Source of the DNA: an uncultured Planctomycetota bacterium
GTDB lineage: Bacteria; Planctomycetota; Phycisphaerae; UBA1845; UTPLA1
Reading direction: 5' to 3'
Assembly (NCBI GenBank): GCA_900696465.1
Contig: CAADGE010000029.1
Location: forward strand, 1-64,000
DNA length: 64,000 bases
Position numbers and translations under genes: made by a program. The first letter of the stretch is position 1, and each line of letters begins with the position of its first letter. Shown here one piece after another: positions 1 through 64,000 of this stretch. Under the pieces are notes generated by a model that was not told where the DNA came from, did no database searches, and saw only the letters and a list, made by a program, of their open reading frames with translations.

Positions 1-131
1 TCCGGGCGTCAGCATTGACAATGATAATCTCGTGACCATCGAGTTCGATTGGGACGACTTCGAGTCGATCGAGCCAGTCCCGACCCCGCCGGCCTCCGAG
101 GAGGGAGGAGTGGATGCAACGCCCTCGATTG

Positions 132-157
132 AAAAAAGGGGGACATTCTACTTTTTG
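132..157 (+). repeat. Left inverted end of the RAYT element
   Basis: A run of A, then G, then ACATTCTACTTTTTG. Its reverse complement recurs at 873-895, with one G fewer in the G run. It lies 32 bases upstream of the transposase ATG. Confidence 0.75.
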
Positions 158-189
158 ACGTTCGTTGATCGTGTGCTACACTTGCAGCC

Positions 190-882
190 ATGCCTCGAAC
201 CGCTCGTGCTTCCGTCGGGGGTGTCTGCTACCACGTGATCAACCGTGGCAACGGGCGTTCGCGCGTCTTTCATAAGCCCGGCGATTACGACGCCTTCGTC
301 GCGCTGATCGCCGAGGCCCAGCGGCGCGTACGCGTTCGCGTGGTGGCTTATTGCCTGATGCCGAACCACTTTCACCTCGTACTTTGGCCGCGACAGGATG
401 GCGACCTGAGCCGGTTCATGCAGTGGCTGCTCACCGCGCACGTGCGACGCTACCATCGCCACCACCGCGGCAGCGGACACGTCTGGCAGGGGCGTTTCAA
501 GGCCTTTCCGATTCAGCAGGACGCGCATCTGCTGACCGTGCTGCGCTATGTGGAGCGAAATGCGTTGCGCGCAAAGCTGGTGCGGCGTGCCGAGTCGTGG
601 GCCTGGTCGAGCGTTCGCTGGTGGCGCGAGCGTCGTCAGTGGCCGGCGTTTCTGCATGAGGGCCCGGTGTCACGCGGGCCGCGCTGGGTGGAGACGGTCA
701 ATCGACCGATGGCGGCGGAGGAGCAGGAGGCGCTGCGACGCAGTGTCAACCGCGGGACACCCTGGGGTGCTTCGGGCTGGCAGGAGCGGATGGCGCGGCG
801 TCTCGGTCTGGAATCGACCCTCCGCCCGCGCGGCCGGCCGAAGAAGGCGGCAGCCCAGCGTGGTCAGAAGAACAAAAAGTAG
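190..882 (+). CDS. REP-associated tyrosine transposase (Y1_Tnp, IS200-like)
   Basis: This 230-residue protein belongs to the Y1/HUH transposase family (TnpA-REP). The metal-binding HUH motif is visible as NHFHLVL near residue 60, and the tyrosine in LRYVERNALRA near residue 120 is the expected nucleophile. The N-terminal PRTARASVGGVCYHVINRGN block is typical of RAYTs. The C-terminus is rich in Lys and Arg (RPRGRPKKAA), as expected for DNA binding. Such enzymes act on single-stranded REP DNA and usually occur as single domesticated copies. The start at 190 follows the left repeat closely, and the gene appears intact. Confidence 0.9.
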   Translation: MPRTARASVGGVCYHVINRGNGRSRVFHKPGDYDAFVALIAEAQRRVRVRVVAYCLMPNHFHLVLWPRQDGDLSRFMQWLLTAHVRRYHRHHRGSGHVWQGRFKAFPIQQDAHLLTVLRYVERNALRAKLVRRAESWAWSSVRWWRERRQWPAFLHEGPVSRGPRWVETVNRPMAAEEQEALRRSVNRGTPWGASGWQERMARRLGLESTLRPRGRPKKAAAQRGQKNKK

Positions 883-895
883 AATGTCCCCTTTT
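873..895 (-). repeat. Right inverted end of the RAYT element
   Basis: CAAAAAGTAGAATGTCCCC followed by TTTT is the reverse complement of the left end. It contains the TAG stop (880-882) of the transposase, so gene end and element end overlap. Confidence 0.75.
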
Positions 896-919
896 CACAC
901 TCCCCCCTTTTCACACTCC
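888..919 (+). repeat. Tandem 16-bp direct repeat, two perfect copies
   Basis: The unit CCCCTTTTCACACTCC occurs at 888-903 and again at 904-919 without a mismatch. It begins inside the right inverted end and ends where the host reading frame resumes. The left end shows only one shortened copy of the unit, so the two ends are asymmetric. Confidence 0.8.
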
Positions 920-988
920 GAGGAATCGACGGCTGAGCAGTTCCGCCGCATGATCGACAAGAAGCGCGAACTGGGACTGCCGCTCTGA

Positions 989-1506
989 CGGCAGCGAGGC
1001 CGACGCGAACAACGATTATGGAATTAGAGCAGTTCCCGGGCTGGTGGACGATGTCAACGTGATTCGGCGTTAGCCCACGGCATGCCTGCCGCGGTCTTGG
1101 GTCTTCGTCAGATGCAGGAAGCGCACAATGGGCAAAGCCCACGCGACAGGCGGTATGCCCGTGCCGCGCTCTGCGTTGCGGAAGGCGGTATGGGGGAGTA
1201 CTGGATTGAGGGGAGGCGGTGCGCGGCAAGAAGAACGGGCGGGACGTCCGTACCACCCTGACAGGGGAAGTCCGAGGTTTTCCGGTCATGCGGATTCAAG
1301 GGAATCCACCCGTCGGCAACTAAAGTCACTCTGGTCGGCACGCCGATACGACATGGCGCCAGAAGCCGCGACCCACACGCCGTTTAGATACTTCGCCCGG
1401 CAGTAGTCCACGGCGAGCCATGCGAACCGATTCGGAGCGAGCGCCAAACGGCCCCCACGGAATCGATTCTCGCGACGGCCAGCCGGCGTCCGCGGAGTTG
1501 ACGGCC
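989..1506. other. Intergenic stretch without a recognised gene
   Basis: No convincing coding frame is seen. The stretch contains a short palindrome with TGGGC/GCCCA arms at 1129-1141 and GC-rich imperfect repeats around 1080-1260 that look like degraded dispersed repeats. No tRNA or terminator was recognised. Confidence 0.5.
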
Positions 1507-1671
1507 ATGTCCAAGCGGGAACTGATCGAGAAGATCATGCAACTGAATCGAACGGCACGGCGCGAGTTTCTCCAGGCGTTCACGGAGAATGAACTGGCGG
1601 ACTATCTGCGTCAGCTTGAATCCGTCCAGCCGATCTCGATCGGTTACGAGGCCCGCCGCTCTGACCGGTAA
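1507..1671 (+). CDS. Small hypothetical protein (54 residues)
   Basis: The 54-residue product begins MSKRELIEKIMQLNRTARRE and looks like a compact helical bundle with a leucine-rich ELADYLRQL end. I chose ATG 1507 because GGAG lies about ten bases upstream and the conserved-looking part begins there; an in-frame ATG at 1420 would add 29 low-complexity residues. I do not recognise a named family and assign no function. It stands alone, converging on the lipoprotein gene that ends at 1706. Confidence 0.6.
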   Translation: MSKRELIEKIMQLNRTARREFLQAFTENELADYLRQLESVQPISIGYEARRSDR

Positions 1672-1705
1672 TGCGGAACGTTGCCTCTCGGTGATCGCGC
1701 GTATC

Positions 1706-2752
1706 TCAGCGCTTGCGTGATTGCTCCAGCAGGGCTTTCGACCTGCGCACAATCTGCGCATCCTTCCAACGGCCTTCGTACTTCGTGATGATACCCTGAT
1801 AGACCAGATCGGCTTCGGCCGGGTTGCCTTCCTGCACGAAGGCATCGGCCCGCCACCACCGCGTGGTCATGACTTCCACCGAGTCCTCAGGCATGACACG
1901 CTGGGCCTGCTGGTAGAAGCTGCGGGCGCCGGCGTAGTCGTAGAGATACGCAGTAGCGACGCGACCTGCGAGGATACCGGCGGCCCATCGAAGGATAGGT
2001 TCGAGGGGCTCGGCCTGGGCGGCCTCGCTGAGCTTGCGGGTACATGCCTCGGCGGTCGGTCGATCGACCATCGGACCGGACTCGAGCAGGTGGTAGAGCA
2101 AGGCAATTCCGGCGGCGAGGGAATCCTCCGGGCCAATGGTGGAGGGGGCACTGCGCAACGGCGCGAGGTCCAGCCGACTGGCGAAGCGGGCCGCCGCTTC
2201 GAACTCGTCGCGGTTTTCGTAGATGAGGTAGCACTCGGTCAGCCCGCCCGGCCGGCCGACGGGGACGTAGAGCATCTCCAGAACCTGTGCGCAGGTGCGT
2301 GCGGTAACTTTTGAGAGGTGGATGGCTCCCTCACCTCGGGGTGACTCGGCTTCCTCTCGCGTTTCGCTGATGAGGTAAAGATTGTAGAACGGACGAATCG
2401 GCAGATCGGAGACGGACCTGTCCTGTGCTGCGCCGTCGTCGCGCGGCTGGATTCGCACGGTGTCGCGATCGTCGGAGGGCCGGGAGGGTGGAGGCGGCTC
2501 GTCGCGTCTTCGAGTATCGGCGTGTCGATCATCCACTTCGCGACGGTCTGAGTCTTCTTTTTGCGAGGCGCGCTGCTGCTCGGCGGGCCGCGTCGGGCGG
2601 ACCACGCGTTTCTGGCGCTTCCACCATGCGGGGTCCCAGTTCCAGTCGATCTCGCCGCAGCCGCTCAGTGAGAACAGGAATGCGATAGCGAGCAGGGCGG
2701 GTATTCGATGACGCACGACTTGCAGAAGGTGCGAACGATTCTTTCTGCACAC
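1706..2752 (-). CDS. TPR-like lipoprotein
   Basis: The 348-residue product has a lipoprotein signal peptide ending in the lipobox LSGC near residue 32, followed by a tryptophan-rich stretch (DWNWDPAWWKRQ) and a charged linker full of Arg, Asp and Glu up to about residue 110. The C-terminal 150 residues are helical, with tetratricopeptide-like spacing (AGARSFYQQAQRVMP, NPAEADLVYQGII). Known TPR lipoproteins act as scaffolds at the cell envelope; the specific role here is unknown. The start codon is GTG, and a second GTG twelve codons later would also leave a full signal peptide. Confidence 0.7.
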   Translation of the reverse strand: MCRKNRSHLLQVVRHRIPALLAIAFLFSLSGCGEIDWNWDPAWWKRQKRVVRPTRPAEQQRASQKEDSDRREVDDRHADTRRRDEPPPPSRPSDDRDTVRIQPRDDGAAQDRSVSDLPIRPFYNLYLISETREEAESPRGEGAIHLSKVTARTCAQVLEMLYVPVGRPGGLTECYLIYENRDEFEAAARFASRLDLAPLRSAPSTIGPEDSLAAGIALLYHLLESGPMVDRPTAEACTRKLSEAAQAEPLEPILRWAAGILAGRVATAYLYDYAGARSFYQQAQRVMPEDSVEVMTTRWWRADAFVQEGNPAEADLVYQGIITKYEGRWKDAQIVRRSKALLEQSRKR

Positions 2753-3475
2753 TCGCGGGCGGAGTTCGATCGGTGATGCCTGACAGGCGCTGCGTTTCTG
2801 GGGAGTCGATGGAATTGTTCAGCTCCGATTAATTCGCGGTCAAGAAGGTATTGTCATCCTTGCGATGGCGGCCGACTACCTGCGAAGCCCGGCTACAATT
2901 TTTCGCAGCCATGCCGGATTGTGTCGCCCGAGCGGCCGGTGTCAACGAACGCCGTTGCGATGTGGATCGCCCCCAAATGCTCGGTCTCGGGGCGCTTCGA
3001 GATTTCAGCACATCGAGAACGGGACCTTTCGCCTCGTTGAGGAACGTAATTGCTCCACGGAGGGCGCAACGCAGGCCGTAATTTCAGCCCATCATGTTAA
3101 ACTGGGAAGATTCTGCGGGGTGTGAAAGGAGTATGATTTAAGACAGCTGTTGCCATTCGAACGGGTCCGATTCGTCCGAGCGACCCAGAAAAACTTTTCT
3201 CGGCGGCCTCGGTTGATTCCGCATCCGGGATCGAAAGCGATGAGCAAAATCCTTTATGAAAACTGAACTCGCCTTCTCGGCAGAGTGGGGGTATGATTTT
3301 TCTATCTGAGGGGAATCGCGATGCAGGGGAGAGAGAGAAGCAATCAATTCACAGCTTTTTCTGAATCGTCGATTCTCTATTTGCGCCGGCCGCATGCACT
3401 CCGTTCGGAGATGTGATTTTCTGGCGGCGAATCGCCGCGCGGCCGAACAACAGAAGACTCTGAGGGGAGGCGGGA
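2753..3475. other. Long intergenic region upstream of the cysteine hydrolase
   Basis: About 720 bases lie between two divergently transcribed genes. No reading frame here looks coding on either strand. Two TATGAT boxes (around 3132 and 3291) resemble -10 elements but lack a good -35 at the right distance. No tRNA, riboswitch or clear terminator was seen. Confidence 0.5.
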
Positions 3476-4396
3476 ATGTCGATTCAAGCGCGCCGCTGTA
3501 CGTTCGACCGGATACTGGTCGACATGAACACTCAGTGCGATCTGCTGCTGCCGCGGGGAGCACTTCCGGTCACCAATCGAACGGAAATCCTACCGAACAT
3601 ACGCAAGCTGATGAACTGGGCGCGGATCGAGAATATTCCCGTCGTTTCGAGTCTGGAATGTCACCGGCTCGGAGAAGGATCGCGCGGGCTTCCGCCGTAC
3701 TGCATCGATCGCTCACCGGGCCAGCGGAAGATCCCCTTTACGCTGATGCCACGACGTGTCGTCGTTCAGGGCGACAATACGCTCGATCTGCCGCACGATC
3801 CGTTTCGCCGTGTCCAACAGGTGATACTCACGAAGCGGACGCGTGATTTTCTTGCCAACCCCAAGGCCGACCGGCTCTTCCAATCGATGTCTGTGCAACA
3901 CCTGGTGATCTTCGGTGTGGTGGCGGAGCACTGCGTGAAGACCGCCGTGCTGGGCCTTCTTGCCCGGCAGTATCGGATCGCGGTGGTGACGGATGCCTGC
4001 GGCTTCTGGAGCGCTGATGATTCTGAACTGGCCATGCGGCAGATGGACGCCAAGGGGGCGGTGCTGGTCACGGCGGATGAACTCATCAGCGGGGCTGCCG
4101 ACGAGCGTATCCGCAACAGCCGGCCGATGATGGCGAGCGTCGATGAGGAGGAGACGGCAGAGGCCGTTCACGTCGGAACCAACGGCAATGGAAACGGCGC
4201 GGGAAATGGACAGCATGTTACCGCTTTCCGGAATAATGGGTCACGTCGCGACCTACCGAGCAACGGTGTGGCCGGTAAGCTGTCTGCCGGGGCACGATCA
4301 CGCGACACCGCAGCCGACCGGCTTCGTCCGGAACCGCAGCCGCGGCGCAAAGTGGCAAGCCATCCACAAACCAAGCCGCCGACCGGACTTGCCTGA
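3476..4396 (+). CDS. Cysteine hydrolase (isochorismatase/nicotinamidase-like)
   Basis: Residues 1-205 form an isochorismatase-like hydrolase domain. The catalytic triad can be read as Asp in LVDMNTQ (about residue 16), Lys in ILTKRTRDF (about 121) and Cys in VAEHCVKTAV (about 159). The family hydrolyses amide or enol-ether bonds through the cysteine; the substrate cannot be told from sequence. The last 100 residues are a Gly/Asn- and Arg/Pro-rich tail without a recognised domain, which is unusual for this family. The ATG is preceded by a strong GAGGGGAGGCGGG ribosome binding site. Confidence 0.8.
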   Translation: MSIQARRCTFDRILVDMNTQCDLLLPRGALPVTNRTEILPNIRKLMNWARIENIPVVSSLECHRLGEGSRGLPPYCIDRSPGQRKIPFTLMPRRVVVQGDNTLDLPHDPFRRVQQVILTKRTRDFLANPKADRLFQSMSVQHLVIFGVVAEHCVKTAVLGLLARQYRIAVVTDACGFWSADDSELAMRQMDAKGAVLVTADELISGAADERIRNSRPMMASVDEEETAEAVHVGTNGNGNGAGNGQHVTAFRNNGSRRDLPSNGVAGKLSAGARSRDTAADRLRPEPQPRRKVASHPQTKPPTGLA

Positions 4397-4503
4397 TCCC
4401 GCTGAACAAACTATTCTCTCTCGACCTATACGTGCAGCCATCTTCTCGGATGGCGCGACGAGGTTTGTGACAACCTGATTCGCAGGAGCGATCGCGGGAC
4501 GAG

Positions 4504-4800
4504 ATGGCCAAGAAATTACCTAAACAGCTCGCCATTCTGGATGAAGACCTCTGCACGGGTTGCGATGCCTGTGTGACGGTGTGCCCGGTGGACTGCATTC
4601 ATAAGATCCGGGACCCGCTGCATCCCGGCTACGCGATGGGGATCTGCACGATCGACCTGACGACCTGCATCGGCTGCAAGCTGTGTGCTCAGGTTTGTCC
4701 GTGGGACGTCATCACGATGGTGCCGACGGATCAGGTGCTGGTGCAGGAGAAGTACCAGACACTGGTCACGGAAGATCAACTCGCCGCAGCCGCGAAATAG
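4504..4800 (+). CDS. 2[4Fe-4S] ferredoxin
   Basis: This 98-residue protein carries two cysteine clusters, CTGCDACVTVCPVDC (about residues 18-32) and CIGCKLCAQVCPWDV (about 58-72), each fitting CxxCxxCxxxC, so two [4Fe-4S] clusters are expected. A 25-residue insertion (HKIRDPLHPGYAMGI) separates them, and a short tail follows. It is a soluble electron carrier; the partner is not evident because no oxidoreductase is adjacent. It follows the cysteine hydrolase in the same direction at about 107 bases. The transcript may end at the hairpin at 5095-5145. Confidence 0.9.
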   Translation: MAKKLPKQLAILDEDLCTGCDACVTVCPVDCIHKIRDPLHPGYAMGICTIDLTTCIGCKLCAQVCPWDVITMVPTDQVLVQEKYQTLVTEDQLAAAAK

Positions 4801-5155
4801 CGGCGGCACATTACAAGCTTTCAATGATTCTCGCGGCCACGCAGTCCGAGACTGTGACCTGGACGATCTGTGACGCGTTGAGTCGTAAATAGACCACTTC
4901 TGCGATGCTCAGTTCTGACTTCTGATTCGGGAATAAATCAATCCCTGCACTGTGTTTAACTGTATGGCCGGAATGACTGGGTGACTCGCTGTCGGCGGTC
5001 TGCCTACCCAATGGGGGGCCTGCTGGGCGGGCAGCGCTGCATCTGGCCCTTGTCCGTTAACCTTCCTCCGCAGGGGGCACACCCCTGACGGTATCCCGAG
5101 CGCAGAAGGGGGCACACTCCTCCGAACCGCGCTCGGGACTTTTTATTGCCCTGCC
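4801..5155. other. Intergenic region with repeats and a terminator
   Basis: No gene is seen. GGGGGCACAC occurs twice (5073-5082 and 5108-5117), the second copy lying in the loop of the terminator hairpin. The region separates the rightward ferredoxin from the leftward cupin. Confidence 0.5.
5095..5145 (+). terminator. Rho-independent terminator
   Basis: CCCGAGCGC (5095-5103) pairs perfectly with GCGCTCGGG (5129-5137), and the stem is followed by ACTTTTTATT. It ends rightward transcription, probably of the ferredoxin. It lies directly before the 3' end of the opposing cupin gene but has no U-tract on that strand. Confidence 0.75.
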
Positions 5156-5515
5156 TCAGATGCGAGCCGGATTTTCGATGGTGCGAGTGTTGCGAACATT
5201 GCCGGTGTTCAGGGTTCCGGCCGGTTCAAAGAGCAGAACGCTCGTGTCCTCGTCAGCGATCGGGCAGTGCTCCACACCTTTGGGCACGATGATCATTTCT
5301 CCGGGTTCGAGCACAACTTGACCCGTGCGGAATTGCATGCGGAGTCGGCCCGTAAGGATGAGGAAAAGTTCGTCTTCGTTATCATGCCGGTGCCAGATGA
5401 ATTCGCCTTTGAGCTTTGCCAGCTTGACGTGCTGACCGTTGAGTTCGCCGATGATGCGCGGGCTCCAGTGTTCTTGCAGTGCGGCAAGTTTCTCGGCGAG
5501 GTTAATCTTGTGCAC
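5156..5515 (-). CDS. Single-domain cupin protein
   Basis: The product is a 119-residue cupin. The metal-binding set is visible as HRHDNEDELFLIL (two His and one Glu) and the distal His in KGVEHCPI; EPGEMIIVPKG is the second cupin motif. Such proteins resemble the C-terminal half of mannose-6-phosphate isomerases, but the substrate is unknown. I chose GTG 5515 because GGAGG lies six bases upstream; the ATG at 5548 would lie further inside fxsA without such a site. The gene overlaps the end of fxsA by 14 bases, so the two are probably translationally coupled. Confidence 0.8.
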   Translation of the reverse strand: MHKINLAEKLAALQEHWSPRIIGELNGQHVKLAKLKGEFIWHRHDNEDELFLILTGRLRMQFRTGQVVLEPGEMIIVPKGVEHCPIADEDTSVLLFEPAGTLNTGNVRNTRTIENPARI

Positions 5516-6053
5516 GTTTATCCTCCAGAGTGTTGGTCGAGGGTGCACCGTCTCCGGCCTGGTTGCGCACGTATTTCATTCCTGGCGCGACCATGCTTCC
5601 CGGAAAGAAAACCGGTTCGTTGCCGTGCAAGTCAGTTGCCGCGTTTCTTACGACCGTTGAGATTTCGACGCGTGTCATGTGGATGCGATGTTTGAGGAGG
5701 CGGACCAGCAATCCACGAAGGAGACGGCGCACCACGGGCAGGAGCAGAGCGAGGGCGACGACGTCGGTCAGAAAGCCGGGAGTCAGCAACAGGGCGGCCG
5801 CCAGCAGAATCATGGCACCGTCAGCCAGTTCGGTGCCCGGCATCCGACCGGCGTTGAGTTCGGAGCTGACACGGCCAAGTGTTCGGAGGCCCTGCCATCG
5901 GGCGAGGGCGGCACCTGCGAAACCGGTTAGGACGACGGCTGCAACGGTGGGCCAAAGACCGATGTCTCGACCGATCCGCACGAGGAGAAAGAGGTCGATC
6001 AGCGGGATGCCAATGAACAGAAGCAGGAGGAAACCGAACATCTTCTGCAACAC
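5502..6053 (-). CDS. fxsA: FxsA family membrane protein
   Basis: The 183-residue product has the FxsA core: a hydrophobic start (MFGFLLLLFIGIPLIDLFLL), then LTGFAGAALARWQGL, and GAMILLAAALLLTPGFLTD, which is the most conserved part of the family. It is an inner-membrane protein with three or four membrane segments. The E. coli homologue relieves F-plasmid exclusion of phage T7; the normal role is unknown. The C-terminal 60 residues are polar and probably cytoplasmic. It is the first gene of a leftward pair with the cupin. Confidence 0.85.
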   Translation of the reverse strand: MLQKMFGFLLLLFIGIPLIDLFLLVRIGRDIGLWPTVAAVVLTGFAGAALARWQGLRTLGRVSSELNAGRMPGTELADGAMILLAAALLLTPGFLTDVVALALLLPVVRRLLRGLLVRLLKHRIHMTRVEISTVVRNAATDLHGNEPVFFPGSMVAPGMKYVRNQAGDGAPSTNTLEDKRAQD

Positions 6054-6518
6054 CTCGTCAGATCGTGCAGCGTATTGTAAGCGTCTCTTAACCTAATGTC
6101 TCCGCATTGATTAAGCCACGCCGGTCGCGGCATTACCTGCTTTTCGGGTGCGATGGACACGACCCGATCCGGAAGCTGCGTTGCCGCATAGGAGGTCCGG
6201 CGAAGCATGCGAGAGGCCATCGAAGAATCGTGAATTCAATGGTACGAGTGACTCGCTGTTGCCGGCTGGCACCCGTGGCAATAATTGGTCTTGCCGAGAA
6301 TCACTTCGCTAATTCGTATGGTTTCTCGCCTTCCTCGGCCGGAGAGGACGTCGGACGCTACTTTCACCACGGGCTGCAACACCCCTGAAGAAATCACAGG
6401 GGGCAGGGGATGCAAATCTCGCAATGAGACCACTTTCGGGCTTACGCGAGGGCGTGTATATTCTGCCGCGTCCGTGGCCAGTAGGAATGCAGGCACTACC
6501 GCTACCTGAGGGGCGCCG
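6054..6518. other. Intergenic region upstream of bamA
   Basis: No coding frame or structured RNA was recognised in these 465 bases between divergent fxsA and bamA. A GTATATTCT sequence near 6456 may be a -10 element for bamA, but no convincing -35 is present. Confidence 0.45.
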
Positions 6519-8903
6519 ATGGCGGTCGAGACAAGGATGTTCTCACTCCGACGCGGCAGACGTCCGTTTCTGATCGCTGTGTGCGGCGCGCTGGCGTTGA
6601 CCTCGATGATGGGGTTGTTCCAGCTCGGGCCTGAAGACCGCGCCGCTCCAATTCCCGTCCAGACAGAAGGCCGTGTCATTGATCGGGTGACCTTCGAGGG
6701 TCTGGTCAGCGTCGATTCCGCCTATCTGCAGACCGTCGTTCGCATTTCTCCCGGTGCCATCTGGAATCGCGAGGAGATCGCCGCAGCATGCGCGCGGCTG
6801 GCCGCGACAGGGAAGTTTGAGGGCAATCCCTTCGGCGAGGCCCGCGAGGAGAACGGCAAGCTGGTGCTCGTCTTCGTGGTGCGCGAGCGTCCGTTCGTGA
6901 CGGCCGTGGACATCATCGGCAACCAGAAGTTCAAGACCTCGGAACTGCTGAAAGAGATCGAGATATCGGTCGGTTCACCGGTCAGTGATTACCTGGTCGC
7001 TCAGGCCCGCCAATCGATTGAACGGAAATACCGTGAAGCGGGCTTTTATCACGTTCAGGTCGAGGTGGACCGTGCCGTTCTGGAGACGGAAAATCGTGTC
7101 CTCATTCGCATCGCCGAGGGCCCTCGGCTGAAGGTGCGTCGGATTTACTTCGAGGGCAACAACGCCTTCAGCGGTGTGACGCTGCGATCCAAGATCGAGA
7201 CCAATACGTACATCTGGCTGTTTCGCACCGGCGCCTTCGACGATGAAGTCGCCCAGCGTGACGTGGCGGCGATCAAGAAGTACTACTCCGACCGGGGGTA
7301 TTTGAATGCACAGGTGGGCTACCGAATGGAGGTCGGCGACGACCAGTCCACGGTGACTGTGACATTTCAGATCGACGAAGGCGTGCAGCACTTCATCAAG
7401 TCGGTGCGTTACATCGGGAACACGGTGCTGACCGAGGATCAGCTCGCAGTGATGATGCGGAGCGGGGTCGGCTCGGTGATCGACGCCGATGTGATCAAGA
7501 GCGATCGCCAGCGTTTGATCGACCATTACGGAAGCAACGGTTACATCTACGCGGATGTGAACATTACCCATGTTTTCGATGAGGAGGACGGCTACGTCAA
7601 CCTGACGGTGAGCATCCGCGAAGGCGAGCAGTACCGCATCGGCCGGATTGTGATTCGCGGCAACCGTCACACGCGCGACAAGGTCGTACGCCGAGAGCTG
7701 CGGTTCTTCCCGGAGCAGCTTTACGACACATCGGCGACGAAGTCGGCTGAAAACCGGCTCGTGGAGACGCGGCTGTTCTCAGAGGCGACCATCACGCCGC
7801 AGGGCGACCTTCCCGGCGTGCGGGATGCACTGGTCGACGTGACCGAAGGTCAGACGGCGAACATCCTCTTCGGTGTCGGTGTCACCACCAACAACGGGCT
7901 GGTCGGGTCAATTTCCTACGAGCAGCGTAATTTCGACCTGTTCGATTGGCCGCGGGACAGCAGCCAGCTCTTCAAGGGCCGGGCCTTCCGTGGCGCCGGG
8001 CAGACGCTGCGGATGCAGTTTGAGCCGGGCACCGAGCTGACGCGCGGCCGGATCGAGTTTCGCGAGCCGTATCTGCTCGATCAGGACCTGGGCTTCGGCA
8101 CGGGCTTTTACGTGTTCGAGCGCGGTCGGCCGGAGTACGACGAGCGGCGCATCGGCTTTAATCTCAGTCTGGACAAGCGTTTCCGCGAGGGCATTCTGAA
8201 GGATTGGGCTGCGGAAGTCGCCGGGCGATTCGAACACGTCAAGATCAGCGATGTCGATCCGTTCTCAGCCAAGGACATCGAAGAGGCCAAGGGCGGCAAC
8301 TGGGTGACCTCGATCAAGGGCACGCTTGTTCGCGACAAGACCGACAGCATCTGGCTACCGAGCGAGGGTGATCGGCTCAAGATTTCCTGGGAGCAGGCAG
8401 GTGTCTTCGGCGGAGACTGGACCTACAGCAAGACCATGGGCGAGTACGATGCTTACTTCACCATGCATAAGGACACATTCGACCGCAAGCACGTCGTGCA
8501 CCAGGGGGTGGTCATCGGGCAGATCTTCGGCGATGCGCCGGTCTTCGATCGTTTTTATGGCGGCGGCATCGGTTCGATCCGTGGGTTTGAGTATCGCGGC
8601 ATCAGCCCGCGCGACGGAATTCGCAATCAGCGCGTCGGCGGCGATTTCCTTCTGGCTACGACCACGGAATACTCTTTCCCGGTCGTCGGGCAGACCCTGC
8701 GCGGCGTAACGTTTCTGGATATGGGAACGGTGGAGCGGGACTTCGGCATTGATTCGTGGCGGGCGAGCGTCGGTATCGGCGCGAGGATCTACATCAAGTA
8801 CTTCGGCCCGATACCGTTGGCCTTCGACCTGGCCTTCCCGATCGCGAAGGACCGCGACGACGACCGGCAGATCTTCAACTTCTCGTTCGGCACAACGTTC
8901 TGA
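6519..8903 (+). CDS. bamA: Outer membrane protein assembly factor BamA
   Basis: The 794-residue product has an N-terminal membrane/signal segment, then about five POTRA repeats (residues 45-440; FVTAVDIIGNQKFKTSELL, KVRRIYFEGNNAFS, FIKSVRYIGNTVLTEDQL and RIGRIVIRGNRHTRDKVV each mark one), and a C-terminal 16-stranded barrel. The conserved loop-6 motif appears as GSIRGFEYRG near residue 690, and the protein ends in phenylalanine, as barrel proteins do. BamA folds and inserts outer-membrane proteins. Its presence shows that the organism has a true outer membrane. GAGGGG six bases upstream supports the ATG. No skp, lpxD or other bam-associated gene follows. Confidence 0.95.
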   Translation: MAVETRMFSLRRGRRPFLIAVCGALALTSMMGLFQLGPEDRAAPIPVQTEGRVIDRVTFEGLVSVDSAYLQTVVRISPGAIWNREEIAAACARLAATGKFEGNPFGEAREENGKLVLVFVVRERPFVTAVDIIGNQKFKTSELLKEIEISVGSPVSDYLVAQARQSIERKYREAGFYHVQVEVDRAVLETENRVLIRIAEGPRLKVRRIYFEGNNAFSGVTLRSKIETNTYIWLFRTGAFDDEVAQRDVAAIKKYYSDRGYLNAQVGYRMEVGDDQSTVTVTFQIDEGVQHFIKSVRYIGNTVLTEDQLAVMMRSGVGSVIDADVIKSDRQRLIDHYGSNGYIYADVNITHVFDEEDGYVNLTVSIREGEQYRIGRIVIRGNRHTRDKVVRRELRFFPEQLYDTSATKSAENRLVETRLFSEATITPQGDLPGVRDALVDVTEGQTANILFGVGVTTNNGLVGSISYEQRNFDLFDWPRDSSQLFKGRAFRGAGQTLRMQFEPGTELTRGRIEFREPYLLDQDLGFGTGFYVFERGRPEYDERRIGFNLSLDKRFREGILKDWAAEVAGRFEHVKISDVDPFSAKDIEEAKGGNWVTSIKGTLVRDKTDSIWLPSEGDRLKISWEQAGVFGGDWTYSKTMGEYDAYFTMHKDTFDRKHVVHQGVVIGQIFGDAPVFDRFYGGGIGSIRGFEYRGISPRDGIRNQRVGGDFLLATTTEYSFPVVGQTLRGVTFLDMGTVERDFGIDSWRASVGIGARIYIKYFGPIPLAFDLAFPIAKDRDDDRQIFNFSFGTTF

Positions 8904-8939
8904 TGGGATGGCCCGTCTGATGTGGCTGCCGCGTCAGCG

Positions 8940-10052
8940 TTACATCTGGGTTGCGGCGGCATCCGCGACGGCGGCGAGATCGCTGTCGAGGCGACGGAGC
9001 GGAAGTTTGATCGACACGCTGGTACCCCGACCGAGCTTGGAGTCGATCGAGATCGACCCGCCCATTTCCGCGACCATGCCATGCACGGTGGCGAGACCGA
9101 GGCCGATCTTGCTCAGGTCTTCTCCGCCGAAGCCCCCCTTGGTGGTGAAGAAGGGTTCGAAGAGGTGTTCCTGCGTTTCATCGGACATGCCGCAGCCGGT
9201 GTCGATGATGCGAATGACGGCTACTTCCTGATCGCGGTGCATGTTGACGGTCAGCGTGCCGCCCTCGCTCATCGCCTCGATTGCATTTGTCGCCAGACTG
9301 GTCAGCACGGAGAGGAGACGGTTGCCGTCAAACTGGACGGAGGGGACTTCCTGAATGTCGGTAACCAGATTGATACCGGATTTTTCGCAACGCCCGCGAA
9401 TCTTCTCAATGAAGGAAGCCATCAGGTGGGTGAGATCGACCGCCTCATCGACGGCATTCTCCGATTCGGCGAAAGCAGCGAGCTGCTGTGTGATTCGCGT
9501 GGCCCGGCTGATGGACTGCGAGAGCTGGCGGAGCATGCGGCGGAGCTCGCGGGGGCTGTCGCTGGGCAGGGCGGCGTCGATGCCGGTCTGCATGCCGCCG
9601 AGGATGTTGTTGAACAGGTGGGCGACGGCCTCGGCTACTTTTCCGAGTGAAGCCATCCGGCGTGCCTTGGACAACTCGCGTGACAGGCGTTTTCGCTCGG
9701 AGATGTCGCGCATGCTGATGGAGGCACCGACGATCGTGCCCTGCTCGTCCTTGATGGGTGAGGCAATCAGTACGAATGTCTGCGGTCGTTCGTCGTCCTT
9801 GGCGTACTTGATTTCCATCTCATCGGGTTCGCCGCGTTCGAGCGTCTGTCGGATCAGCCGCGACGCCGCTTCTCTGCTGGGTTCATCGACGAGGTCGAGA
9901 AAGGGGCGTCCGCTGAGTTCGGCTGCGGGCCTGCCGAACTGACGAACGGCGAAATCGTTGCAGGCGCGAACTTTGAGATCCGGATCGAGCGTGATACAGA
10001 CGAAGCCCAGGTGATCGAAGACCTGCTGATAATAGGCGGCGATATCCGTCAT
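8940..10052 (-). CDS. PAS-domain sensor histidine kinase
   Basis: The 370-residue protein has no membrane segment, so it should sense a cytoplasmic signal. Residues 5-120 are a PAS domain with PAC tail (SISMRDISERKRL). The dimerisation segment carries the phospho-acceptor His145 in VAEAVAHLFNN. The ATPase domain shows the N box (LATNAIEAM), G1 (DTGCGM), F (LFEPFFTTK) and G2 (GLGLATVHGMV). The residue after the histidine is Leu, where most HisKA proteins have Asp or Glu; this may weaken the kinase or phosphatase activity. No response regulator lies next to it. It is the last gene after the aminotransferase and lipoprotein, 27 bases from the latter. Confidence 0.9.
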   Translation of the reverse strand: MTDIAAYYQQVFDHLGFVCITLDPDLKVRACNDFAVRQFGRPAAELSGRPFLDLVDEPSREAASRLIRQTLERGEPDEMEIKYAKDDERPQTFVLIASPIKDEQGTIVGASISMRDISERKRLSRELSKARRMASLGKVAEAVAHLFNNILGGMQTGIDAALPSDSPRELRRMLRQLSQSISRATRITQQLAAFAESENAVDEAVDLTHLMASFIEKIRGRCEKSGINLVTDIQEVPSVQFDGNRLLSVLTSLATNAIEAMSEGGTLTVNMHRDQEVAVIRIIDTGCGMSDETQEHLFEPFFTTKGGFGGEDLSKIGLGLATVHGMVAEMGGSISIDSKLGRGTSVSIKLPLRRLDSDLAAVADAAATQM

Positions 10053-10079
10053 GGCCGTCGGTCGGCAGCAGGAGGCGGT

Positions 10080-11051
10080 TCATCGCGAAGCGGCAGGCGC
10101 CGCATCTCTGCGCCGATCTGAAAATCCTTCCCGTACTTTGCGGAGAATCGGGCTGATGATGTACAGACTTTCCCGAGTCTCCAGTTTCTTCTCACCGCCC
10201 TCGGTCTGTTCGACAAAGAACGGTCGAGCCAGATAGGGACGATCGTACACGATTTCCGTCGGACCGAGAAGGAGAAAGCCGCCTTCGGGGATCGGCGCGG
10301 TCAGCGCCACCTCAGAGAAAACGCGCCGTCGCAGTTCGGGGAGCTGTTGAAAGCCGCCGTCGGGCGTGCCGATCCAGCGCAAGGGGCCGGGCGGCTCCTC
10401 AATTGCCGGCACCAGTTGTACCCAGACTTCCCGCAGGTTTTCCGGCCGCATGGCGAAGTTCATCAGAAATTTCACCTTGGCGTCCTGAAAATCCTGCCCG
10501 GCGAGATTCCCATCGCGATCCACAAAAAAGACCGACAGCCGCGGCCAGGATACGGGGCCGATCTCGATTTCGATCTCACGTGCGGCGTCGGGCATGATCT
10601 GGTCGAGCACGCTGCGGAGATCCGTCGAATCGCGCAGGGTGTTCATCGCTTCGGCCAGAGCACGCCGGTCGGATTCGGTTCCGACCATTGCCCGGAAGCC
10701 GCAGTCGGCGAGCAGAAGCGACATGGTGGCGCTGGGGAGCGGGCCGGTCGCGACTTTCCACACGTGTGCGTCTTTCGAAGAGAAGACGCCTCTCGGGGCC
10801 GTGTAGCGGTGGACACTGAACTCCACCACCAGTCGTGTGGCTGAGCGGAGGTCAGCTGCCGTTGCTGAATTCGTGCTCTCCAATTCGGGGGACGCTGCGT
10901 CCTCAGTTCGCGCGGACGGCGGGTTTTCTTGTTTACTCGTGCCGATACAGGAGGACGAGAGGAGAAGCAGAAAAATGGCAAGGCAGGATGTGCGGGCCGA
11001 ACTGCGCAACCCAAGGCATGCAGGAACGAATGTAGATGAAGAGCTGGTCAT
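10080..11051 (-). CDS. Hypothetical lipoprotein
   Basis: The 323-residue product starts with a signal peptide (FLLLLSSSC) whose cysteine near residue 35 is a likely lipidation site, followed by a Ser/Glu-rich linker. The body from about residue 75 mixes alpha and beta segments and shows no motif I know. I chose ATG 11051 rather than an ATG at 11114, because the latter would lie inside the upstream aminotransferase gene and lengthen the signal peptide. It lies 25 bases after the aminotransferase and 27 before the histidine kinase, so the three genes probably form one operon; a link to signal perception is only a guess. Confidence 0.65.
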   Translation of the reverse strand: MTSSSSTFVPACLGLRSSARTSCLAIFLLLLSSSCIGTSKQENPPSARTEDAASPELESTNSATAADLRSATRLVVEFSVHRYTAPRGVFSSKDAHVWKVATGPLPSATMSLLLADCGFRAMVGTESDRRALAEAMNTLRDSTDLRSVLDQIMPDAAREIEIEIGPVSWPRLSVFFVDRDGNLAGQDFQDAKVKFLMNFAMRPENLREVWVQLVPAIEEPPGPLRWIGTPDGGFQQLPELRRRVFSEVALTAPIPEGGFLLLGPTEIVYDRPYLARPFFVEQTEGGEKKLETRESLYIISPILRKVREGFSDRRRDAAPAASR

Positions 11052-11076
11052 GGAAGACCTGCAGTGCAGCACGGAT

Positions 11077-12201
11077 TCACACCTTCGACTTTGCCAGTTT
11101 GCAGAGGACTTCACAGCCCCTGCGAATCTTATCGTCGGTGGTGGCGTAGCTGATGCGAAAATGTGTGTCTTGACCCGAGAAAATACCGCCAGGGATGACG
11201 ATCACGCCTTCGGCGAGCGCTGCTTCGCAGAAGGTCGTCGCGTTTCCGAAGGCCTTTGGCGCCTCGGGGAAGACATAGAAACCGCCGGAGGGACGCTCGA
11301 ACCTGAAAGCGGGGGAGAGCAGTTCGCAGACGAGGTCTCTCTTTCGCGAGTAGGCCGTTCGATGGTTGCTGACGTCGGTATCGAGGGCCGTGATCGTCGC
11401 CGCCTGGGCCATCGAGGGCGCGCAGACGAAGGTGTACTGATGAAGCTTGGTCATCTCTTCAATCAGCCAGCCCGGCCCGGCTGCATAACCCATTCGCCAG
11501 CCGGTCATGCCGAACGTCTTGCCGAAACCACGGAGGACAACGGTGTGGTCCGGCGCGAGAGCGAGCGGCGTCGGGTTCGGTGCGTCATAGCAGAGGCGGT
11601 CGTAGATTTCGTCGGCGATCAGCACGAGGTTGTGCTTCTTCGCGATGGTCGCAGCGGCTTCCACTTCTGCGGGGCTCATCACACGGCCGGTCGGATTGCC
11701 CGGCGTGTTGATCATCAGAACCTTGGTGCGCGGGGTGATGGCCGGTTCGATGGCTTCGGGACGGAAGGCGAAGTCCGGGTAAGACGGAATCGGGCGTGGC
11801 GAGCCGCCGACCATGTTTACCAAGTGAAGATAAGAGACGAAATACGGATCAAGGAAGATTACTTCATCGCCTGAATCGACGAGGGCCAGAAGCGCCAGTG
11901 TCAGCCCACCGGATACACCGGAGGTGATCAGGACGGAACGTTCGATGCCGGCTTCGCGCTTGAGGTCGGCCAGCAGCCGTGCCCGGAGTTCGGGCATGCC
12001 GGTGCTGGGGGTGTAGCGGTTTTTACCAGCGCGGATTGCGGCGATGGCCGCTTCCTTGACGGGCTCTGGGGCGTCGTAGTCGGGCAGACCGATCGACAGA
12101 TCGCAGGGGTCTTTAATCCGCGACGCCATGTCGAAGAACTTACGGATTCCGGAGAACTCCACCTTCCGCGTTCGTTCTGCGAGATGCTTGCTCGGATTCA
12201 T
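11077..12201 (-). CDS. PLP-dependent aminotransferase, class I/II
   Basis: The 374-residue protein has fold-type I aminotransferase features: LSIGLPDYDAPE at the N-terminus, the substrate-binding NTPGNPTG, the DEIYDRLCYD aspartate that holds the pyridine nitrogen, and the PLP lysine in GFGKTFGMTGWRMGY. The closest groups are aspartate/aromatic aminotransferases of the AspC-like type I-gamma class. The substrate cannot be fixed. ATG 12201 was preferred over 12306 because the family's N-terminus begins just after it. It heads the operon with the lipoprotein and histidine kinase. Confidence 0.9.
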   Translation of the reverse strand: MNPSKHLAERTRKVEFSGIRKFFDMASRIKDPCDLSIGLPDYDAPEPVKEAAIAAIRAGKNRYTPSTGMPELRARLLADLKREAGIERSVLITSGVSGGLTLALLALVDSGDEVIFLDPYFVSYLHLVNMVGGSPRPIPSYPDFAFRPEAIEPAITPRTKVLMINTPGNPTGRVMSPAEVEAAATIAKKHNLVLIADEIYDRLCYDAPNPTPLALAPDHTVVLRGFGKTFGMTGWRMGYAAGPGWLIEEMTKLHQYTFVCAPSMAQAATITALDTDVSNHRTAYSRKRDLVCELLSPAFRFERPSGGFYVFPEAPKAFGNATTFCEAALAEGVIVIPGGIFSGQDTHFRISYATTDDKIRRGCEVLCKLAKSKV

Positions 12202-12336
12202 GGCGGTTGAGTGTGATCCGTGAGGCAGCGCGCCGTATGGCGGAGCATGTTGTGCGACATGCAGCGAAGGGAATGCCATCGCCGGCACGACCGGCGAGAA
12301 CGACATTGACCGGCAAGGCGCCGCGCACGGGCTTGC

Positions 12337-12582
12337 TTACTTCTTGGGTGCTGCAGGCGCTGCTGCATCAGCCGCAGCGGCTTCGCCTTCCTTGGCCGGG
12401 CCCTTCTTGGTCTTGCCACCGACGGGGGCCTTGCGATTGGCGACCTTGGGCAGGCCGATCGGGGCCATGTCGGCCTTGAAACGTTCTTCATCGCGCAGTC
12501 GCTTGATCCGCTCTGCGCGGCTCAGGACATTTCGATGACGAGAGAGAGAGGCCTTGCTCTTGAGTGAACGGTCCATCGACAT
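12337..12582 (-). CDS. Small basic protein of the PVC superphylum type
   Basis: The 81-residue product begins MSMDRSLKSKASLSRHRNVL and continues AERIKRLRDEERF and GLPKV, which matches the small basic protein family known from Planctomycetes, Verrucomicrobia and Chlamydiae and suspected to act with the ribosome or RNA. The C-terminal 30 residues are a Lys- then Ala-rich tail. GAGGAG lies about eight bases before the ATG. It follows the membrane protein gene by 21 bases. Function is unproven; the family identification comes from memory of the motif. Confidence 0.75.
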   Translation of the reverse strand: MSMDRSLKSKASLSRHRNVLSRAERIKRLRDEERFKADMAPIGLPKVANRKAPVGGKTKKGPAKEGEAAAADAAAPAAPKK

Positions 12583-12603
12583 GGTGAAGACTCCTCAGTT
12601 GCA

Positions 12604-13656
12604 CTATGAGACCGGCTCACCGGCCTGCGTCGTTGCAAAGCTCACGAAAAAGCACTTGTGAAACTGATACGCACCACCCAGCTTGACGTATTCTTTGCCC
12701 AACGACTCGATTTTGCGGATCAGGGCTTCCTGCTGCTGGCGGTGCTCTTTGCCGGGGGGGACGCCCTCTTCGGCGAATAGAACATAACCGTTACCACGCT
12801 TTCGGGCAAATGTCCGCACCCCTCGCTTGAGGAGGAACTCTCGGACGTCGGCTACGTCCTTGGCGATCTGATCTCCGGAGCGCGTCCGCGTGACGAGGAA
12901 GGATTCAATCTGGAGATAATTGAGATTCTCGGGCCTTGCTGCGGCGGCCTCGGGGGTGCCGACGCGCACGGGCTGGTTGGCTCCGACACTCTTTTCAGCG
13001 GTCATCGGGCGTTGCAGCAGATGGGCGAGGTCGGGATTGTCCTTGGCGGCCTCGACCGGGGCTGGGGGCGGAAGTTTGACTTTGTCCGCTGCCGGGGGCG
13101 GGGTGGATTTGGGAGCGGCCAGGGCCGGATTCGGCAGCAAGGGGGAGCCGCCGGAGGTGAGCGGCCCGTCCGGATTACTCGTCGCTGCCACAGTGGGTAG
13201 CTTGCCGCCGTCCCGCGCGGCGCGCTGTCCAAGGGCGTAAGCACCGAGTGCGATCGCCGTCACCACGCCGGCGAGAGCCAGCATCGATGACGTGCTGAGC
13301 GAGAGCATGAGTCGGGCACCGGAAGATCGGGCAGCAGTGGGATCGCCGTGGTCATTAGAACGTGCGGCGAGCTTCGCGGCGCGGCGTGCTTCCTTTGCAG
13401 CTTGTTTCGCGGCGCGGGCGGCTTCTTTCTCGCGCTGTCGCTGCTCGCGGGCGGCGCGCTCGTTATCTCGCTTTGTCTGTATCGCTGCCAGCTCCGCGGC
13501 GGCTTCGGCTTCTGTCAGGGCTTCGGCCACGGGCAGGACACGACTGGTCTCGGCCTTTCGACGGCTGAAGATGCTGATCGACCGGCGCGGGGGCTGCGTC
13601 ACCGGGGCCTTGTTCATCACCTCAAAGAGACTCGGGCCTCGCTTGGAAGGTTTCAC
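12604..13656 (-). CDS. Hypothetical single-pass membrane protein
   Basis: The 350-residue protein starts PSLFEVMNK followed by PP and R-rich residues, a pattern met at the N-terminus of uncharacterised planctomycete proteins. A highly charged Ala/Arg/Glu coiled-coil (about residues 45-100) precedes one membrane segment (LALAGVVTAIALGAYALG), then a Pro/Ala linker and a C-terminal globular domain of about 110 residues (NYLQIESFLVTR ... KCFFVSF). Cytoplasmic coil and external domain are inferred. GTG 13656 gives a compact start; ATG 13722 would add 22 residues. No known domain was recognised. Confidence 0.65.
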   Translation of the reverse strand: MKPSKRGPSLFEVMNKAPVTQPPRRSISIFSRRKAETSRVLPVAEALTEAEAAAELAAIQTKRDNERAAREQRQREKEAARAAKQAAKEARRAAKLAARSNDHGDPTAARSSGARLMLSLSTSSMLALAGVVTAIALGAYALGQRAARDGGKLPTVAATSNPDGPLTSGGSPLLPNPALAAPKSTPPPAADKVKLPPPAPVEAAKDNPDLAHLLQRPMTAEKSVGANQPVRVGTPEAAAARPENLNYLQIESFLVTRTRSGDQIAKDVADVREFLLKRGVRTFARKRGNGYVLFAEEGVPPGKEHRQQQEALIRKIESLGKEYVKLGGAYQFHKCFFVSFATTQAGEPVS

Positions 13657-13787
13657 GGTAGGTCCATCCTTGAATGAAATGCACGCGACCCCTGGCGGTC
13701 CGTGCCGTCGGCGAAGCGTCACTGACGTTACGTCTGAGAAGGATACTCAGTTCTGCGTCGATTGCAACGAGGTGATCAGAACGCTAT

Positions 13788-14837
13788 CTAACCACGAAGG
13801 ATAACTTCCGCGTCGCCCCGTGCCTCGACCTGCCCGACGATAGCCGCATTTCGTACGCCGGCCTTCTCGAGCGCGGCGAGCGCCGGACCTGCACGGTCGG
13901 TTGGCAGAGAGATAAGCAGGCCGCCGGATGTTTGAGCGTCGCTGAGCACGCCCACGAGCGCGGTTTCCACGTTTTCACAGCAAAGGCGATGGCCGATGGA
14001 CTCAAGCGTGCTCTTGTGTGCCCGTGTCAGGACGCCGGAACGGGCGAGTTCGAGGGTCGGTCCGATGAGGGGTACAGCCGAGGCGACCAGCTCGATGGTG
14101 ACCTGCGAGGCGCTGGCCATTTCCCACGCGTGGCCGACGAGGCCGAATCCGGTGATGTCGGTAATGGCGTGGGCGTCGTAATCGCGGGCGACGATGGCAG
14201 CGGTTGCGTTCAGCGCGACCATGACATCGATCGTTTCGGACAGGTCCTGGGGTCTCATTTTGCCGGACTTGGCGGCGCTGGTCATGACGCCGGAACCGAT
14301 GGGCTTGGTGAGGATCAGTGCGTCGCCGGGCCGGGCGGCGCGATTGGTGAAGAACTTCTGCGGGTGCACGACGCCGGTGACGGCGAGTCCATACTTGATT
14401 TCCGTATCTCGGAGAGAATGGCCACCGAGGATGACGGCGCCGGCTTCGGCGACCTTGTCGGCGCCGCCGGCAAGGATGCGGCTGAGGATGTCGATCGGCA
14501 GGTCTTTGTCGGGATAGCAGACGATGTTCAGGCAGGTGATCGGCGAGGCACCGACGGCGTAACAATCGGAGAGACTGTTGGCCGCAGCGATCTGCCCGAA
14601 GATAAAGGGATCATCGACGAGCGGCGGGAAAAAGTCGGTGGTCTGCACGATGGCGAGATCATCGCGCAGTTTGTACACGCCCGCGTCGGAGAAGTGATCA
14701 GCGCCGATGAGCAGGTTGGGATGGTTTGCGGGAGGTAGGTCTCGCAGGACCTGCGAGAGCGCCCCGGAGGGGAGCTTCCCGGCTCAGCCGGCGCATGAGG
14801 CGTAGGCTGTCAGCTTGATCTCTCTGCCAGGTGCCAT
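13788..14837 (-). CDS. selD: Selenide, water dikinase SelD, itself a selenoprotein (in-frame UGA)
   Basis: SelD makes selenophosphate from selenide and ATP, the selenium donor for Sec-tRNA and selenouridine. Read from ATG 14837, the frame gives MAPGREIKLTAYASCAG, then UGA (14786-14784, codon 18), then AGKLPSGALSQVLRDLP and continues without a stop to 13788. With UGA as selenocysteine the protein has 349 residues, the usual SelD length. The UGA sits exactly where SelD proteins carry the catalytic Cys or Sec (CAG-U-A-KL motif). Glycine-rich ATP-binding segments (ILGGHSLRD, TDITGFGLVGHAWEM, SDAQTSGGLL) follow. A hairpin at 14740-14758 fits a bacterial SECIS. Read without recoding, the gene would be truncated to a GTG start at 14678 and would lack the active site. 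Confidence 0.93.
14740..14758 (-). promoter_or_regulatory. Bacterial SECIS element of selD
   Basis: On the coding strand TCTCGCAG, GTC and CTGCGAGA form a perfect 8-bp stem with a GUC apex. The apical G lies 33-34 bases after the UGA, inside the 16-37 base window known for bacterial SECIS elements. The core GCAGGUCnUGC closely resembles the E. coli fdhF SECIS loop that SelB binds. A second small hairpin (CCCC-TCC-GGGG) lies between the UGA and this stem. Confidence 0.85.
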
Positions 14838-14848
14838 TTCGCCGGGAG

Positions 14849-14876
14849 ATTATAGAGTAAATGTGCGTTAAAGTAA
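14849..14876 (-). promoter_or_regulatory. Promoter of selD
   Basis: A perfect TATAAT (-10, 14854-14849 on the minus strand) is preceded at 16 bases by TTACTT (four of six -35 positions). The start codon lies only 11 bases after the -10, so the mRNA would have an extremely short leader or be nearly leaderless. Confidence 0.55.
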
Positions 14877-14878
14877 GT

Positions 14879-14908
14879 GAAGCCGACGGATTGCAATCCG
14901 GCGGCTTC
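14879..14908 (-). terminator. Terminator hairpin after the ferritin gene
   Basis: GAAGCCG-CGGATTG pairs with CAATCCG-CGGCTTC over 15 positions with one mismatch and almost no loop. On the minus strand it is followed by ACTTACTTT, a weak U-rich tail. It separates ferritin from the selD promoter. Confidence 0.6.
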
Positions 14909-14946
14909 GCAAGTGAACGAGTGAAATATAAGGTTTGCGTGCGATC

Positions 14947-15441
14947 CTACTTCGCCGCCATCATGGCTGCGAGGCGGCCTTCGACCTGGAGGAGGTACTG
15001 CTCGCCGGCCATCACCACGAGCTTGAGCAGTTCAGACATGGTGGCAACCTCTTCGACCTGTTCATCGACGAACCACTGGAGAAAGCTCCGTGTGGCGTAG
15101 TCTTTCTCCTTCTCGGCCTGGGCGACGAGGTCATTGATCTGCTTCGTGACCAGCAGTTCGCTGTCTACGGCAGCTTGGACAATCTGTCGTGCGGACTTGT
15201 AGTCCGACTTGGGCTTGTCGATCTTGTCGAGGATGACCTTGCCGCCGACGTCCTGGATGAACTTTGCGATCTTCAGGGCGTGACCGCGCTCTTCGTCGGC
15301 CTGTTCCATGAATCGCTTGGCAAAGACATGAAGGCCCATGTCCTCGAAGCAGTAGCTCATGGCCAGGTACTTGTGCGAGGCGAGCAATTCGTTGGCGATC
15401 TGCCCGTTGAGACTGGTTACCATCCGGCTGGAGATCATCAT
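14947..15441 (-). CDS. ftnA: Non-haem ferritin
   Basis: This 164-residue four-helix protein has ferroxidase residues in NELLASHKYLAMS (Glu near 18), EQADEERGHALK (Glu and His near 50-54) and AVDSELLVTKQI (Glu near 93). It should form a 24-subunit shell that oxidises Fe(II) and stores ferric mineral in the cytoplasm. The spacing fits prokaryotic FtnA rather than bacterioferritin, since no haem-ligand methionine is evident. It is transcribed alone, ending at the hairpin at 14879-14908. The start could be any of three nearby methionines (MMISSRM). No Fur box was recognised upstream. Confidence 0.9.
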   Translation of the reverse strand: MMISSRMVTSLNGQIANELLASHKYLAMSYCFEDMGLHVFAKRFMEQADEERGHALKIAKFIQDVGGKVILDKIDKPKSDYKSARQIVQAAVDSELLVTKQINDLVAQAEKEKDYATRSFLQWFVDEQVEEVATMSELLKLVVMAGEQYLLQVEGRLAAMMAAK

Positions 15442-15626
15442 GTGTCGGATCCTCGTTGAATCTGTCGTTTAAGCTACGGTCCGCGAGCTGGATTGTACGT
15501 GATCTGCGACATCGGGGCAACCGACTGATCCGCTCTACTTCCGTGCGACTCGATTTCCTGGTGGCGCAGGCACGAGAAATTCGTCTGGCCAGTAGTCGTG
15601 CGGACGATCATGCACGCATCAATACA

Positions 15627-15654
15627 TTGACAGACTGCGCCGTCAGGATACGTT
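15627..15654 (+). promoter_or_regulatory. Promoter candidate for the TIM-barrel gene
   Basis: A perfect TTGACA (15627-15632) is followed after 16 bases by TACGTT, a weak -10. The start codon is 28 bases further on. Confidence 0.35.
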
Positions 15655-15682
15655 CAGTGAGACAACGACGAAGGCGGCCCCA

Positions 15683-16453
15683 TTGAAGACTTCGATCGAT
15701 GCCGAATCACTCGGAACCTTGCAGGAGCCCGGGGAAGTTGTGCGCGCTGCGGCGAAGCTGGGCGTGGAGGGCGTGGCCTGGCCCATGGCTCCGGGCGGTG
15801 CGTGGTCCGACGACTCGCCGCACGAGGCCTGGTTGGAGCTTCGCCGATCGGCGGAGGCGAGTGCCATCTCGATTTCCACGGTACGCGTATCGTGCAATCA
15901 GGGAGTGAACTTGCTTTCTGACGAGCAGTTGCACCGGCAGGAAGCCGTGAGTCGATTGTGCTCGGCGATCGAGCGAGCCCATCTCTGCGGCGCATTGACG
16001 TTGCTCCTCGATCCTGTCGGCGACAAGCTGCCAAACGAATTGTCGGCCGGCCGCTCTTTCGAGACTGGCCTCGCGCGGCTTCTGGAGGGGCTGCGTCTGC
16101 TTCGATTCAGGACCATGCCTTTTGGCGTTCATCTTGCTTGCCGGTTGATCTCCGATCGCTGGATCGCCACGCCGACCGAGGCCCGCCGGTACATGGATGA
16201 GGTCAATTCGCCGTTCGTAGGTATCTACCTGGACCTCTCCGAGCGATGTGTCGCGGGTCGCGAGATCGAGTGGATCTCCGCGCTGGGTCATCGGATCTTC
16301 TGGATCGACACGGCTGTCAGGGGCATGGATGAAGCCGCTGTGCACGACGCGCTGCGCGGCATTCGATATGACGGATGGGTGAATGCAAGAATGGCAGGCG
16401 AGCCGTCGGCCGCGGTTCGTCATCTTGCCGCGCTGGCCGGTCGGCCAGTTTGA
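15683..16453 (+). CDS. Sugar phosphate isomerase/epimerase-like TIM-barrel protein
   Basis: The 256-residue product has the pattern of a xylose-isomerase-like TIM barrel: KLGVEGVAWP near the N-terminus, LCGALTLLLDPVGDKLP in mid-barrel, and late strands with GIYLDLSERC and HRIFWIDTAVRG. The start is TTG with AAGGCGG just upstream; no in-frame ATG lies nearby. Several canonical metal ligands of true sugar epimerases are hard to see, so catalysis is uncertain. It runs in the same direction as hsp20 and lon but is separated from hsp20 by 64 bases. Confidence 0.65.
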   Translation: MKTSIDAESLGTLQEPGEVVRAAAKLGVEGVAWPMAPGGAWSDDSPHEAWLELRRSAEASAISISTVRVSCNQGVNLLSDEQLHRQEAVSRLCSAIERAHLCGALTLLLDPVGDKLPNELSAGRSFETGLARLLEGLRLLRFRTMPFGVHLACRLISDRWIATPTEARRYMDEVNSPFVGIYLDLSERCVAGREIEWISALGHRIFWIDTAVRGMDEAAVHDALRGIRYDGWVNARMAGEPSAAVRHLAALAGRPV

Positions 16454-16517
16454 CGAGAACGGCGCTTGCTCGTAGACTCCCTTCGGGTCGATCACAGGCC
16501 ATCCTTCGAGGTGGACC

Positions 16518-16934
16518 ATGCTGCAAGAGCGCCTCGGCGAGAAGACGCACTTTCAACGGCTGGTCATACGCGACCAGGTCAGTCCTGAAGAACTGCTCAC
16601 GGGATCCTACATTCGATTCAGCACGACGGATGCCTGGCGTCCGAACATCAATATCTACGAGACCAGCAAGTCTTACCTCCTCTGCGTGGACGTCGCCGGG
16701 ATGAAACCGGAGGAGATCCATGTGGATGTCAGCGGGAGCGAGGTGGCCATCCGCGGTGAGCGTTCCGCGCCGATGCCGGAGGATCGCGCTGCGGAGATCG
16801 GCGTCCATGTGATGGAAATCGATACGGGCGTCTTTTGTCGAAACGTGCAGTTGCCCTCGCCGGTTCGACGAGATGCAGTCACTGCCAACTACCGCGACGG
16901 TCTGTTGTGGGTCGTCCTCCCAAAGGCCCTGTAG
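16518..16934 (+). CDS. Hsp20/alpha-crystallin small heat-shock protein
   Basis: The 138-residue protein contains an alpha-crystallin domain (about residues 40-135) with the hallmarks INIYETSKSYLLCVDVAGM, PEEIHVDVSGSEVAIRGER and the end strand NYRDGLLWVVLPKA. Such proteins hold unfolded proteins for refolding without using ATP. The family's C-terminal IxI tail is absent. AGGTGG precedes the ATG. Lon begins 103 bases downstream in the same direction, so a shared stress function is likely; no CIRCE operator was found. Confidence 0.9.
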   Translation: MLQERLGEKTHFQRLVIRDQVSPEELLTGSYIRFSTTDAWRPNINIYETSKSYLLCVDVAGMKPEEIHVDVSGSEVAIRGERSAPMPEDRAAEIGVHVMEIDTGVFCRNVQLPSPVRRDAVTANYRDGLLWVVLPKAL

Positions 16935-17037
16935 CGTTTTGCAGGCGCATCCGGGCCAACAGCAGCGCGGATGACTTGAAGCCCTCCGTGCGAACGGCGT
17001 CTGCAGCATCGTCCGCAGGAGATGGGAAGCAGCTTCG

Positions 17038-19575
17038 ATGAGCGCTGAACAAACCGAAATCGACGAGATTCTTCGGCAGGTAGATGAGGAGTCTTCAGAA
17101 GGCGGCCAGCTTTCAATCGTCGACAATTCTTCGCAGCGATCGGCCGTATCGGGGAAATCTCCAGATGAGAGTGATCGCAGGCCATCGATTCCCGATCTGC
17201 TCCCCGTTCTACCGGTGCGGGATACGGTGATTTTTCCGGGCACGATCGTTCCGCTGACCGTCGGCCGGGAGAAGTCCAAGCAGCTCATCGATGCGGTGGT
17301 GACGGGTGCCAAGATTCTGGGTGTCGTCACTCAGCGAGACGCACAAATCGAAGACCCCGGACTCGACGAGCTTTATCGGGTCGGCACGGTCGTATCGATC
17401 CTGAAGCTGCTGAATCTGTCGGAAGGACAGGTTTCGATCATTGTCCACGGCCTGCTTCGTTTCGGGATCGAGGAGTTCGTCCAGACGGAGCCGTATCTCG
17501 TTGCCCGGGCGCATACGCGCGAAGACACGTACACGTCGACAACCGAGCTGGATGCACTGATCGAATCCGCCAAGACGCAGGCGTCGCGGGTTATTGAGAT
17601 GACGCCCGGTGTGCCGGAAGAGGCCCAGATGGTGCTCAACAGCATCACCAAGCCGAGCAGTCTGGCGGATTTTCTGGCGGCGAATCTCTCACTGTCGACG
17701 ATCGAGAAGCAGGAAATTCTTGAGACGTTCGATGTGGTGGATCGGCTGAGGAAGATCAACCGGGCGCTGGCCCACCAGCTCGAAGTACTCGACCTGTCGA
17801 ACAAGATTCAGGAACAAGTCAAGAGCGAGATCGACAAGACGCAGCGGGAGTATTTTCTCCACGAGCAGCTCCGCGCGATCCAGAAGGAACTCGGCGAGAC
17901 CGACGGCCGCGAGGTCGAGTTGTCGGAGCTGCGCAAGGCCGTCGCCGAGGCAAAGATGCCGGAAGCGGTCGAGAAGGAGGCGCAGCGCGAACTGGAACGT
18001 CTCCAGCGCACGCCGCAGGCCTCGCCGGAATACAGCGGGGCCGTGGATTACCTCCGCTGGCTCTGCGAACTGCCCTGGGCGAAGTCGACAGAGGATCGAC
18101 TGGAGATCGCTCGAGCGGAAAAGATTCTGAACGAGGACCACTACGATCTGGAAAAGGTCAAGAAGCGCATCCTTGAGTACCTTTCGGTTCGCAAGCTGAA
18201 GCCCGACGGTCGCGGGCCCATTCTCTGCTTCGCAGGTCCGCCGGGCGTCGGCAAGACATCGCTGGGACGTTCGATCTCGCGGGCGCTGGGTCGCGCGTTT
18301 ATCAGGATGTCCGTGGGCGGGGTGCGGGACGAGGCCGACATCCGCGGACATCGTCGAACGTACATCGGGGCGCTGCCCGGCCGGATCATTCAGGAGATTC
18401 GCAAGGCCGGCTCGAACAATCCACTGTTCATGATCGACGAGGTGGACAAGATCGGTTCGGACTTCCGCGGCGATCCGTCCTCGGCGCTGCTGGAAGTGCT
18501 GGATCCCGAGCAGAACAATACATTCCAGGATCATTACCTCGGCGTTCCGTTTGATCTGTCGAAGGTATTTTTCATCTGCACGGCGAACTACATGGAGGCC
18601 GTACCGCCGCCGCTGAAGGATCGCATGGAGGTCATCGACATCTCCGGCTACACGCGGCTGGACAAGATGTTCATCTGCAAACGATACCTGGTTCCGCGGC
18701 AGCTCGAGCAGTCCGGTCTTTCGTCGCGCCAGCTCAAGTTTTCCGACGACGCACTGCAAATGATCATCGAGTCCTACACGGCTGAGGCCGGTGTTCGCAA
18801 TCTGGAGCGTGAGATCGGCAGCGTCTGCCGGGGCGTCGCCGCGCAGGTCGCGCGCAACAAGAAGCATCCGAAAGTCATTACCCGCTCGAACGTGCCTGAC
18901 TACCTCGGGCCGATCAAATACGAGCCGGAACTGGCGTTGCGGACTAGCGTCTCGGGCGTAGTGACCGGGCTGGCGTGGACGCCTGCCGGCGGGGACATTC
19001 TGTTTGTCGAGTCGACGGCCATGCCTGGCAAGGGCGGCTTCCAGTTGACCGGTCAGCTGGGCGACGTAATGAAAGAGAGCGCCTACGCGGCTTACAGCGT
19101 GCTGCGTGCCGGCGCCCGCAAGTACGGGATCGACCCGCGTCGCCTGACTGAAACCGATGTTCACATTCATGTCCCGGCGGGGGCGATTCCGAAGGACGGG
19201 CCGTCGGCCGGCGTGGCCATGTTCACGTCGCTGGTTTCGCTTCTGACCGGCCGGCCGTGTCGCAGCGACGTGGCCATGACCGGGGAGATCACGCTGCGCG
19301 GCCTGGTGCTGCCGATCGGTGGATTGAAGGAGAAGACGCTCGCGGCACACCGCGCGGGCATCCGCACGGTGGTCATCCCGCTGAGGAACAAGAAGGACCT
19401 TGTGGACATTCCGGCCGAGGTACGCAAGCAGATCAAATTCGTCTTCTGCAAGACCGTGGATGAAGTGCTCGCTGCGGCGCTGGAGCCGGACGGGACGAAG
19501 CGTCGCGCCGACGGCGCCGCACGGCGCCCGTCATCGCGTCGCAAGGTTTCGACGCGCAAGGTCACACGCCGATAG
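17038..19575 (+). CDS. lon: ATP-dependent protease Lon
   Basis: This is a full-length 845-residue LonA protease. After a 55-residue acidic leader come the LAN substrate-binding domain (LPVLPVRDTVIFPGTIVPL), a coiled-coil segment, the AAA+ module (Walker A GPPGVGKTS near residue 400, Walker B LFMIDEVDKIG) and the peptidase domain with catalytic Ser in PKDGPSAG (about 723) and Lys in GGLKEKTLAA (about 766). It degrades misfolded and regulatory proteins in the cytoplasm. The N-terminal leader and the basic C-terminal tail (RRPSSRRKVSTRKVTRR) are longer than in E. coli Lon. It follows hsp20. Confidence 0.96.
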   Translation: MSAEQTEIDEILRQVDEESSEGGQLSIVDNSSQRSAVSGKSPDESDRRPSIPDLLPVLPVRDTVIFPGTIVPLTVGREKSKQLIDAVVTGAKILGVVTQRDAQIEDPGLDELYRVGTVVSILKLLNLSEGQVSIIVHGLLRFGIEEFVQTEPYLVARAHTREDTYTSTTELDALIESAKTQASRVIEMTPGVPEEAQMVLNSITKPSSLADFLAANLSLSTIEKQEILETFDVVDRLRKINRALAHQLEVLDLSNKIQEQVKSEIDKTQREYFLHEQLRAIQKELGETDGREVELSELRKAVAEAKMPEAVEKEAQRELERLQRTPQASPEYSGAVDYLRWLCELPWAKSTEDRLEIARAEKILNEDHYDLEKVKKRILEYLSVRKLKPDGRGPILCFAGPPGVGKTSLGRSISRALGRAFIRMSVGGVRDEADIRGHRRTYIGALPGRIIQEIRKAGSNNPLFMIDEVDKIGSDFRGDPSSALLEVLDPEQNNTFQDHYLGVPFDLSKVFFICTANYMEAVPPPLKDRMEVIDISGYTRLDKMFICKRYLVPRQLEQSGLSSRQLKFSDDALQMIIESYTAEAGVRNLEREIGSVCRGVAAQVARNKKHPKVITRSNVPDYLGPIKYEPELALRTSVSGVVTGLAWTPAGGDILFVESTAMPGKGGFQLTGQLGDVMKESAYAAYSVLRAGARKYGIDPRRLTETDVHIHVPAGAIPKDGPSAGVAMFTSLVSLLTGRPCRSDVAMTGEITLRGLVLPIGGLKEKTLAAHRAGIRTVVIPLRNKKDLVDIPAEVRKQIKFVFCKTVDEVLAAALEPDGTKRRADGAARRPSSRRKVSTRKVTRR

Positions 19576-19678
19576 GCAACGGTCGACGGCACATCGCAAC
19601 CGAGCTATCATCTGCCGATCGTACATGCCGCGCGACGGTCAACAAGAATTACGGCGATTTTGAAAGTGAGGGACCCTG

Positions 19679-20281
19679 ATGGGTACGCATGAACGCATCG
19701 AGCAGCTTCGCCAACTGGCGGAGTCTGATCCAAACGATGAGATGGCACACTTTTCCCTGGGCAATGCGCTGATTGATGCCGGCAGACCCGAGGAAGCGGG
19801 ACCGTACCTGCAGCGCGTGCTGGCGATCAACAGCCAGAACTCGAAGGCCTATCAACTTCTCGGCGAGGCCCAGATGGGCACGGGGCACCGGGACCTGGCG
19901 ATTCAGACCCTGACAAACGGCTATCGCATCGCCCACCGCAACGGCGATCTGATGCCGATGAAGAAGATGGGCGAGCTGCTTGAGCAGCTTGGCGCGCCGT
20001 TACCGAAGGTAGCGGATAAGAAGGCGGCGGCGGCGAGCGGCGGCGGAGGCGTGGAGGGTTTCTCGTGCCGACGGTGCGGCGGCGACGGGCCCAAGCTGGC
20101 GACGCGGCCCTTCAAAGGGCCGCTGGGGGAGCAGATCCTCGCGGAGATTTGCGAGAATTGCTGGCGCGAGTGGGTCGGCATGGGCACGAAGGTCATCAAC
20201 GAGCTTCGGCTGCCGATGTTCGACCCGCAGGCGCAGGAAGTTTATGACAAGCACATGAAAGAGTTTCTCATGCTCGCGTAG
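19679..20281 (+). CDS. TPR protein fused to a YggX-type Fe(2+)-trafficking domain
   Basis: Residues 1-110 contain about two or three tetratricopeptide repeats (SDPNDEMAHFSLGNALIDAG, INSQNSKAYQLLGEAQMG). After a Lys/Ala/Gly linker, residues 127-200 align with YggX: an N-terminal Cys region, GPLGEQILAEICENCWREW, then KVINELRLP and a final MKEFLML, as in PGELGKRI...AWxxW...INExxL...MxxFLF. Two CxxC pairs (CRRC, CENC) suggest a metal site that E. coli YggX lacks. YggX proteins protect Fe-S clusters. The TPR half resembles the free-standing protein at 38967. It follows lon by 103 bases. Confidence 0.75.
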   Translation: MGTHERIEQLRQLAESDPNDEMAHFSLGNALIDAGRPEEAGPYLQRVLAINSQNSKAYQLLGEAQMGTGHRDLAIQTLTNGYRIAHRNGDLMPMKKMGELLEQLGAPLPKVADKKAAAASGGGGVEGFSCRRCGGDGPKLATRPFKGPLGEQILAEICENCWREWVGMGTKVINELRLPMFDPQAQEVYDKHMKEFLMLA

Positions 20282-20331
20282 AGATTCGCAGGGCGTGGAA
20301 AAGCCGATCGCGGCAGGGGCGACTGCATGAC

Positions 20332-21306
20332 TTATTCCGCGTTTCGCATTCCCAGTTCCACATTCTGCAGGCGGAATCGTTCGCGCGGCGAATCTTCGGT
20401 GCGATTGGAAAAGCGCGCCAGCATTCCGGCCGCGGCGGAGAGGAGCGTCGCCCGCAGCGGGGCTTTGCCGTAGGTGCGGCTGGCGCGAGACAATTCGGCG
20501 GCCTGCGGATAATCACCATCGCGGAAGGCGGCGCGGGCAGCCACGAAGCAGACGCGCGCCAGGCGGGTTCTTGCTTCTTCGTCATCGAGCAGACCATCAT
20601 CCCGGTGCTGCTGATAAAAGCGGTGGAGCATGGATGCCTTGACGGCAAGGTTACGGCTCATGCTCGTCTTGCTGAGGCGGTGGTCGTGCAGGCGGCGCTT
20701 GGCCAGTGGTTCGTCGATCAGGCCGAAGGGCTCGGTGACGCTCAGCCGCAGCCAGAGGTCGTAGTCCTCACACACGGGCAGCGAGGCATCGAAACCGCCG
20801 GCTTTTTCGAGAAGCACTTTGCGGCAGACGACCGACGGGACATCCACGAAGCAACTTTCGAAGAGTTTGCGGGTGATCCATCCTCCCACGCGCGGCTTGG
20901 TGCGACCGGTCACGGTGCGGCCGACTGAATCGATCGGCAGCATGGGGCCGTGGAAGATGGAGCATTCGGACTGGCTGCGCAGGGCCTCGATGTATCGCTC
21001 AAGCTTCGTGGGCAGCCAGAGGTCATCGCTGTCGAGAAAGGCGATCAAGTCCGCGCGGGCTTCGAAGATGCCGCGATTGCGTGCGGCGGCCGGTCCCTGG
21101 CGGTCCTGACGAACGACCCGCGGCGCGACTGGATGGGCAGCGGCGTGCTGGGTGACGGGCTCCTTCGAGCCGTCGTCGACGACGATGACTTCGAAGTCCG
21201 TGAAAGTTTGGGCGGCAACAGAATCGAGGGCCTGCGACAGGTAGTCGATGCGATTGTGCGCGGGGATGATGACGCTGACGGCCGGCTTCGACATCGAATT
21301 ATCCAC
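20332..21306 (-). CDS. Family 2 glycosyltransferase
   Basis: The 324-residue protein opens with the GT-A nucleotide-sugar fold: SVIIPAHNRIDYL, FEVIVVDDGS, GPAAARNRGI and the metal-binding AFLDSDD near residue 92. The ED pair in PVCEDYDLW is the likely catalytic acceptor base. About 100 helical C-terminal residues without membrane segments follow. It is a cytoplasmic or membrane-peripheral transferase for cell-surface polysaccharide; donor and acceptor are unknown. Two methionines (codons 1 and 5) are possible starts. The opposing TPR-YggX gene ends 50 bases away. Confidence 0.85.
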   Translation of the reverse strand: MDNSMSKPAVSVIIPAHNRIDYLSQALDSVAAQTFTDFEVIVVDDGSKEPVTQHAAAHPVAPRVVRQDRQGPAAARNRGIFEARADLIAFLDSDDLWLPTKLERYIEALRSQSECSIFHGPMLPIDSVGRTVTGRTKPRVGGWITRKLFESCFVDVPSVVCRKVLLEKAGGFDASLPVCEDYDLWLRLSVTEPFGLIDEPLAKRRLHDHRLSKTSMSRNLAVKASMLHRFYQQHRDDGLLDDEEARTRLARVCFVAARAAFRDGDYPQAAELSRASRTYGKAPLRATLLSAAAGMLARFSNRTEDSPRERFRLQNVELGMRNAE

Positions 21307-21460
21307 CGTGTTCGTACGCGAGGCCGCCTGATTCTCCCCCGGTCGTTCATCTTTGCAGTACCTGCTTCACGCACCGGCAGTACCGATCCGCGCGCAGGTC
21401 ACCGTGAATGTCGTACGCAATTCACACGTGTCGGTCAAGCCCGAAAGCTGCCAGGAAGCA

Positions 21461-21946
21461 CTATTCTGCGGTGACAGCGGCAAATTTCCCGATCTCAGCG
21501 GGTTCGGCCACGCGAAGGTAGTCGGTGGTCGCCATGATGACCGAATCGGTCAGACTTCCTGCGTTGAAGGCAATACGCTCGTTCAGGCGGATGGACTCGT
21601 CAACAAACAAGTCGAACGGGAGGATCGGCCTGCCGAACGGCGGCACGCTGCCGGGGACGAGTCCGGTCAGGTCGAGCAGTTCCTGTCGATCAGCAAAGCG
21701 GATTTTCCTGACGCCGAAGTGCGTTCTAACGGCGTCAGAGTCCAGTTTTAAGGCGGCGCTAAGCACGAAGAGGCGGAAGATGTCGCCCGTCTTGACCAGC
21801 AGGGCCTTTCCGCCGATGCGAACATCTTCACCGCGAGCCCGGGCGGACTCCTCGGATGTGAGAGTCGGTTCGTGGTGAACCGTGCGATAGGCGATGCCGC
21901 CCTCGTCGAGCCACTGGCGTATTTCATCGAATCGGTTTGTGTTCAC
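21461..21946 (-). CDS. YbaK/ProX-type aminoacyl-tRNA deacylase domain protein
   Basis: The 161-residue product is a YbaK-domain protein: YRTVHHEPTLTSEESARARG, then GGKALLVKTGDIFRLFVL with the conserved lysine, SAALKLDS, a GLVPGSVPPFG loop and NAGSLTDSV near the end. The family removes wrongly attached amino acids from tRNA. GTG 21946 was chosen: it overlaps the TGA of the upstream glycosyltransferase in a GTGA arrangement and has AAGGTG five bases before it, so it is translationally coupled. An ATG at 22063 would add 39 residues read inside the other gene. Confidence 0.85.
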   Translation of the reverse strand: MNTNRFDEIRQWLDEGGIAYRTVHHEPTLTSEESARARGEDVRIGGKALLVKTGDIFRLFVLSAALKLDSDAVRTHFGVRKIRFADRQELLDLTGLVPGSVPPFGRPILPFDLFVDESIRLNERIAFNAGSLTDSVIMATTDYLRVAEPAEIGKFAAVTAE

Positions 21947-22986
21947 CGAGCACCTTTGAGCCGGATACGCTGCGCGGGTCGCAGTCCTAGCTTGAGTCGG
22001 ATTGTCTCGCTGACGTAGGCAATGAGCCGCAACTGATAGTATATGAAGAGCGCGGGGTAGCATCGGATCAACTGACCCGGGGTTTTGCCTTTACGAGCTA
22101 TTTCGTTGTATGCGACAGCAGCGAGCGCTGCGAGCATGAACGCGGCAGGTATGGCGGCGTACTGGTAGCCAAAGACGGCGAGGGGAGCCGTCAGGTAGGT
22201 GAGCATCCAGGGCAGCAGATCGATTCGGTGGGGGAGATAGTACTTATGGACAAGATATGCTGCGCCACGGCCACCGGCGAGGGCTTGTTTCAAGAATGCG
22301 GCGCGATCGTAGGGGTGCATGTGAAGTACGGCGGCGTCCGGCACAACGCGCTGTTCATAGCCCGCGGCGCGGAGCGTGAGGAAGAGACTTTCTTCATCGC
22401 AGACGGGCGATTGCACGACGCCGTTCTTGATCGGTGATTTCCATCGTGCATCTTCATCGAAACCGTATTCCAGCAGGATGGACCGTCGCACGGCAAGGTT
22501 GCCACCGACGAGCCGCGGGGCAGGTCCGCTGCCGTGGACCCGCGCCACGCCGGAAAGGGCGAGTTCGTAGATATTCCGCGCGGGCGGATCATCAACGCGG
22601 CCGACGACAGCGGCCACGCGCGGACTGGTGAAGCCGGCGAGCAGTTTCTCCAGCCAGTCCCGCTCGGCGATGCAATCGCTGTCGAGAAAAGCGACAAACT
22701 CACCCCGTGCCGCCTGGATGCCGCGATTGCGGCTGGGATTGATCCCGAGATGCTGTTCGTTTCGAAGCCAGCGAAATTTGACCTGTGGATGTTGCGCGGC
22801 GAAGTTGTCAAGCATCGCAGCCGTATCATCCGTGGAGTAATCGTCGACCACGATGATTTCGTACGATGGGCAGGTCTGCTTCACCAGTGCCGAAAGACAG
22901 CGGGCAAGTATGTCACGGCGGTTGCACGTTGGAATGACGATGCTTGCGTCGAGTGAATCGCCGTGCCGGTCAGGTTCGCCGGTCAT
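21943..22986 (-). CDS. Family 2 glycosyltransferase with membrane segments
   Basis: The 347-residue protein has a GT-A domain (SIVIPTCNRRDIL, YEIIVVDDYSTDD, INPSRNRGI, AFLDSDC near residue 100, and CDEESLF as the acceptor ED motif near 190) followed by hydrophobic segments around residues 255-290 (LPWMLTYLTAPLAVFGY, AAFMLAALAAVAY). It should sit on the inner membrane and transfer sugars to a lipid-linked or surface glycan. It is coupled to the YbaK-type gene by a 4-base overlap. The other family 2 transferase at 20332 is only distantly similar. Confidence 0.85.
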   Translation of the reverse strand: MTGEPDRHGDSLDASIVIPTCNRRDILARCLSALVKQTCPSYEIIVVDDYSTDDTAAMLDNFAAQHPQVKFRWLRNEQHLGINPSRNRGIQAARGEFVAFLDSDCIAERDWLEKLLAGFTSPRVAAVVGRVDDPPARNIYELALSGVARVHGSGPAPRLVGGNLAVRRSILLEYGFDEDARWKSPIKNGVVQSPVCDEESLFLTLRAAGYEQRVVPDAAVLHMHPYDRAAFLKQALAGGRGAAYLVHKYYLPHRIDLLPWMLTYLTAPLAVFGYQYAAIPAAFMLAALAAVAYNEIARKGKTPGQLIRCYPALFIYYQLRLIAYVSETIRLKLGLRPAQRIRLKGAR

Positions 22987-23055
22987 GTGGACCTTCTCGC
23001 TGGCGCCTTGCGCCGTAATTCCAGCGATGGTGGGCCGCGGCCCGCTTCTTATGGA

Positions 23056-24468
23056 TTAATGTGCCGCATGGACGGCGTGACCGAACATGGCCTCAGCGGC
23101 TTCGGCGAGCGTTTCGCTCGTGGCCGGATGCGGGTGGATGGCTACACCGATGTCCTCTGCCACGGCTGCCATCTCCATCGCGAGCACGCCTTCTGAGATC
23201 AGGTCGCCAGCATGTGCCCCGACGATGCCAACGCCGATAAGTCGCTGCGTCTTGTTGTCGAAGAGCATCTTGGTCAGTCCGTCGGTGCGCCCCATGGAAA
23301 CGGCTCGGCCGGAAGCCGCCCACGGGAACTTGGTCACTTTGAAATCCAGCCCCTTGGCGGTCGCCTCGGCCTCGGTGACGCCGCACCATGCCACTTCAGG
23401 ATCGGTGTAGACGACGGCGGGAATGCACGCAGGGTCGAAGACCGTCGGCTTGCCGGCGATGGCTTCGACGGCGACCTTGGCCTCGCGCATCGCCTTGTGA
23501 GCCAGCATGGGCTCGCAGGCGACATCACCGATGGCGAAGATTCGCTTGTCGGTGGTTCGCCGCTGCGGGTCAACTTGAATGAAGCCGCGGTCATCCACGC
23601 GGACCTGTGTGTTCTCCAGGCCGAGATCATCACTGTTGGGTCGACGGCCGACGGAGACGAGAATCCGATCGAATTCCTCCGTCTTCTCCGATCCATCGAT
23701 GGCATAAGTCACGGCGATGGCGGAGCCCTTCTTCTTAGCGCCTTTCAACACGGCGCCGGTGATGATCGCCTTCATCTGCTTCCTGAGCTTGGCGATGAGC
23801 GGTTTGGCAAGGTCAGGGTCCGCGCCAGCGAGGATGTTGGGCAGGGCTTCGAGGACGGTGACTTCGCTGCCGAGGGCGGCATAGACCTGCCCCAGTTCCA
23901 GACCAATGTAGCCGCCGCCGACCACGAGCAGCCGTGCCGGAATCTCCTGAACCTTGAGGGCATCGGCCGCGTCCCAGCAGAGCTCGCGCGGCAGGACGGA
24001 TTCCGGCAGCATCTTGGCCCGTGAGCCGGTGGCAATGATACAGTGCTTGAACTTGATGCGAGAGACTTCGCCGCCTTCGATGCGGACCGATCGGCTGTCT
24101 TCAAACTCCGCATCGCCGGTGATGTAGTCCACCTTTCTGCCGGCCAGGAGCTGTTTTACGCCGCCGGAGAGTTTGCGAATGACGCCGTTCTTCCAGTTGC
24201 GAAGCTTGGTGACATCGGTCTCGGGCTTGCTGAAGCTTACGCCGAAATCCTCCGCGTGTGCGGCCTCGTCAATGATCTTGGCGACATGAAGAAGGGCCTT
24301 GCTGGGGATGCATCCCTCGCGGAGGCAGACGCCGCCGGGCACTTCGGCGCGCTCCACGAGCGCGGTCTGGATGCCGTGGTCTGCGGCGACCAAAGCCGCG
24401 ACATACCCGCCGGGTCCGCCGCCGATGACCAGCAGTTCCGTTTCCTGCGTCAGTTCCCCTACGACCAT
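23056..24468 (-). CDS. lpdA: Dihydrolipoyl dehydrogenase (E3)
   Basis: The 470-residue flavoprotein shows the FAD dinucleotide fold (LLVIGGGPGGYVAAL), the redox-active disulphide in GGVCLREGCIPSKALL, the NAD-binding fold (LLVVGGGYIGLELGQ), the second FAD motif (RIFAIGDVACEPMLAHKA) and the C-terminal catalytic His in HPHPATSETLAEA. It reoxidises dihydrolipoamide in 2-oxoacid dehydrogenase complexes or the glycine cleavage system. No E1 or E2 gene is adjacent, so its complex cannot be assigned. GAGGA precedes the ATG by seven bases. Confidence 0.95.
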   Translation of the reverse strand: MVVGELTQETELLVIGGGPGGYVAALVAADHGIQTALVERAEVPGGVCLREGCIPSKALLHVAKIIDEAAHAEDFGVSFSKPETDVTKLRNWKNGVIRKLSGGVKQLLAGRKVDYITGDAEFEDSRSVRIEGGEVSRIKFKHCIIATGSRAKMLPESVLPRELCWDAADALKVQEIPARLLVVGGGYIGLELGQVYAALGSEVTVLEALPNILAGADPDLAKPLIAKLRKQMKAIITGAVLKGAKKKGSAIAVTYAIDGSEKTEEFDRILVSVGRRPNSDDLGLENTQVRVDDRGFIQVDPQRRTTDKRIFAIGDVACEPMLAHKAMREAKVAVEAIAGKPTVFDPACIPAVVYTDPEVAWCGVTEAEATAKGLDFKVTKFPWAASGRAVSMGRTDGLTKMLFDNKTQRLIGVGIVGAHAGDLISEGVLAMEMAAVAEDIGVAIHPHPATSETLAEAAEAMFGHAVHAAH

Positions 24469-24637
24469 AGGTAGTTCCTCTCGTCGTCGCGTCGTGTCGT
24501 CCCGTGCTCATACGGGAACCATCGGGCGGGATTCTACAGAGTTGGCGGGGCCTGCGAAAGTGGGCGGGGCCGCGGTGATGCGAATGATGAAAGGTACGAG
24601 CGAGCCGCGGTTCTTAACGACGAAGGTCGTGCGGGCT

Positions 24638-25354
24638 TCAATTGAGTTCCGCAATCTTCACGCCCACGCGGGCAAGCTGATCGCGAATCAATTCGGAATC
24701 GGGCTCGATGGCCAGCATCCGCGTCAGCACGCAGGCGGCCTGCGACCATTCTTCGCGACGGGTGAAGATCGAGTACAGGTTGTTGAGCATCCGAGTCAGT
24801 GCTGGCTTAATGCCGATCGGTTCGAAGGCGGATTCATCAAGCAGGAGCCGCCTGCCGAAGAGGTGGGAGACCAGACGCTCGCAGACCTGTCGTGAAAGGA
24901 TGCGGCCTCCGCCGTAAGGGTCGATCAGCAGTTCACCGTTTCGTCCATGTCGCTTGATTATGAAGTGTCCCGGCAGGCCCACGCCGACAAAGGGCCAGTT
25001 GAGCTGTCGGCAGATGTCCAACCAGATCACTGATAGCGAGATGGGAATGCCGAGCCGGCGTTCGAGAACTTCGTTGAGAAAGCTGTTTCGCGGATCGTAG
25101 TAGTCTGCCGCGTTGGCTGCCAAACCTTCCTCCTCGACGAGGACCGCTCGGAGGGCATCGACCTGATCCTCCGGCGAGGCAGCTTCCATGCGCTCCACGC
25201 GCCGCGCCAGGGCGTCGAGCCGCTCCAGCCAGCCGCGCGCTTCGAGGTCGGGACAGTGATCCGCGGCAAAGAGCAGAGCCGCCTCGGCCAGGCGGATTTC
25301 TTCGTCCCTTCGCTGCATCAATTCATCGAACGGATGCACGATCTGTGTCTCCAT
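24638..25354 (-). CDS. SirB1-like transglutaminase-fold/TPR protein
   Basis: The 238-residue product matches the SirB1 N-terminal (transglutaminase-like) family: NSFLNEVLERRLGIPISLSV, then VGVGLPGHFIIK and LIDPYGGGRILS are its signature segments. The C-terminus (ALTRMLNNLYSIFTRREEW, AIEPDSELIRDQLARVG) is a TPR-like repeat. Catalysis by the family is unproven. I preferred ATG 25354 because residues encoded further upstream (to 25594) have poor codon character and would overlap the small gene at 25417. Confidence 0.8.
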   Translation of the reverse strand: METQIVHPFDELMQRRDEEIRLAEAALLFAADHCPDLEARGWLERLDALARRVERMEAASPEDQVDALRAVLVEEEGLAANAADYYDPRNSFLNEVLERRLGIPISLSVIWLDICRQLNWPFVGVGLPGHFIIKRHGRNGELLIDPYGGGRILSRQVCERLVSHLFGRRLLLDESAFEPIGIKPALTRMLNNLYSIFTRREEWSQAACVLTRMLAIEPDSELIRDQLARVGVKIAELN

Positions 25355-25416
25355 CGGCCGTCGCCAGCGACCTGCATGACGAGTGCGTACGCTGTAGCAA
25401 ATGGCGCGCAACCGGC

Positions 25417-25572
25417 TCAGGGTTGCGGGACACCCAGCGAAGCAGCGATCGACATGAAGAGCGGCTCCAGCACGGCGGACACGAAGGTCGTAAACAAAGT
25501 CGAGATCAAGCCCGACATCAGCGTGCCGAAGAGAGAAAAGATGACATCCATAATTTGCTGACCGGGGGACAT
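25417..25572 (-). CDS. Small hydrophobic protein (51 residues)
   Basis: This short frame begins MSPGQQIMDVIFSLFGTLM and is almost entirely hydrophobic up to VPQP, consistent with one or two membrane-embedded helices. GGAGG stands six bases before the ATG, one of the best ribosome binding sites in the window. An upstream in-frame start at 25632 would add 20 unlikely residues. It lies 62 bases upstream of the SirB1-like gene in the same direction. It resembles no named family I know; conservation in related genomes would be the test. Confidence 0.6.
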   Translation of the reverse strand: MSPGQQIMDVIFSLFGTLMSGLISTLFTTFVSAVLEPLFMSIAASLGVPQP

Positions 25573-25762
25573 TGCATTCCTCCACATATCGCATGGCTTC
25601 GAGACGACCTTGTCGTCTCCAGTTGTAAACAATCTCGGTCAGCTCGGCCTCTGCGTCAATGGGGCTGCTTCACGGTTCGACCGCGCGGCGATATCATGAT
25701 CATTCGGTTGCTCCACGCGGGGCGGCCTGCTGACCGATTTCTTCCAACCTGGAGATTGCACC

Positions 25763-27103
25763 ATGCCCGGCCAGAAGATCACGATGGGCCCCGGCGGCCT
25801 GAAGGTACCTGACAATCCGATCATTCCGTTCATCGAAGGCGATGGCACCGGCCCGGATATCTGGCGGGCTTCGGTGCGGGTCTTTGATGCGGCGGTGGCG
25901 AAGGCCTACGGTGGCAAGCGAAAGATCGAGTGGCAGGAGGTTATGGCCGGAGAAAAGTCCTTCCACCTGCTGAAGGACAAACTCGGCGAAGCCAAGGCCT
26001 GGCTTCCGGATGAGACCATAGAAGCTTTTAAGGATTACCTCGTCGGCATCAAGGGTCCGCTGACCACGCCGGTCGGCGGTGGCATCCGCTCGCTCAACGT
26101 GGCTTTGCGGCAGATGCTTGATCTGTTCGTCTGTCTGCGGCCGGTTCAGTACTTCAAGGGCGTACCCAGCCCCGTGAAGCAGCCGGAGCTGGTTGATATG
26201 GTCATCTTCCGCGAGAACACGGAAGACATCTATGCGGGCATCGAATACGCGGGCGGCACGCCGGAATCGCAGAAGGTGCTTGACTTCTTCGCGAAGGAGT
26301 TCCCGGCACAGTTTGAGAAGGTGCGCTTCGGCACAAAGGCGAAGAACGCCGCATGGTGCAAGCAGCTCGAGGGCATCGGCTCGCCGCCGCGCGAGATGCC
26401 CGTGCAGGTGGGTATCGGAATCAAGCCGGTGAGCTACCTCGGCACGGAACGGCTGGTGCACAGCGCGATCGGTTACGCGATCAAGTACGGTCGCAAGAGC
26501 GTGACGCTGGTGCATAAAGGCAACATCATGAAGTTCACCGAGGGGGCGTTTCGCGACTGGGGTTACCAGGTGGCGAAGGAGCGGTTCGGCGCAGTCGATT
26601 ATGAAGGCGGCCCGTGGCAGGTCATTCGGGCACAGGGCTCGAAGATCCCCGGCATCAAGCACGACATCATCATCAAGGACGTTATCGCCGACGCCTTCCT
26701 GCAGCAGATTCTCACGCGGCCGGCGGAGTACGACGTGATCGCCACGTTGAACCTGAACGGCGACTACATCAGCGACGCCTTGGCGGCGTGCGTCGGCGGC
26801 ATCGGCATTGCCCCCGGCGGGAACATCAACTATGTGACCGGCCACGCGATCTTCGAGGCGACGCACGGCACCGCGCCGAAATACGCGGATAAGGACCAGG
26901 TCAACCCCGGCAGCGTGATCCTCTCCGGCGAGATGATGCTGCGTTACATGGGCTGGACCGAGGCGGCGGACCTGATTGTCAAGGGCATGAACGGAGCCAT
27001 CGCCGCGAAGACGGTGACCTACGACTTCCATCGACTGGTGGAAGGGGCGACGAAGGTAAAATGCAGTGAGTTCGGGGATGCGGTTGTGAAGCACATGGGG
27101 TGA
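25763..27103 (+). CDS. icd: NADP-dependent isocitrate dehydrogenase
   Basis: The 446-residue protein is a type I bacterial isocitrate dehydrogenase: [14 protein letters not shown] at the N-terminus, the substrate loop [13 protein letters not shown] whose Ser is the regulatory phosphorylation site in E. coli, [16 protein letters not shown], and the catalytic Lys/Asp set in LVHKGNIMK and [29 protein letters not shown] has the Lys-Tyr pair that selects NADP over NAD. It forms 2-oxoglutarate in the TCA cycle. An aceK kinase is not in the window. Confidence 0.96.
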
Positions 27104-27166
27104 ACATACTCTGCAGTACGCTCCCGCAGTCTGTTCTGCTATGCTGAAGCAGTTGGAGTATCAACC

Positions 27167-27451
27167 ATGGCCGAGCGCGTATCCATTCGTGGTGTCTTCC
27201 GACGGCTCTTTGAGGACTCCGTCGGGGCGATGGGCAGGCGGAGTCCGTTCGGGCGACTGATGCAGAGGGCCGTGGTCGATCCGGAGCTTCGCCAGAAGCT
27301 GGTTCGTACGCCGAAGGTTGCACTGGCCGAGGCGGGGGTCGTGCTGCCCGACGAATTGGCCGTCGAAGTGCTCGAAAACACCGACAAGGTTATTCATCTC
27401 GTCCTGCCGCCGCTAATCGATGCGCACTCACAGGGGGGACAACCGTCATGA
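27167..27451 (+). CDS. Protein with nitrile-hydratase-like leader (NHLP) domain
   Basis: The 94-residue product has a basic N-terminus (residues 1-35) and then a segment, DPELRQKLVRTPKVALAEAG followed by LPDELAVEVLENTDKVIHLVLP, that matches the NHLP leader domain seen on precursors of ribosomally made peptides and on nitrile hydratase alpha subunits. Only 13 residues follow, without Cys, Thr or Ser clusters, so a modified core peptide is unlikely. The stop overlaps the next gene's start as ATGA. No radical SAM, cyclodehydratase or export gene is adjacent. Function is unknown. Confidence 0.7.
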   Translation: MAERVSIRGVFRRLFEDSVGAMGRRSPFGRLMQRAVVDPELRQKLVRTPKVALAEAGVVLPDELAVEVLENTDKVIHLVLPPLIDAHSQGGQPS

Positions 27452-28083
27452 AGGCCAATCCGCTCCAGCGTGTGATCGAGCGGGCCTGCACGGATGCCGC
27501 ATTTCGCGCGCAATTGATCAGCCGTCCGCATGCGGTGCTTGCGGATGCCGGGATCGACGTTCCGGCGGAGATTGAGGTCCGTGTGCATGAGAGCAGCGAG
27601 GATCGACTGCTGATCGTCCTGCCGGCTCAAGGCGAATATGCACTGGGCGATGCCAAGTGCCGCCTGCCTGAGGGACCGGTGGCGGATGTGCCCGAAGGGA
27701 TGACGCTCGCCTGGCAACAGACGATGAACCTGCCAAAGCGCACGCTCGTGATAAAGGGCAAGGTCGATGCCACGACGGCACCAGCGCTTCGCCGCGAGAT
27801 CGACCGGGCCTTTGTGGATATCGATCTCGATTTTTCCGGCATCACGGTCATCGGCTCGGCGGGTCTCGGTGTCCTCGTCGCGGCGCAGCAGAGTCTGCGC
27901 GGCCGCGGTTGCTCGATGTGCCTTCGGCTTGTACCGGAGCCGATTCGCAATCTGCTCGAGGTGTCGGGCCTGCTCAATCTCTTCGAAGTGCATGACGTCG
28001 ACGAGTATCGACAGCTCTTCCCCAAGGGTGCGGGGCTGCTCTTCGGCGGTGTCGCTCCGAGCAAGCCGATCACGGACGTCTAA
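27448..28083 (+). CDS. NHLP-leader domain fused to a STAS domain
   Basis: Residues 1-60 repeat the NHLP leader pattern (DAAFRAQLISRPHAVLADAG, then VPAEIEVRVHESSEDRLLIVLP). Residues 95-195 form a STAS domain: a strand region LVIKGKVDATTAPALRRE, the phosphorylation loop ITVIGSAGLGVLVAA (Ser137 in the SpoIIAA/RsbV position) and LLEVSGLLNLFEV. STAS proteins act as anti-anti-sigma factors controlled by a serine kinase. The acidic residue before the serine is Gly and the next Ser is Ala. The start overlaps the previous gene by four bases, so both are coupled. Confidence 0.75.
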   Translation: MKANPLQRVIERACTDAAFRAQLISRPHAVLADAGIDVPAEIEVRVHESSEDRLLIVLPAQGEYALGDAKCRLPEGPVADVPEGMTLAWQQTMNLPKRTLVIKGKVDATTAPALRREIDRAFVDIDLDFSGITVIGSAGLGVLVAAQQSLRGRGCSMCLRLVPEPIRNLLEVSGLLNLFEVHDVDEYRQLFPKGAGLLFGGVAPSKPITDV

Positions 28084-28103
28084 CGCCGAAGCAACGGTTT
28101 GCG

Positions 28104-28445
28104 ATGGCTGGTTCAGCGACGAAAACGAAACGGACTACGAAGACGGCGGCCGCACGACCGGCGAAGAAGCCGAAGCCGATTCCACGTTATCACGTTATCC
28201 TGCTGGACGATGACGATCACTCCTATGAGTACGTCATTGAAATGCTTGGGAAGGTCTTCGGTCATGATCCGATCAGGGCGTTTCGCATGGCGGAGGAGGT
28301 CGACACCTCCGGGCGAGTGATCGTCGATACGACGACGCTCGAGCGTGCCGAACTCAAGCGCGATCAGATCCATGCCTACGGCGCCGACTGGCGTATTCCG
28401 AAGTGCAAGGGCAGCATGTCCGCAACGATCGAACCGGCGGAGTGA
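28104..28445 (+). CDS. clpS: ClpS adaptor protein
   Basis: After a 27-residue Lys/Thr/Ala-rich N-terminus, the 113-residue product shows the ClpS fold: YHVILLDDDDHSYEYVIEML, then a helix with FGHDPIRAFRMAEEVDTSGR and VIVDTTTLERAELKRDQI. ClpS brings N-degron substrates to ClpAP. The second aspartates replace the Asn-Asp pair of E. coli (LxNDDxT), and the Met gatekeeper is visible in YVIEML. It follows the STAS gene by 20 bases. clpA is not in the window. Confidence 0.9.
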   Translation: MAGSATKTKRTTKTAAARPAKKPKPIPRYHVILLDDDDHSYEYVIEMLGKVFGHDPIRAFRMAEEVDTSGRVIVDTTTLERAELKRDQIHAYGADWRIPKCKGSMSATIEPAE

Positions 28446-28637
28446 CGTTGACTCTGTACGTTTAAGTCCGACTGATTCGCACGGCTCGCGTCAGTAGCTG
28501 CGATGTTCGCGGGCCCGGCACAAGAAACGTCCGGCGTCGCCGTCAACTGCTAAGGCAGATTCAATTTGCTTATCTTTTCGATGCATCTGGCACGCACTGA
28601 CTATTCGTGCTCTGCGGCCTGTCGTATACTGGCTCGA

Positions 28638-29588
28638 ATGAATAACTATTCTCGACTGGCTGCACTCGTTGTGATTGTGTCTCTTTTGCCGGGCTGTAGC
28701 CAGCCCCCGGTCGGTTTTTATGAAACGCGCTGCCACGACGCGGTTGAATATGTGCGGCGCGACGGCAGGCCGCTGCGGATGGACATCTTCGTGCCACAGG
28801 ACGGACGGTCCGCGCGGCCGGCGGTGGTGATCTTCCATGGCGGCGGCTGGGCGGTGGGCAACCGAGGATACAACCGGGACATGGCCAGATTTCTGGCCTC
28901 GATGGGCTACACCGCGGCAACGGCGGATTATCGCCTGTGGCCCGATGGCGGCGTGCATCCTGCACCGGTTCAGGATGCGCTGGCGGCGGTAAAGTTCCTG
29001 CGAAAAAATCATGCCGAGTACGGCGTGGACAGCTGCTGCATCGCCGTGGCCGGAGAGTCCGCCGGCGGGCATCTCGCGCTGCTGGTTGGACTGGCACAGA
29101 ACCGATCGATCTTCGGTGATGACGCCTACCCTGATGTGGATACGAGCGTTTCCGCGGTGATCGACATCTACGGGCCGACGGACGTACTGCCGATGTATGA
29201 GCGCGGAGGGTGGCTCGTGCGGCGATTGTGTCGGGGCTATGCCGGTTGTCGACCGGAGGAGAACCCGGAACAGTGGAAGCAGCTTTCTCCGGTGTCACAC
29301 GCATGGCCCGGAGCGCCGCCTGTGCTGATCGTGCACGGCGAACGGGACAGCGTAGTCCCATTTTCTCAGGCGACGGCCATGGCCGAGGCGCTGGAGAAGG
29401 CGGGCTCGCCATATGAATTAGTGAAAGTTCCCGGTGCGGGCCATGGATGGGGTTTGAGCTTCAACAGCGTGGCCTCACAGCGGACGCTGCCGGTGATCGT
29501 CGATTTCCTGTCTCGCGTGTTCAAGGATCATCGACTTGCCCCTGGGGCACGGTTGACCGACTCCCCTCGCACCGCGGCCAATCATTGA
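28638..29588 (+). CDS. Alpha/beta-hydrolase lipoprotein (esterase/lipase-like)
   Basis: The 316-residue protein has a lipobox (LLPGC, Cys near 19) and an alpha/beta-hydrolase domain of the hormone-sensitive lipase/BD-FAE type: oxyanion motif FHGGGWAVG, nucleophile elbow GESAGG, Asp in HGERDSVVP and His in GAGHGWG. It should be anchored to a membrane and act on esters outside the cytoplasm. I used ATG 28638 because the signal peptide begins there; 28566 would add 24 unlikely residues. TATACT nine bases upstream may be its -10 box. Confidence 0.85.
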   Translation: MNNYSRLAALVVIVSLLPGCSQPPVGFYETRCHDAVEYVRRDGRPLRMDIFVPQDGRSARPAVVIFHGGGWAVGNRGYNRDMARFLASMGYTAATADYRLWPDGGVHPAPVQDALAAVKFLRKNHAEYGVDSCCIAVAGESAGGHLALLVGLAQNRSIFGDDAYPDVDTSVSAVIDIYGPTDVLPMYERGGWLVRRLCRGYAGCRPEENPEQWKQLSPVSHAWPGAPPVLIVHGERDSVVPFSQATAMAEALEKAGSPYELVKVPGAGHGWGLSFNSVASQRTLPVIVDFLSRVFKDHRLAPGARLTDSPRTAANH

Positions 29589-29646
29589 TTTTCTCGTCAG
29601 AGAGCGGCTTACGCATCCACATTACCGCGGCGCGAGGATTCGCCGT

Positions 29647-29676
29647 TTGCTCCCACTGGGCAATATCCGCTATGAT
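29647..29676 (+). promoter_or_regulatory. Promoter candidate for the NifU-like gene
   Basis: TTGCTC (29647-29652) and TATGAT (29671-29676) are separated by 18 bases, with four and five consensus matches. The start codon follows after 36 bases. Confidence 0.35.
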
Positions 29677-29712
29677 AAAGCGGTGTGAGGGATCGTCCCG
29701 TTGGAGTTCGTC

Positions 29713-29964
29713 ATGACCCAGGCCGCAAAGACCGACGACCGGCTTCACAAGGAAGTCGCCAAGATCATCGGCGAGTTGCGTCCTTTTGTGCAGAGCGACG
29801 GCGGTGACATTGAGTTGGTGGGCGTGAGCGAGCAAGGGGTGGTTCGTGTTCGCCTGCTGGGCGCCTGCGTCGGTTGTCCATCGAGCGGCATGACGCTGAA
29901 GATCGGCGTTGAGCAGACACTCAAGGATCGACTGCCTGAAGTCACCGAAGTCGTTTGTGTCTGA
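29713..29964 (+). CDS. NifU C-terminal domain Fe-S scaffold protein
   Basis: This 83-residue protein is the NifU/NFU C-terminal domain alone: IIGELRPFVQSDGGDIELVG and the cluster-binding GACVGCPSSGMTLKIGVEQ, with a CxxC pair that binds one [4Fe-4S] cluster between two subunits. It carries assembled clusters to target enzymes. I chose ATG 29713, with GGAG seven bases upstream, over an in-frame TTG at 29701. The next gene begins 34 bases downstream. Confidence 0.9.
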   Translation: MTQAAKTDDRLHKEVAKIIGELRPFVQSDGGDIELVGVSEQGVVRVRLLGACVGCPSSGMTLKIGVEQTLKDRLPEVTEVVCV

Positions 29965-29998
29965 TGGGTCCACTGCTGGATCAGACAGGAATACCGGG

Positions 29999-30445
29999 AT
30001 GCCTGTCGCGATGTCATTCAAGCACAGGATGATCTGCCTGTCCGGCTGCTTTCTGACGGCGCTCCTGGCGTGTCAGCCGGCGGGTAAATCAGAACGGCCC
30101 TTCGTGAGCTGGTTTCCCGCGGATGCCCCGGCGGCAACGCTCCGCGTAAACGGGCTTTCCTGTCCGCTCTGTGCGCACAACATCGATCAGCAACTGATGC
30201 GGGTTCCCGGTGTTCGCGCCGTGTTTGTCAACCTCGGCAAAGGCGAGGTCACGGTGGCGATGTCGGAGACCGGGGCGCCGAGTCGTGATCAGCTTTCCCG
30301 CGCGATCGCCGCGAGCGGTTTTAGTCTAGTCAATATTGAAATGGATACCAGCGCGAGTACCCGACTATGCAAGACCTGCAACTGCGTCAACTGCTCCTGC
30401 GTGATTGCCACACAGCGCTGCGATGCCGGCTGCCTTTGCAGCTAG
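29999..30445 (+). CDS. HMA-domain lipoprotein with cysteine-rich tail
   Basis: The 148-residue product has a lipobox (LLAC, Cys25), a heavy-metal-associated domain (residues 46-115; LRVNGLSCPLCAHNI with Cys55 and Cys58, then VPGVRAVFVNLGKGEVTVAM), and a tail with eight cysteines in 24 residues (124, 127, 129, 132, 134, 141, 145, 147), arranged as CxxC and CxC like a metallothionein. It should bind a soft metal such as copper, mercury or cadmium at the cell envelope. AGGA lies upstream of the ATG. The tail overlaps the start of the next gene by 79 bases in another frame. Confidence 0.8.
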   Translation: MPVAMSFKHRMICLSGCFLTALLACQPAGKSERPFVSWFPADAPAATLRVNGLSCPLCAHNIDQQLMRVPGVRAVFVNLGKGEVTVAMSETGAPSRDQLSRAIAASGFSLVNIEMDTSASTRLCKTCNCVNCSCVIATQRCDAGCLCS

Positions 30446-31263
30446 CGGTTGTCCTACTGTTCTTCGCGCGTCCAGCCGCGGCGCAGGAACCGATCAACGC
30501 TGATTCCGCAACGCAGCCCTCGCCGGGGCATGTCACCATCAAGGAACAATTGCGTTTCATGAGTCTCAACGGAGACCAGGGATCGCGCCGTGAGCAGAGC
30601 CGCATCCGGGACCTGGTGCTGAGCAATTCAGTTGCGATCGGGCTTTCGAGCGACTGGTCACTGAATCTGCGGGTGCCGCTGGTTGCGCGGTGGCAGAACT
30701 ACGACCGAGGCGGCACCGATCGTGAGCAGGGGATCGGCGATGTGACGACGCTCGTCAAATGGCGTTTCTTTCGAGATGATGACGGTCCGCTCAATACGAC
30801 GCGTATCGCGCTGCTGGGCGGCATGGAGACACGCACCGGCGACAACCCATTTACGAATGATGCGTACAATCCCATCCTCGGTATCGCAGCGACGAAGATC
30901 ATGGGTCGCCACGGGCTCAATGGTCATCTTCAATGGACTTTCACGACGGATGGGGCGCCCGATCCGATCTTGCCGGGAATGAGCACGGCGGATGTCTTTC
31001 GCTGCAACGGAGCGTACCTCTATCGACTGTCGCCGGCCGAGTTCACGGCCGCGACCTCCGGCGGTGCATGGTACGCGATGATCGAGGCCAACGGCGTCTA
31101 CGAGACGAACGGCGATCATGAATTGCTCCTTGCGCCCGGTGTGATGTACGAGGCGCGGACCTGGGTCTTTGAGCTTTCCGTGCAATTGCCGGTCTGGCGG
31201 GAGATCGATCACCGAGCGAAGACGGAGTATGTCGTCATCGCGGGCGTGCGGATCGCGCTGTAA
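30367..31263 (+). CDS. Outer-membrane beta-barrel protein (transporter-like)
   Basis: The 298-residue product has a signal peptide (LQLAVVLLFFARPAAAQ) and then alternating amphipathic strands such as VAIGLSSDWSLNLRVPLVARW, ending in VIAGVRIAL. The layout resembles the Phenol_MetA_deg family of outer-membrane proteins found near metal-efflux genes. ATG 30367 lies inside the cysteine-rich tail of the previous gene; a TTG at the start of the hydrophobic segment (near 30439) would avoid most of the overlap. Context suggests it works with the HMA lipoprotein, perhaps in metal export. Confidence 0.65.
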   Translation: MQDLQLRQLLLRDCHTALRCRLPLQLAVVLLFFARPAAAQEPINADSATQPSPGHVTIKEQLRFMSLNGDQGSRREQSRIRDLVLSNSVAIGLSSDWSLNLRVPLVARWQNYDRGGTDREQGIGDVTTLVKWRFFRDDDGPLNTTRIALLGGMETRTGDNPFTNDAYNPILGIAATKIMGRHGLNGHLQWTFTTDGAPDPILPGMSTADVFRCNGAYLYRLSPAEFTAATSGGAWYAMIEANGVYETNGDHELLLAPGVMYEARTWVFELSVQLPVWREIDHRAKTEYVVIAGVRIAL

Positions 31264-31297
31264 GGCCGCGGACGATGGTTGCAACCGATCGGTCTCG

Positions 31298-32416
31298 TCA
31301 CGCGCTGCGGGCCAGTTCATAGAGGTGTTCGGCCATGGTTTCGGCGGCATCGTGCCGACCCAGTGCGGCGGCGGCCTGGCTCATTCGCTTGCGGCGCTGA
31401 TCGGATTTCATCAGCTCACGAAGTGCATCGCGCAGCTTACCGGCATTGGCCCGGGGGTTTCCCGTGTCATCGATGATCATGGCTGCGCCGGCGTCCGCCA
31501 AGATCTTCGCGTTGGCGTGCTGGTGCTTTTTCCGGTCGAAGGGATACGGCAGGAGCACGGAGGCCAGCCCCATCGCCGTGATCTCCGCCAGCGTGGAGGC
31601 CCCGGCGCGGGAGACAATCAGGTCGGAAGCCGCCATGCACAGTGCCATGTGGTCGGTGTAGGCCAGCACTCGGGCCTCGACACCGTTCTCACGGTAGCGC
31701 CGGCGACACATCTCCTCGTCTGCCTTACCGGTCAGATGGATGATCTGCCAGTGGTCGGCGACCTTGAAGAGATCCATGAGTTCCATCATGGTTGCGTTGA
31801 TCGATCGTGCACCTTGGGAGGCGCCTGTGATCAGCAGCGTGGGTCGCTCCTCGTCGAGCTTCAGCGCCCGGCAGCCGCTGACCCGGCGGGCCTGGCCAAA
31901 TTCCGGTCGGATCGGGCAGCCGGTGACTTCGATGCGGCGCACCGACGGGAAGCAGTCGAGCGAATCGCTCCACTGAACAAAGACGCAGTCCACTTTCGGC
32001 GCGAGCCGCTGATTCGCGCGGCCGGGCACGGCATCGGGATTGAAAATCGCCGTGGGAATGCCGAGCTTGCAGGCGGCGGTGATCGCCGGTCCGGCCGCGT
32101 AGCCGCCCAAGCCCAGGACTACGGCGGGCGTTCGATCGCTGAAGCGGTGCCGGGCGTAGGCGACCGAGGCATACCAGGCCTTCAGAAAGCTCGGCCATTT
32201 CCAGAGCTTCGACGGAAACGGCAAGACACGCTGGGGCACCAGTTCATGACCGCAAGGGGTTACAAGCTGTTCATCGACGGGCCGCGTGGTTCCGAAGACG
32301 GAGACGTCGAAGTCCGGCTGCAATTTGCGCATGGCCTGCGCGACGGCCAGGCCGGGGTACAGGTGGCCGCCGGTTCCTCCTCCAGCGATGACGAACCAGG
32401 GTCGGCTGACGGACAT
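31298..32416 (-). CDS. murG: UDP-GlcNAc transferase MurG
   Basis: MurG adds GlcNAc to lipid I to form lipid II on the inner face of the cytoplasmic membrane. The 372-residue protein shows the G-loops AGGGTGGHLYPGLAVA (residues 11-26) and LGLGGYAAGPA, GASQGARSIN, and the UDP-binding SRAGASTLAEITAMGLASVL with HQHANAKILA after it. It follows ftsW in the same direction at 36 bases, a fragment of the usual dcw cluster. No murC, ftsQ or ftsZ follows. Confidence 0.95.
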   Translation of the reverse strand: MSVSRPWFVIAGGGTGGHLYPGLAVAQAMRKLQPDFDVSVFGTTRPVDEQLVTPCGHELVPQRVLPFPSKLWKWPSFLKAWYASVAYARHRFSDRTPAVVLGLGGYAAGPAITAACKLGIPTAIFNPDAVPGRANQRLAPKVDCVFVQWSDSLDCFPSVRRIEVTGCPIRPEFGQARRVSGCRALKLDEERPTLLITGASQGARSINATMMELMDLFKVADHWQIIHLTGKADEEMCRRRYRENGVEARVLAYTDHMALCMAASDLIVSRAGASTLAEITAMGLASVLLPYPFDRKKHQHANAKILADAGAAMIIDDTGNPRANAGKLRDALRELMKSDQRRKRMSQAAAALGRHDAAETMAEHLYELARSA

Positions 32417-32452
32417 TCGACTCGAACCACCTCGGGGTTTAATCGCGGCTGG

Positions 32453-33697
32453 TCAGGCCGTGGCAGCGATCGACGGGCCCAGCGTCATCGGCGCGGGCTG
32501 GTCGCAAGGGCGATTCGTATCGATGGAAGCACCGGTCGGATGCACTGTTTGCTGGCTGCTGCGGTGACGGGCGACGTTAATCATCAGGCCGATCAGAACG
32601 CCGAAGAGCATGACGCCGCTGCCGCCGGCCGAGACAAGCGGGAGGCCGATGCCCTTGGTGGGGATGGAGACGGTGACGACGGCGACATTCATGGCGGCCT
32701 GGAAACCGACTGTCAACGTAACTCCCAGCGCGAGCAGGCGGCCGAACTCGGTATGGGCCTGGAGCATGGCGCGGCGACCACTCCAGAGCAACACGGCGAA
32801 GAGACCGAGCACGGCGATTCCACCGACAAGGCCAAGTTCCTCGCAGATCACGGCGAAGATGAAATCGGTGCGGCCCTCGGGAAGATAGCCATACTTCTGG
32901 ATGCCTGCGCCGAGGCCCTGGCCCCACCAACCGCCGGAGGCAATGGTGATGAGAGACTGGACCTGGTGGTAGCCGCTGCCCTGCGGGTCTGCGAAGGGGT
33001 CCAGAAAGGCCTTTAGTCGTTCGAGGCGATAGGGTTTCGCGACGATCAGGTAGGCAAGGCCGACGGCACCAGGCATGGCGGTCAGCGCGAGGTGCCAGAC
33101 CTTTGCGCCGGCGGCCAGCAGGATGCAGGCGCCGACGAGGGCCAAGAGCGCGCCGGTACCGAAGTCTTCAATCCCGACGAGCCCTGCGACAACGGCGAGC
33201 ATGAGCAGCATCGGAAGCAGGCCGGTCCAGAAGCGGCGAATACGCTCGCCCATATGGCTGCAGAAACCGGCGAATAGGACGATTATTGCCAGCTTGGCCA
33301 GCTCTGACGGCTGGAACGATAGCCCCAGACTCGATGGCCCCAGCGACAACCAGCGGCGGGCGCCGTTTCGCACTTCACCGATGCCGGGGATGAGTACGGC
33401 GACCAGAAGTGCGATACTGATGAGCCCAAGTAAGATGGCTGGCTGGAACCAGGTCCGCTCGCGGATGCGCCACGACTCATACGGGCAAAGACCCACCATG
33501 AGCATGATGACCAGGGCGGCGAAATTGAAGGTCGCCTGTCGGAAGGATGGATTGCTGAAAAGGTTTTCAATGATGGGGGGTGCAGTCAGACTCGCACTGG
33601 AGGAAAAGACCATCACCACGCCCAGTCCCATGAGGGCGGCCGCGGTGATCGAGATGGCGGTGCTGGCGGCCGAGGGCCTGGTGTCGAGACGGATCAT
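32453..33697 (-). CDS. ftsW: FtsW/RodA family peptidoglycan glycosyltransferase
   Basis: The 414-residue SEDS protein has about ten membrane helices. Signature segments include FQPSELAKLAIIVLFAG, YQVQSL-type GSGYHQVQSLITIASGGWWGQGLG, TDFIFAVICEELG and GLPLVSAGGSG. These enzymes polymerise lipid II. I chose ATG 33697 because GGAGG lies six bases upstream; an earlier in-frame start at 34006 would add about 100 unlikely residues. Adjacency to murG favours FtsW over RodA, though sequence alone does not settle this. The organism's division system may lack FtsZ. Confidence 0.92.
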   Translation of the reverse strand: MIRLDTRPSAASTAISITAAALMGLGVVMVFSSSASLTAPPIIENLFSNPSFRQATFNFAALVIMLMVGLCPYESWRIRERTWFQPAILLGLISIALLVAVLIPGIGEVRNGARRWLSLGPSSLGLSFQPSELAKLAIIVLFAGFCSHMGERIRRFWTGLLPMLLMLAVVAGLVGIEDFGTGALLALVGACILLAAGAKVWHLALTAMPGAVGLAYLIVAKPYRLERLKAFLDPFADPQGSGYHQVQSLITIASGGWWGQGLGAGIQKYGYLPEGRTDFIFAVICEELGLVGGIAVLGLFAVLLWSGRRAMLQAHTEFGRLLALGVTLTVGFQAAMNVAVVTVSIPTKGIGLPLVSAGGSGVMLFGVLIGLMINVARHRSSQQTVHPTGASIDTNRPCDQPAPMTLGPSIAATA

Positions 33698-33935
33698 TCG
33701 ATGCCTCCGTGCATTCTCCGCGCTTCGTCGCGCATGATTATACATCGGCAGGGATTGCAGGAGAAGGTAAAGGCCGGCCGGTCGGGATTCTTTCGAATCG
33801 CCGCCATCCCGATCGACCGGTTCAATGATACAGAGCAGGGATATGCAGGGTAGGTTACCATATCCTGACAGAGGCCGGGCGGACTCGTAACGGGCCCTGA
33901 TCGGTCCATCAATCGCGAGGTTATACAGCGGGTTT

Positions 33936-34760
33936 ATGTTCAGGATCATGGGAACTGAGCGTATGGGGGCATCATCAAGAATCCGGCGCATGCGATCGTG
34001 GATCATTTATCTGGCGCCGGTGTTCATGATTGCGGCGTGGGGGTGCAACGACTCGTCTGTGAGCGAGTCCAACGGCAGGGGCGAGATGGTCGTGCTGGAG
34101 GCCGATGCGAAGCAGGCGGCCTCAGCGAAGGTCGAGGGGGCCGACCGATTGCGAGCCGAGTTTCATCTCAAGGAAGCAACGCGGCTCTATCGGGAGGCGT
34201 TGGATCTTTATCGCCGCAGCGATCCTGACCTGAAGTCCGTGGAGGCCGCACGATGCAAACGGCTTCTCGCACAGGTGCTGACGGACCAGGGAGAACACGG
34301 CGCGGCCGAGGCGCTGGCAGTTGAATCCTACCTACAAATGAAGGAGCGTTACCCGACGGAGGAGTTTCCGCTCGGCAGTGAGGAGCTGGCCCGGTCGATG
34401 TGGCTGCTGGCCTCCATCTGGATGGCCACGGATCGCACAGGCGAAGCCGAAGCGCTGTATCGAGATGCCGTGCTCTGGTTCTGGGCGGATCAGCCGGCCG
34501 GATACGAAACCGCGCTGCTCCTCATGGACACCGGCGATTGCCTGACCCGGGTGATGAAGTATCAGGAGGCGGAGAATGCCCTGAAGATCGCCTATACCCA
34601 TCTCCGCGAGCAGCGCGGTTCCGATGCGCCGGAGACGATCGAGGCGTTTCATCGGCTGATCGAGCTGTACGAACTCTGGGGAAGGCCGGAGCGTGCCGAG
34701 CAGATCCGACTGGAGGCGTCTGAGCAGAAGCCGGTGACGCCGACGACCGGCAGCCGGTAG
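33936..34760 (+). CDS. TPR lipoprotein
   Basis: The 274-residue protein has a signal peptide with lipobox AAWGC (Cys near 37) and then several tetratricopeptide-like helical pairs (ADRLRAEFHLKEATRLYREA, DRTGEAEALYRDAV, MKYQEAENALKIAY, GRPERAEQIRLEA). It is probably a scaffold on the periplasmic side. An internal ATG at 33990 would give a shorter signal peptide. It is followed 18 bases later by the DUF167 gene. Confidence 0.75.
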   Translation: MFRIMGTERMGASSRIRRMRSWIIYLAPVFMIAAWGCNDSSVSESNGRGEMVVLEADAKQAASAKVEGADRLRAEFHLKEATRLYREALDLYRRSDPDLKSVEAARCKRLLAQVLTDQGEHGAAEALAVESYLQMKERYPTEEFPLGSEELARSMWLLASIWMATDRTGEAEALYRDAVLWFWADQPAGYETALLLMDTGDCLTRVMKYQEAENALKIAYTHLREQRGSDAPETIEAFHRLIELYELWGRPERAEQIRLEASEQKPVTPTTGSR

Positions 34761-34778
34761 CTCAGGCGCGCGAAGATC

Positions 34779-35075
34779 ATGGCTTCCTGCATCACGCAGT
34801 GTGACGGCGGTATTGAGCTTCGGGTGAAGGTCGTACCCGGGGCCTCGCGCGATCGCATCGTGGGAATGCTGGGTGATTCACTGAAGGTGCAGGTGTCGGC
34901 CGCGCCAGAGCGCGGAAAGGCGAACGCCGCCGTCGCGAAGCTTCTCGCTGATCGTTTCGGTGTCAGCACGAGTGCCGTCACTCTCGTGCGCGGCGCCGGC
35001 TCACCGCAGAAGGTATTTGCTATTCATGGCGTGTCCTCAGCGGATGCGGCAGAAGCACTCGGGCTGTTGCACTGA
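34779..35075 (+). CDS. DUF167/YggU family protein
   Basis: The 98-residue product has the YggU signature: LRVKVVPGASRDRIVGMLGD, LKVQVSAAPERGKANAAVAKLLA and a third strand VTLVRGAGSPQKVF. The structure of the E. coli homologue is known but its function is not. It overlaps nothing and follows the TPR lipoprotein. The opposing STN-like gene ends 46 bases away. Confidence 0.9.
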   Translation: MASCITQCDGGIELRVKVVPGASRDRIVGMLGDSLKVQVSAAPERGKANAAVAKLLADRFGVSTSAVTLVRGAGSPQKVFAIHGVSSADAAEALGLLH

Positions 35076-35121
35076 CAGCGTGGGAACCTGCTCGGTCGGG
35101 AAAAAGTAAATTGCCTGCGCA

Positions 35122-36015
35122 TCATGAGGCAGGTTCTTTCGGGTCGGTTTTCTGCGGAGCCCGTGGTTGTGGCGGTGGAGCGCCGCCGAGGCGCTCGTGC
35201 ACGCCAAGGTGGTTCCGGACGACCAGACTTCCCTTGTAATAGGTGATGGTGCCCTTGCCGCCGTTGACGGCCCATGATTCGGGATCGATGCTCGACGTGA
35301 TCATCTGAATCAGTTTTTCGGCCTTCTGCTCGATGGTATCGCTGCGGCCTTCGCCGCTTCCGCCGCCGCGACCGGAACGACCGCTACCGCCACCTCCGCC
35401 ACTGCCTCGACCACCGCCGGCAGAGATTCCGGAACCGGGCGTTCGTCCACCTCCTTGCGTGCGGCCGCTCGTCGGGTCTCCAACGCCGGGTCCGCTGAAG
35501 TTCGGGACGATGATCAAGAGGGCCTGTACATCGTAGATGCGGGTGAGCATCTGATTGTTGAGGTCGCGCTTGGTGGAGATGGTCAACGTGTTGTCATCGG
35601 CACGGTAGGCGAGTTCGACGCCCTCAGTAGCGCCGGCGACCTGCGCGAATGCGAGCTGGAGCAGTTTCCTGACGGTCACGTTTCGGAGTTTCAGGTTGAC
35701 GAGTGCGTCGCGCTCGATGCCCGCCTCCTCCAGCACATTCCAGCGGACGACGACGTTGGCCTTCGTCGCGCGCTCGATCCACTCGGCGAATTCCTCAAAG
35801 GTCATGTCCTTGAAGGTCGCGTTCTCAATTTCGGTGCGAAGGGCTTTGAAGGCCAGGCCGCGCGGCGGCTTCCTGGCGGCCTTTGCGACTGTTTCATCCT
35901 GCTTCGTGGCGCCGTCGCGAGGAGGTGGCGAACCGCCGCGGCCGGATGTCGGCGGAGCGGCGAGCGCGCTTTGCGCGAGCGACCACGTCAAGAGAATGGT
36001 AACTGGGCGGATCAT
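35122..36015 (-). CDS. Secreted STN/secretin-N-like protein with glycine-rich linker
   Basis: The 297-residue protein has a signal peptide (ILLTWSLAQSALA), then a domain (about residues 55-165) with the beta-alpha pattern of STN or secretin N-domains: MTFEEFAEWIERATKANVVV, VTVRKLLQLAFAQV, DDNTLTISTKRD. A long Gly/Ser/Arg low-complexity linker (about 180-225) splits it from a short C-terminal domain (IQMITSSIDPESWAVNGG). ATG 36015 has AGGAG nine bases upstream; ATG 36021 is also possible. It follows a lipoprotein gene by 22 bases. A link to pilus or secretin machines is only inferred from the fold. Confidence 0.65.
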   Translation of the reverse strand: MIRPVTILLTWSLAQSALAAPPTSGRGGSPPPRDGATKQDETVAKAARKPPRGLAFKALRTEIENATFKDMTFEEFAEWIERATKANVVVRWNVLEEAGIERDALVNLKLRNVTVRKLLQLAFAQVAGATEGVELAYRADDNTLTISTKRDLNNQMLTRIYDVQALLIIVPNFSGPGVGDPTSGRTQGGGRTPGSGISAGGGRGSGGGGGSGRSGRGGGSGEGRSDTIEQKAEKLIQMITSSIDPESWAVNGGKGTITYYKGSLVVRNHLGVHERLGGAPPPQPRAPQKTDPKEPAS

Positions 36016-36037
36016 CCGCATGTGCTCCTGCGGAAAG

Positions 36038-36574
36038 TTACTTGTCTTTGTCAACGGCCCAGTCGCCGTTGGGCGAGCGAACCAAATCGAGAATCCTGCC
36101 ACGTGCACCCGTGATCTGAATCCCCTGGCGATCGATTCGCAGAATCCATGGGCCGCTGTCGGGCGCACCCTCAGGGAGCTTCGTCAGGTCGAGGGTCAGG
36201 CGATGGATGTTCTGTGTTTCGATTTCCAACCGATTTTCGCCCGACCACTTCGTGTGCAGTTCGACGTCGGCTTTCTCATCGTAGGCCTCGCGGAAGATGG
36301 CCCAGGATGGTTCCGGGCGTTTCGGTACGGGAGGTTTTGGGGGCGTTGGCGGCGTTGTTGACGAAGCGTTTGAGGCATCCGACCCCGCGGACGGTGCTGG
36401 TGCGGTGGCGTGGTCGCTTCCCGCAGCACTGGGGCTGGCGGATGGCTCCTTTTGACATCCGGCTAGGAGCATCGCCCAAAGCGGTAAACACAGGGCCAGG
36501 AGGATTGGCAGGGGAATCTTCAAGGGCGGCCTCTCGATCGGCAGCCCGTAATTCGGGATGTCATCCCGCGGCAC
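36038..36574 (-). CDS. Hypothetical lipoprotein
   Basis: The 178-residue product has an unusually long N-terminal stretch before the hydrophobic segment and a clear lipobox (MLLAGC, Cys near 40). A Ser/Ala/Pro/Thr linker leads to a C-terminal domain of about 85 residues (WAIFREAYDEKADVELH) that I do not recognise. It is the first gene of a leftward pair with the STN-like protein. The 46-base gap to hslV contains an imperfect palindrome around TAAGA and TCTTA and probably carries both promoters. Confidence 0.65.
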   Translation of the reverse strand: MPRDDIPNYGLPIERPPLKIPLPILLALCLPLWAMLLAGCQKEPSASPSAAGSDHATAPAPSAGSDASNASSTTPPTPPKPPVPKRPEPSWAIFREAYDEKADVELHTKWSGENRLEIETQNIHRLTLDLTKLPEGAPDSGPWILRIDRQGIQITGARGRILDLVRSPNGDWAVDKDK

Positions 36575-36620
36575 TGCCGTATAAGATGATATCCGTCTTA
36601 CGCAGTGAGGTCATGCAGGA

Positions 36621-37166
36621 ATGTCAGATCCCAACAGGCGGTTTCGCTCAACCACGATACTTTCCGTGCGTCGCAACGGGGCGGTTGCGATGGGGGGCGA
36701 TGGGCAGGTCACGCTCGGGGATGCCGTGGTCAAGTCTGATGCCGTGAAAGTCCGGCGACTTTACAAGGGGCAGGTCCTGGCGGGCTTTGCGGGCTCCGCG
36801 GCGGATGCCTTCGCGCTGCTGGAGCGCTTTGAGGGCAAGCTCGACGAATTCAAGGGCAATACCCGTCGTGCCGCGATCGAACTGGCGAAAGACTGGCGTA
36901 TGGATCGCGCCTTGCGCCGACTGGAGAGTCTTCTTGCCGTGGCGGACCGCGAGACGAGTCTTATCCTCGGCGGCAACGGCGACGTGATCGAGCCGACCGA
37001 CGGTATCCTCGCGATCGGCAGCGGAGGCACCTGTGCCTTGGCCGCGGCGCGCGCCCTGCTGGGACACAGCGAAATGCCTGCCGGCAAGATTGTCGAGGCC
37101 GCACTTCGAATCGCCGGCGAGATCAACGTTTACGCCAATCAGAACATCACCGTCGAATCGCTCTGA
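36621..37166 (+). CDS. hslV: HslV (ClpQ) protease subunit
   Basis: The 181-residue product is the proteasome-like peptidase of the HslUV complex. [11 protein letters not shown] places the catalytic threonine at about residue 11, after a 10-residue propeptide to be removed. [28 protein letters not shown] and the Na-binding [18 protein letters not shown] end are as expected. It needs the ATPase HslU to degrade proteins, but hslU does not follow; the next gene is a PEP-CTERM protein. Confidence 0.93.
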
Positions 37167-37468
37167 TGCTGTCTGCTTGGCACTGGCTAGCCGAGGCACT
37201 TTTCACCAGAGGCGTGTTCCGGCGATGCAAGTCGCCATCACGGCGAGAGTTGAAATTCACCTAACGGTTGGAACAGGTGGCGTCCGCGATCGACTTCGCA
37301 AATCATGCGGCGCAAAATCCGGGGGCGATATGTCGTCGTTCTGCTTGACAGAAGGTCCGTTTTTCGTTTACAGTTAACGGTAACAATCGTGGTGTGTGAT
37401 ATTCTCGTATTCATCCGCGCCGCATCAATTCATGGGCCACGGCCCAGTGTCATTTGGAAGGGAAAGCT
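37167..37468. other. Intergenic region with the PEP-CTERM gene promoter
   Basis: These 302 bases hold no gene. Besides the promoter at 37345-37374, a GTTA-ACGG-TAAC inverted repeat (37373-37384) overlaps the transcription start region and could be an operator. Confidence 0.4.
37345..37374 (+). promoter_or_regulatory. Promoter of the PEP-CTERM gene
   Basis: A perfect TTGACA (37345-37350) and TACAGT (37369-37374, four matches to TATAAT) are separated by 18 bases. The leader would be about 85 bases. Confidence 0.5.
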
Positions 37469-38773
37469 ATGACGACTCATGCAACTCGTATCTGCTGGCT
37501 GACCGCACTGGCGGTTGTCTTTGCTTCCACAACGAGCGTTTCGGCGCAGGTGCCTGCCAAGCTCATCGTCAAGCAGGGCGATGTCTTCGGATTGCGCACC
37601 GTCTCCACGGTCAACGCACCGTTCACCGACGGGAATGGAAAGGTTGGCTTCGTGGTAGGTTTTAACGATGCGACGCGCGGCATCTGGCACAACAACGGCT
37701 TCGTCTTTAACAGCAGCGACGCCCTTCCGGACTCGCTGACCGGCAGCGAATCGACGATGGGCGTCAGTGACACAGGCGGCTTTGTGTATAGTCCGTCGTT
37801 CAACGGCAACGACGCGGTTTATACGCACGCGGGCAAACTGCTCGCAGGTACGGATGCGATCTCGTCGCTGCCGGGGCGGTTCAGCACCTTCAACAGCCGG
37901 CCGACGATGCTGCCCAACGGGACGGCCTTCTGGATGGGAGGTTCTGCGGCAACACAAGGCGGCAGCACCACGAATCGCCATCTGTTCAAGGCGGCGGATG
38001 TGAGCGACCCCATGAGCATCGTACCGGTGCTCAGCGGCGGAGACGTGGTCGGCGGCTTCCCGATCAGCACGGCCGCGAGTAATTTCACCTACCACATCTC
38101 CGACAACGGTGCGCATCACATCCACATCATCGATCAGACCACGGGCTCGTCGGCGAACAACCTGGCGCTTTATTACAACGGAGACATCGTGGCTCGGGAG
38201 AGCGGGCCGATCATCTCCGGCGGCACCTGGGTCGATTTCGACGGCGTCTCGGTGAACAATGTCGGTGAGTGGGTCGTCGCCGGCAACACGTCCGGCCCAG
38301 CGAGCCAGGACGAAGTCATCGCATTCAAGGGTGAGGTCAAGGTCCGCGAAGGCGACACGATCGGCGGCGTCACGCTGGCTTCCGGTGCGACGGTCCGCGG
38401 AGTCAGCATTAACAACCTCAGCGAAGTCGTGCACATCTGGGGCTGGGGCAGCGGCGGCACGGCGCAGGAGCATCTTTTCTTCGGCAACGGCAGCACGCTG
38501 TCGGATTCGATCCGGCTGCTGAGCCGCGGCGATGTGATCGACGTCGATAACGACACGATCGGCGATTACATCGTGGACGACTTCAACGCCAGCTTCGTGA
38601 TCGGTCCGGGTCTGAGTCTCGCGGAAGATGGCTTTGTCTATCTCGACGTGGACCTGATCCCCGTCGCTGGCGGTGCCTCGCAGGCAGCGGTCATCCGCTT
38701 GCGCGTGCCGGAGCCGGGAACGCTCGGCCTGCTGGCCCTCGGTTCGCTGCTGGTTTTTCGCCGGCGGCGCTGA
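37469..38773 (+). CDS. PEP-CTERM sorting domain protein
   Basis: The 434-residue protein has a signal peptide (WLTALAVVFASTTSVSA) and ends in VPEPGTLGLLALGSLLVF followed by four Arg, the PEP-CTERM signal recognised by exosortase. The body has repeats of a beta-rich unit (GDVFGLRTVSTVNAPFTDGN, GDTIGGVTLASGATVRGVSI), typical of planctomycete surface proteins with unknown roles. GGAAGGGA precedes the ATG at 37469; the in-frame TTG at 37454 overlaps that site. The exosortase itself is not in the window. A strong terminator follows. Confidence 0.85.
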   Translation: MTTHATRICWLTALAVVFASTTSVSAQVPAKLIVKQGDVFGLRTVSTVNAPFTDGNGKVGFVVGFNDATRGIWHNNGFVFNSSDALPDSLTGSESTMGVSDTGGFVYSPSFNGNDAVYTHAGKLLAGTDAISSLPGRFSTFNSRPTMLPNGTAFWMGGSAATQGGSTTNRHLFKAADVSDPMSIVPVLSGGDVVGGFPISTAASNFTYHISDNGAHHIHIIDQTTGSSANNLALYYNGDIVARESGPIISGGTWVDFDGVSVNNVGEWVVAGNTSGPASQDEVIAFKGEVKVREGDTIGGVTLASGATVRGVSINNLSEVVHIWGWGSGGTAQEHLFFGNGSTLSDSIRLLSRGDVIDVDNDTIGDYIVDDFNASFVIGPGLSLAEDGFVYLDVDLIPVAGGASQAAVIRLRVPEPGTLGLLALGSLLVFRRRR

Positions 38774-38800
38774 ATCGCGATAACGGATACACGCATTCAC

Positions 38801-38840
38801 AGAGCCGGTTTGCCCATGTGGTTAGCCGGCTCTTTTTCTT
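38801..38840 (+). terminator. Rho-independent terminator after the PEP-CTERM gene
   Basis: AGAGCCGG (38801-38808) pairs perfectly with CCGGCTCT (38826-38833), followed by TTTTTCTT. Confidence 0.85.
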
Positions 38841-38966
38841 GCGCTGTGGTCAATCCTGGATCGCCGACTACATGACCCTATTGCTTCTGCATGTGAATTG
38901 CGCATGATGAGCACTGGTTTGAAGTTGCCGGGGTCGAATTGCTGCCGCGGATGAAAGGGATCAGGG

Positions 38967-39272
38967 ATGTCTCGATTGGATCAGTTGCAGAAGCTATTGA
39001 CCACGGAGCCGGAAGACGCATTTCTGAATTTCGGCCTGGCGATGGAGCTGGCCAAGGCCCAGCGGTTCGACGAGTCGCTCGCCCAGTTCGAGCGAGTTAT
39101 GCAGCTTGATCCGAATTACATCGCAGCTTACTTTCAGAAAGCCAAGACGTTGCTCGCGATGGGCGATGACGATGCAGCCAAGGCGGAGCTACGCCGCGGC
39201 ATCGCACAGGCGGAATCCTGCGGCGAGCTGCACGCCAAAGCGGAGATGGAAGAACTGCTGGGGACGTTGTAG
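38967..39272 (+). CDS. Short TPR protein
   Basis: The 101-residue protein consists of about two and a half tetratricopeptide repeats (EPEDAFLNFGLAMELAKAQR, QLDPNYIAAYFQKAKTLLAM, DDAAKAELRRGIAQAESCGE). It resembles the first 105 residues of the TPR-YggX fusion at 19679, including the ending (KAEMEELLG versus KKMGELLEQLG), so the two are probably paralogues. AAAGGG lies seven bases upstream. No partner domain is present here. Confidence 0.8.
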   Translation: MSRLDQLQKLLTTEPEDAFLNFGLAMELAKAQRFDESLAQFERVMQLDPNYIAAYFQKAKTLLAMGDDDAAKAELRRGIAQAESCGELHAKAEMEELLGTL

Positions 39273-39387
39273 GCACTTGTCTGACGGACAGTGCAACATA
39301 GGCGGTTTTGAGCGGCATAGCCGTACTAAGCCGCGGCCATACCACCTATCTGCGACCTTTCCACACTTCCGATCGCGGAGCAGTTTA

Positions 39388-40716
39388 TCACCCAGCCCGT
39401 TGTCGGCGGCCGCCGGGAAGCAGGGACGCCAGTATTGCGGCGATCAGGCACGTGGCCGCTCCGATCAGGAAAGCGGGCAGCCAAGCGGACAGCGCGTGTT
39501 CCTCGCCGAGGTCACGAAATATCCCCGCCATGATGGGGCCGAAGATGCCACCGACGCCGTAGGCCGTGAAGATCCAGCCGTAATTGAGTCCGACCGTTCG
39601 ACTGCCGAAATAGTCCGCCGTCGCCGCCGGGAAGAGCGCAAAGTTTCCGCCGAAGTTAAAGCCGATCACTGCCGCGCCGAGAAACAGCAACGCGGGCACA
39701 CCACCCATGTAGTAGAACGACGCCATCATGATCGCCTGCGAGAGGAACATGTAAGTCATCGCGCGCTTGCGGCCGATGCGGTCCGAAAGAATCCCCCAGA
39801 CGATCCGGCCGAGGCCGTTTGAGATGGCGTAGAACACGGCCATCGCCGTGCCCGCCGTTGCGGCCGCTTGCGCCACGGTCATACCGGCCCGTGCCTGGAG
39901 GGCTTCGATACCGAACAGTTGAATAATCCCGATGACCATCAGCCCGGCCATGGCGCCGAAGACGAACATGGTCCAGAGCATGTAGAACTGGGGTGTGCGG
40001 AGCATCTCGCGCGAATTCATCTCGATCGCGGCCGGCGCCGCGGCAACCGTGTTGAGACCGGCTGAAGAGAAGCCCGGCGGCTTCCAACCTTCCGGCGGGT
40101 TCTGCATCCACAGCGAGCCGAGCGTCACAAGAAACCAGAAGGCCACGCCATAGATGAAGAAGACGTTGAGCACGCCCCAGCGCTCGATGAGCCCTCCCCA
40201 TGAGCCGGCGAGCTTGATCCAGATCAGAGCGCCGAAGCCAAAGCCCGCGACGGCGAGCCCGGTGACGAGGCCCTTCTTATCCGGAAACCACTTGACGCCG
40301 ACAGCGATGGGCACGACGTAGGCCAGTCCGATTCCGGCCCCGGCAACCAGTCCGATGCACAGGAGCATTCCAGAAAAGGACTCGCCGATCAGCTTGGCTG
40401 CGACGTAACCCAGTGCGAGAACCAGCCCTCCGGTGCGAGTGAGAATGACGGGCCCGATGCGTGTCATCCATCGCCCGGCGAGGACGGTGGTGATGGCGAA
40501 GCTGGCGAGTCCGACGGAGAAGATGACCTGCGTCTGTGTGGAGGTGAAGTTGAAGGGCTCGGTTTTCAGGTGCGGGGTAAAGACCGACCACGCGTAGATG
40601 ACGCCGAGGCAAAGCTGGATGAGAACGGCGCCGATGACCACGAACATCCGATTCGTCACGGCCGGCTTGAGTTCGGTAACGAGTGGGAACGTCGTGCCAG
40701 CCGTGATGGTTTTCAT
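39388..40716 (-). CDS. MFS transporter, oxalate/formate antiporter-like (OFA) family
   Basis: The 442-residue carrier has twelve membrane segments, with YAWSVFTPHL in helix 1, WFPDKKGLVTGLAVAGFGFGA after helix 4, and GRIVWGILSDRIGRKRAM in the loop after helix 8. These match the OFA family, whose members carry oxalate, formate, pyruvate or lactate; the substrate here is open. GAGGAG eight bases upstream supports ATG 40716 over 40755. It is divergent from gyrA. No oxalate-degrading gene is near. Confidence 0.85.
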   Translation of the reverse strand: MKTITAGTTFPLVTELKPAVTNRMFVVIGAVLIQLCLGVIYAWSVFTPHLKTEPFNFTSTQTQVIFSVGLASFAITTVLAGRWMTRIGPVILTRTGGLVLALGYVAAKLIGESFSGMLLCIGLVAGAGIGLAYVVPIAVGVKWFPDKKGLVTGLAVAGFGFGALIWIKLAGSWGGLIERWGVLNVFFIYGVAFWFLVTLGSLWMQNPPEGWKPPGFSSAGLNTVAAAPAAIEMNSREMLRTPQFYMLWTMFVFGAMAGLMVIGIIQLFGIEALQARAGMTVAQAAATAGTAMAVFYAISNGLGRIVWGILSDRIGRKRAMTYMFLSQAIMMASFYYMGGVPALLFLGAAVIGFNFGGNFALFPAATADYFGSRTVGLNYGWIFTAYGVGGIFGPIMAGIFRDLGEEHALSAWLPAFLIGAATCLIAAILASLLPGGRRQRAG

Positions 40717-40872
40717 AGGTGCAACTCCTCGGCCGGTCGGACCGCAGACCGGCACGGACCAAAGCGATGCCTGGGAGAGATGGCACTTCGCGTGCCAATT
40801 GAGGATTTGCGAGTACCGAGTGCTGGTGCCAAAGTCCCCGAAAAGAATCAGTAGCCGGCGGGCCGCTGGCGC

Positions 40873-40901
40873 TCGTCACGCGGGTGCTCTTGCAGTACAA
40901 T
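40873..40901 (+). promoter_or_regulatory. Promoter candidate of gyrA
   Basis: TCGTCA (40873-40878) and TACAAT (40896-40901) are separated by 17 bases and lie 50 bases before the gyrA start. Confidence 0.4.
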
Positions 40902-40951
40902 CTGCGGCATGATGCCCCGCGAGACTGGGCGGACAGGGAATACAACACACG

Positions 40952-43573
40952 ATGACTGAACAACAGCAGCCGGAATCCATCAAGAACCTCCCCATTGTCG
41001 AGGAAATGCAGGACTCCTACCTGCGCTATGCGATGAGCGTCATCGTCGCCCGGGCCTTACCCGACGTGCGCGATGGTCTCAAACCCTCACAGCGGCGGAT
41101 TCTTGTTGCGATGAACGATCTGAAGCTTTCGCCGCGCGGGGCGCACCGTAAATGTGCGAAAATCGCCGGTGACACCTCGGGTAATTATCATCCCCACGGC
41201 GAGGCGGTGGTTTATCCGACGCTCGTGCGAATGGCCCAGCCGTTTGCCATGCGGTATCCGCTGGTGGATGGGCAGGGCAACTTCGGCTCAATCGATGGCG
41301 ACCCGCCTGCGGCCATGCGCTATACCGAGGCGCGGATGGCCCAGCCGACCGTCGATCTGCTGGAAGACATTGACAAGGAGACGGTCGAATTCGTTCCCAA
41401 CTACGACGAGACGACGACCGAACCGGTCGTGCTGCCGGCCAAGTTTCCCAACCTGTTGGTCAACGGCAGCACGGGCATCGCGGTGGGCATGGCCACGAGC
41501 ATCCCTCCGCACAACATCGGCGAGATCTGCGACGGGCTGATCGCTCTGATCGACAATCCGAACATCACGATTCAGGAGTTGATGTCCCACGTGCCGGGGC
41601 CGGACTTCCCGACCGGCGGCATGATCTGCGGGCGACAGGGCATCATCGACGCCTATACGCGCGGGCGCGGCTCGCTGACGATTCGCGGGCGCACGCACTT
41701 CGAGGAGATGAAGGGCGACCGGGTGCGCATCGTCGTCGACGAGATTCCGTACAACATCATCAAGAACACGATTACCGAGAAGATCGCAGAGTGTGTCAAG
41801 GACGGCCGCCTGCCCGAGGTGTCGGATGTTCGTGACGAATCGGACCGCAAGCATGCGGTTCGGTTGGTGGTGGAGTGCAAGTCGGGCGTCAGCGGCGAAG
41901 TGGTGCTCAACAAGTTGTTCCAGCTCACACCACTGCAGACGAATTTCCCGGTGATCAGCATTGCCCTGGTCGGCAAGCAGCCGCAGACGCTCTCGCTCAA
42001 GGAGCTGATGGAGCGCTACCTCGAACATCGCCGGGAGATCATCACCCGACGGACGAAGTTCCTCCTCCGAAAGGCGCGGCAGCGGGCCCACATCCTCGAG
42101 GGTCTGATTCTCGCGCTGGGAGATATTGACGCGATCATCGAACTTATCAAGAAGTCTGACAGCCCCGACGAAGCAAAGGAACGGCTCATGGCCCGTGCCC
42201 TTCGGCTGCCGGAGTCGGCGGCGCTGGTGAAACTGTTGCCGCAGCAGTTTGCGAAGCGTGCGGCAGCGGAAGATCAGTATCTTACGGCGGTGCAGGCCCA
42301 GGCGATTCTGTCGATGCAGTTGCAGCGGCTTACCGGGCTGGAGGTCGAGAAGCTCGCGAAGGAGTACGTCGGCCTGGTGGAAGAAATCGAGGGGTACCAG
42401 GCGGTGCTGCGTGATCCGGCGCTGGTGCGCGACATCATCCGCGAGGATCTGCACGAGATGAAGGCGAAGTACGCCGACAAGCGGCGAACGGACATCGTCG
42501 GCGCGGTGGGTGAGTTCCGCATGGAGGAACTCATTGAAGACCTGCCGATGATCGTCACGATCTCGCACCAGGGCTACATCAAGCGCGTGCCGACGGATAC
42601 GTATCGCAGCCAGGGTCGCGGCGGCCGCGGCATCAAGGCGAGCGAGACGAAGGAGGGCGACTTCCTCGAACACTTGTTCGTCGCCACGACCCACAATTAC
42701 CTGCTGTTTTTCACGAATCGCGGGCGGGTATACTGGCTCAAGGTCTACGACATTCCTGAGATGGCGCGGACCGCACGCGGCCGGTCGATCGCCAACCTGC
42801 TTAAGCTTCAGGACAACGAGACGCCGACGGCCGTGCTGCCGGTCTCGGAGTTCGAGGAGAAGTTCGTCCTCTTTGCTACGGCCAAGGGAACGGTGAAGAA
42901 GACGGCGCTGGGCGCCTTCAGCCGGCCGCGACCCAGCGGGATCATCGCCATCGGTCTGGACCCGGCCGATTCTCTCATCAACGTGCAGCTCGTCGCGGAC
43001 GAGGATGAAGTTGTCCTCGGCACGCGGCAGGGCATGGCGATCCGCTTCAAACACACGGACGTCCGGGCGATGGGCCGCGCGGCCGGCGGTGTACGCGGCA
43101 TCAGTCTCGATCGGGAAGATGAAGTTGTCGACATGGCGGTCATCCGACCGGGGATGAGTCTATTGACCGTATGTGAGAACGGCTTCGGCAAGCGCACGGA
43201 TATCGAAGCGTATCGCCTGCAAAAGCGCGGCGGCAGCGGCGTGATCAACATCCGCGCGACGGATCGCAACGGCAACGTGGTGGCACTACGGGCCGTGACG
43301 GACGCGGACGAACTCATGCTCATCACGGCAAACGGCATCATGCTGCGAACCGAAGTCGAGCAACTCCGGGAGATCGGGCGGGCGACGCAGGGTGTACGGC
43401 TGATCCGGCCTGATGAGAACGACAAAGTCGTTTCCGTCGCACGGATCGCGCGGGATGAGGACGATGGTGGTGCGTCGAACTCAGCCGAAGCGGATACCAA
43501 AGACGGCCGTCCTTCCGGCGCCGAAAGCGACAGCTCTGAAGACAGCGAGGGGGAGTCGGGCGACGCGATGTGA
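40952..43573 (+). CDS. gyrA: DNA gyrase subunit A
   Basis: The 873-residue protein has the winged-helix cleavage domain with catalytic Tyr124 ([10 protein letters not shown]), the tower and coiled-coil gate, and the C-terminal beta-pinwheel that starts with the GyrA box SQGRGGRG near residue 555, which separates gyrase from topoisomerase IV. The acidic last 45 residues are typical. In the quinolone-binding helix, [13 protein letters not shown] has Ala85 and Pro89 where E. coli has Ser83 and Asp87. gyrB is not in the window. comF follows at ten bases. Confidence 0.96.
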
Positions 43574-43583
43574 GGCGGGGCGG

Positions 43584-44366
43584 ATGGCACTTCCGTTCGT
43601 GATTGATCGGGCGATCCGCGGCCTCGCACGTGCCGGTCGATTGCTGGAGGATGCCATTCTCCCATGCGGCTGCCGCGCCTGCGACGCGGCGATCGATCCG
43701 GACGAACGCGATTTCTGCGAGACCTGCGCAACGCAACTGGCGAATTGCGTTGCGCGTGCATATTGCGGCCGATGCGGTGAAGAGCGACACGAGTATCTAC
43801 TGCATGATGCCGTGTGCACATCTTGCAAGCTGGGAAAGCGGCCCCTGGCCTGGCGATCGATCGTCCGTGTCGGACGCTACGAGGGACCGCTCAAGTCGAT
43901 GATTCTGAAATTCAAGCAGCAGTACAAGCTGGACCATGTGCTGGGGCGGATGCTGGCCGATGCAATCCTCGGACGACTGAATCCTTCCGAAATTGACGCC
44001 TGGACTCCGATCCCGATGCATTGGGGCCGACGTCTGGTGAAGCGCTTTCAACCCACGATGCTGCTGGCCCGGACAGCGGTGGCCCGGTGGGGCGGCAGCG
44101 TGGAGCCGTTGCTTCGCATGACGCGCTACGTGGAGCCCTTTCACGTTCGGCCGGGATTGACGGCGAAGGATCGTGCCAATGAAATCGCCGGAGCGATGGC
44201 GCCGAAGCGAGGTTTGGCCATCATGGGACGGCGCATCTGCCTGATTGACGACGTGACAACAACGGGAGCGACGCTCCGCGAGGCGTGTCGCGTGTTGAAG
44301 GACGCCGGTGCAAGGTCCGTGGACGTCGCGGTCGTGGCGCGTGCCGCTCGGGGTCTGCGGGATTGA
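43584..44366 (+). CDS. comF: ComF family phosphoribosyltransferase-like protein
   Basis: The 260-residue product has an N-terminal double-zinc region (CGCRACDAAIDPDERDFCETC and YCGRCGEE with CTSCK) and a C-terminal type I phosphoribosyltransferase fold with the PRPP motif ICLIDDVTTTGAT near residue 220. ComF proteins support DNA uptake or replication restart in several bacteria. I chose ATG 43584, which follows the gyrA stop by ten bases with GAGGCGGGG upstream, over frames that start inside gyrA. Confidence 0.85.
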   Translation: MALPFVIDRAIRGLARAGRLLEDAILPCGCRACDAAIDPDERDFCETCATQLANCVARAYCGRCGEERHEYLLHDAVCTSCKLGKRPLAWRSIVRVGRYEGPLKSMILKFKQQYKLDHVLGRMLADAILGRLNPSEIDAWTPIPMHWGRRLVKRFQPTMLLARTAVARWGGSVEPLLRMTRYVEPFHVRPGLTAKDRANEIAGAMAPKRGLAIMGRRICLIDDVTTTGATLREACRVLKDAGARSVDVAVVARAARGLRD

Positions 44367-44535
44367 CGGGGGTTGACCGCCGGGAATCGGGGTTATAGAC
44401 TGCGCCGAACCAGCGATCCATGGATTCTAACTACTTGATTGCTTTTGTGTTACACGGAATTGACCGCGGGATGGAGCCCTCGTAAAGCAGGGTGGCAGCG
44501 CGGCGGATGTATTCGCGCCGATGGAGTAAGGAATC

Positions 44536-44922
44536 ATGCGAATCACGGTGAGCGGGCGTCACATGGACGTTTCGGACTCGCTTCGTGCCTATGCCGAGGA
44601 GAAATCCGGTAAGCTCGAACGTTTTTATGATCGCGTTCACAGCGTCGAGGTGGTTTTCGACTTGGAGGCGGGCAAGCCCCGCTGCGAGGTCATTGCCCGA
44701 GCGGATCACCAGATGACCTTCGTTGCCCGGGAGTCGCACACGGAAATCTTTGCGGCGCTGGATGCGTCGGTCCGCGATCTCGAGCGGCAGCTCACGCGAC
44801 ACAAGGAGAAGCATCGCAATCGGAAGCACACAGCACCGGCGCGGGCCGAAACCGAGCCGTTATCTGGTCCGTCGCCATTCGGCGGCGCGACCGCAGGTCT
44901 CGAGGGGGAGCAGGAATCATGA
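44536..44922 (+). CDS. hpf: Ribosome hibernation promoting factor, short form
   Basis: The 128-residue protein has the HPF/YfiA fold in residues 1-95: MRITVSGRHMDVSDSLRAYA, KLERFYDRVHSVEVVFD and IFAALDASVRDLERQLTRHK. It binds the 30S decoding region and inactivates ribosomes in stationary phase. The last 30 residues are a disordered tail, not the dimerisation domain of long HPF. Its stop overlaps ptsN as ATGA. Placement before PTS genes is common in proteobacteria. Confidence 0.92.
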   Translation: MRITVSGRHMDVSDSLRAYAEEKSGKLERFYDRVHSVEVVFDLEAGKPRCEVIARADHQMTFVARESHTEIFAALDASVRDLERQLTRHKEKHRNRKHTAPARAETEPLSGPSPFGGATAGLEGEQES

Positions 44923-45392
44923 AACTGACGGACTTTGTCATTCGAGATGCGATCATTGCGAATCTCAGTTCGACGGATCGAAACGGCGTGATCCGTGATC
45001 TGGTAGGAGCGCTGGCCCAGGCGAAGGCGATTCCCGCGGAAGATGCAGAAGTGATCGCCAAGGCAGTGATCGCTCGTGAGAACCAGGGCAGCACGGGCTT
45101 CGGCAAAGGGGTAGCCGTACCTCACGTGAAACATCCGAAGGTGCCGCGGATCATGGCGGCGATCGGACGCAGCGCGGACGGAATCGATTTCGCGGCGCTG
45201 GACCGGGCGCCGGTCTATACGATCGTCGTCCTGCTGTCGCCGCCGGACAATCCGGACGGCCATCTTCAGGCAATGGAGAACATCTTTCGACAGTTGCAGC
45301 GAGATAATTTCCGGCGGTTCCTGCGGCAGTCCGAGACGAGTGACGCGATCTGGGATCTGATTCAGGAAGCGGACGAGATGCCTGCGGGCTGA
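44919..45392 (+). CDS. ptsN: PTS EIIA (PtsN-type) protein
   Basis: This 157-residue EIIA domain carries the phospho-acceptor His in GKGVAVPHVKHPKV near residue 69 and ends with RQLQRDNFRRFLRQ. Proteins of this class receive phosphate from HPr and regulate, rather than import sugars. The start overlaps hpf by four bases, and ptsH follows after 11 bases. No EIIB or EIIC gene is near, which favours a regulatory chain. Confidence 0.9.
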   Translation: MKLTDFVIRDAIIANLSSTDRNGVIRDLVGALAQAKAIPAEDAEVIAKAVIARENQGSTGFGKGVAVPHVKHPKVPRIMAAIGRSADGIDFAALDRAPVYTIVVLLSPPDNPDGHLQAMENIFRQLQRDNFRRFLRQSETSDAIWDLIQEADEMPAG

Positions 45393-45403
45393 GGGCGGAG
45401 CGG

Positions 45404-45790
45404 ATGCACTTGCGCCGAACGGCGGCGGAGACACGACCCTTGGACGCGACTGCCGCCATCGGCGGATCAGGCGGATGCGCTCCGGAGAATCCATGGACGG
45501 TCCAGATGGAAACAAGCGACGGAAAGATCGAAATCGAGGTGGTCATCTCGAACAAGCAGGGATTGCACGCCCGGCCGGTCATGCGCTTCGTCGATCTCGC
45601 CTCGCAATTCAGCAGCACGATCCAGGTCTGCAAGGCCGATCGGTGCGTCGACGGCAAGAGCCCGATGGAGATGATGCTGCTCGAAGCCACGCAAGGTACG
45701 ATTCTGAAACTGCAGGCCCGCGGCGAGGACAGCCGGCAGGCCGTCGAAGCCCTTGCGGAACTCGTTCGAAGCAAATTCGGCGAGGAGTAG
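45404..45790 (+). CDS. ptsH: HPr phosphocarrier
   Basis: The HPr domain covers the last 90 residues: NKQGLHARPVMRFVDLASQF with the phospho-acceptor His (residue 55 from this start) and DGKSPMEMMLLEA with the serine that HPr kinase modifies in other bacteria. ATG 45404 has a purine-rich site (GAGGGCGGAGCGG) in front but adds a 34-residue Ala/Gly/Pro-rich leader; ATG 45506 gives a normal-length HPr and is equally possible. It carries phosphate from enzyme I to the EIIA protein. Confidence 0.85.
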   Translation: MHLRRTAAETRPLDATAAIGGSGGCAPENPWTVQMETSDGKIEIEVVISNKQGLHARPVMRFVDLASQFSSTIQVCKADRCVDGKSPMEMMLLEATQGTILKLQARGEDSRQAVEALAELVRSKFGEE

Positions 45791-45851
45791 ACTTCTTCAG
45801 CCCTCTCCGACATTCCTTGGTTTCATCTTTGTCAAACATGGGGGCTTTGCC

Positions 45852-47591
45852 ATGCCCCTGAAGCGCGGGATCGGTGTTTCCGCTGGGGTGGTCATCGGCG
45901 ATGCGGTCGTCCTCGACACGGAGGAGGTGCGCATTCCGCGCCGCACCGTGAGCAAGAACGAAATTGCTCATGAGATGGAGCTGGTCAATAAGGCATTCGC
46001 AGCGGCCCAGGCGGAGGTTGTCCCCGAACGCGAGGCCCTGGCGGCCCGGGCAGGCAATGAACTCGCCGACATTTTCGGCTTTCACGAGCGCTGGCTCGCG
46101 GACCCTAAACCAAGAAAAGAAATCTGCGGGTTGATTGAAAGCCGGCTCTACAGCGCTGCCTATGCGATCAGTGTTTTCATGCGCAAGTACCGGCGTCGCT
46201 TTCAGGAGATGAACAGCCCGTATCTCCAAGAACGCGCGAAAGATGTTCTGGACATCGAGCGCCGCCTGCTGCACCACGTCGGCGGCGAGGTGCGCTCCGA
46301 ACTGGCGGAACTTGAAACGCCCGTAATCGTCGTCGCCCACGACCTGACGCCCACCCAACTGGTGATGCTGGAAAAGACCAAGCGCATCCTCGGTTTTGCC
46401 ACCGATGCCGGCGGTTCGACGTCGCACACGGCGATTCTCGCGGCCGGCCTGGGCATTCCCGCGGTCGTTGGTCTCGAAGACATCACCTCTCACGTATCGA
46501 GCGGCGACACGCTCGTGGTGGACGGCCTGCACGGCGTGGTGGTCATCAATCCGGACGCGGCCCAACGCGAGGATTACGACTCTCAGGCGGCGCACCTGCT
46601 CGAAGTGCGGGCCACGCTGGAGGAACTTCGAGACGTCGCCTCAGAGACGCGCGACGGCGAGCGCGTCGAACTACTTGGAAACATCGAGTTCCCTTCGGAG
46701 GTGCCCGGCTGCCTGGAGAAAGGTGCGACGGGCATCGGCCTGTTTCGCACGGAGTTTCTCTTTCTGCAGGACGGACCACATCCGGACGAGGAGGCACAGT
46801 ACGAAGTCTACCGTTCGGCGGTCGAGCAAGTGGGCGATCGACCTCTGGTGATCCGCACCATGGACCTCGGCGGCGACAAGATTCATCCCGGCGGCGGATG
46901 GGAGGCGGAGAAGAATCCTTTCCTCGGTCTGCGCTCAATCCGCTACAGTCTCCAGAACCTGACGATGTTCCGCGCTCAGTTGCGGGCGATCGTGCGGGCC
47001 AGCGCCAAGGGTGACGTGCGGGTGATGTTTCCGCTGATCTCGCGGATCATGGAATTGCGGCAAGCGAAGTTCGTACTCAACCTGGTCATGGAGGAGCTTG
47101 AGGAAGCGGGCTACGAATTTCGCAGCCCGATCCCGGTTGGTGTCATGGTGGAAACACCGGCGGCTGCGATTTGTGCACGAGAGCTGGCACAGGAGTGCGA
47201 CTTTCTCAGCATCGGCACGAACGATCTGATTCAGTACACCCTGGCGGTGGATCGCTCCAACGAGCGCGTGGCACAGCTCTATACGCCGGCCGATCCTTCG
47301 ATCATTCGCTTAATCCGCGGTGTTGTGCGGGATGCGGCGAGCGGTGATGCCAAAGTGAGTATCTGCGGGGAAATGGCCGGCGACCCGATCTTCACTATCT
47401 TGCTGGTAGGACTGGGGTTACGATCGCTTTCGATGGCGGCCAGCCACATCCCGCTGGTAAAGAAGATTATCCGGAGCATCACGCTGGCCGATGCAGAACG
47501 GGTCAAGCGCCGGGTTTTGTCCTTTGAAACGGAGCGGGAAGTGCTAAACTACCTCCGAGATGAGACCCGGAAGGTCTGGGGGGACATCTGA
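45852..47591 (+). CDS. ptsI: PTS enzyme I
   Basis: The 579-residue protein has the phospho-histidine domain with active His in GGSTSHTAILAAGLGIPAVV (about residue 191) and the PEP-binding barrel: GATGIGLFRTEFLF, RTMDLGGDKI, NPFLGLRSIR, MVETPAAAICA, SIGTNDLIQYTLAVDRSNE and the catalytic Cys region KVSICGEMAGD. It takes phosphate from PEP and passes it to HPr. ATG 45852 matches the family's start; an in-frame upstream start at 45753 would overlap ptsH. It ends the hpf-ptsN-ptsH-ptsI operon. Confidence 0.95.
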   Translation: MPLKRGIGVSAGVVIGDAVVLDTEEVRIPRRTVSKNEIAHEMELVNKAFAAAQAEVVPEREALAARAGNELADIFGFHERWLADPKPRKEICGLIESRLYSAAYAISVFMRKYRRRFQEMNSPYLQERAKDVLDIERRLLHHVGGEVRSELAELETPVIVVAHDLTPTQLVMLEKTKRILGFATDAGGSTSHTAILAAGLGIPAVVGLEDITSHVSSGDTLVVDGLHGVVVINPDAAQREDYDSQAAHLLEVRATLEELRDVASETRDGERVELLGNIEFPSEVPGCLEKGATGIGLFRTEFLFLQDGPHPDEEAQYEVYRSAVEQVGDRPLVIRTMDLGGDKIHPGGGWEAEKNPFLGLRSIRYSLQNLTMFRAQLRAIVRASAKGDVRVMFPLISRIMELRQAKFVLNLVMEELEEAGYEFRSPIPVGVMVETPAAAICARELAQECDFLSIGTNDLIQYTLAVDRSNERVAQLYTPADPSIIRLIRGVVRDAASGDAKVSICGEMAGDPIFTILLVGLGLRSLSMAASHIPLVKKIIRSITLADAERVKRRVLSFETEREVLNYLRDETRKVWGDI

Positions 47592-47759
47592 TCTGTTGGG
47601 GCGCGTCGCGCCAGTGCATCGTCCACGCTACGTCGTGCGACCGTGCACTCGCGCCACTTGCTCCCAGAGCGGGTGACCTGATGAACATCCCGGACCGGGC
47701 GCCGTGTTGGTGCCAACGGAATCGGGAAAACCGTATTTTAGTGAGGGATCGCTAACGGA

Positions 47760-48392
47760 TTGCGAAATCGTCTGGCGATTCGATTTGCTGTTGAGGCCGA
47801 CCTTCGGTTCATCTCCCATCACGATTCGTTGCGACTCTTCGAAAGGGCCTTGGCGCGAGCCGGCCTGCCGTTGCGTTACTCCGAGGGATTCAATCCGCGA
47901 CCGCGACTTAGTCTGTCGCTTCCGCGTCCCGTCGGGGTGGCATCATCCGATGAGTTGCTTGTCGTGGAGTTGACCGAACCGTTGCCCCCGTCGGTGGTGA
48001 TGGAGAGATTGTCACCTCAGATGCCGGCCGGGCTGAGTCTGCTCGGCGTGGAGCCCATCGCAGAATCGGATCGCCGCCTTCCCAGTGAAGCGAGTTATTC
48101 GCTGACGCTTGACGCGTCGCAGCGGGAAGGCCTTGACGGACGTGTAGCAGAACTCCTTGCGGCCGAGTGCGTGCCGGTGACCCGGATCATGCACCAGGAC
48201 TCGAAGCAGAAATCGATCGACCTTCGAGCGTACATCCTCTCCATCGAACTGACGGACGAGGGCGTGCGGTGGCGGCAGACGATCACGGGGACCGGGACGG
48301 TTCGCGTGAACGAAGTGCTGGAGGCGCTGGGGCTCTCAGCCCGTGCCCATCTACACCGTGTACGTCGCGAGCAAGTCTGCTATCAGGCCTGA
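47760..48392 (+). CDS. Radical SAM-linked protein (TIGR03936/DUF2344-like)
   Basis: The 210-residue product shows the family's opening, LAIRFAVEADLRFISHHDSLRLFERALARAGLPL, with RYSEGFNPRPRLSLSLPRPVG directly after. Members occur next to, or fused with, a B12-binding radical SAM protein and are often followed by RNase E/G, as here. The start is TTG; no ATG fits and GAGGG stands upstream. The radical SAM partner is not adjacent, so the usual pair is split. The biochemical role is unknown. Confidence 0.8.
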   Translation: MRNRLAIRFAVEADLRFISHHDSLRLFERALARAGLPLRYSEGFNPRPRLSLSLPRPVGVASSDELLVVELTEPLPPSVVMERLSPQMPAGLSLLGVEPIAESDRRLPSEASYSLTLDASQREGLDGRVAELLAAECVPVTRIMHQDSKQKSIDLRAYILSIELTDEGVRWRQTITGTGTVRVNEVLEALGLSARAHLHRVRREQVCYQA

Positions 48393-48449
48393 CGGCTCCG
48401 CGCATCGACCCTTTCGCTTCCATATCCGGCGATCCTCCGGAGAAAGCAA

Positions 48450-50957
48450 TTGAAGAACATCAAGAAACCAACGCGCCGCAAGAAGGCGGCAACCACCGAA
48501 GGCAAGAAGCCGCGCGCCAGCTCTCGTGCGAAATCCAAGTCGCAGGCGGCGGAGCTCTCAACCGAATCCGCTTCCACGGCAGTGGCAACCATGCCGGCGC
48601 CTCCACCCCTGCCCGTGCGTGAAGTCCAAACTGCAACGGCAAATGCAGTCACTGACGAATTCAGCGCCGGTATCTTTGACATCGAAGAGCGCATGTACGA
48701 GCCGTCCGCCGCGCCGGCGGTCACGATGATCGAGCCCTCGACCGTCGAACTTAAAGGCGAGATGATCGTCGTCGATGAAATCGCACGGGATGCCGAATCG
48801 CTTAAGGCGGATTTCGAGAAAGCGTCGGGCGCAACGATCGACGATCAACACCGTCGCGCATCCGAGTCGCGTTCCGCTTCCTCGGTCGCGTCAGGCGACG
48901 AGACGGCCGATGAGCGTACGGCAGCTGGGCGCTCATCGGCCGACGCTGATGCAACGGCTGGCCCATGTGCCGATGTGGTCGATGGCGGCACAGACTCAGA
49001 TGGCGAGAAGCGCGGTCGCGGCCGGAGACGCTCACGCGGCCGACGCCGTGGTCGACGCGGGGACGACGATCGTCAGGAGCGGGCCGAGGGCGAGGAATCT
49101 CGACCGGATCGAGCGGCCGCACCGGATCGCGGACCGCGCCCGCGACCCGATCGCGGCGATTCCGCACCGCCGATGGAGGTGGGCGAACTTACCGATGAGG
49201 TCTTCCCGGAGGATTCGACTGAGGACGACACGGATGAGTCAACCGTGCGAGGACGTACCGCGGCCCTGCCGGTGGATACATCGCGGCGCGAGATGCTAAT
49301 CAATGTATCCGATCCGGATGAGGTACGTATCGCACTACTTCGTGACGGCCGTCTCGATGAACTCTACATTGAGCGCGCTGCATCCGTCTCCAACGTGGGC
49401 AACATCTACAAGGGCCGCGTGACGAACGTTGAGCCGTCGATTCAGGCGGCCTTCATTGACTTCGGCCTGCCGATCCAGGGCTTTCTGCACATCTCCGACC
49501 TGCATCCGAACTACTTCCCCGAGAGCAAGGGAGAACCGGAACTGGTCGGTCGCAAGACGCCCCGCCGACAGCGACCGCCGATTCAGAACTGCCTCAAACG
49601 TGGGCAGGAAGTGATCGTTCAGGTCATCAAAGAAGGCGTCGGCACAAAGGGACCGACGCTCACGACATACGTTTCACTGCCCGGCCGCTTCCTGGTGATG
49701 ATGCCGGGGATGGAGCAGCTTGGTGTTTCCCGCAAGGTGGAAGATGAGGAAATCCGCCGCAAGGTGCGAGCCGTCCTCGGACAACTTTCGCTGCCTAAAG
49801 ACTACGGTTTCATCGTTCGGACCGCCGGCATCGATCGCAACAAGCGCGATCTGCAACGGGATCTGAATTACCTCACGCGACTGTGGGACAAGGTCCAGGC
49901 ACGGATCAAGAAGGAACCCGCGCCGGCGACGCTCTATAAGGAGTCCGACCTCGTCATTCGCACGATCCGCGATGTCTACGATTCCAATTTTGAGCGCATT
50001 CTGGTGGACAACGCCACCGTCGCCCAGCGCGTGCGGGAGTTTCTCGACATCGCCAGTCCGAAGACGCAGGACGTGGTCGAGTTGTATGAGCAGCCCGAAC
50101 CACTTTTTCACCGTTACGGCATCGAGAGCGAGATCGACAAGCTCTACTCAAAGACCGTGCCGCTGCCCTGCGGCGGTTCGCTGGTCATCGAGCCGACCGA
50201 GGCCCTCGTGGCGATCGACGTCAACAGCGGCCGCTTCCGCGTACATGATAATCCAGAGGAGACGGCCTACCGGGTGAATCTGGAGGCGGCGGACGAGATC
50301 GCACGGCAACTCCGGCTGCGCGATCTGGGCGGTCTGATCATCTGCGACCTGATCGACATGATGCAGGAGAAGCACAAGCGCGCTGTGGAGCGCCGCCTGA
50401 GCGACGCCCTGCGCAAGCACAAAGAGCGTGCGAAGCTGTTGCGAATCTCCCAGTTCGGCATTCTGGAAATGACGCGCCAGCGCCAGCGGCCTTCGTTTGC
50501 CAAGAGCATGTTCATTGAATGCCCGCGATGTGCCGGCAGCGGCCGTGTCACAGCGCCGGAGACGGCCTCACTAAACGTGATGCGCGATATCCGCATGGCC
50601 AGTCAGCGTGAAGGCGTCGTGAGCATTGACGTGACGGTTTCCTCCGCTGTGGGTCACGATTTGCTTAATCGCAAGCGCCACCAGCTTGCCGACCTGGAGC
50701 GTTCCCGCGGTCAGGTAATCCGCGTACATCCTGATCCGACCCTCGGAGTGGATGAAGTGCGAATTTCCTGTGTGGATCGTCGGGGACGCGAGGTTCCGAT
50801 CGGCGGAATTGCCGATACATCCGCTAGGAGTCCGCAGGCCCCGGCCGATTCACGTGGCTCGAACCGGCCTGCGACTGGAACCGGACCGGATGCGCGGGCG
50901 GCGCGGCCCGAGGCGAAGCGCGGCGGGCGTCGCCGTCGCGGGGGGCGCGGACGATAA
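48450..50957 (+). CDS. RNase E/G with long disordered N-terminal extension
   Basis: The catalytic domain starts at about residue 285 (REMLINVSDPDEVRIALLRD), with the S1 segment (NIYKGRVTNVEPSIQAAFID), the metal-binding aspartates in ALVAIDVNSGRF (about 590) and GLIICDLIDMM (about 632), and the zinc-link CPRCAGSG (about 690). The first 280 residues are low-complexity: Lys/Arg-, Ser/Ala- and Asp/Glu-rich blocks with RGRRRSRGRRRGRRG. The C-terminus ends in another Arg/Gly block. In E. coli RNase E the disordered scaffold is C-terminal, so the layout is reversed. Start is TTG with GGAG upstream. It processes rRNA and mRNA. Confidence 0.92.
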   Translation: MKNIKKPTRRKKAATTEGKKPRASSRAKSKSQAAELSTESASTAVATMPAPPPLPVREVQTATANAVTDEFSAGIFDIEERMYEPSAAPAVTMIEPSTVELKGEMIVVDEIARDAESLKADFEKASGATIDDQHRRASESRSASSVASGDETADERTAAGRSSADADATAGPCADVVDGGTDSDGEKRGRGRRRSRGRRRGRRGDDDRQERAEGEESRPDRAAAPDRGPRPRPDRGDSAPPMEVGELTDEVFPEDSTEDDTDESTVRGRTAALPVDTSRREMLINVSDPDEVRIALLRDGRLDELYIERAASVSNVGNIYKGRVTNVEPSIQAAFIDFGLPIQGFLHISDLHPNYFPESKGEPELVGRKTPRRQRPPIQNCLKRGQEVIVQVIKEGVGTKGPTLTTYVSLPGRFLVMMPGMEQLGVSRKVEDEEIRRKVRAVLGQLSLPKDYGFIVRTAGIDRNKRDLQRDLNYLTRLWDKVQARIKKEPAPATLYKESDLVIRTIRDVYDSNFERILVDNATVAQRVREFLDIASPKTQDVVELYEQPEPLFHRYGIESEIDKLYSKTVPLPCGGSLVIEPTEALVAIDVNSGRFRVHDNPEETAYRVNLEAADEIARQLRLRDLGGLIICDLIDMMQEKHKRAVERRLSDALRKHKERAKLLRISQFGILEMTRQRQRPSFAKSMFIECPRCAGSGRVTAPETASLNVMRDIRMASQREGVVSIDVTVSSAVGHDLLNRKRHQLADLERSRGQVIRVHPDPTLGVDEVRISCVDRRGREVPIGGIADTSARSPQAPADSRGSNRPATGTGPDARAARPEAKRGGRRRRGGRGR

Positions 50958-51016
50958 GGTCGCCACGGCAGCAGCACATGCGGCGGCCTGCTACCTTCAT
51001 CCACGAGATCGACCTG

Positions 51017-51502
51017 ATGACGATCGTGAACATTGCACGAAGCATCCGTTGTGTGCGGACGGTCCGCCGGATCGCGTGTCGCGGCATGTTGGTTGTCATC
51101 GGCGCGCTGGGCCTGTCGATCTTTGCCATGGGCTGCGGACCGGTCTGGTATCTGGACGGCGATCTGGGCGAGCGTATTGCCGCCGAGCAGAACAAGCCGA
51201 TGCTCGTCTATTTCAAGTCGTGGGATTCGTCGTTGCATCGCAACATGAAGCTGCAGGTCTTTGAGAATGCGGCGGTCAAGAGCGAGATGACGGACACCGT
51301 GAACGTCGAGCTGGAGTTCGCCTATTTTCCAGAACATCGCAAGCGATACGGCGTCCAGCGATCACAAGTTGCGGTGATGTGCGACCCGCAGGGTCGGCGC
51401 GTGGCCAGCCCGATCGATCTGAATCCCGTACCGACGCCGGAGGTCTTTCTCGAATGGCTTCGCAAGGCGAAGGCCGAGGCTCGGCCGCCGCCGAACAAGT
51501 AG
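51017..51502 (+). CDS. Thioredoxin-fold lipoprotein lacking the CxxC motif
   Basis: The 161-residue product has a signal peptide with lipobox FAMGC, then a thioredoxin-like core: AAEQNKPMLVYFKSWDSSLH, where the usual CxxC is replaced by SWDSSL, followed by VNVELEFAYFPEHRKRYGV, VAVMCDP and a final helix. Without active cysteines it cannot act as a dithiol reductase and may be a binding protein. ATG 51017 gives the best signal peptide. It follows the RNase gene by about 60 bases. Confidence 0.7.
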   Translation: MTIVNIARSIRCVRTVRRIACRGMLVVIGALGLSIFAMGCGPVWYLDGDLGERIAAEQNKPMLVYFKSWDSSLHRNMKLQVFENAAVKSEMTDTVNVELEFAYFPEHRKRYGVQRSQVAVMCDPQGRRVASPIDLNPVPTPEVFLEWLRKAKAEARPPPNK

Positions 51503-51815
51503 TCCTGTCACCATTGTACGCGTCCGGCTCAATGCCGAGCAGGACGTTCTATCGCCCTGTGTATCGTCGCTGAAGAATGGTACCTCGCGATTGCTGCGAA
51601 CTGTCGCTCGCGCTCCGTGCTCGAGTTGCGCCCCGCATCAAAGCTGCCGACGAGGCGCAATGTATCGGTTGTTTTCTTGTGTAACGGCGGGCCTTTTTTG
51701 GATTGCGGTCCGCTATTATCACTCATAAACTACCTTCCAGTCACAGGTTAAATCGCGACGGCGGCACGCCGGATTCGGCGGGGGCATTCGCGAGCTAACG
51801 ACGCAGGGGCTGGGG
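51503..51815. other. Intergenic region upstream of the sigma factor gene
   Basis: No gene or RNA was recognised. GCTATTATC near 51711 resembles a -10 element but has no good -35 partner. A self-controlled ECF promoter would be expected here, but its consensus is unknown. Confidence 0.4.
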
Positions 51816-52445
51816 TTGTCTAAACCGATGAAAAGGCCCGCCGCCCAGGATCGGATCGACGAGGACCCGTCGGGGGCGCAGGATGCGGACGCGGTGGCGC
51901 GGACCCTTGCGGGAGACGCTTCTGCGTATGACCTGCTCATCGGAAAGTACCAGCGCCGTGCCGTCTCGGTCGCCTATCGACTGCTGGGGAACCTCAACGA
52001 TGCCATGGACGTTTGCCAGGAGGCGTATCTTCGGGCGTATCGTTCGCTGGAGTCGCTGCAGGAGCCGCAGCGGTTCGGCGCCTGGCTTATGCGGATCGTC
52101 AGCAACCTGTCGCTCAACTACCGGCGCGGGCGACGTGTGCAGCTTTCGCTATCGACGCCCGACGAAGATGATGGCGCGGCCGGGTTGCAACTGGCCGATG
52201 AAGGTCGGCGCGAGCGTTCCGGTGACGACGCGATGGCATCGCGGGAGCTGGGTGATCAACTCGAGAAGGCGGTGGACTCGCTTCCGCCGCAGCAGCGTCT
52301 GGCGCTGATTCTGTTCGCCATCGAGCAGCGGCCGCAGAAGGAGGTGGCGGAGATCATGGAGTGCAGCGTGGAAATGGTGAAGTGGAACGTTTTTCAGGCC
52401 CGGAAGGCCCTGAAGGCCAAACTGGCCGATTATCTGGAAGAGTGA
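51816..52445 (+). CDS. ECF-type RNA polymerase sigma factor
   Basis: The 209-residue protein has sigma region 2 (YDLLIGKYQRRAVSVAYRLLGNLNDAMDVCQEAYLRAYRSL, about residues 38-80) and region 4 (VDSLPPQQRLALILFAIEQRPQKEVAEIMECSVEMVKWNVFQARKAL, about 150-200), with a variable acidic linker between. It should direct RNA polymerase to a small regulon. Start is TTG 51816 or ATG 51828. The next gene overlaps its stop by one base and probably encodes its anti-sigma factor. Confidence 0.92.
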   Translation: MSKPMKRPAAQDRIDEDPSGAQDADAVARTLAGDASAYDLLIGKYQRRAVSVAYRLLGNLNDAMDVCQEAYLRAYRSLESLQEPQRFGAWLMRIVSNLSLNYRRGRRVQLSLSTPDEDDGAAGLQLADEGRRERSGDDAMASRELGDQLEKAVDSLPPQQRLALILFAIEQRPQKEVAEIMECSVEMVKWNVFQARKALKAKLADYLEE

Positions 52446-53245
52446 TGCCTTCAATCCCGGAAACGCTTGAGCAACTGATCACCGAGCGGCAGGACGGCCA
52501 CCTCAGTGCCGCACAGCTCGCGGAGGTGGAGCGCGCTATCGCGACGAATGCCGAAGCCGCCCATCTCGCGCGACGCTACGCACGTCTCTCCGAGTTGCTC
52601 ATCGGTTTTCGAGCGCTGCCGCCGGGAATCGATCTGGCCGGCTTTGAGCGTGCGGTTTCTCAGCGTGTTTCCGATGCCGCGGCGGATCTTTCTTCAATGG
52701 ATGTCGCATCAGAGGTCGGTTCCTCCGCCGTGCCGGAGGTGTTGCGTTTAGCAGGGACGCATTCCGATTCGCAGGATGACGGTGCCGATCGTGTGGATGA
52801 TCTGCTCCACGCCGAGTTTCGCCCGCTGCCCGCCGTGGATTGGGACGCCTTCGGACAGCGCGTATCCTCGGCCGTCCATGCGGAAGCGAGCAGGCGCACG
52901 CGTGCCGTCAGATCGTCGGGACCAAGCGCGGTTCGTCACGCGCGTCGGCTGCGCTGGCTGGTGCGCGGCGTGGTACCGCTGGCGGCGGCGGCCATACTGC
53001 TTATCGCCCTCCGGCCGAGCAGCGTGGAAATGCCCGACGGAATGACCAGTGTTGCCGATCGGCCCTCCCTGGTGAGCGTGTCGATCGACCGTCCGAGTTC
53101 GAGCGGCCGGGTCGTGGTGGCGTTCGATCGATCCTCACCGCCGGTGACCGAGGAGGCCGTCGTCGAGCGTGGTGGTATCATCATCGCGACGACGGGTGCC
53201 GCCCCGCATAATTCGGAAGCGGTCGAGCTGGCACTGTTGTTCTGA
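52445..53245 (+). CDS. Probable anti-sigma factor, membrane protein
   Basis: The 266-residue protein begins LEQLITERQDGHLSAAQLAE, the pattern of cytoplasmic anti-sigma N-termini in planctomycetes, with two such segments in tandem. One membrane helix (LVRGVVPLAAAAILLIAL, about residues 178-195) separates it from a small external part. The zinc motif HxxxCxxC of classical anti-sigma factors is missing. TGATG overlap with the sigma gene supports coupling. Function is inferred from context and layout. Confidence 0.7.
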   Translation: MPSIPETLEQLITERQDGHLSAAQLAEVERAIATNAEAAHLARRYARLSELLIGFRALPPGIDLAGFERAVSQRVSDAAADLSSMDVASEVGSSAVPEVLRLAGTHSDSQDDGADRVDDLLHAEFRPLPAVDWDAFGQRVSSAVHAEASRRTRAVRSSGPSAVRHARRLRWLVRGVVPLAAAAILLIALRPSSVEMPDGMTSVADRPSLVSVSIDRPSSSGRVVVAFDRSSPPVTEEAVVERGGIIIATTGAAPHNSEAVELALLF

Positions 53246-53267
53246 ATCGAGATGGAAGGGTAGCGCG

Positions 53268-54410
53268 ATGAAGCAATGGAAGCTTTGCCTGTGTCTGGTG
53301 TGGGCATATTCGGGCGCGGCGTCAGCACAGGCGCCGCTTCCGGTCGCGGCGACGGCGGCCGATGCGGACGTGGCCATGGCGCTGGATCGGAAGCTGCCCT
53401 CGCTGACATTCAGCGACATGGGACTGAGCGATGCCCTGGCGGACATCGGGCGGCAGGCCGGCGTGAAGATCACGGTCGACGAGGCCTCGATCGAATTGTT
53501 GCCGTGGGGGGCGCAGACGCGGCTGTCAAAGATGACGGTTTCAGATGCCTCCCTGCGAGAGGTCCTTACCCAGATTTTCGAGCAGATCGGGCTGACGTAC
53601 GATGTGCGCGACGGCGGCGTGTTCGTCTTCGCGACGGATCCCCTCAAGCGGATGAATCGCCGGGCGACGTGGGACGATCTGCAACTGCTTCAGCGCTGCC
53701 GGGAGACACCTTTTACACCGGAGAACTTCGAGCAGTTCAAACTTCAGTATCGCATCTCGAGCAAAGTGGACGCGGCCAACATGCTCGAACATCAGCTTAC
53801 TAAGAGCGGTCGCGGGACGATCGCCGAGATGCTCGAAGTTGCAACGGCCTCGCTCGGCTGGGTGTGGTTCCCCAACGGGGATCATCTTGTTATCCGCACG
53901 GCGCAGGCGCAGATCAACAATCGCCTGGCCCGGCGCATCAGCGCCCGCTATACGAACCAGCCGTTGGCGCGGGTGTTGCTGGACCTGTCCGAGAAAGCCG
54001 AGACGCAGTTCATCCTCGAGCCGGGGATGATGCTGAAGCTTCCACCGAACATCGTTCAAAATTACTCGCTGCTTCTGCATTCGACGTCGATCAAGCAGGC
54101 GCTGGAACTGATCTGCGCAGAGACGGGGCTGAAATACGAAGTCGAGCGCGAGGTCGTGCGGATCGGCCTCTCCGATGCCCTTCAGGAGGGCGGCAAGCCG
54201 GCAGCAGTGCGGGCCTCGCCATACGTCGGGAAAATCGTCGTGCCCAGCGCCGACGGCAGCTACACGCTGGAGTTTCTCGTGCGAGCGGAAGAACTGCCGG
54301 CGGATATTCTCGAATCGCGTGACCTGATGATCGAGGAACTCATCCAGAAAATGCGGCGGGAACTGTCTCCCGCGACGCCCATGTCATCGCCGGACGCGCC
54401 CGATCCCTGA
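53268..54410 (+). CDS. Secreted protein with STN-like domains
   Basis: The 380-residue product has a signal peptide (LCLCLVWAYSGAASA) and an N-terminal STN/secretin-like domain: FSDMGLSDALADIGRQAGVKITVD and VSDASLREVLTQIFEQIGL. A second similar unit appears later (NQPLARVLLDLSEKAETQFIL and STSIKQALELICAETGLKYEV). It has no barrel or channel domain, so it is not a secretin. It is the third gene after the sigma and anti-sigma genes, 22 bases from the latter, and may be an envelope sensor or target of the regulon. It shares fold type with the protein at 35122. Confidence 0.7.
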   Translation: MKQWKLCLCLVWAYSGAASAQAPLPVAATAADADVAMALDRKLPSLTFSDMGLSDALADIGRQAGVKITVDEASIELLPWGAQTRLSKMTVSDASLREVLTQIFEQIGLTYDVRDGGVFVFATDPLKRMNRRATWDDLQLLQRCRETPFTPENFEQFKLQYRISSKVDAANMLEHQLTKSGRGTIAEMLEVATASLGWVWFPNGDHLVIRTAQAQINNRLARRISARYTNQPLARVLLDLSEKAETQFILEPGMMLKLPPNIVQNYSLLLHSTSIKQALELICAETGLKYEVEREVVRIGLSDALQEGGKPAAVRASPYVGKIVVPSADGSYTLEFLVRAEELPADILESRDLMIEELIQKMRRELSPATPMSSPDAPDP

Positions 54411-54430
54411 ATTCACGTCAACGAACACGG

Positions 54431-55573
54431 TCAGCTCTTTTCCGATTGTGCGAGTGTGAAGGTGCGCTCACGGCGGTCCAGTCGTCGGTAGATGCGGGCG
54501 TGGCCTTCAACCATGACCGGCACGCTGAGGTGCTGCCGGGCGGCGGCTTGCGCTTCTGCGGCGAGCCGTCGCGCGGTGGATGGGTTGTCCAGCAGGCGAA
54601 GCAGACACGTCGAGAGTGTTTGCTCGTCATCTTCGGAAAAGAGAAGGGCGTTCTCTTCATTTACGAGGTGATCGTAAGGGCTTCGCTGCGGGGCCAGGAT
54701 GGCCAGTCCGGCGGCCATGGCGTGGATCAGCTCCTCGCGATGCGGGGCGGCGGCCGAGGGCAGGCAGAAGATGTCGGCGGCCTCCAATGCGGAACGAAGG
54801 TACTCCAGCCGACCCGTAAAGATGACCTGCTGATCGATCTCCAGGTCTTCAGCGACTCGTCGCAGGGCAGGTTCGCCTGGCCCACGGCCGATGACGAAGA
54901 CCAGCAGATTCGGATGGCGCTGCACGGCAATTTTCGCGGTGCGCAAAACGGCTTCGATACCCTGATCCTCTTGCAGGGCACCGGCGATGACGAGGGTCGC
55001 CGCGCGGTCGGGGTCTCTGAAAGCCGACGGTGCAGGTGCGGCCGGTGCTCCCAGCGGAATCACATCGATCCGGTGATCCGTACGAAGACGCTGGCGAATG
55101 GCGGCTGCCAGAACCTCTGATGGCGCAATCATCGTTGCGGGGCCGCCTGCGGACGAAAGCGAGGTGACACTGCTAATCTCGGAAGCCGACCAGAGACTTA
55201 TTAACAGGGAGCCCTCGGTTGCAGCGGCGATCTCTGCGGCCAACGGCGCTGTGCGAGGCGAGAAACTGTGGACGAGGATCGGCGTGGCGGGCTTGAGGGA
55301 TTGCGCCTTTTCCAGGACCTGCGCGGCGATTCGCTTGTGGGCCAAACCAGCCAAAGGCCAAAGATGCGGCTTGTAGGTGATGATCTGTGTCGGCCCCGTG
55401 GCGAGTTGACGGCAGCGATCTTCATCGGGCACGACGAGCAGGAGATCCACGAGTTCGTCGATGAGGCCGATCTGGAGAGAGCGTAGCGCCGTGGGCAGTC
55501 GATCGGTGACACTTTCATCGGCCACCATGCAGGCGACCATGCGCTGCGCGGTATCGGAGAGGTTCGGGTTCAC
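54431..55573 (-). CDS. Family 4-like glycosyltransferase (GT-B)
   Basis: The 380-residue protein shows the C-terminal half of a GT-B transferase: TLVIAGALQEDQGIEAVLRTA, LVFVIGRGPGEPALRRVAED, VIFTGRLEYLRSALEAADIFCLPSAAAPHREELIHAMAAGLAILAP, including the E-x7-E-like motif. The N-terminal half is diverged. It should add sugar from a nucleotide donor to a surface glycan. GTG 55573 is preferred, since an ATG at 55801 would overlap the divergent RpiB-DeoC gene. A perfect TATAAT lies upstream at 55646. Confidence 0.8.
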   Translation of the reverse strand: MNPNLSDTAQRMVACMVADESVTDRLPTALRSLQIGLIDELVDLLLVVPDEDRCRQLATGPTQIITYKPHLWPLAGLAHKRIAAQVLEKAQSLKPATPILVHSFSPRTAPLAAEIAAATEGSLLISLWSASEISSVTSLSSAGGPATMIAPSEVLAAAIRQRLRTDHRIDVIPLGAPAAPAPSAFRDPDRAATLVIAGALQEDQGIEAVLRTAKIAVQRHPNLLVFVIGRGPGEPALRRVAEDLEIDQQVIFTGRLEYLRSALEAADIFCLPSAAAPHREELIHAMAAGLAILAPQRSPYDHLVNEENALLFSEDDEQTLSTCLLRLLDNPSTARRLAAEAQAAARQHLSVPVMVEGHARIYRRLDRRERTFTLAQSEKS

Positions 55574-55645
55574 GACCTGACAGGACCTCCGGCCGGATCG
55601 GCGGAATTCACGGCGTCCGAACGGCGGCGTGAATTCGACGCATGC

Positions 55646-55651
55646 ATTATA
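55646..55651 (-). promoter_or_regulatory. -10 element of the glycosyltransferase gene
   Basis: A perfect TATAAT on the minus strand, 73 bases before the GTG start. No clear -35 hexamer is seen at 16-18 bases. Confidence 0.4.
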
Positions 55652-55709
55652 AACGAACCACCGCCGGCGCGTTCGAAAATTGCAGAAATAAGAATGCCGG
55701 GTTGCCTGC

Positions 55710-55740
55710 TTGACGCTTGGATCACTCCGCCTGCTAATAG
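55710..55740 (+). promoter_or_regulatory. Promoter candidate of the RpiB-DeoC gene
   Basis: TTGACG (55710-55715) and TAATAG (55735-55740) lie 19 bases apart, longer than ideal. The ATG is 33 bases downstream. Confidence 0.3.
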
Positions 55741-55772
55741 CGTATTCAGATGTAACGGAAAGACCGGAGACC

Positions 55773-57272
55773 ATGCCCGAGAAGCTGCCTTCCAAGTCCA
55801 TCGCCCTTGGCGCCGATCACGGCGGCTACGAGCTCAAGGAGCATCTCAAGAAACTTTTGTCTGATCAGGGCCACCGGATCGAAGATCAGGGCACCTTTGA
55901 CCGCAATCCGACGGACTATCCGCGCATCGCTGCGGCTGTTGCCCGGCTTGTTTCGGAGGGCCGGTGTGAGATCGGGATCATTATCGACGGGGCGGGCATC
56001 GGCTCGTCGATGGTGGCCAATAAGTTTCCGGGTGTACGGGCGGCGCTGTGCTACGACGTTTCCTCGGCGCGAAACAGCCGGGAGCACAACGATGCAAACG
56101 TCCTGACTCTCGGGGCCAGTCTGATCGGGGCGGGGCTTGCCGAACAGATCGTGGACACGTTTTTATCGACCGCGTGCACCGTGGACCGGCATTTGCGGCG
56201 CGTGGCGATGATCGCTGAGGTCGAACGTGATATGATGAGGTCTGCGTCGGGTGCCAGTCCGGAATGTGCCGCCGCTGCCGCGCCGGCGAGGAGTGCCGCG
56301 GAGTCGTCACGCGTGATGAACACGGAAGACCTCAAGCAAATCAGCGGCCTGACCAACCTGTCCGAGTCCGACCTTGCACGGATCGCCGAGCGCATCGCGC
56401 AAGTGATGGCCCGAGACGGCTGGCCCGCAGCCGGTCCATGCTCCTGCTGCGGCGATCATTGCCAGGGTCGGTGCGCGGAACGAAGCCCGGACACGGTGCG
56501 CGGCTTCATCGGCATGGGTGCGGATCGGATCGGCATGGGGCCGGGCGGCGGTCCGGTAGCACGGGACGTTTCCCATTACATCGATCATACGCTGCTCAAG
56601 CCGGAAGCGACCCGCCAGCAGATTGAGCAGCTCTGCCGTGAGGCACTCGAATACGGCTTCGCGTCCGTCTGCATCAATCCGAACTGGGTGAAGATCGCGG
56701 CTGATCTGCTCAAGGGATCGCGGGTGGTGGTCTGCACGGTGGCGGGTTTCCCACTCGGCGCTCATACGCCGGATGTCAAAGCGACAGAAGCCCGACGAGC
56801 CATCCGCGACGGGGCACGCGAGATCGACATGGTGATCAACATCGGCGCTCTCAAGAGCGGTGACGATGACCTGGTGTACCGTGACATCAAGGCCGTGGTC
56901 GATGCCTGCACCGATGGCCGTGCGATCTGCAAGGTGATCATCGAGTGTGCATTGCTGACCGACGACGAAAAAGTTCGTGCATGCCTGCTGGCCAAGCGTG
57001 CCCGGGCGGATTTCGTGAAGACGAGCACGGGCTTCGCGTCGACGGGAGCGACGGCGCACGACGTGGCTCTTATGAGCCATGCGGTCGCGGGGACGCGGAT
57101 GGGCGTGAAGGCGGCGGGGGGTATTCGCAGCTACGAGGATTTCCGGAAGATGGTCGAAGCCGGCGCGACACGCATCGGCGCGAGCGCCGGTGTGCAGATC
57201 GTGAAAGAAGCCAAGAGCGGTGGGCCTGCATCTACCGAACCTGCCGGATCGGGTGCGAAGGACAAGTACTGA
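55773..57272 (+). CDS. RpiB-like / DeoC fusion protein
   Basis: Residues 7-150 form an RpiB/LacAB-type sugar-phosphate isomerase domain ([40 protein letters not shown]). The catalytic cysteine of RpiB (CGTGIG) is Asp72 here (DGAGIG), and the Thr is Ala74. A linker with five cysteines (223-234) follows. Residues 265-490 are deoxyribose-phosphate aldolase: [12 protein letters not shown], the Schiff-base Lys in [10 protein letters not shown] (about 416) and GVKAAGGI (Lys about 446). The two activities meet in nucleoside pentose breakdown. ATG 55773 with GGAGA was chosen. Confidence 0.88.
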
Positions 57273-57308
57273 GTTCCATTCGCCGCAACTTGCTTACGTG
57301 AACATCCG

Positions 57309-58358
57309 GTGACCTCGGAAGATGCTTGCAGGGGCAGTTTCCGCGTGGAACAGACGGATCTTTTTGAAGATGGACCATCGGGCGGAAATACTCCGCCGCC
57401 GGAGGTCCTACCGCAGGCCGCGGCACTGGCCGAGCGGCTACGGTTGCTGGCCGGTCAGCACATCTATCTCGGGACTTCAAGCTGGAAATACGAGGGCTGG
57501 CTGGGAAGAATCTACGATCCGAAACGATACGAAACTCGCAAGCGATTCTCACTGAAGAAATTCAATCGGGAGTGCCTGTCGGATTATTCGAGGGTCTTTC
57601 CGACGGTGGGTGGGGATTTTTCGTTTTACCAGTTTCCATCGGACGAGGCCTGGGCGGAGATGATGGCCCAGGTGTCGCCGGGTTTTCGATTCAGTCTGAA
57701 GATTCCCGAAGAGATCACCGTCGAACGATTTCCTGACCTGCCGCGGTATGGGAGGCGGGCAGGCCAGTCGAACCCCGCGTTCATGGATGCATCGCGGTTG
57801 TGTGATCTGCTGCTCGCCCGGCTCGAACCCTATCGCGATCGCCTCGGTGTATTGATGTTTGAGTTCGGTACGATACACGACGGGCCGTTGCGCGAGGTAA
57901 GTGCATTCGCCGGGGCACTGGATCGACTGTTGTCGTGCCTGCCGACGCGGCGATTTGAATTCGCCGTGGAAGTGCGAAATCGCGAATTCGTGAAAGCGAG
58001 CAGTCCCTACTTTGAATGTCTCAGGAGCCACGGTGTGGCGCACTGCCTGAACAGTTGGACACGGATGCCGTCGCTCGCGGAGCAGCTCGCCGTGCCGGAG
58101 ATCTTCACTGCGGGGCACGCTGCCGCGCGGCTCCTGCTGCGTCCTGGCCGTGCCTATCAACAGGCGGTGGACCGCTTCGCGCCGTACGAGAAGGTGCAGG
58201 AGCCGTACCCGGAAGGGCGAGCGGCGCTGGTTGACCTGATCCGCCGCTGTCGAGCAGACGGTCGAAGCTTGTATGTGTATGTGAACAACCGGCTGGAGGG
58301 CAGTGCCATTCAGACGATCGAGGAGGTCACGGCGGAGTTGCCGGAGTACGGGGCATGA
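57309..58358 (+). CDS. DUF72 (YecE-like) family protein
   Basis: The 349-residue product has the DUF72 TIM-barrel pattern: IYLGTSSWKYEGWLGRIYDP, YSRVFPTVGGDFSFYQFPSD, RFSLKIPEEIT, FAVEVRNREFV and LYVYVNNRLEG with the family's final Asn-rich strand. The function of the family is unknown. The start is GTG; about 45 residues precede the domain. It follows the RpiB-DeoC gene by 36 bases in the same direction. Confidence 0.88.
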   Translation: MTSEDACRGSFRVEQTDLFEDGPSGGNTPPPEVLPQAAALAERLRLLAGQHIYLGTSSWKYEGWLGRIYDPKRYETRKRFSLKKFNRECLSDYSRVFPTVGGDFSFYQFPSDEAWAEMMAQVSPGFRFSLKIPEEITVERFPDLPRYGRRAGQSNPAFMDASRLCDLLLARLEPYRDRLGVLMFEFGTIHDGPLREVSAFAGALDRLLSCLPTRRFEFAVEVRNREFVKASSPYFECLRSHGVAHCLNSWTRMPSLAEQLAVPEIFTAGHAAARLLLRPGRAYQQAVDRFAPYEKVQEPYPEGRAALVDLIRRCRADGRSLYVYVNNRLEGSAIQTIEEVTAELPEYGA

Positions 58359-58454
58359 GCCGGACCGCGGGGTGGTTGCGTGCCGAAAGGAGATACGGGA
58401 TACTTCGTTCGGGACTGATCGACTTCGATTCCTGCCGGGAGGACACGACAAGGC

Positions 58455-58628
58455 ATGAAGGCCGAACCAATTCTCGCAAAGCTCAACGAACTTCGAAAAG
58501 AGGCCGAGGGCGACGACACCGACATGGAGTGGCTCGCCCTGCATCACGCATTCTGCTTCATCTCCTACAAGATGGCGGACTTCCAGAAGTACCTCGATGA
58601 AGTGGCGAACCAGAACTCGAAGCAATGA
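58455..58628 (+). CDS. Small hypothetical protein (57 residues)
   Basis: This short frame encodes a helical, mostly acidic protein: KAEPILAKLNELRKEAEG, then MEWLALHHAFCFISYKMADF and a charged end. The codon use and amphipathic pattern look real. GGAGG stands 13 bases before the ATG, and the gene sits snugly between the DUF72 and ASCH genes in the same direction. I do not recognise a family. Its alternative reading frames give nothing sensible, which supports the call. Confidence 0.7.
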   Translation: MKAEPILAKLNELRKEAEGDDTDMEWLALHHAFCFISYKMADFQKYLDEVANQNSKQ

Positions 58629-58643
58629 TTCGAGCGTTTGTTC

Positions 58644-59099
58644 ATGCGGCACCATCTGGTCATCGTCCGCGAGCCCTACCTCAAGCTGATGCTTTCCGGT
58701 CGCAAGAAGATCGAGTGCCGGCTTTCGTCGTCGCGAAGGCCGCCGTATGAAGCGGTCTCGCCGGGCGATTTGCTCTGGCTGAAGCTGCCATCAAGGCCGA
58801 TCTGCGCGCTGGCCCGGGTGGGCGACGTGAAGTACGGTGCTTCCCGTGATAGCGCGGAACTGGTTCGCTGGGTGCAGCGCCACCGGCGGGAGATTCTCGC
58901 GGAGGATGCGTTCTACAAGGATGCCGCGGCCTGGGCGCGATATGCCAGTCTGATCCGCCTGGAGCTTGTTCTTTCGCTGCGGCCAGTGCCGGTGGCCAAG
59001 TCGGACCAGCGCGCGTGGGTGGTGATGAAGTCGCCTCCGACACCGGGCCAGCGGATCGGGCGGGCCTCGGTTCGCAAAGCGCGTGCGAAACAGCCCTGA
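58644..59099 (+). CDS. ASCH domain protein
   Basis: The 151-residue product begins with HHLVIVREPYLKLMLSGRKKIECR, the ASCH/PUA-like opening in which Lys and Glu/Arg line an RNA-binding cleft, followed by VSPGDLLWLKLPSRPICALARVGDV. The C-terminal part is basic. ASCH proteins are thought to bind RNA or modified nucleosides; some hydrolyse acetylcytidine. ATG 58644 is preferred over TTG 58638. It follows the 57-residue gene by 15 bases. Confidence 0.75.
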   Translation: MRHHLVIVREPYLKLMLSGRKKIECRLSSSRRPPYEAVSPGDLLWLKLPSRPICALARVGDVKYGASRDSAELVRWVQRHRREILAEDAFYKDAAAWARYASLIRLELVLSLRPVPVAKSDQRAWVVMKSPPTPGQRIGRASVRKARAKQP

Positions 59100-59183
59100 G
59101 CCATCTCACTCCTTAACACGCCTGACGATCAGATCGCGGTTATCAGTAGGTCGCAACCGGCTGATGTCAGTCCGCAGCGCGTG

Positions 59184-59909
59184 TTACATGCCGATCTGAA
59201 TGGCCACGCCGCAAGCCAGCACCACCAGGCCGGCGAGCGCGTGACCGTAGCGCTCGAAGCGCCCAAGCTTGAGGAAGGAGGTCCCCATGCAGAGTGCGAC
59301 GACGATGGTGGTCATGGTGACAAGCGTAGCGAGCGCGAAGAGGATGGTGACACAGATCAGTCCCCACATGCTGCCTTTGGCCGCGGGATACATGAGCATG
59401 GGAATCAACGGCTCGCAGGGGCCGAAGAGAAAGACGGTGAAGAGAATCCAGGGCGTCATTCGGCCGGCAGTGTCAGATCGCTGGTCCTCGTGCGTGTGGA
59501 CGTGGAGATGTCCGGGATCGTGCGCGTGTTCGTGCGTGTGAACGGTGCCGTCTTCGTGGGCATGCAGATGGGTATGCGGGCGATTGCGAACGGCGTGACG
59601 CACACCCCAGGCAAAGTAGGCCAGACCGAAGGCGAGCATCATCCAGCCGGCGATCTGTCCGCGAAACTCCTCTATCGTCTCCACACTGAAGAGGGCCAGC
59701 CCCATGGCCACGCCGACGAATCCGAGGACGATGGAGCCGGCAATATGGCCCACGCCGCAGAGGAGCGTGACCAGGATGGTTTTCTGCATCGACCATCGGC
59801 CGATGCGGGACATGGCAGCAAATGGGATGTAGTGGTCGGGTCCGAGGGCGGTATGCACCGCGCCGACGGTGACGGCGGCCAGGCAGAGAATGCTCAGGTC
59901 ATCGGTCAT
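59184..59909 (-). CDS. Nickel/cobalt carrier-like membrane protein with His-rich loop
   Basis: The 241-residue protein has six membrane segments, with HTALGPDHYIPFAAMSRIGRW in the first loop (the H-x-D motif typical of NicO/UreH carriers) and FGPCEPLIPMLMYPA in the second half. A loop near residues 112-143 holds some eleven histidines (THLHAHEDG, HTHEHAHDPGHLHVHTHED), likely a metal-binding reservoir. The family moves nickel or cobalt; direction is not certain. It is downstream of mreB in the same direction. A hairpin overlaps its ribosome binding region. Confidence 0.75.
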   Translation of the reverse strand: MTDDLSILCLAAVTVGAVHTALGPDHYIPFAAMSRIGRWSMQKTILVTLLCGVGHIAGSIVLGFVGVAMGLALFSVETIEEFRGQIAGWMMLAFGLAYFAWGVRHAVRNRPHTHLHAHEDGTVHTHEHAHDPGHLHVHTHEDQRSDTAGRMTPWILFTVFLFGPCEPLIPMLMYPAAKGSMWGLICVTILFALATLVTMTTIVVALCMGTSFLKLGRFERYGHALAGLVVLACGVAIQIGM

Positions 59910-59913
59910 GGTC

Positions 59914-59936
59914 TGTTGCCACCCCTCGTGGCGACA
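59914..59936 (-). promoter_or_regulatory. Hairpin over the ribosome binding region of the metal carrier
   Basis: TGTCGCCAC and GTGGCAACA pair over nine positions with one G-U-type mismatch, and the 5-base loop GAGGG could be the ribosome binding site, about twelve bases before the ATG. It may also be an attenuator or part of the mreB 3' end. No known riboswitch matches. Confidence 0.35.
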
Positions 59937-60033
59937 AGTTTCGTGCCACGCACTGTAGCCGATGGAACAGGCCCATTCTATCCATGAAAATAAGTGGGGG
60001 TTGGCGGATGGAGATGTTCGAACTGTGACTCAA

Positions 60034-61086
60034 TCACGGATTACCGTCGTCCGTCTCCATGGTCTTACGCCATTCATGGAGATTTTCGAGGTAAACGCTG
60101 GTGCCACGAGCGACGCAGGAGAGCGGGTCATCCACGACGCGGACTTCCAGGCCTGTGCCATCGGCCATGACCTTGTCGAGCCCGCGCAGAAGGGCACCGC
60201 CGCCGCAGAGGTGGATGCCGTTGTCGACGAGGTCGGCGGCCAGCTCGGGCTCGCAGCGCTCGAGGGTGTGGGTGACGGCGTCGAGGATCTGGCTGACGGG
60301 TTCGCGCAGGGCCTCGCGGATCTCCTGGCTGGTGACAATGGTCTTGCGAGGCAGGCCGCTGATCATGTCGCGCCCGCGGACTTCCATGCTGAGTTCTTCG
60401 TCGAGCGGCGACGCAGAACCGATCTGAATCTTGATCTGCTCGGCGGTCTGCGGGCCGATCTGCATGTTGTAGGTGCGTTTCATGTGAGCCATGATGGCTT
60501 CGTCGAGGTCATCGCCGGCGACGCGGAGCGATTCGCTCGCGGAGATGTCGGCCAGAGACATGATGGCCACTTCGGTTGTGCCGCCGCCGATATCGACGAT
60601 CATGCTTGCGCGGGCTTCAGCAATAGGCAGGCCGGACCCGATGCCGGCGGCCATGGGTTCCTGAATCAGATAAACGCGGCGCGCCCCGGCACGCTCGGCC
60701 GATCCGTAGACCGCGCGCTTTTCGACGGCCGTGATCCCTGAGGGAACGGCGATAACCACGCGCGGGCGAATGAAACGGCGGCCGCCGTGGACCTTTCGGA
60801 TGAAGTAGCCGAGCATGGCTTCGGTGATGTCGAAGTCGGCGATCACGCCGTCCTTGAGCGGGCGCACCGCGGCGATGGAGCCCGGTGTCTTGCCGAGCAT
60901 TTCTTTGGCGACGAGCCCGACGGCGTTGCCGTTCTGCAGGACCTGATTGGTGCCTTTGCGCACAGCGACCACCGAGGGTTCGTTCAGAACGATGCCCTCA
61001 CCGCGGACGCAGACGAGCGTGTTGCAGGTGCCCAGGTCGATTCCCATGTCGACGCTGAACATCCCGAGTAGCGAGTCGAAGAGCAA
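60034..61086 (-). CDS. mreB: Rod-shape determining protein MreB
   Basis: This bacterial actin has the phosphate-1 loop GIDLGTCNTLV, VVIAVPSGITAVEKRAV, the phosphate-2 loop IVDIGGGTTEVAI, and the adenosine motif GIHLCGGGALLRGL. It forms membrane-bound filaments that guide wall synthesis. I chose TTG 61086 because GAAGGGA lies eight bases upstream and gives MLFDSLLGMFSVDMGIDLG, the usual MreB beginning (350 residues); ATG 61062 is an alternative. mreC and mreD do not follow, which is unusual. Confidence 0.95.
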   Translation of the reverse strand: MLFDSLLGMFSVDMGIDLGTCNTLVCVRGEGIVLNEPSVVAVRKGTNQVLQNGNAVGLVAKEMLGKTPGSIAAVRPLKDGVIADFDITEAMLGYFIRKVHGGRRFIRPRVVIAVPSGITAVEKRAVYGSAERAGARRVYLIQEPMAAGIGSGLPIAEARASMIVDIGGGTTEVAIMSLADISASESLRVAGDDLDEAIMAHMKRTYNMQIGPQTAEQIKIQIGSASPLDEELSMEVRGRDMISGLPRKTIVTSQEIREALREPVSQILDAVTHTLERCEPELAADLVDNGIHLCGGGALLRGLDKVMADGTGLEVRVVDDPLSCVARGTSVYLENLHEWRKTMETDDGNP

Positions 61087-61337
61087 AGCAGATGTCCCTT
61101 CCGGTGAAAGTGCCCGCTCGAGCCGAATCCATTCGGTGGGCAAGCGCGACGGGCGCAAAAACAATGCCGCCACACCGTGGGCGGTATTCTACCCGTCATA
61201 CGCGGATTCGCCACTATCCGATCGAGCCGGGAAATAGATTATCTACTTTGAAGGGTCTGGGAAGGGCCGCGAAGGGCATCGTCAGCGGCAGCCGTGGGAC
61301 GGGATAATATTGGCGAGCGATGGCAGATGAAGAGGGA

Positions 61338-61505
61338 TCAGAAGCCAGGGAAGGGCTTGCCGAGCAATTCGTTGCAGCGGTAAATTGCAAAGGCCACGGC
61401 TCCGATTGCGGCGAAAAGGGCCACGGCCACCATGACCGTGTAGATGTCATTGGAGGGCCGTACGCGTGGGCCGGAAGGTCCGCTCTTGCCGGTTGCTGCA
61501 GCCAT
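61338..61505 (-). CDS. Small single-pass membrane protein (55 residues)
   Basis: This short frame encodes MAAATGKSGPSGPRVRPSND, then a hydrophobic helix (IYTVMVAVALFAAIGAVAFA) and IYRCNELLGKPFPGF. The charge pattern predicts a cytoplasmic N-terminus and one membrane span. GGAG lies nine bases upstream of the ATG. It stands between the coiled-coil protein gene (76 bases upstream) and mreB in the same direction. The layout is familiar from planctomycete genomes but the function is unknown. Confidence 0.7.
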   Translation of the reverse strand: MAAATGKSGPSGPRVRPSNDIYTVMVAVALFAAIGAVAFAIYRCNELLGKPFPGF

Positions 61506-61581
61506 AGTTCGTTACTCCGCTCGTTCCTGTGAATTGTTCACGATCGTCTATCAGGTTACCGGCATTATCGTCGGTGGGAGG

Positions 61582-62487
61582 TTATCCACGCATGGCGAAG
61601 CTGGCTTCGTCCCGTGCCTGATCGCCGACTCGGATGTCGCCCTCGGACTGTTCGATCTGACCGGCGGATTCATTTGCCTCGACCCGGGTGATTCGCAGGG
61701 TACCGAGATACTGGGGCCGACCGGCCTCGCCGGTGCGACGATAAATCAAAAAGGTCATGCCGTGAGCCACGCCGTCGGCGCTACCGACCGAGATGCTTGC
61801 CAAATCGCCCTGGATGCTCTTGACCTCACCGCGGATGGGTGCGGCCACGGCGGGAACCATCGGTGCTGAGACGGAGGGCACGCCCGCTTCGACGCTGGCC
61901 ACGCCGCTGGGAATCTGTGTGGCCGGGGTCAAACCTCCGATGCCGCGCGTGGTGTCCATGCTCGCGATCTGCTGCTGGAGGGCACGCACTTGTGCCCGGG
62001 CCATTTCCACGTTGGTGGTCAGTTCCTTGACGCGGTCGGTAAGATCGATATTGCCTCGCTCAAGTTCGCTGTTGCGCCGGGAGAGCTTGGCGCTGAATTC
62101 GCGCTCACGGTTGAGATCGGCCTGGACCAGCGCGAGCGCCTGGCCGGCACTGGTGACCTGACCCTGCTCGACAGTCAACTTGCTCTGGCTCTCAACAACG
62201 GCACGCTCCAGCTCGGCGATGTGCGACTGTGCGCTGGCGAGCTGGGATCGCAGATCATCGATCCGCTGACCGTCCTGCTTCTGCCGGTCGAGGGCGCGTG
62301 CCTTGTCGAGGGCGGCGTTCATGGAGACGGTGCGTGCCTGGCTCTGAGCGGTCATGGCGGCCTGCTGCCAGTCCTCGGCGGACGCTTTCCAGTTCTGCTG
62401 TTGAGAGAAGGCCGCGACCACGAGCATGCTCAAGGCCACGGACATGAAGGCCAACAGCGTGACCAAAACTTTCGTCAGGACGCTCAC
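61582..62487 (-). CDS. Membrane-anchored coiled-coil protein with FlgT-C-like domain
   Basis: The 301-residue product has an N-terminal membrane anchor (VLVTLLAFMSVALSMLVVAAF), a long coiled coil (about residues 40-175, rich in Gln, Glu and Arg), a Pro/Ala/Val linker, and a C-terminal beta domain (about 220-295: GEVKSIQGDLASISVGSADG, then LRITRVEANESAGQI). GTG 62487 is chosen because GGAGG stands seven bases before it. The topology resembles MreC, but the end domain looks like the FlgT C-terminal fold. A similar domain recurs in the gene at 63193. Confidence 0.7.
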   Translation of the reverse strand: MSVLTKVLVTLLAFMSVALSMLVVAAFSQQQNWKASAEDWQQAAMTAQSQARTVSMNAALDKARALDRQKQDGQRIDDLRSQLASAQSHIAELERAVVESQSKLTVEQGQVTSAGQALALVQADLNREREFSAKLSRRNSELERGNIDLTDRVKELTTNVEMARAQVRALQQQIASMDTTRGIGGLTPATQIPSGVASVEAGVPSVSAPMVPAVAAPIRGEVKSIQGDLASISVGSADGVAHGMTFLIYRRTGEAGRPQYLGTLRITRVEANESAGQIEQSEGDIRVGDQARDEASFAMRG

Positions 62488-62968
62488 GGCGATTCCTCCC
62501 TCTTTGATCTCTCGCAAACCTGGCCGGCAGGAAACTCGAAATCAGTGGCTTGCTCTTTCCACCCGCCCCCGGGGATGCCATGGCCAAGCGCGTTAATCTA
62601 TTGCATGAGCCGCCCGCGTACGGGCGAGGCCGATGCAGGTGAGACTTCAGTCGTTGCGTGCCATATCCAGCTTACTTTCCGCAGCGGCATGAAGTTATCA
62701 AATTATCCCCCGCTGCCTCGTATTTTGCAAGTCACAGAAATCGTGTTCCTTGCCGATCTCGAGCGAGCCCGAAAACGACCGACAGGTCCCGGAAACGACG
62801 TTGGAATCGGTTTCAACGCTGCCCTTTATGGGGCGCGTCCGGTGATGTGCCGGACCCCTGCCGAACTTTTTTACAAACGCGGTGGAAGCGGCGCCGCTGC
62901 GATGGACGGACCCGCGGCAGTTGCATTTTTTTGCGGACGAGTTTCCGGATAACGGAAGGGCTGTTTGC
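62488..62968. other. Intergenic region between divergent genes
   Basis: No convincing gene was found. A rightward frame ending at 62952 has no domain, no ribosome binding site and a poor amino acid pattern. Confidence 0.4.
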
Positions 62969-62998
62969 TTGACCTAACCTGCTTTGCTCCATTAGATT
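62969..62998 (+). promoter_or_regulatory. Promoter candidate of the beta-propeller gene
   Basis: TTGACC (62969-62974) and TAGATT (62993-62998) are 18 bases apart, with five and four matches to consensus. Transcription from here gives a leader of about 190 bases. Confidence 0.45.
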
Positions 62999-63000
62999 AA

Positions 63001-63192
63001 GGGGAGTGTCCGGCGCTGTGGACAGTGAGACCGTCAGCCCAGGGGGCCTGGCTACAGCGTCCGCCGAGAGACACGCCTGCCCGGCCGTCGAGACCGCAGG
63101 TCCTGCGGGCCGCAGCCGCTAGAGTATCCCACCCACGCTTCGCCGTCCGAGTCGCACGATTCGAGTTGGTGCGCGAAGCAGGAGCTCGATCG
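63001..63192 (+). other. GC-rich structured 5' leader
   Basis: The leader contains nested pairings: GGCGCTGT with ACAGCGTC enclosing AGCCCAGG/CCTGGCT, and CCGCAG/CTGCGG with a GTC apex near 63100. No known riboswitch class could be matched. It ends at AGGAG, eight bases before the ATG. Whether it regulates the gene is unknown. Confidence 0.35.
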
Positions 63193-64000
63193 ATGACACG
63201 CATCAGGCCGCTGGCCGTCTGGTTGATTTCGTGTTGCGTTCCGTTGTCGGGGCCGGAACTGGTTCGTGCGGATGGGTTGCTGACGTCCGGCGCCCTGGAT
63301 CGTCTCGCGGCGCAGCGATACTGGGAGCTACAGGTTTCTCAGGAACGCGGCGAGCGAATCACCCGGGTCGCACTGATCGACGACAATCTTTATCTGTTCA
63401 CCAATGAGAATCGCGTCATCGCCATCCACGCCCTGACCGGCATCGTGCGCTGGTCGCGCGTGATCGCCGAGCCCGATCAGACGGTGCGCGGCCCGTCGCA
63501 CAATCAGGACTACGTCTTCTTCACCACGGGCGGATCAGTCACGGTACTCAACCGGCGCACCGGCGAGGCAGCCGGCCGACCGCGCTCGCTGCAGGGCGTC
63601 ATCATCGAGGTGCGGCATGATACAGCCACGATCAGTCTCGGTGCGGCGCATGGCGTCAAGCCGGATGACGTGTTCAACGTCACACGGCTCAACGAGATCG
63701 GCGAACCGGCGGGGGATCCGGTTGCCCGGCTGGTGGTTGAGTCGGTCAATGACCGCAGCGCCCGCGGGCGTCTGACCCGTCCGGATTCCATCGAGAAGGC
63801 CCGGCCCGGCGATCAGGTCACGGCGGATGTGGTGTTGCCGCTGGAGCGCGTGAAGTTGCCTTTCGCGGCGAGTTGCGCGGCCGAGGCGGATGAGAAACGA
63901 ATCTACGTCGGGGCCGCCAATCAGCGGTTTTACTCGCTCGATATTCTCGGCGGCTTTCAGCACTGGCAGCTCATGACGCCCAAGACCGTCTCGGCGACGC
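63193..64000 (+). CDS. PQQ-type beta-propeller protein, partial (5' part)
   Basis: The frame is open from ATG 63193 to the right edge (269 codons), so the 3' end is missing. A signal peptide with a cysteine pair (WLISCCVPLSG) leads to PQQ-like propeller blades (NLYLFTNENRVIAIHALTGIVRWSRV, YVFFTTGGSVTVLNRRTGEA). Residues 133-205 interrupt the propeller with a FlgT-C-like domain (GVIIEVRHDTATISLGAAHG, KARPGDQV), then blades resume (RIYVGAANQRFYSLDILGGFQHW). The inserted domain matches that of the coiled-coil protein at 61582. AGGAG precedes the start. Confidence 0.75.
   Translation, partial: MTRIRPLAVWLISCCVPLSGPELVRADGLLTSGALDRLAAQRYWELQVSQERGERITRVALIDDNLYLFTNENRVIAIHALTGIVRWSRVIAEPDQTVRGPSHNQDYVFFTTGGSVTVLNRRTGEAAGRPRSLQGVIIEVRHDTATISLGAAHGVKPDDVFNVTRLNEIGEPAGDPVARLVVESVNDRSARGRLTRPDSIEKARPGDQVTADVVLPLERVKLPFAASCAAEADEKRIYVGAANQRFYSLDILGGFQHWQLMTPKTVSAT

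Follow-up and report, generated by a model that had tools for sequence, protein, structure and literature searches.

A UGA codon at the catalytic position of a planctomycetal selD gene is very probably decoded as selenocysteine

Introduction

Does an in-frame UGA in a selD-like gene of an uncultured Planctomycetota bacterium end translation, or is it decoded as selenocysteine (Sec)? The gene lies in a stretch of 64,000 nucleotides (hereafter the window), which belongs to contig C29 of a draft genome of 4.14 Mb (G000; 48 contigs, 96.8% complete). A preliminary description of this DNA had proposed that the reading frame passes through a UGA at codon 18 to give a full-length SelD protein of 349 residues, that this UGA occupies the essential Cys/Sec site of the enzyme, and that the organism should possess SelA, SelB and tRNA-Sec. 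We followed up this proposal through family models, solved structures, the genome from which the window derives, and the SelD genes of related bacteria.

Results

A SelD reading frame runs through the UGA codon

The coordinates given in the preliminary description, 13788-14837, are right; the gene is located on the minus strand, which that description had left out, and nothing comparable is encoded there on the plus strand. The reverse complement of the interval translates as MAPGREIKLTAYASCAG*AGKLPSGALSQVLRDLPP..., a frame of 349 codons with a single stop that is then open to its end (Table 1). The read-through product is a SelD protein: it scores 365.1 bits against TIGR00476 (cut-off 125) and 312 bits against PRK00943 (cut-off 299), contains the domains AIRS and AIRS_C, and finds its best PDB matches among solved SelD structures. 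In the alignment, the UGA codon within the motif CAG-U-AGKL falls on the catalytic Cys of PDB entry 3u0o (AGCGCK) and is followed by the conserved Lys, and Cys-containing SelD proteins (Cys-SelDs) carry their Cys at the position that matches codon 18. Both the 349-residue frame and the placement of the UGA at the essential site were thus described correctly at the outset, as was the consequence that standard gene calling would reduce the protein to 296 residues and lose the active site. The automatic call drops this segment not only here but also in much of the Planctomycetota, and the annotated start needs correcting.

The segment 5' of the UGA bears the signature of a coding sequence. When codons 9-17 were compared with those of 32 orthologues, 121 codon differences were synonymous and 33 non-synonymous, and codon position 3 held 126 of the 214 base differences; since the changes are mostly synonymous, we conclude that the region upstream of the UGA is translated. 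By eye, a TATAAT sequence is found within about 20 nucleotides before the selD ATG at 14837, with no obvious Shine-Dalgarno sequence after it; given the position of the TATAAT, the selD mRNA may be nearly leaderless. A consensus scan for a sigma-70 promoter in front of selD returned none. Just upstream of selD, and in the same orientation, is a ferritin-like gene (164 amino acids, recognized by eye; 14947-15441 of the window, minus strand).

Table 1. Positions of the selD features in the window and of other candidate selenoprotein genes in the genome
Feature	Position	Strand	Size and supporting evidence
selD, selenide water dikinase (selenophosphate synthetase)	13788..14837	(-)	349 aa, Sec at residue 18; translation, TIGR00476, AIRS/AIRS_C, PDB SelD structures
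In-frame UGA, codon 18, catalytic Cys/Sec position	14786..14784	(-)	Cys-SelDs have TGC/TGT here, every close orthologue read has TGA
Codons 1-17, 5' of the UGA, overlooked by ORF callers	14787..14837	(-)	coding constraint
ORF of standard caller, GTG start 14678, without active-site segment	13788..14678	(-)	296 aa; ORF call
SECIS hairpin UCUCGCAG-GUC-CUGCGAGA	14758..14740	(-)	8 bp, -11.0 kcal/mol, nucleotides 26-44 after the UGA; covariation, synonymous-codon control
Loop GUC at the tip of the SECIS hairpin, with the conserved core GGU	14750..14748	(-)	nucleotides 34-36 after the UGA (about +33..37)
AhpD-related candidate, INGCLY-U-MEAH	C26:17986-18540 (L154)		TIGR01926, 148 bits
ResA/TlpA-like candidate, FWGVG-U-PPC	C35, TGA at 339244 (L194)		family match, motif and hairpin only
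Peroxiredoxin-like candidate, FYRGYW-U-VSC	C48, TGA at 350300 (L172)		family match, motif and hairpin only

The genome encodes the machinery for Sec insertion

All three expected components were recovered from the genome that harbors selD. The selB gene (C48:395179; a frame of 711 amino acids, above the curated cut-off) is directly followed by selA (C48:397206; 522 bits), and a tRNA-Sec with the anticodon TCA is encoded at C5:113852 (70 bits). Within the 64-kb window itself, ARAGORN and Rfam (gathering threshold) detected nothing, and the SECIS element was not reported by Rfam.

A covarying SECIS hairpin lies downstream of the UGA

The bacterial SECIS model (bSECISearch, restated in PMC13188914) asks for a loop of 3-9 nucleotides, a stem of at least 4 bp, a G in the first two loop positions, a distance of 16-37 nucleotides from the UGA and an energy of -7.5 or lower. 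The preliminary description had suggested a search for such an element, and the hairpin listed in Table 1 fits this model in every respect, with a spacing near the upper end of the published range. Taken singly, the fold around it is unremarkable (z -1.24); the signal becomes visible by comparison only. We compared 47 distinct Sec-SelD sequences, drawn from several phyla: 91.2% of the hairpin cells are paired, both partners vary in five of the seven pairs, and the loop columns 37-38 (GU) are invariant, with column 36 mostly a G. The covariation score was 0.392; shuffles gave 0.151 (0/500), and no slid version of the hairpin exceeded 0.093.

One of the stem pairs links the last base of the codon preceding QVL with the first base of the codon following it. 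The combinations GCG..CGC, GCA..UGC, GCU..AGC and GCC..GGC occur at these codons, and the two bases are exact complements in 42 of the 47 sequences (summed tally). In keeping with this pairing, QVL is mostly followed by Arg and otherwise by Cys, Ser or Gly, with Gln at this place in two sequences. In our reading, the stem register would be shifted by one in the apparent exceptions of the type GCA..CGN (L033, L036, L038, L053).

We also held the peptide fixed, randomised the synonymous codons and compared the stability of the resulting windows. With the Sec-SelD classes defined by a QV/HV motif observed in the same data, the distal window of the 50 Sec-SelDs with the distal motif gave a mean z of -2.7 (p <=0.05 in 34 of the 50), as compared with -0.2 in other Sec-SelDs and about -0.25 in Cys-SelDs; the latter possess neither a proximal nor a distal hairpin by this control. 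A proximal hairpin, at nucleotides 9-23 downstream of the UGA, was rejected as the selD SECIS: only 59% of its cells pair, slid controls match its covariation, and its synonymous-codon z in this class is only -1.1.

These data bear on the view that the gene is a pseudogene, or that translation starts at the downstream GTG, so that the UGA is a genuine stop codon and the cell uses the shortened protein of 296 residues. A search from ATG, GTG or TTG to the next stop does yield a clean frame of that length. This view leaves unexplained, however, the purifying selection on codons 1-17 documented above, the position of the conserved catalytic motif ahead of the GTG, the conservation of the SECIS element and the presence of selB, selA and selC in the genome, and we regard it as very improbable.

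SelD is one of several candidate selenoproteins

A scan of 2.37 Mb (57% of the genome) for coding-like frames broken by one TGA and accompanied by a SECIS-like hairpin revealed, besides SelD, three candidates judged convincing from their family and on visual inspection (Table 1). More than 20 homologues in relatives share the TGA of the AhpD-related candidate. With SelD included, this bacterium would thus have no fewer than four candidate selenoproteins. The predicted SECIS loops of the three others are at +18 to +25, as opposed to +34 in SelD; this difference and a spacing close to the upper limit of 16-37 nucleotides in the published model count against the recoding of this selD. Separately, the AhpD-related gene is 99% identical to its copy in genome G001 and 93% identical to that in G014, while the corresponding values for SelD are only 74% and 65%, which suggests a recent horizontal transfer of the AhpD-related gene.

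The Sec machinery might have been retained for SelD alone, in a closed, self-serving loop. Two further uses were indeed rejected: no ybbB gene (selenouridine synthase) scored above the cut-off in the genome, which removes selenouridine as another destination of selenophosphate, and the matches to formate-dehydrogenase-like families in the genome contain no TGA, which removes a Sec-containing formate dehydrogenase. The three additional genes with in-frame TGAs, redox motifs and SECIS-like hairpins found in 57% of the genome, one of them with the TGA conserved among relatives, speak against such a loop, to which we accord little more than a nominal chance.

Still less credible is that UGA serves as a sense codon throughout the genome, for instance for Trp or Gly; nothing but the in-frame UGA itself favors this view. 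The genome encodes tRNA-Sec, SelA and SelB, and the 2.37 Mb yielded only a small number of TGAs that lie in coding-like frames together with a redox motif and a SECIS-like hairpin; they occupy the Cys positions of redox families.

The TGA codon is conserved among relatives

Matches to SelD were present in 75 of 81 genomes of the same genus, family and order. Exactly one TGA was found in each of the 56 best full-length matches (own sequence included; 54-100% identity), and in the 30 of these orthologues that were read it is always the same codon, embedded in [SN]CAG-U-AGKLP; this conservation excludes chance and also argues against a pseudogene. The named genomes closest by SelD are Phycisphaerae MAGs. 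Full-length matches from the same order at 44-48% identity have no stop and form long frames (528-769 amino acids), as would be expected of the N-terminal fusions known for Cys-SelD (PMC4561486). Across the phylum, SelD was detected in 164 of 246 genomes drawn from the Planctomycetota, mostly with one TGA among the matches listed. In a set of 41 genomes selB tracks SelD: three (G020, G026, G030) are devoid of either gene, and carriers of Sec-SelD have selB above the cut-off except for two, whose genomes are 75% and 80% complete. SelD was seen in none of 16 genomes from other orders of the same class, and mostly in the window's own order and in other classes of the phylum, a distribution which suggests that selenium use was lost in the rest of the class.

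The preliminary description had itself raised the possibility of a sequencing error. A single base separates TGA from TGC or TGT and the genome is a draft, so that an ordinary Cys-SelD could in theory have been misread or misassembled. Yet the same TGA occurs in independently assembled genomes throughout the order and the phylum, and it is accompanied by a covarying SECIS hairpin that is missing from Cys-SelDs; we therefore hold an error to be exceedingly unlikely. Read-through of the UGA by a near-cognate tRNA is conceivable in principle, but no catalytic residue would result from it.

The position of the SECIS hairpin differs between SelD lineages

In the other Sec-SelDs the hairpin resides in the proximal window (z -3.0), typically with its loop at +17..21. 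Among 26 further sequences, a partly independent set, the +34 hairpin was recovered in seven of the ten with a QV/HV motif, and a strong hairpin at +28 was found in L275, L282 and L283 as well as in L281, which is without the motif. With hairpins at +17..21, +28 or +34 according to lineage, the SECIS register differs between SelD lineages. In Planctomycetota families f55 and f83, the SelD loci L256, L258, L260, L261, L263-L267 and L269 have the in-frame TGA, and no hairpin that fits the bSECIS model follows it. The nine genomes sampled from this clade all encode tRNA-Sec, and eight of them contain selB above the cut-off; their SelDs possibly rely on a non-canonical SECIS.

Read jointly, these observations would mean that the SECIS has moved among at least three registers (about +17..21, +28 and +34) at one Sec codon in one protein family, that the +34 pairing dictates the residue after QVL, and that a clade of Planctomycetota has no recognisable bSECIS, an interpretation to which we give even odds. 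If it is true, the geometry of SelB on the ribosome tolerates a difference in spacing of about 16 nucleotides, or a second mode of recognition exists. The Sec-SelDs of the Planctomycetota offer a natural series of SECIS distances from one UGA, with which a SelB-dependent spacing rule can be tested. We found no description of such a register shift in the openly searchable literature, which is weak evidence of novelty; the shift and the clade without a recognisable SECIS are the only points that we consider mildly new.

Discussion

Our data support the reading of this selD as a UGA-recoded selenoprotein gene, and judging from sequence comparisons we put the probability that it is a bona fide one, with UGA 18 decoded as Sec through SelB and a SECIS element to give full-length selenophosphate synthetase, at roughly 0.97. 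Translation would begin at the ATG at 14837, and Sec-tRNA-Sec, delivered by SelB, would decode codon 18, SelB being recruited by the hairpin in the coding region whose loop lies about 33 nucleotides past the UGA. The full-length enzyme, with Sec as its catalytic nucleophile, would convert selenide and ATP into selenophosphate for SelA, and hence supply the Sec-tRNA for the synthesis of SelD itself and of the other selenoproteins. Sec insertion and catalysis, although predicted here, have very high prior support because the Sec-SelD family has been described (PMC1794560, PMC4561486, PMC13188914). That SelD requires its own product follows logically from the chemistry of the pathway, an old point that is general to all Sec-SelDs; the feedback loop proposed in the preliminary description would be hypothetical and not specific to this genome.

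Sec-SelD is a long-described and widespread bacterial selenoprotein (PMC1794560, PMC4561486, PMC13188914), described as ranking second among prokaryotic selenoprotein families in how widely it occurs (PMC13188914), and full sets of Sec insertion genes along with selenoproteins have already been published for Planctomycetes (PMC4807772). Since both are on record, the selD gene studied here adds to a known type. With the Sec-SelD/SPS2 proteins of the literature (PMC1794560, PMC4561486, PMC13188914) it shares the enzyme, the position of Sec, the presence of SelA, SelB and tRNA-Sec, and a bSECIS in the coding region just past the UGA; it differs in the location of the loop, which is about +33..37 here and +17..21 in most other Sec-SelDs sampled. 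The parts of these three papers available to us make no mention of its own planctomycetal order with regard to SelD. Measured against the bSECIS consensus (PMC13188914), the element conforms, at a spacing near the upper end and in a register that varies by SelD lineage. The study of planctomycete Sec machinery (PMC4807772) dealt with other isolates, and Sec-SelD and its SECIS are not described in the portion accessible to us. Cys-SelDs, including the long oxidoreductase-SelD fusions, are homologous enzymes, of which long stop-free versions occur in the same order; they differ from the gene in the window by a Cys codon in place of the UGA and by the lack of the SECIS hairpin.
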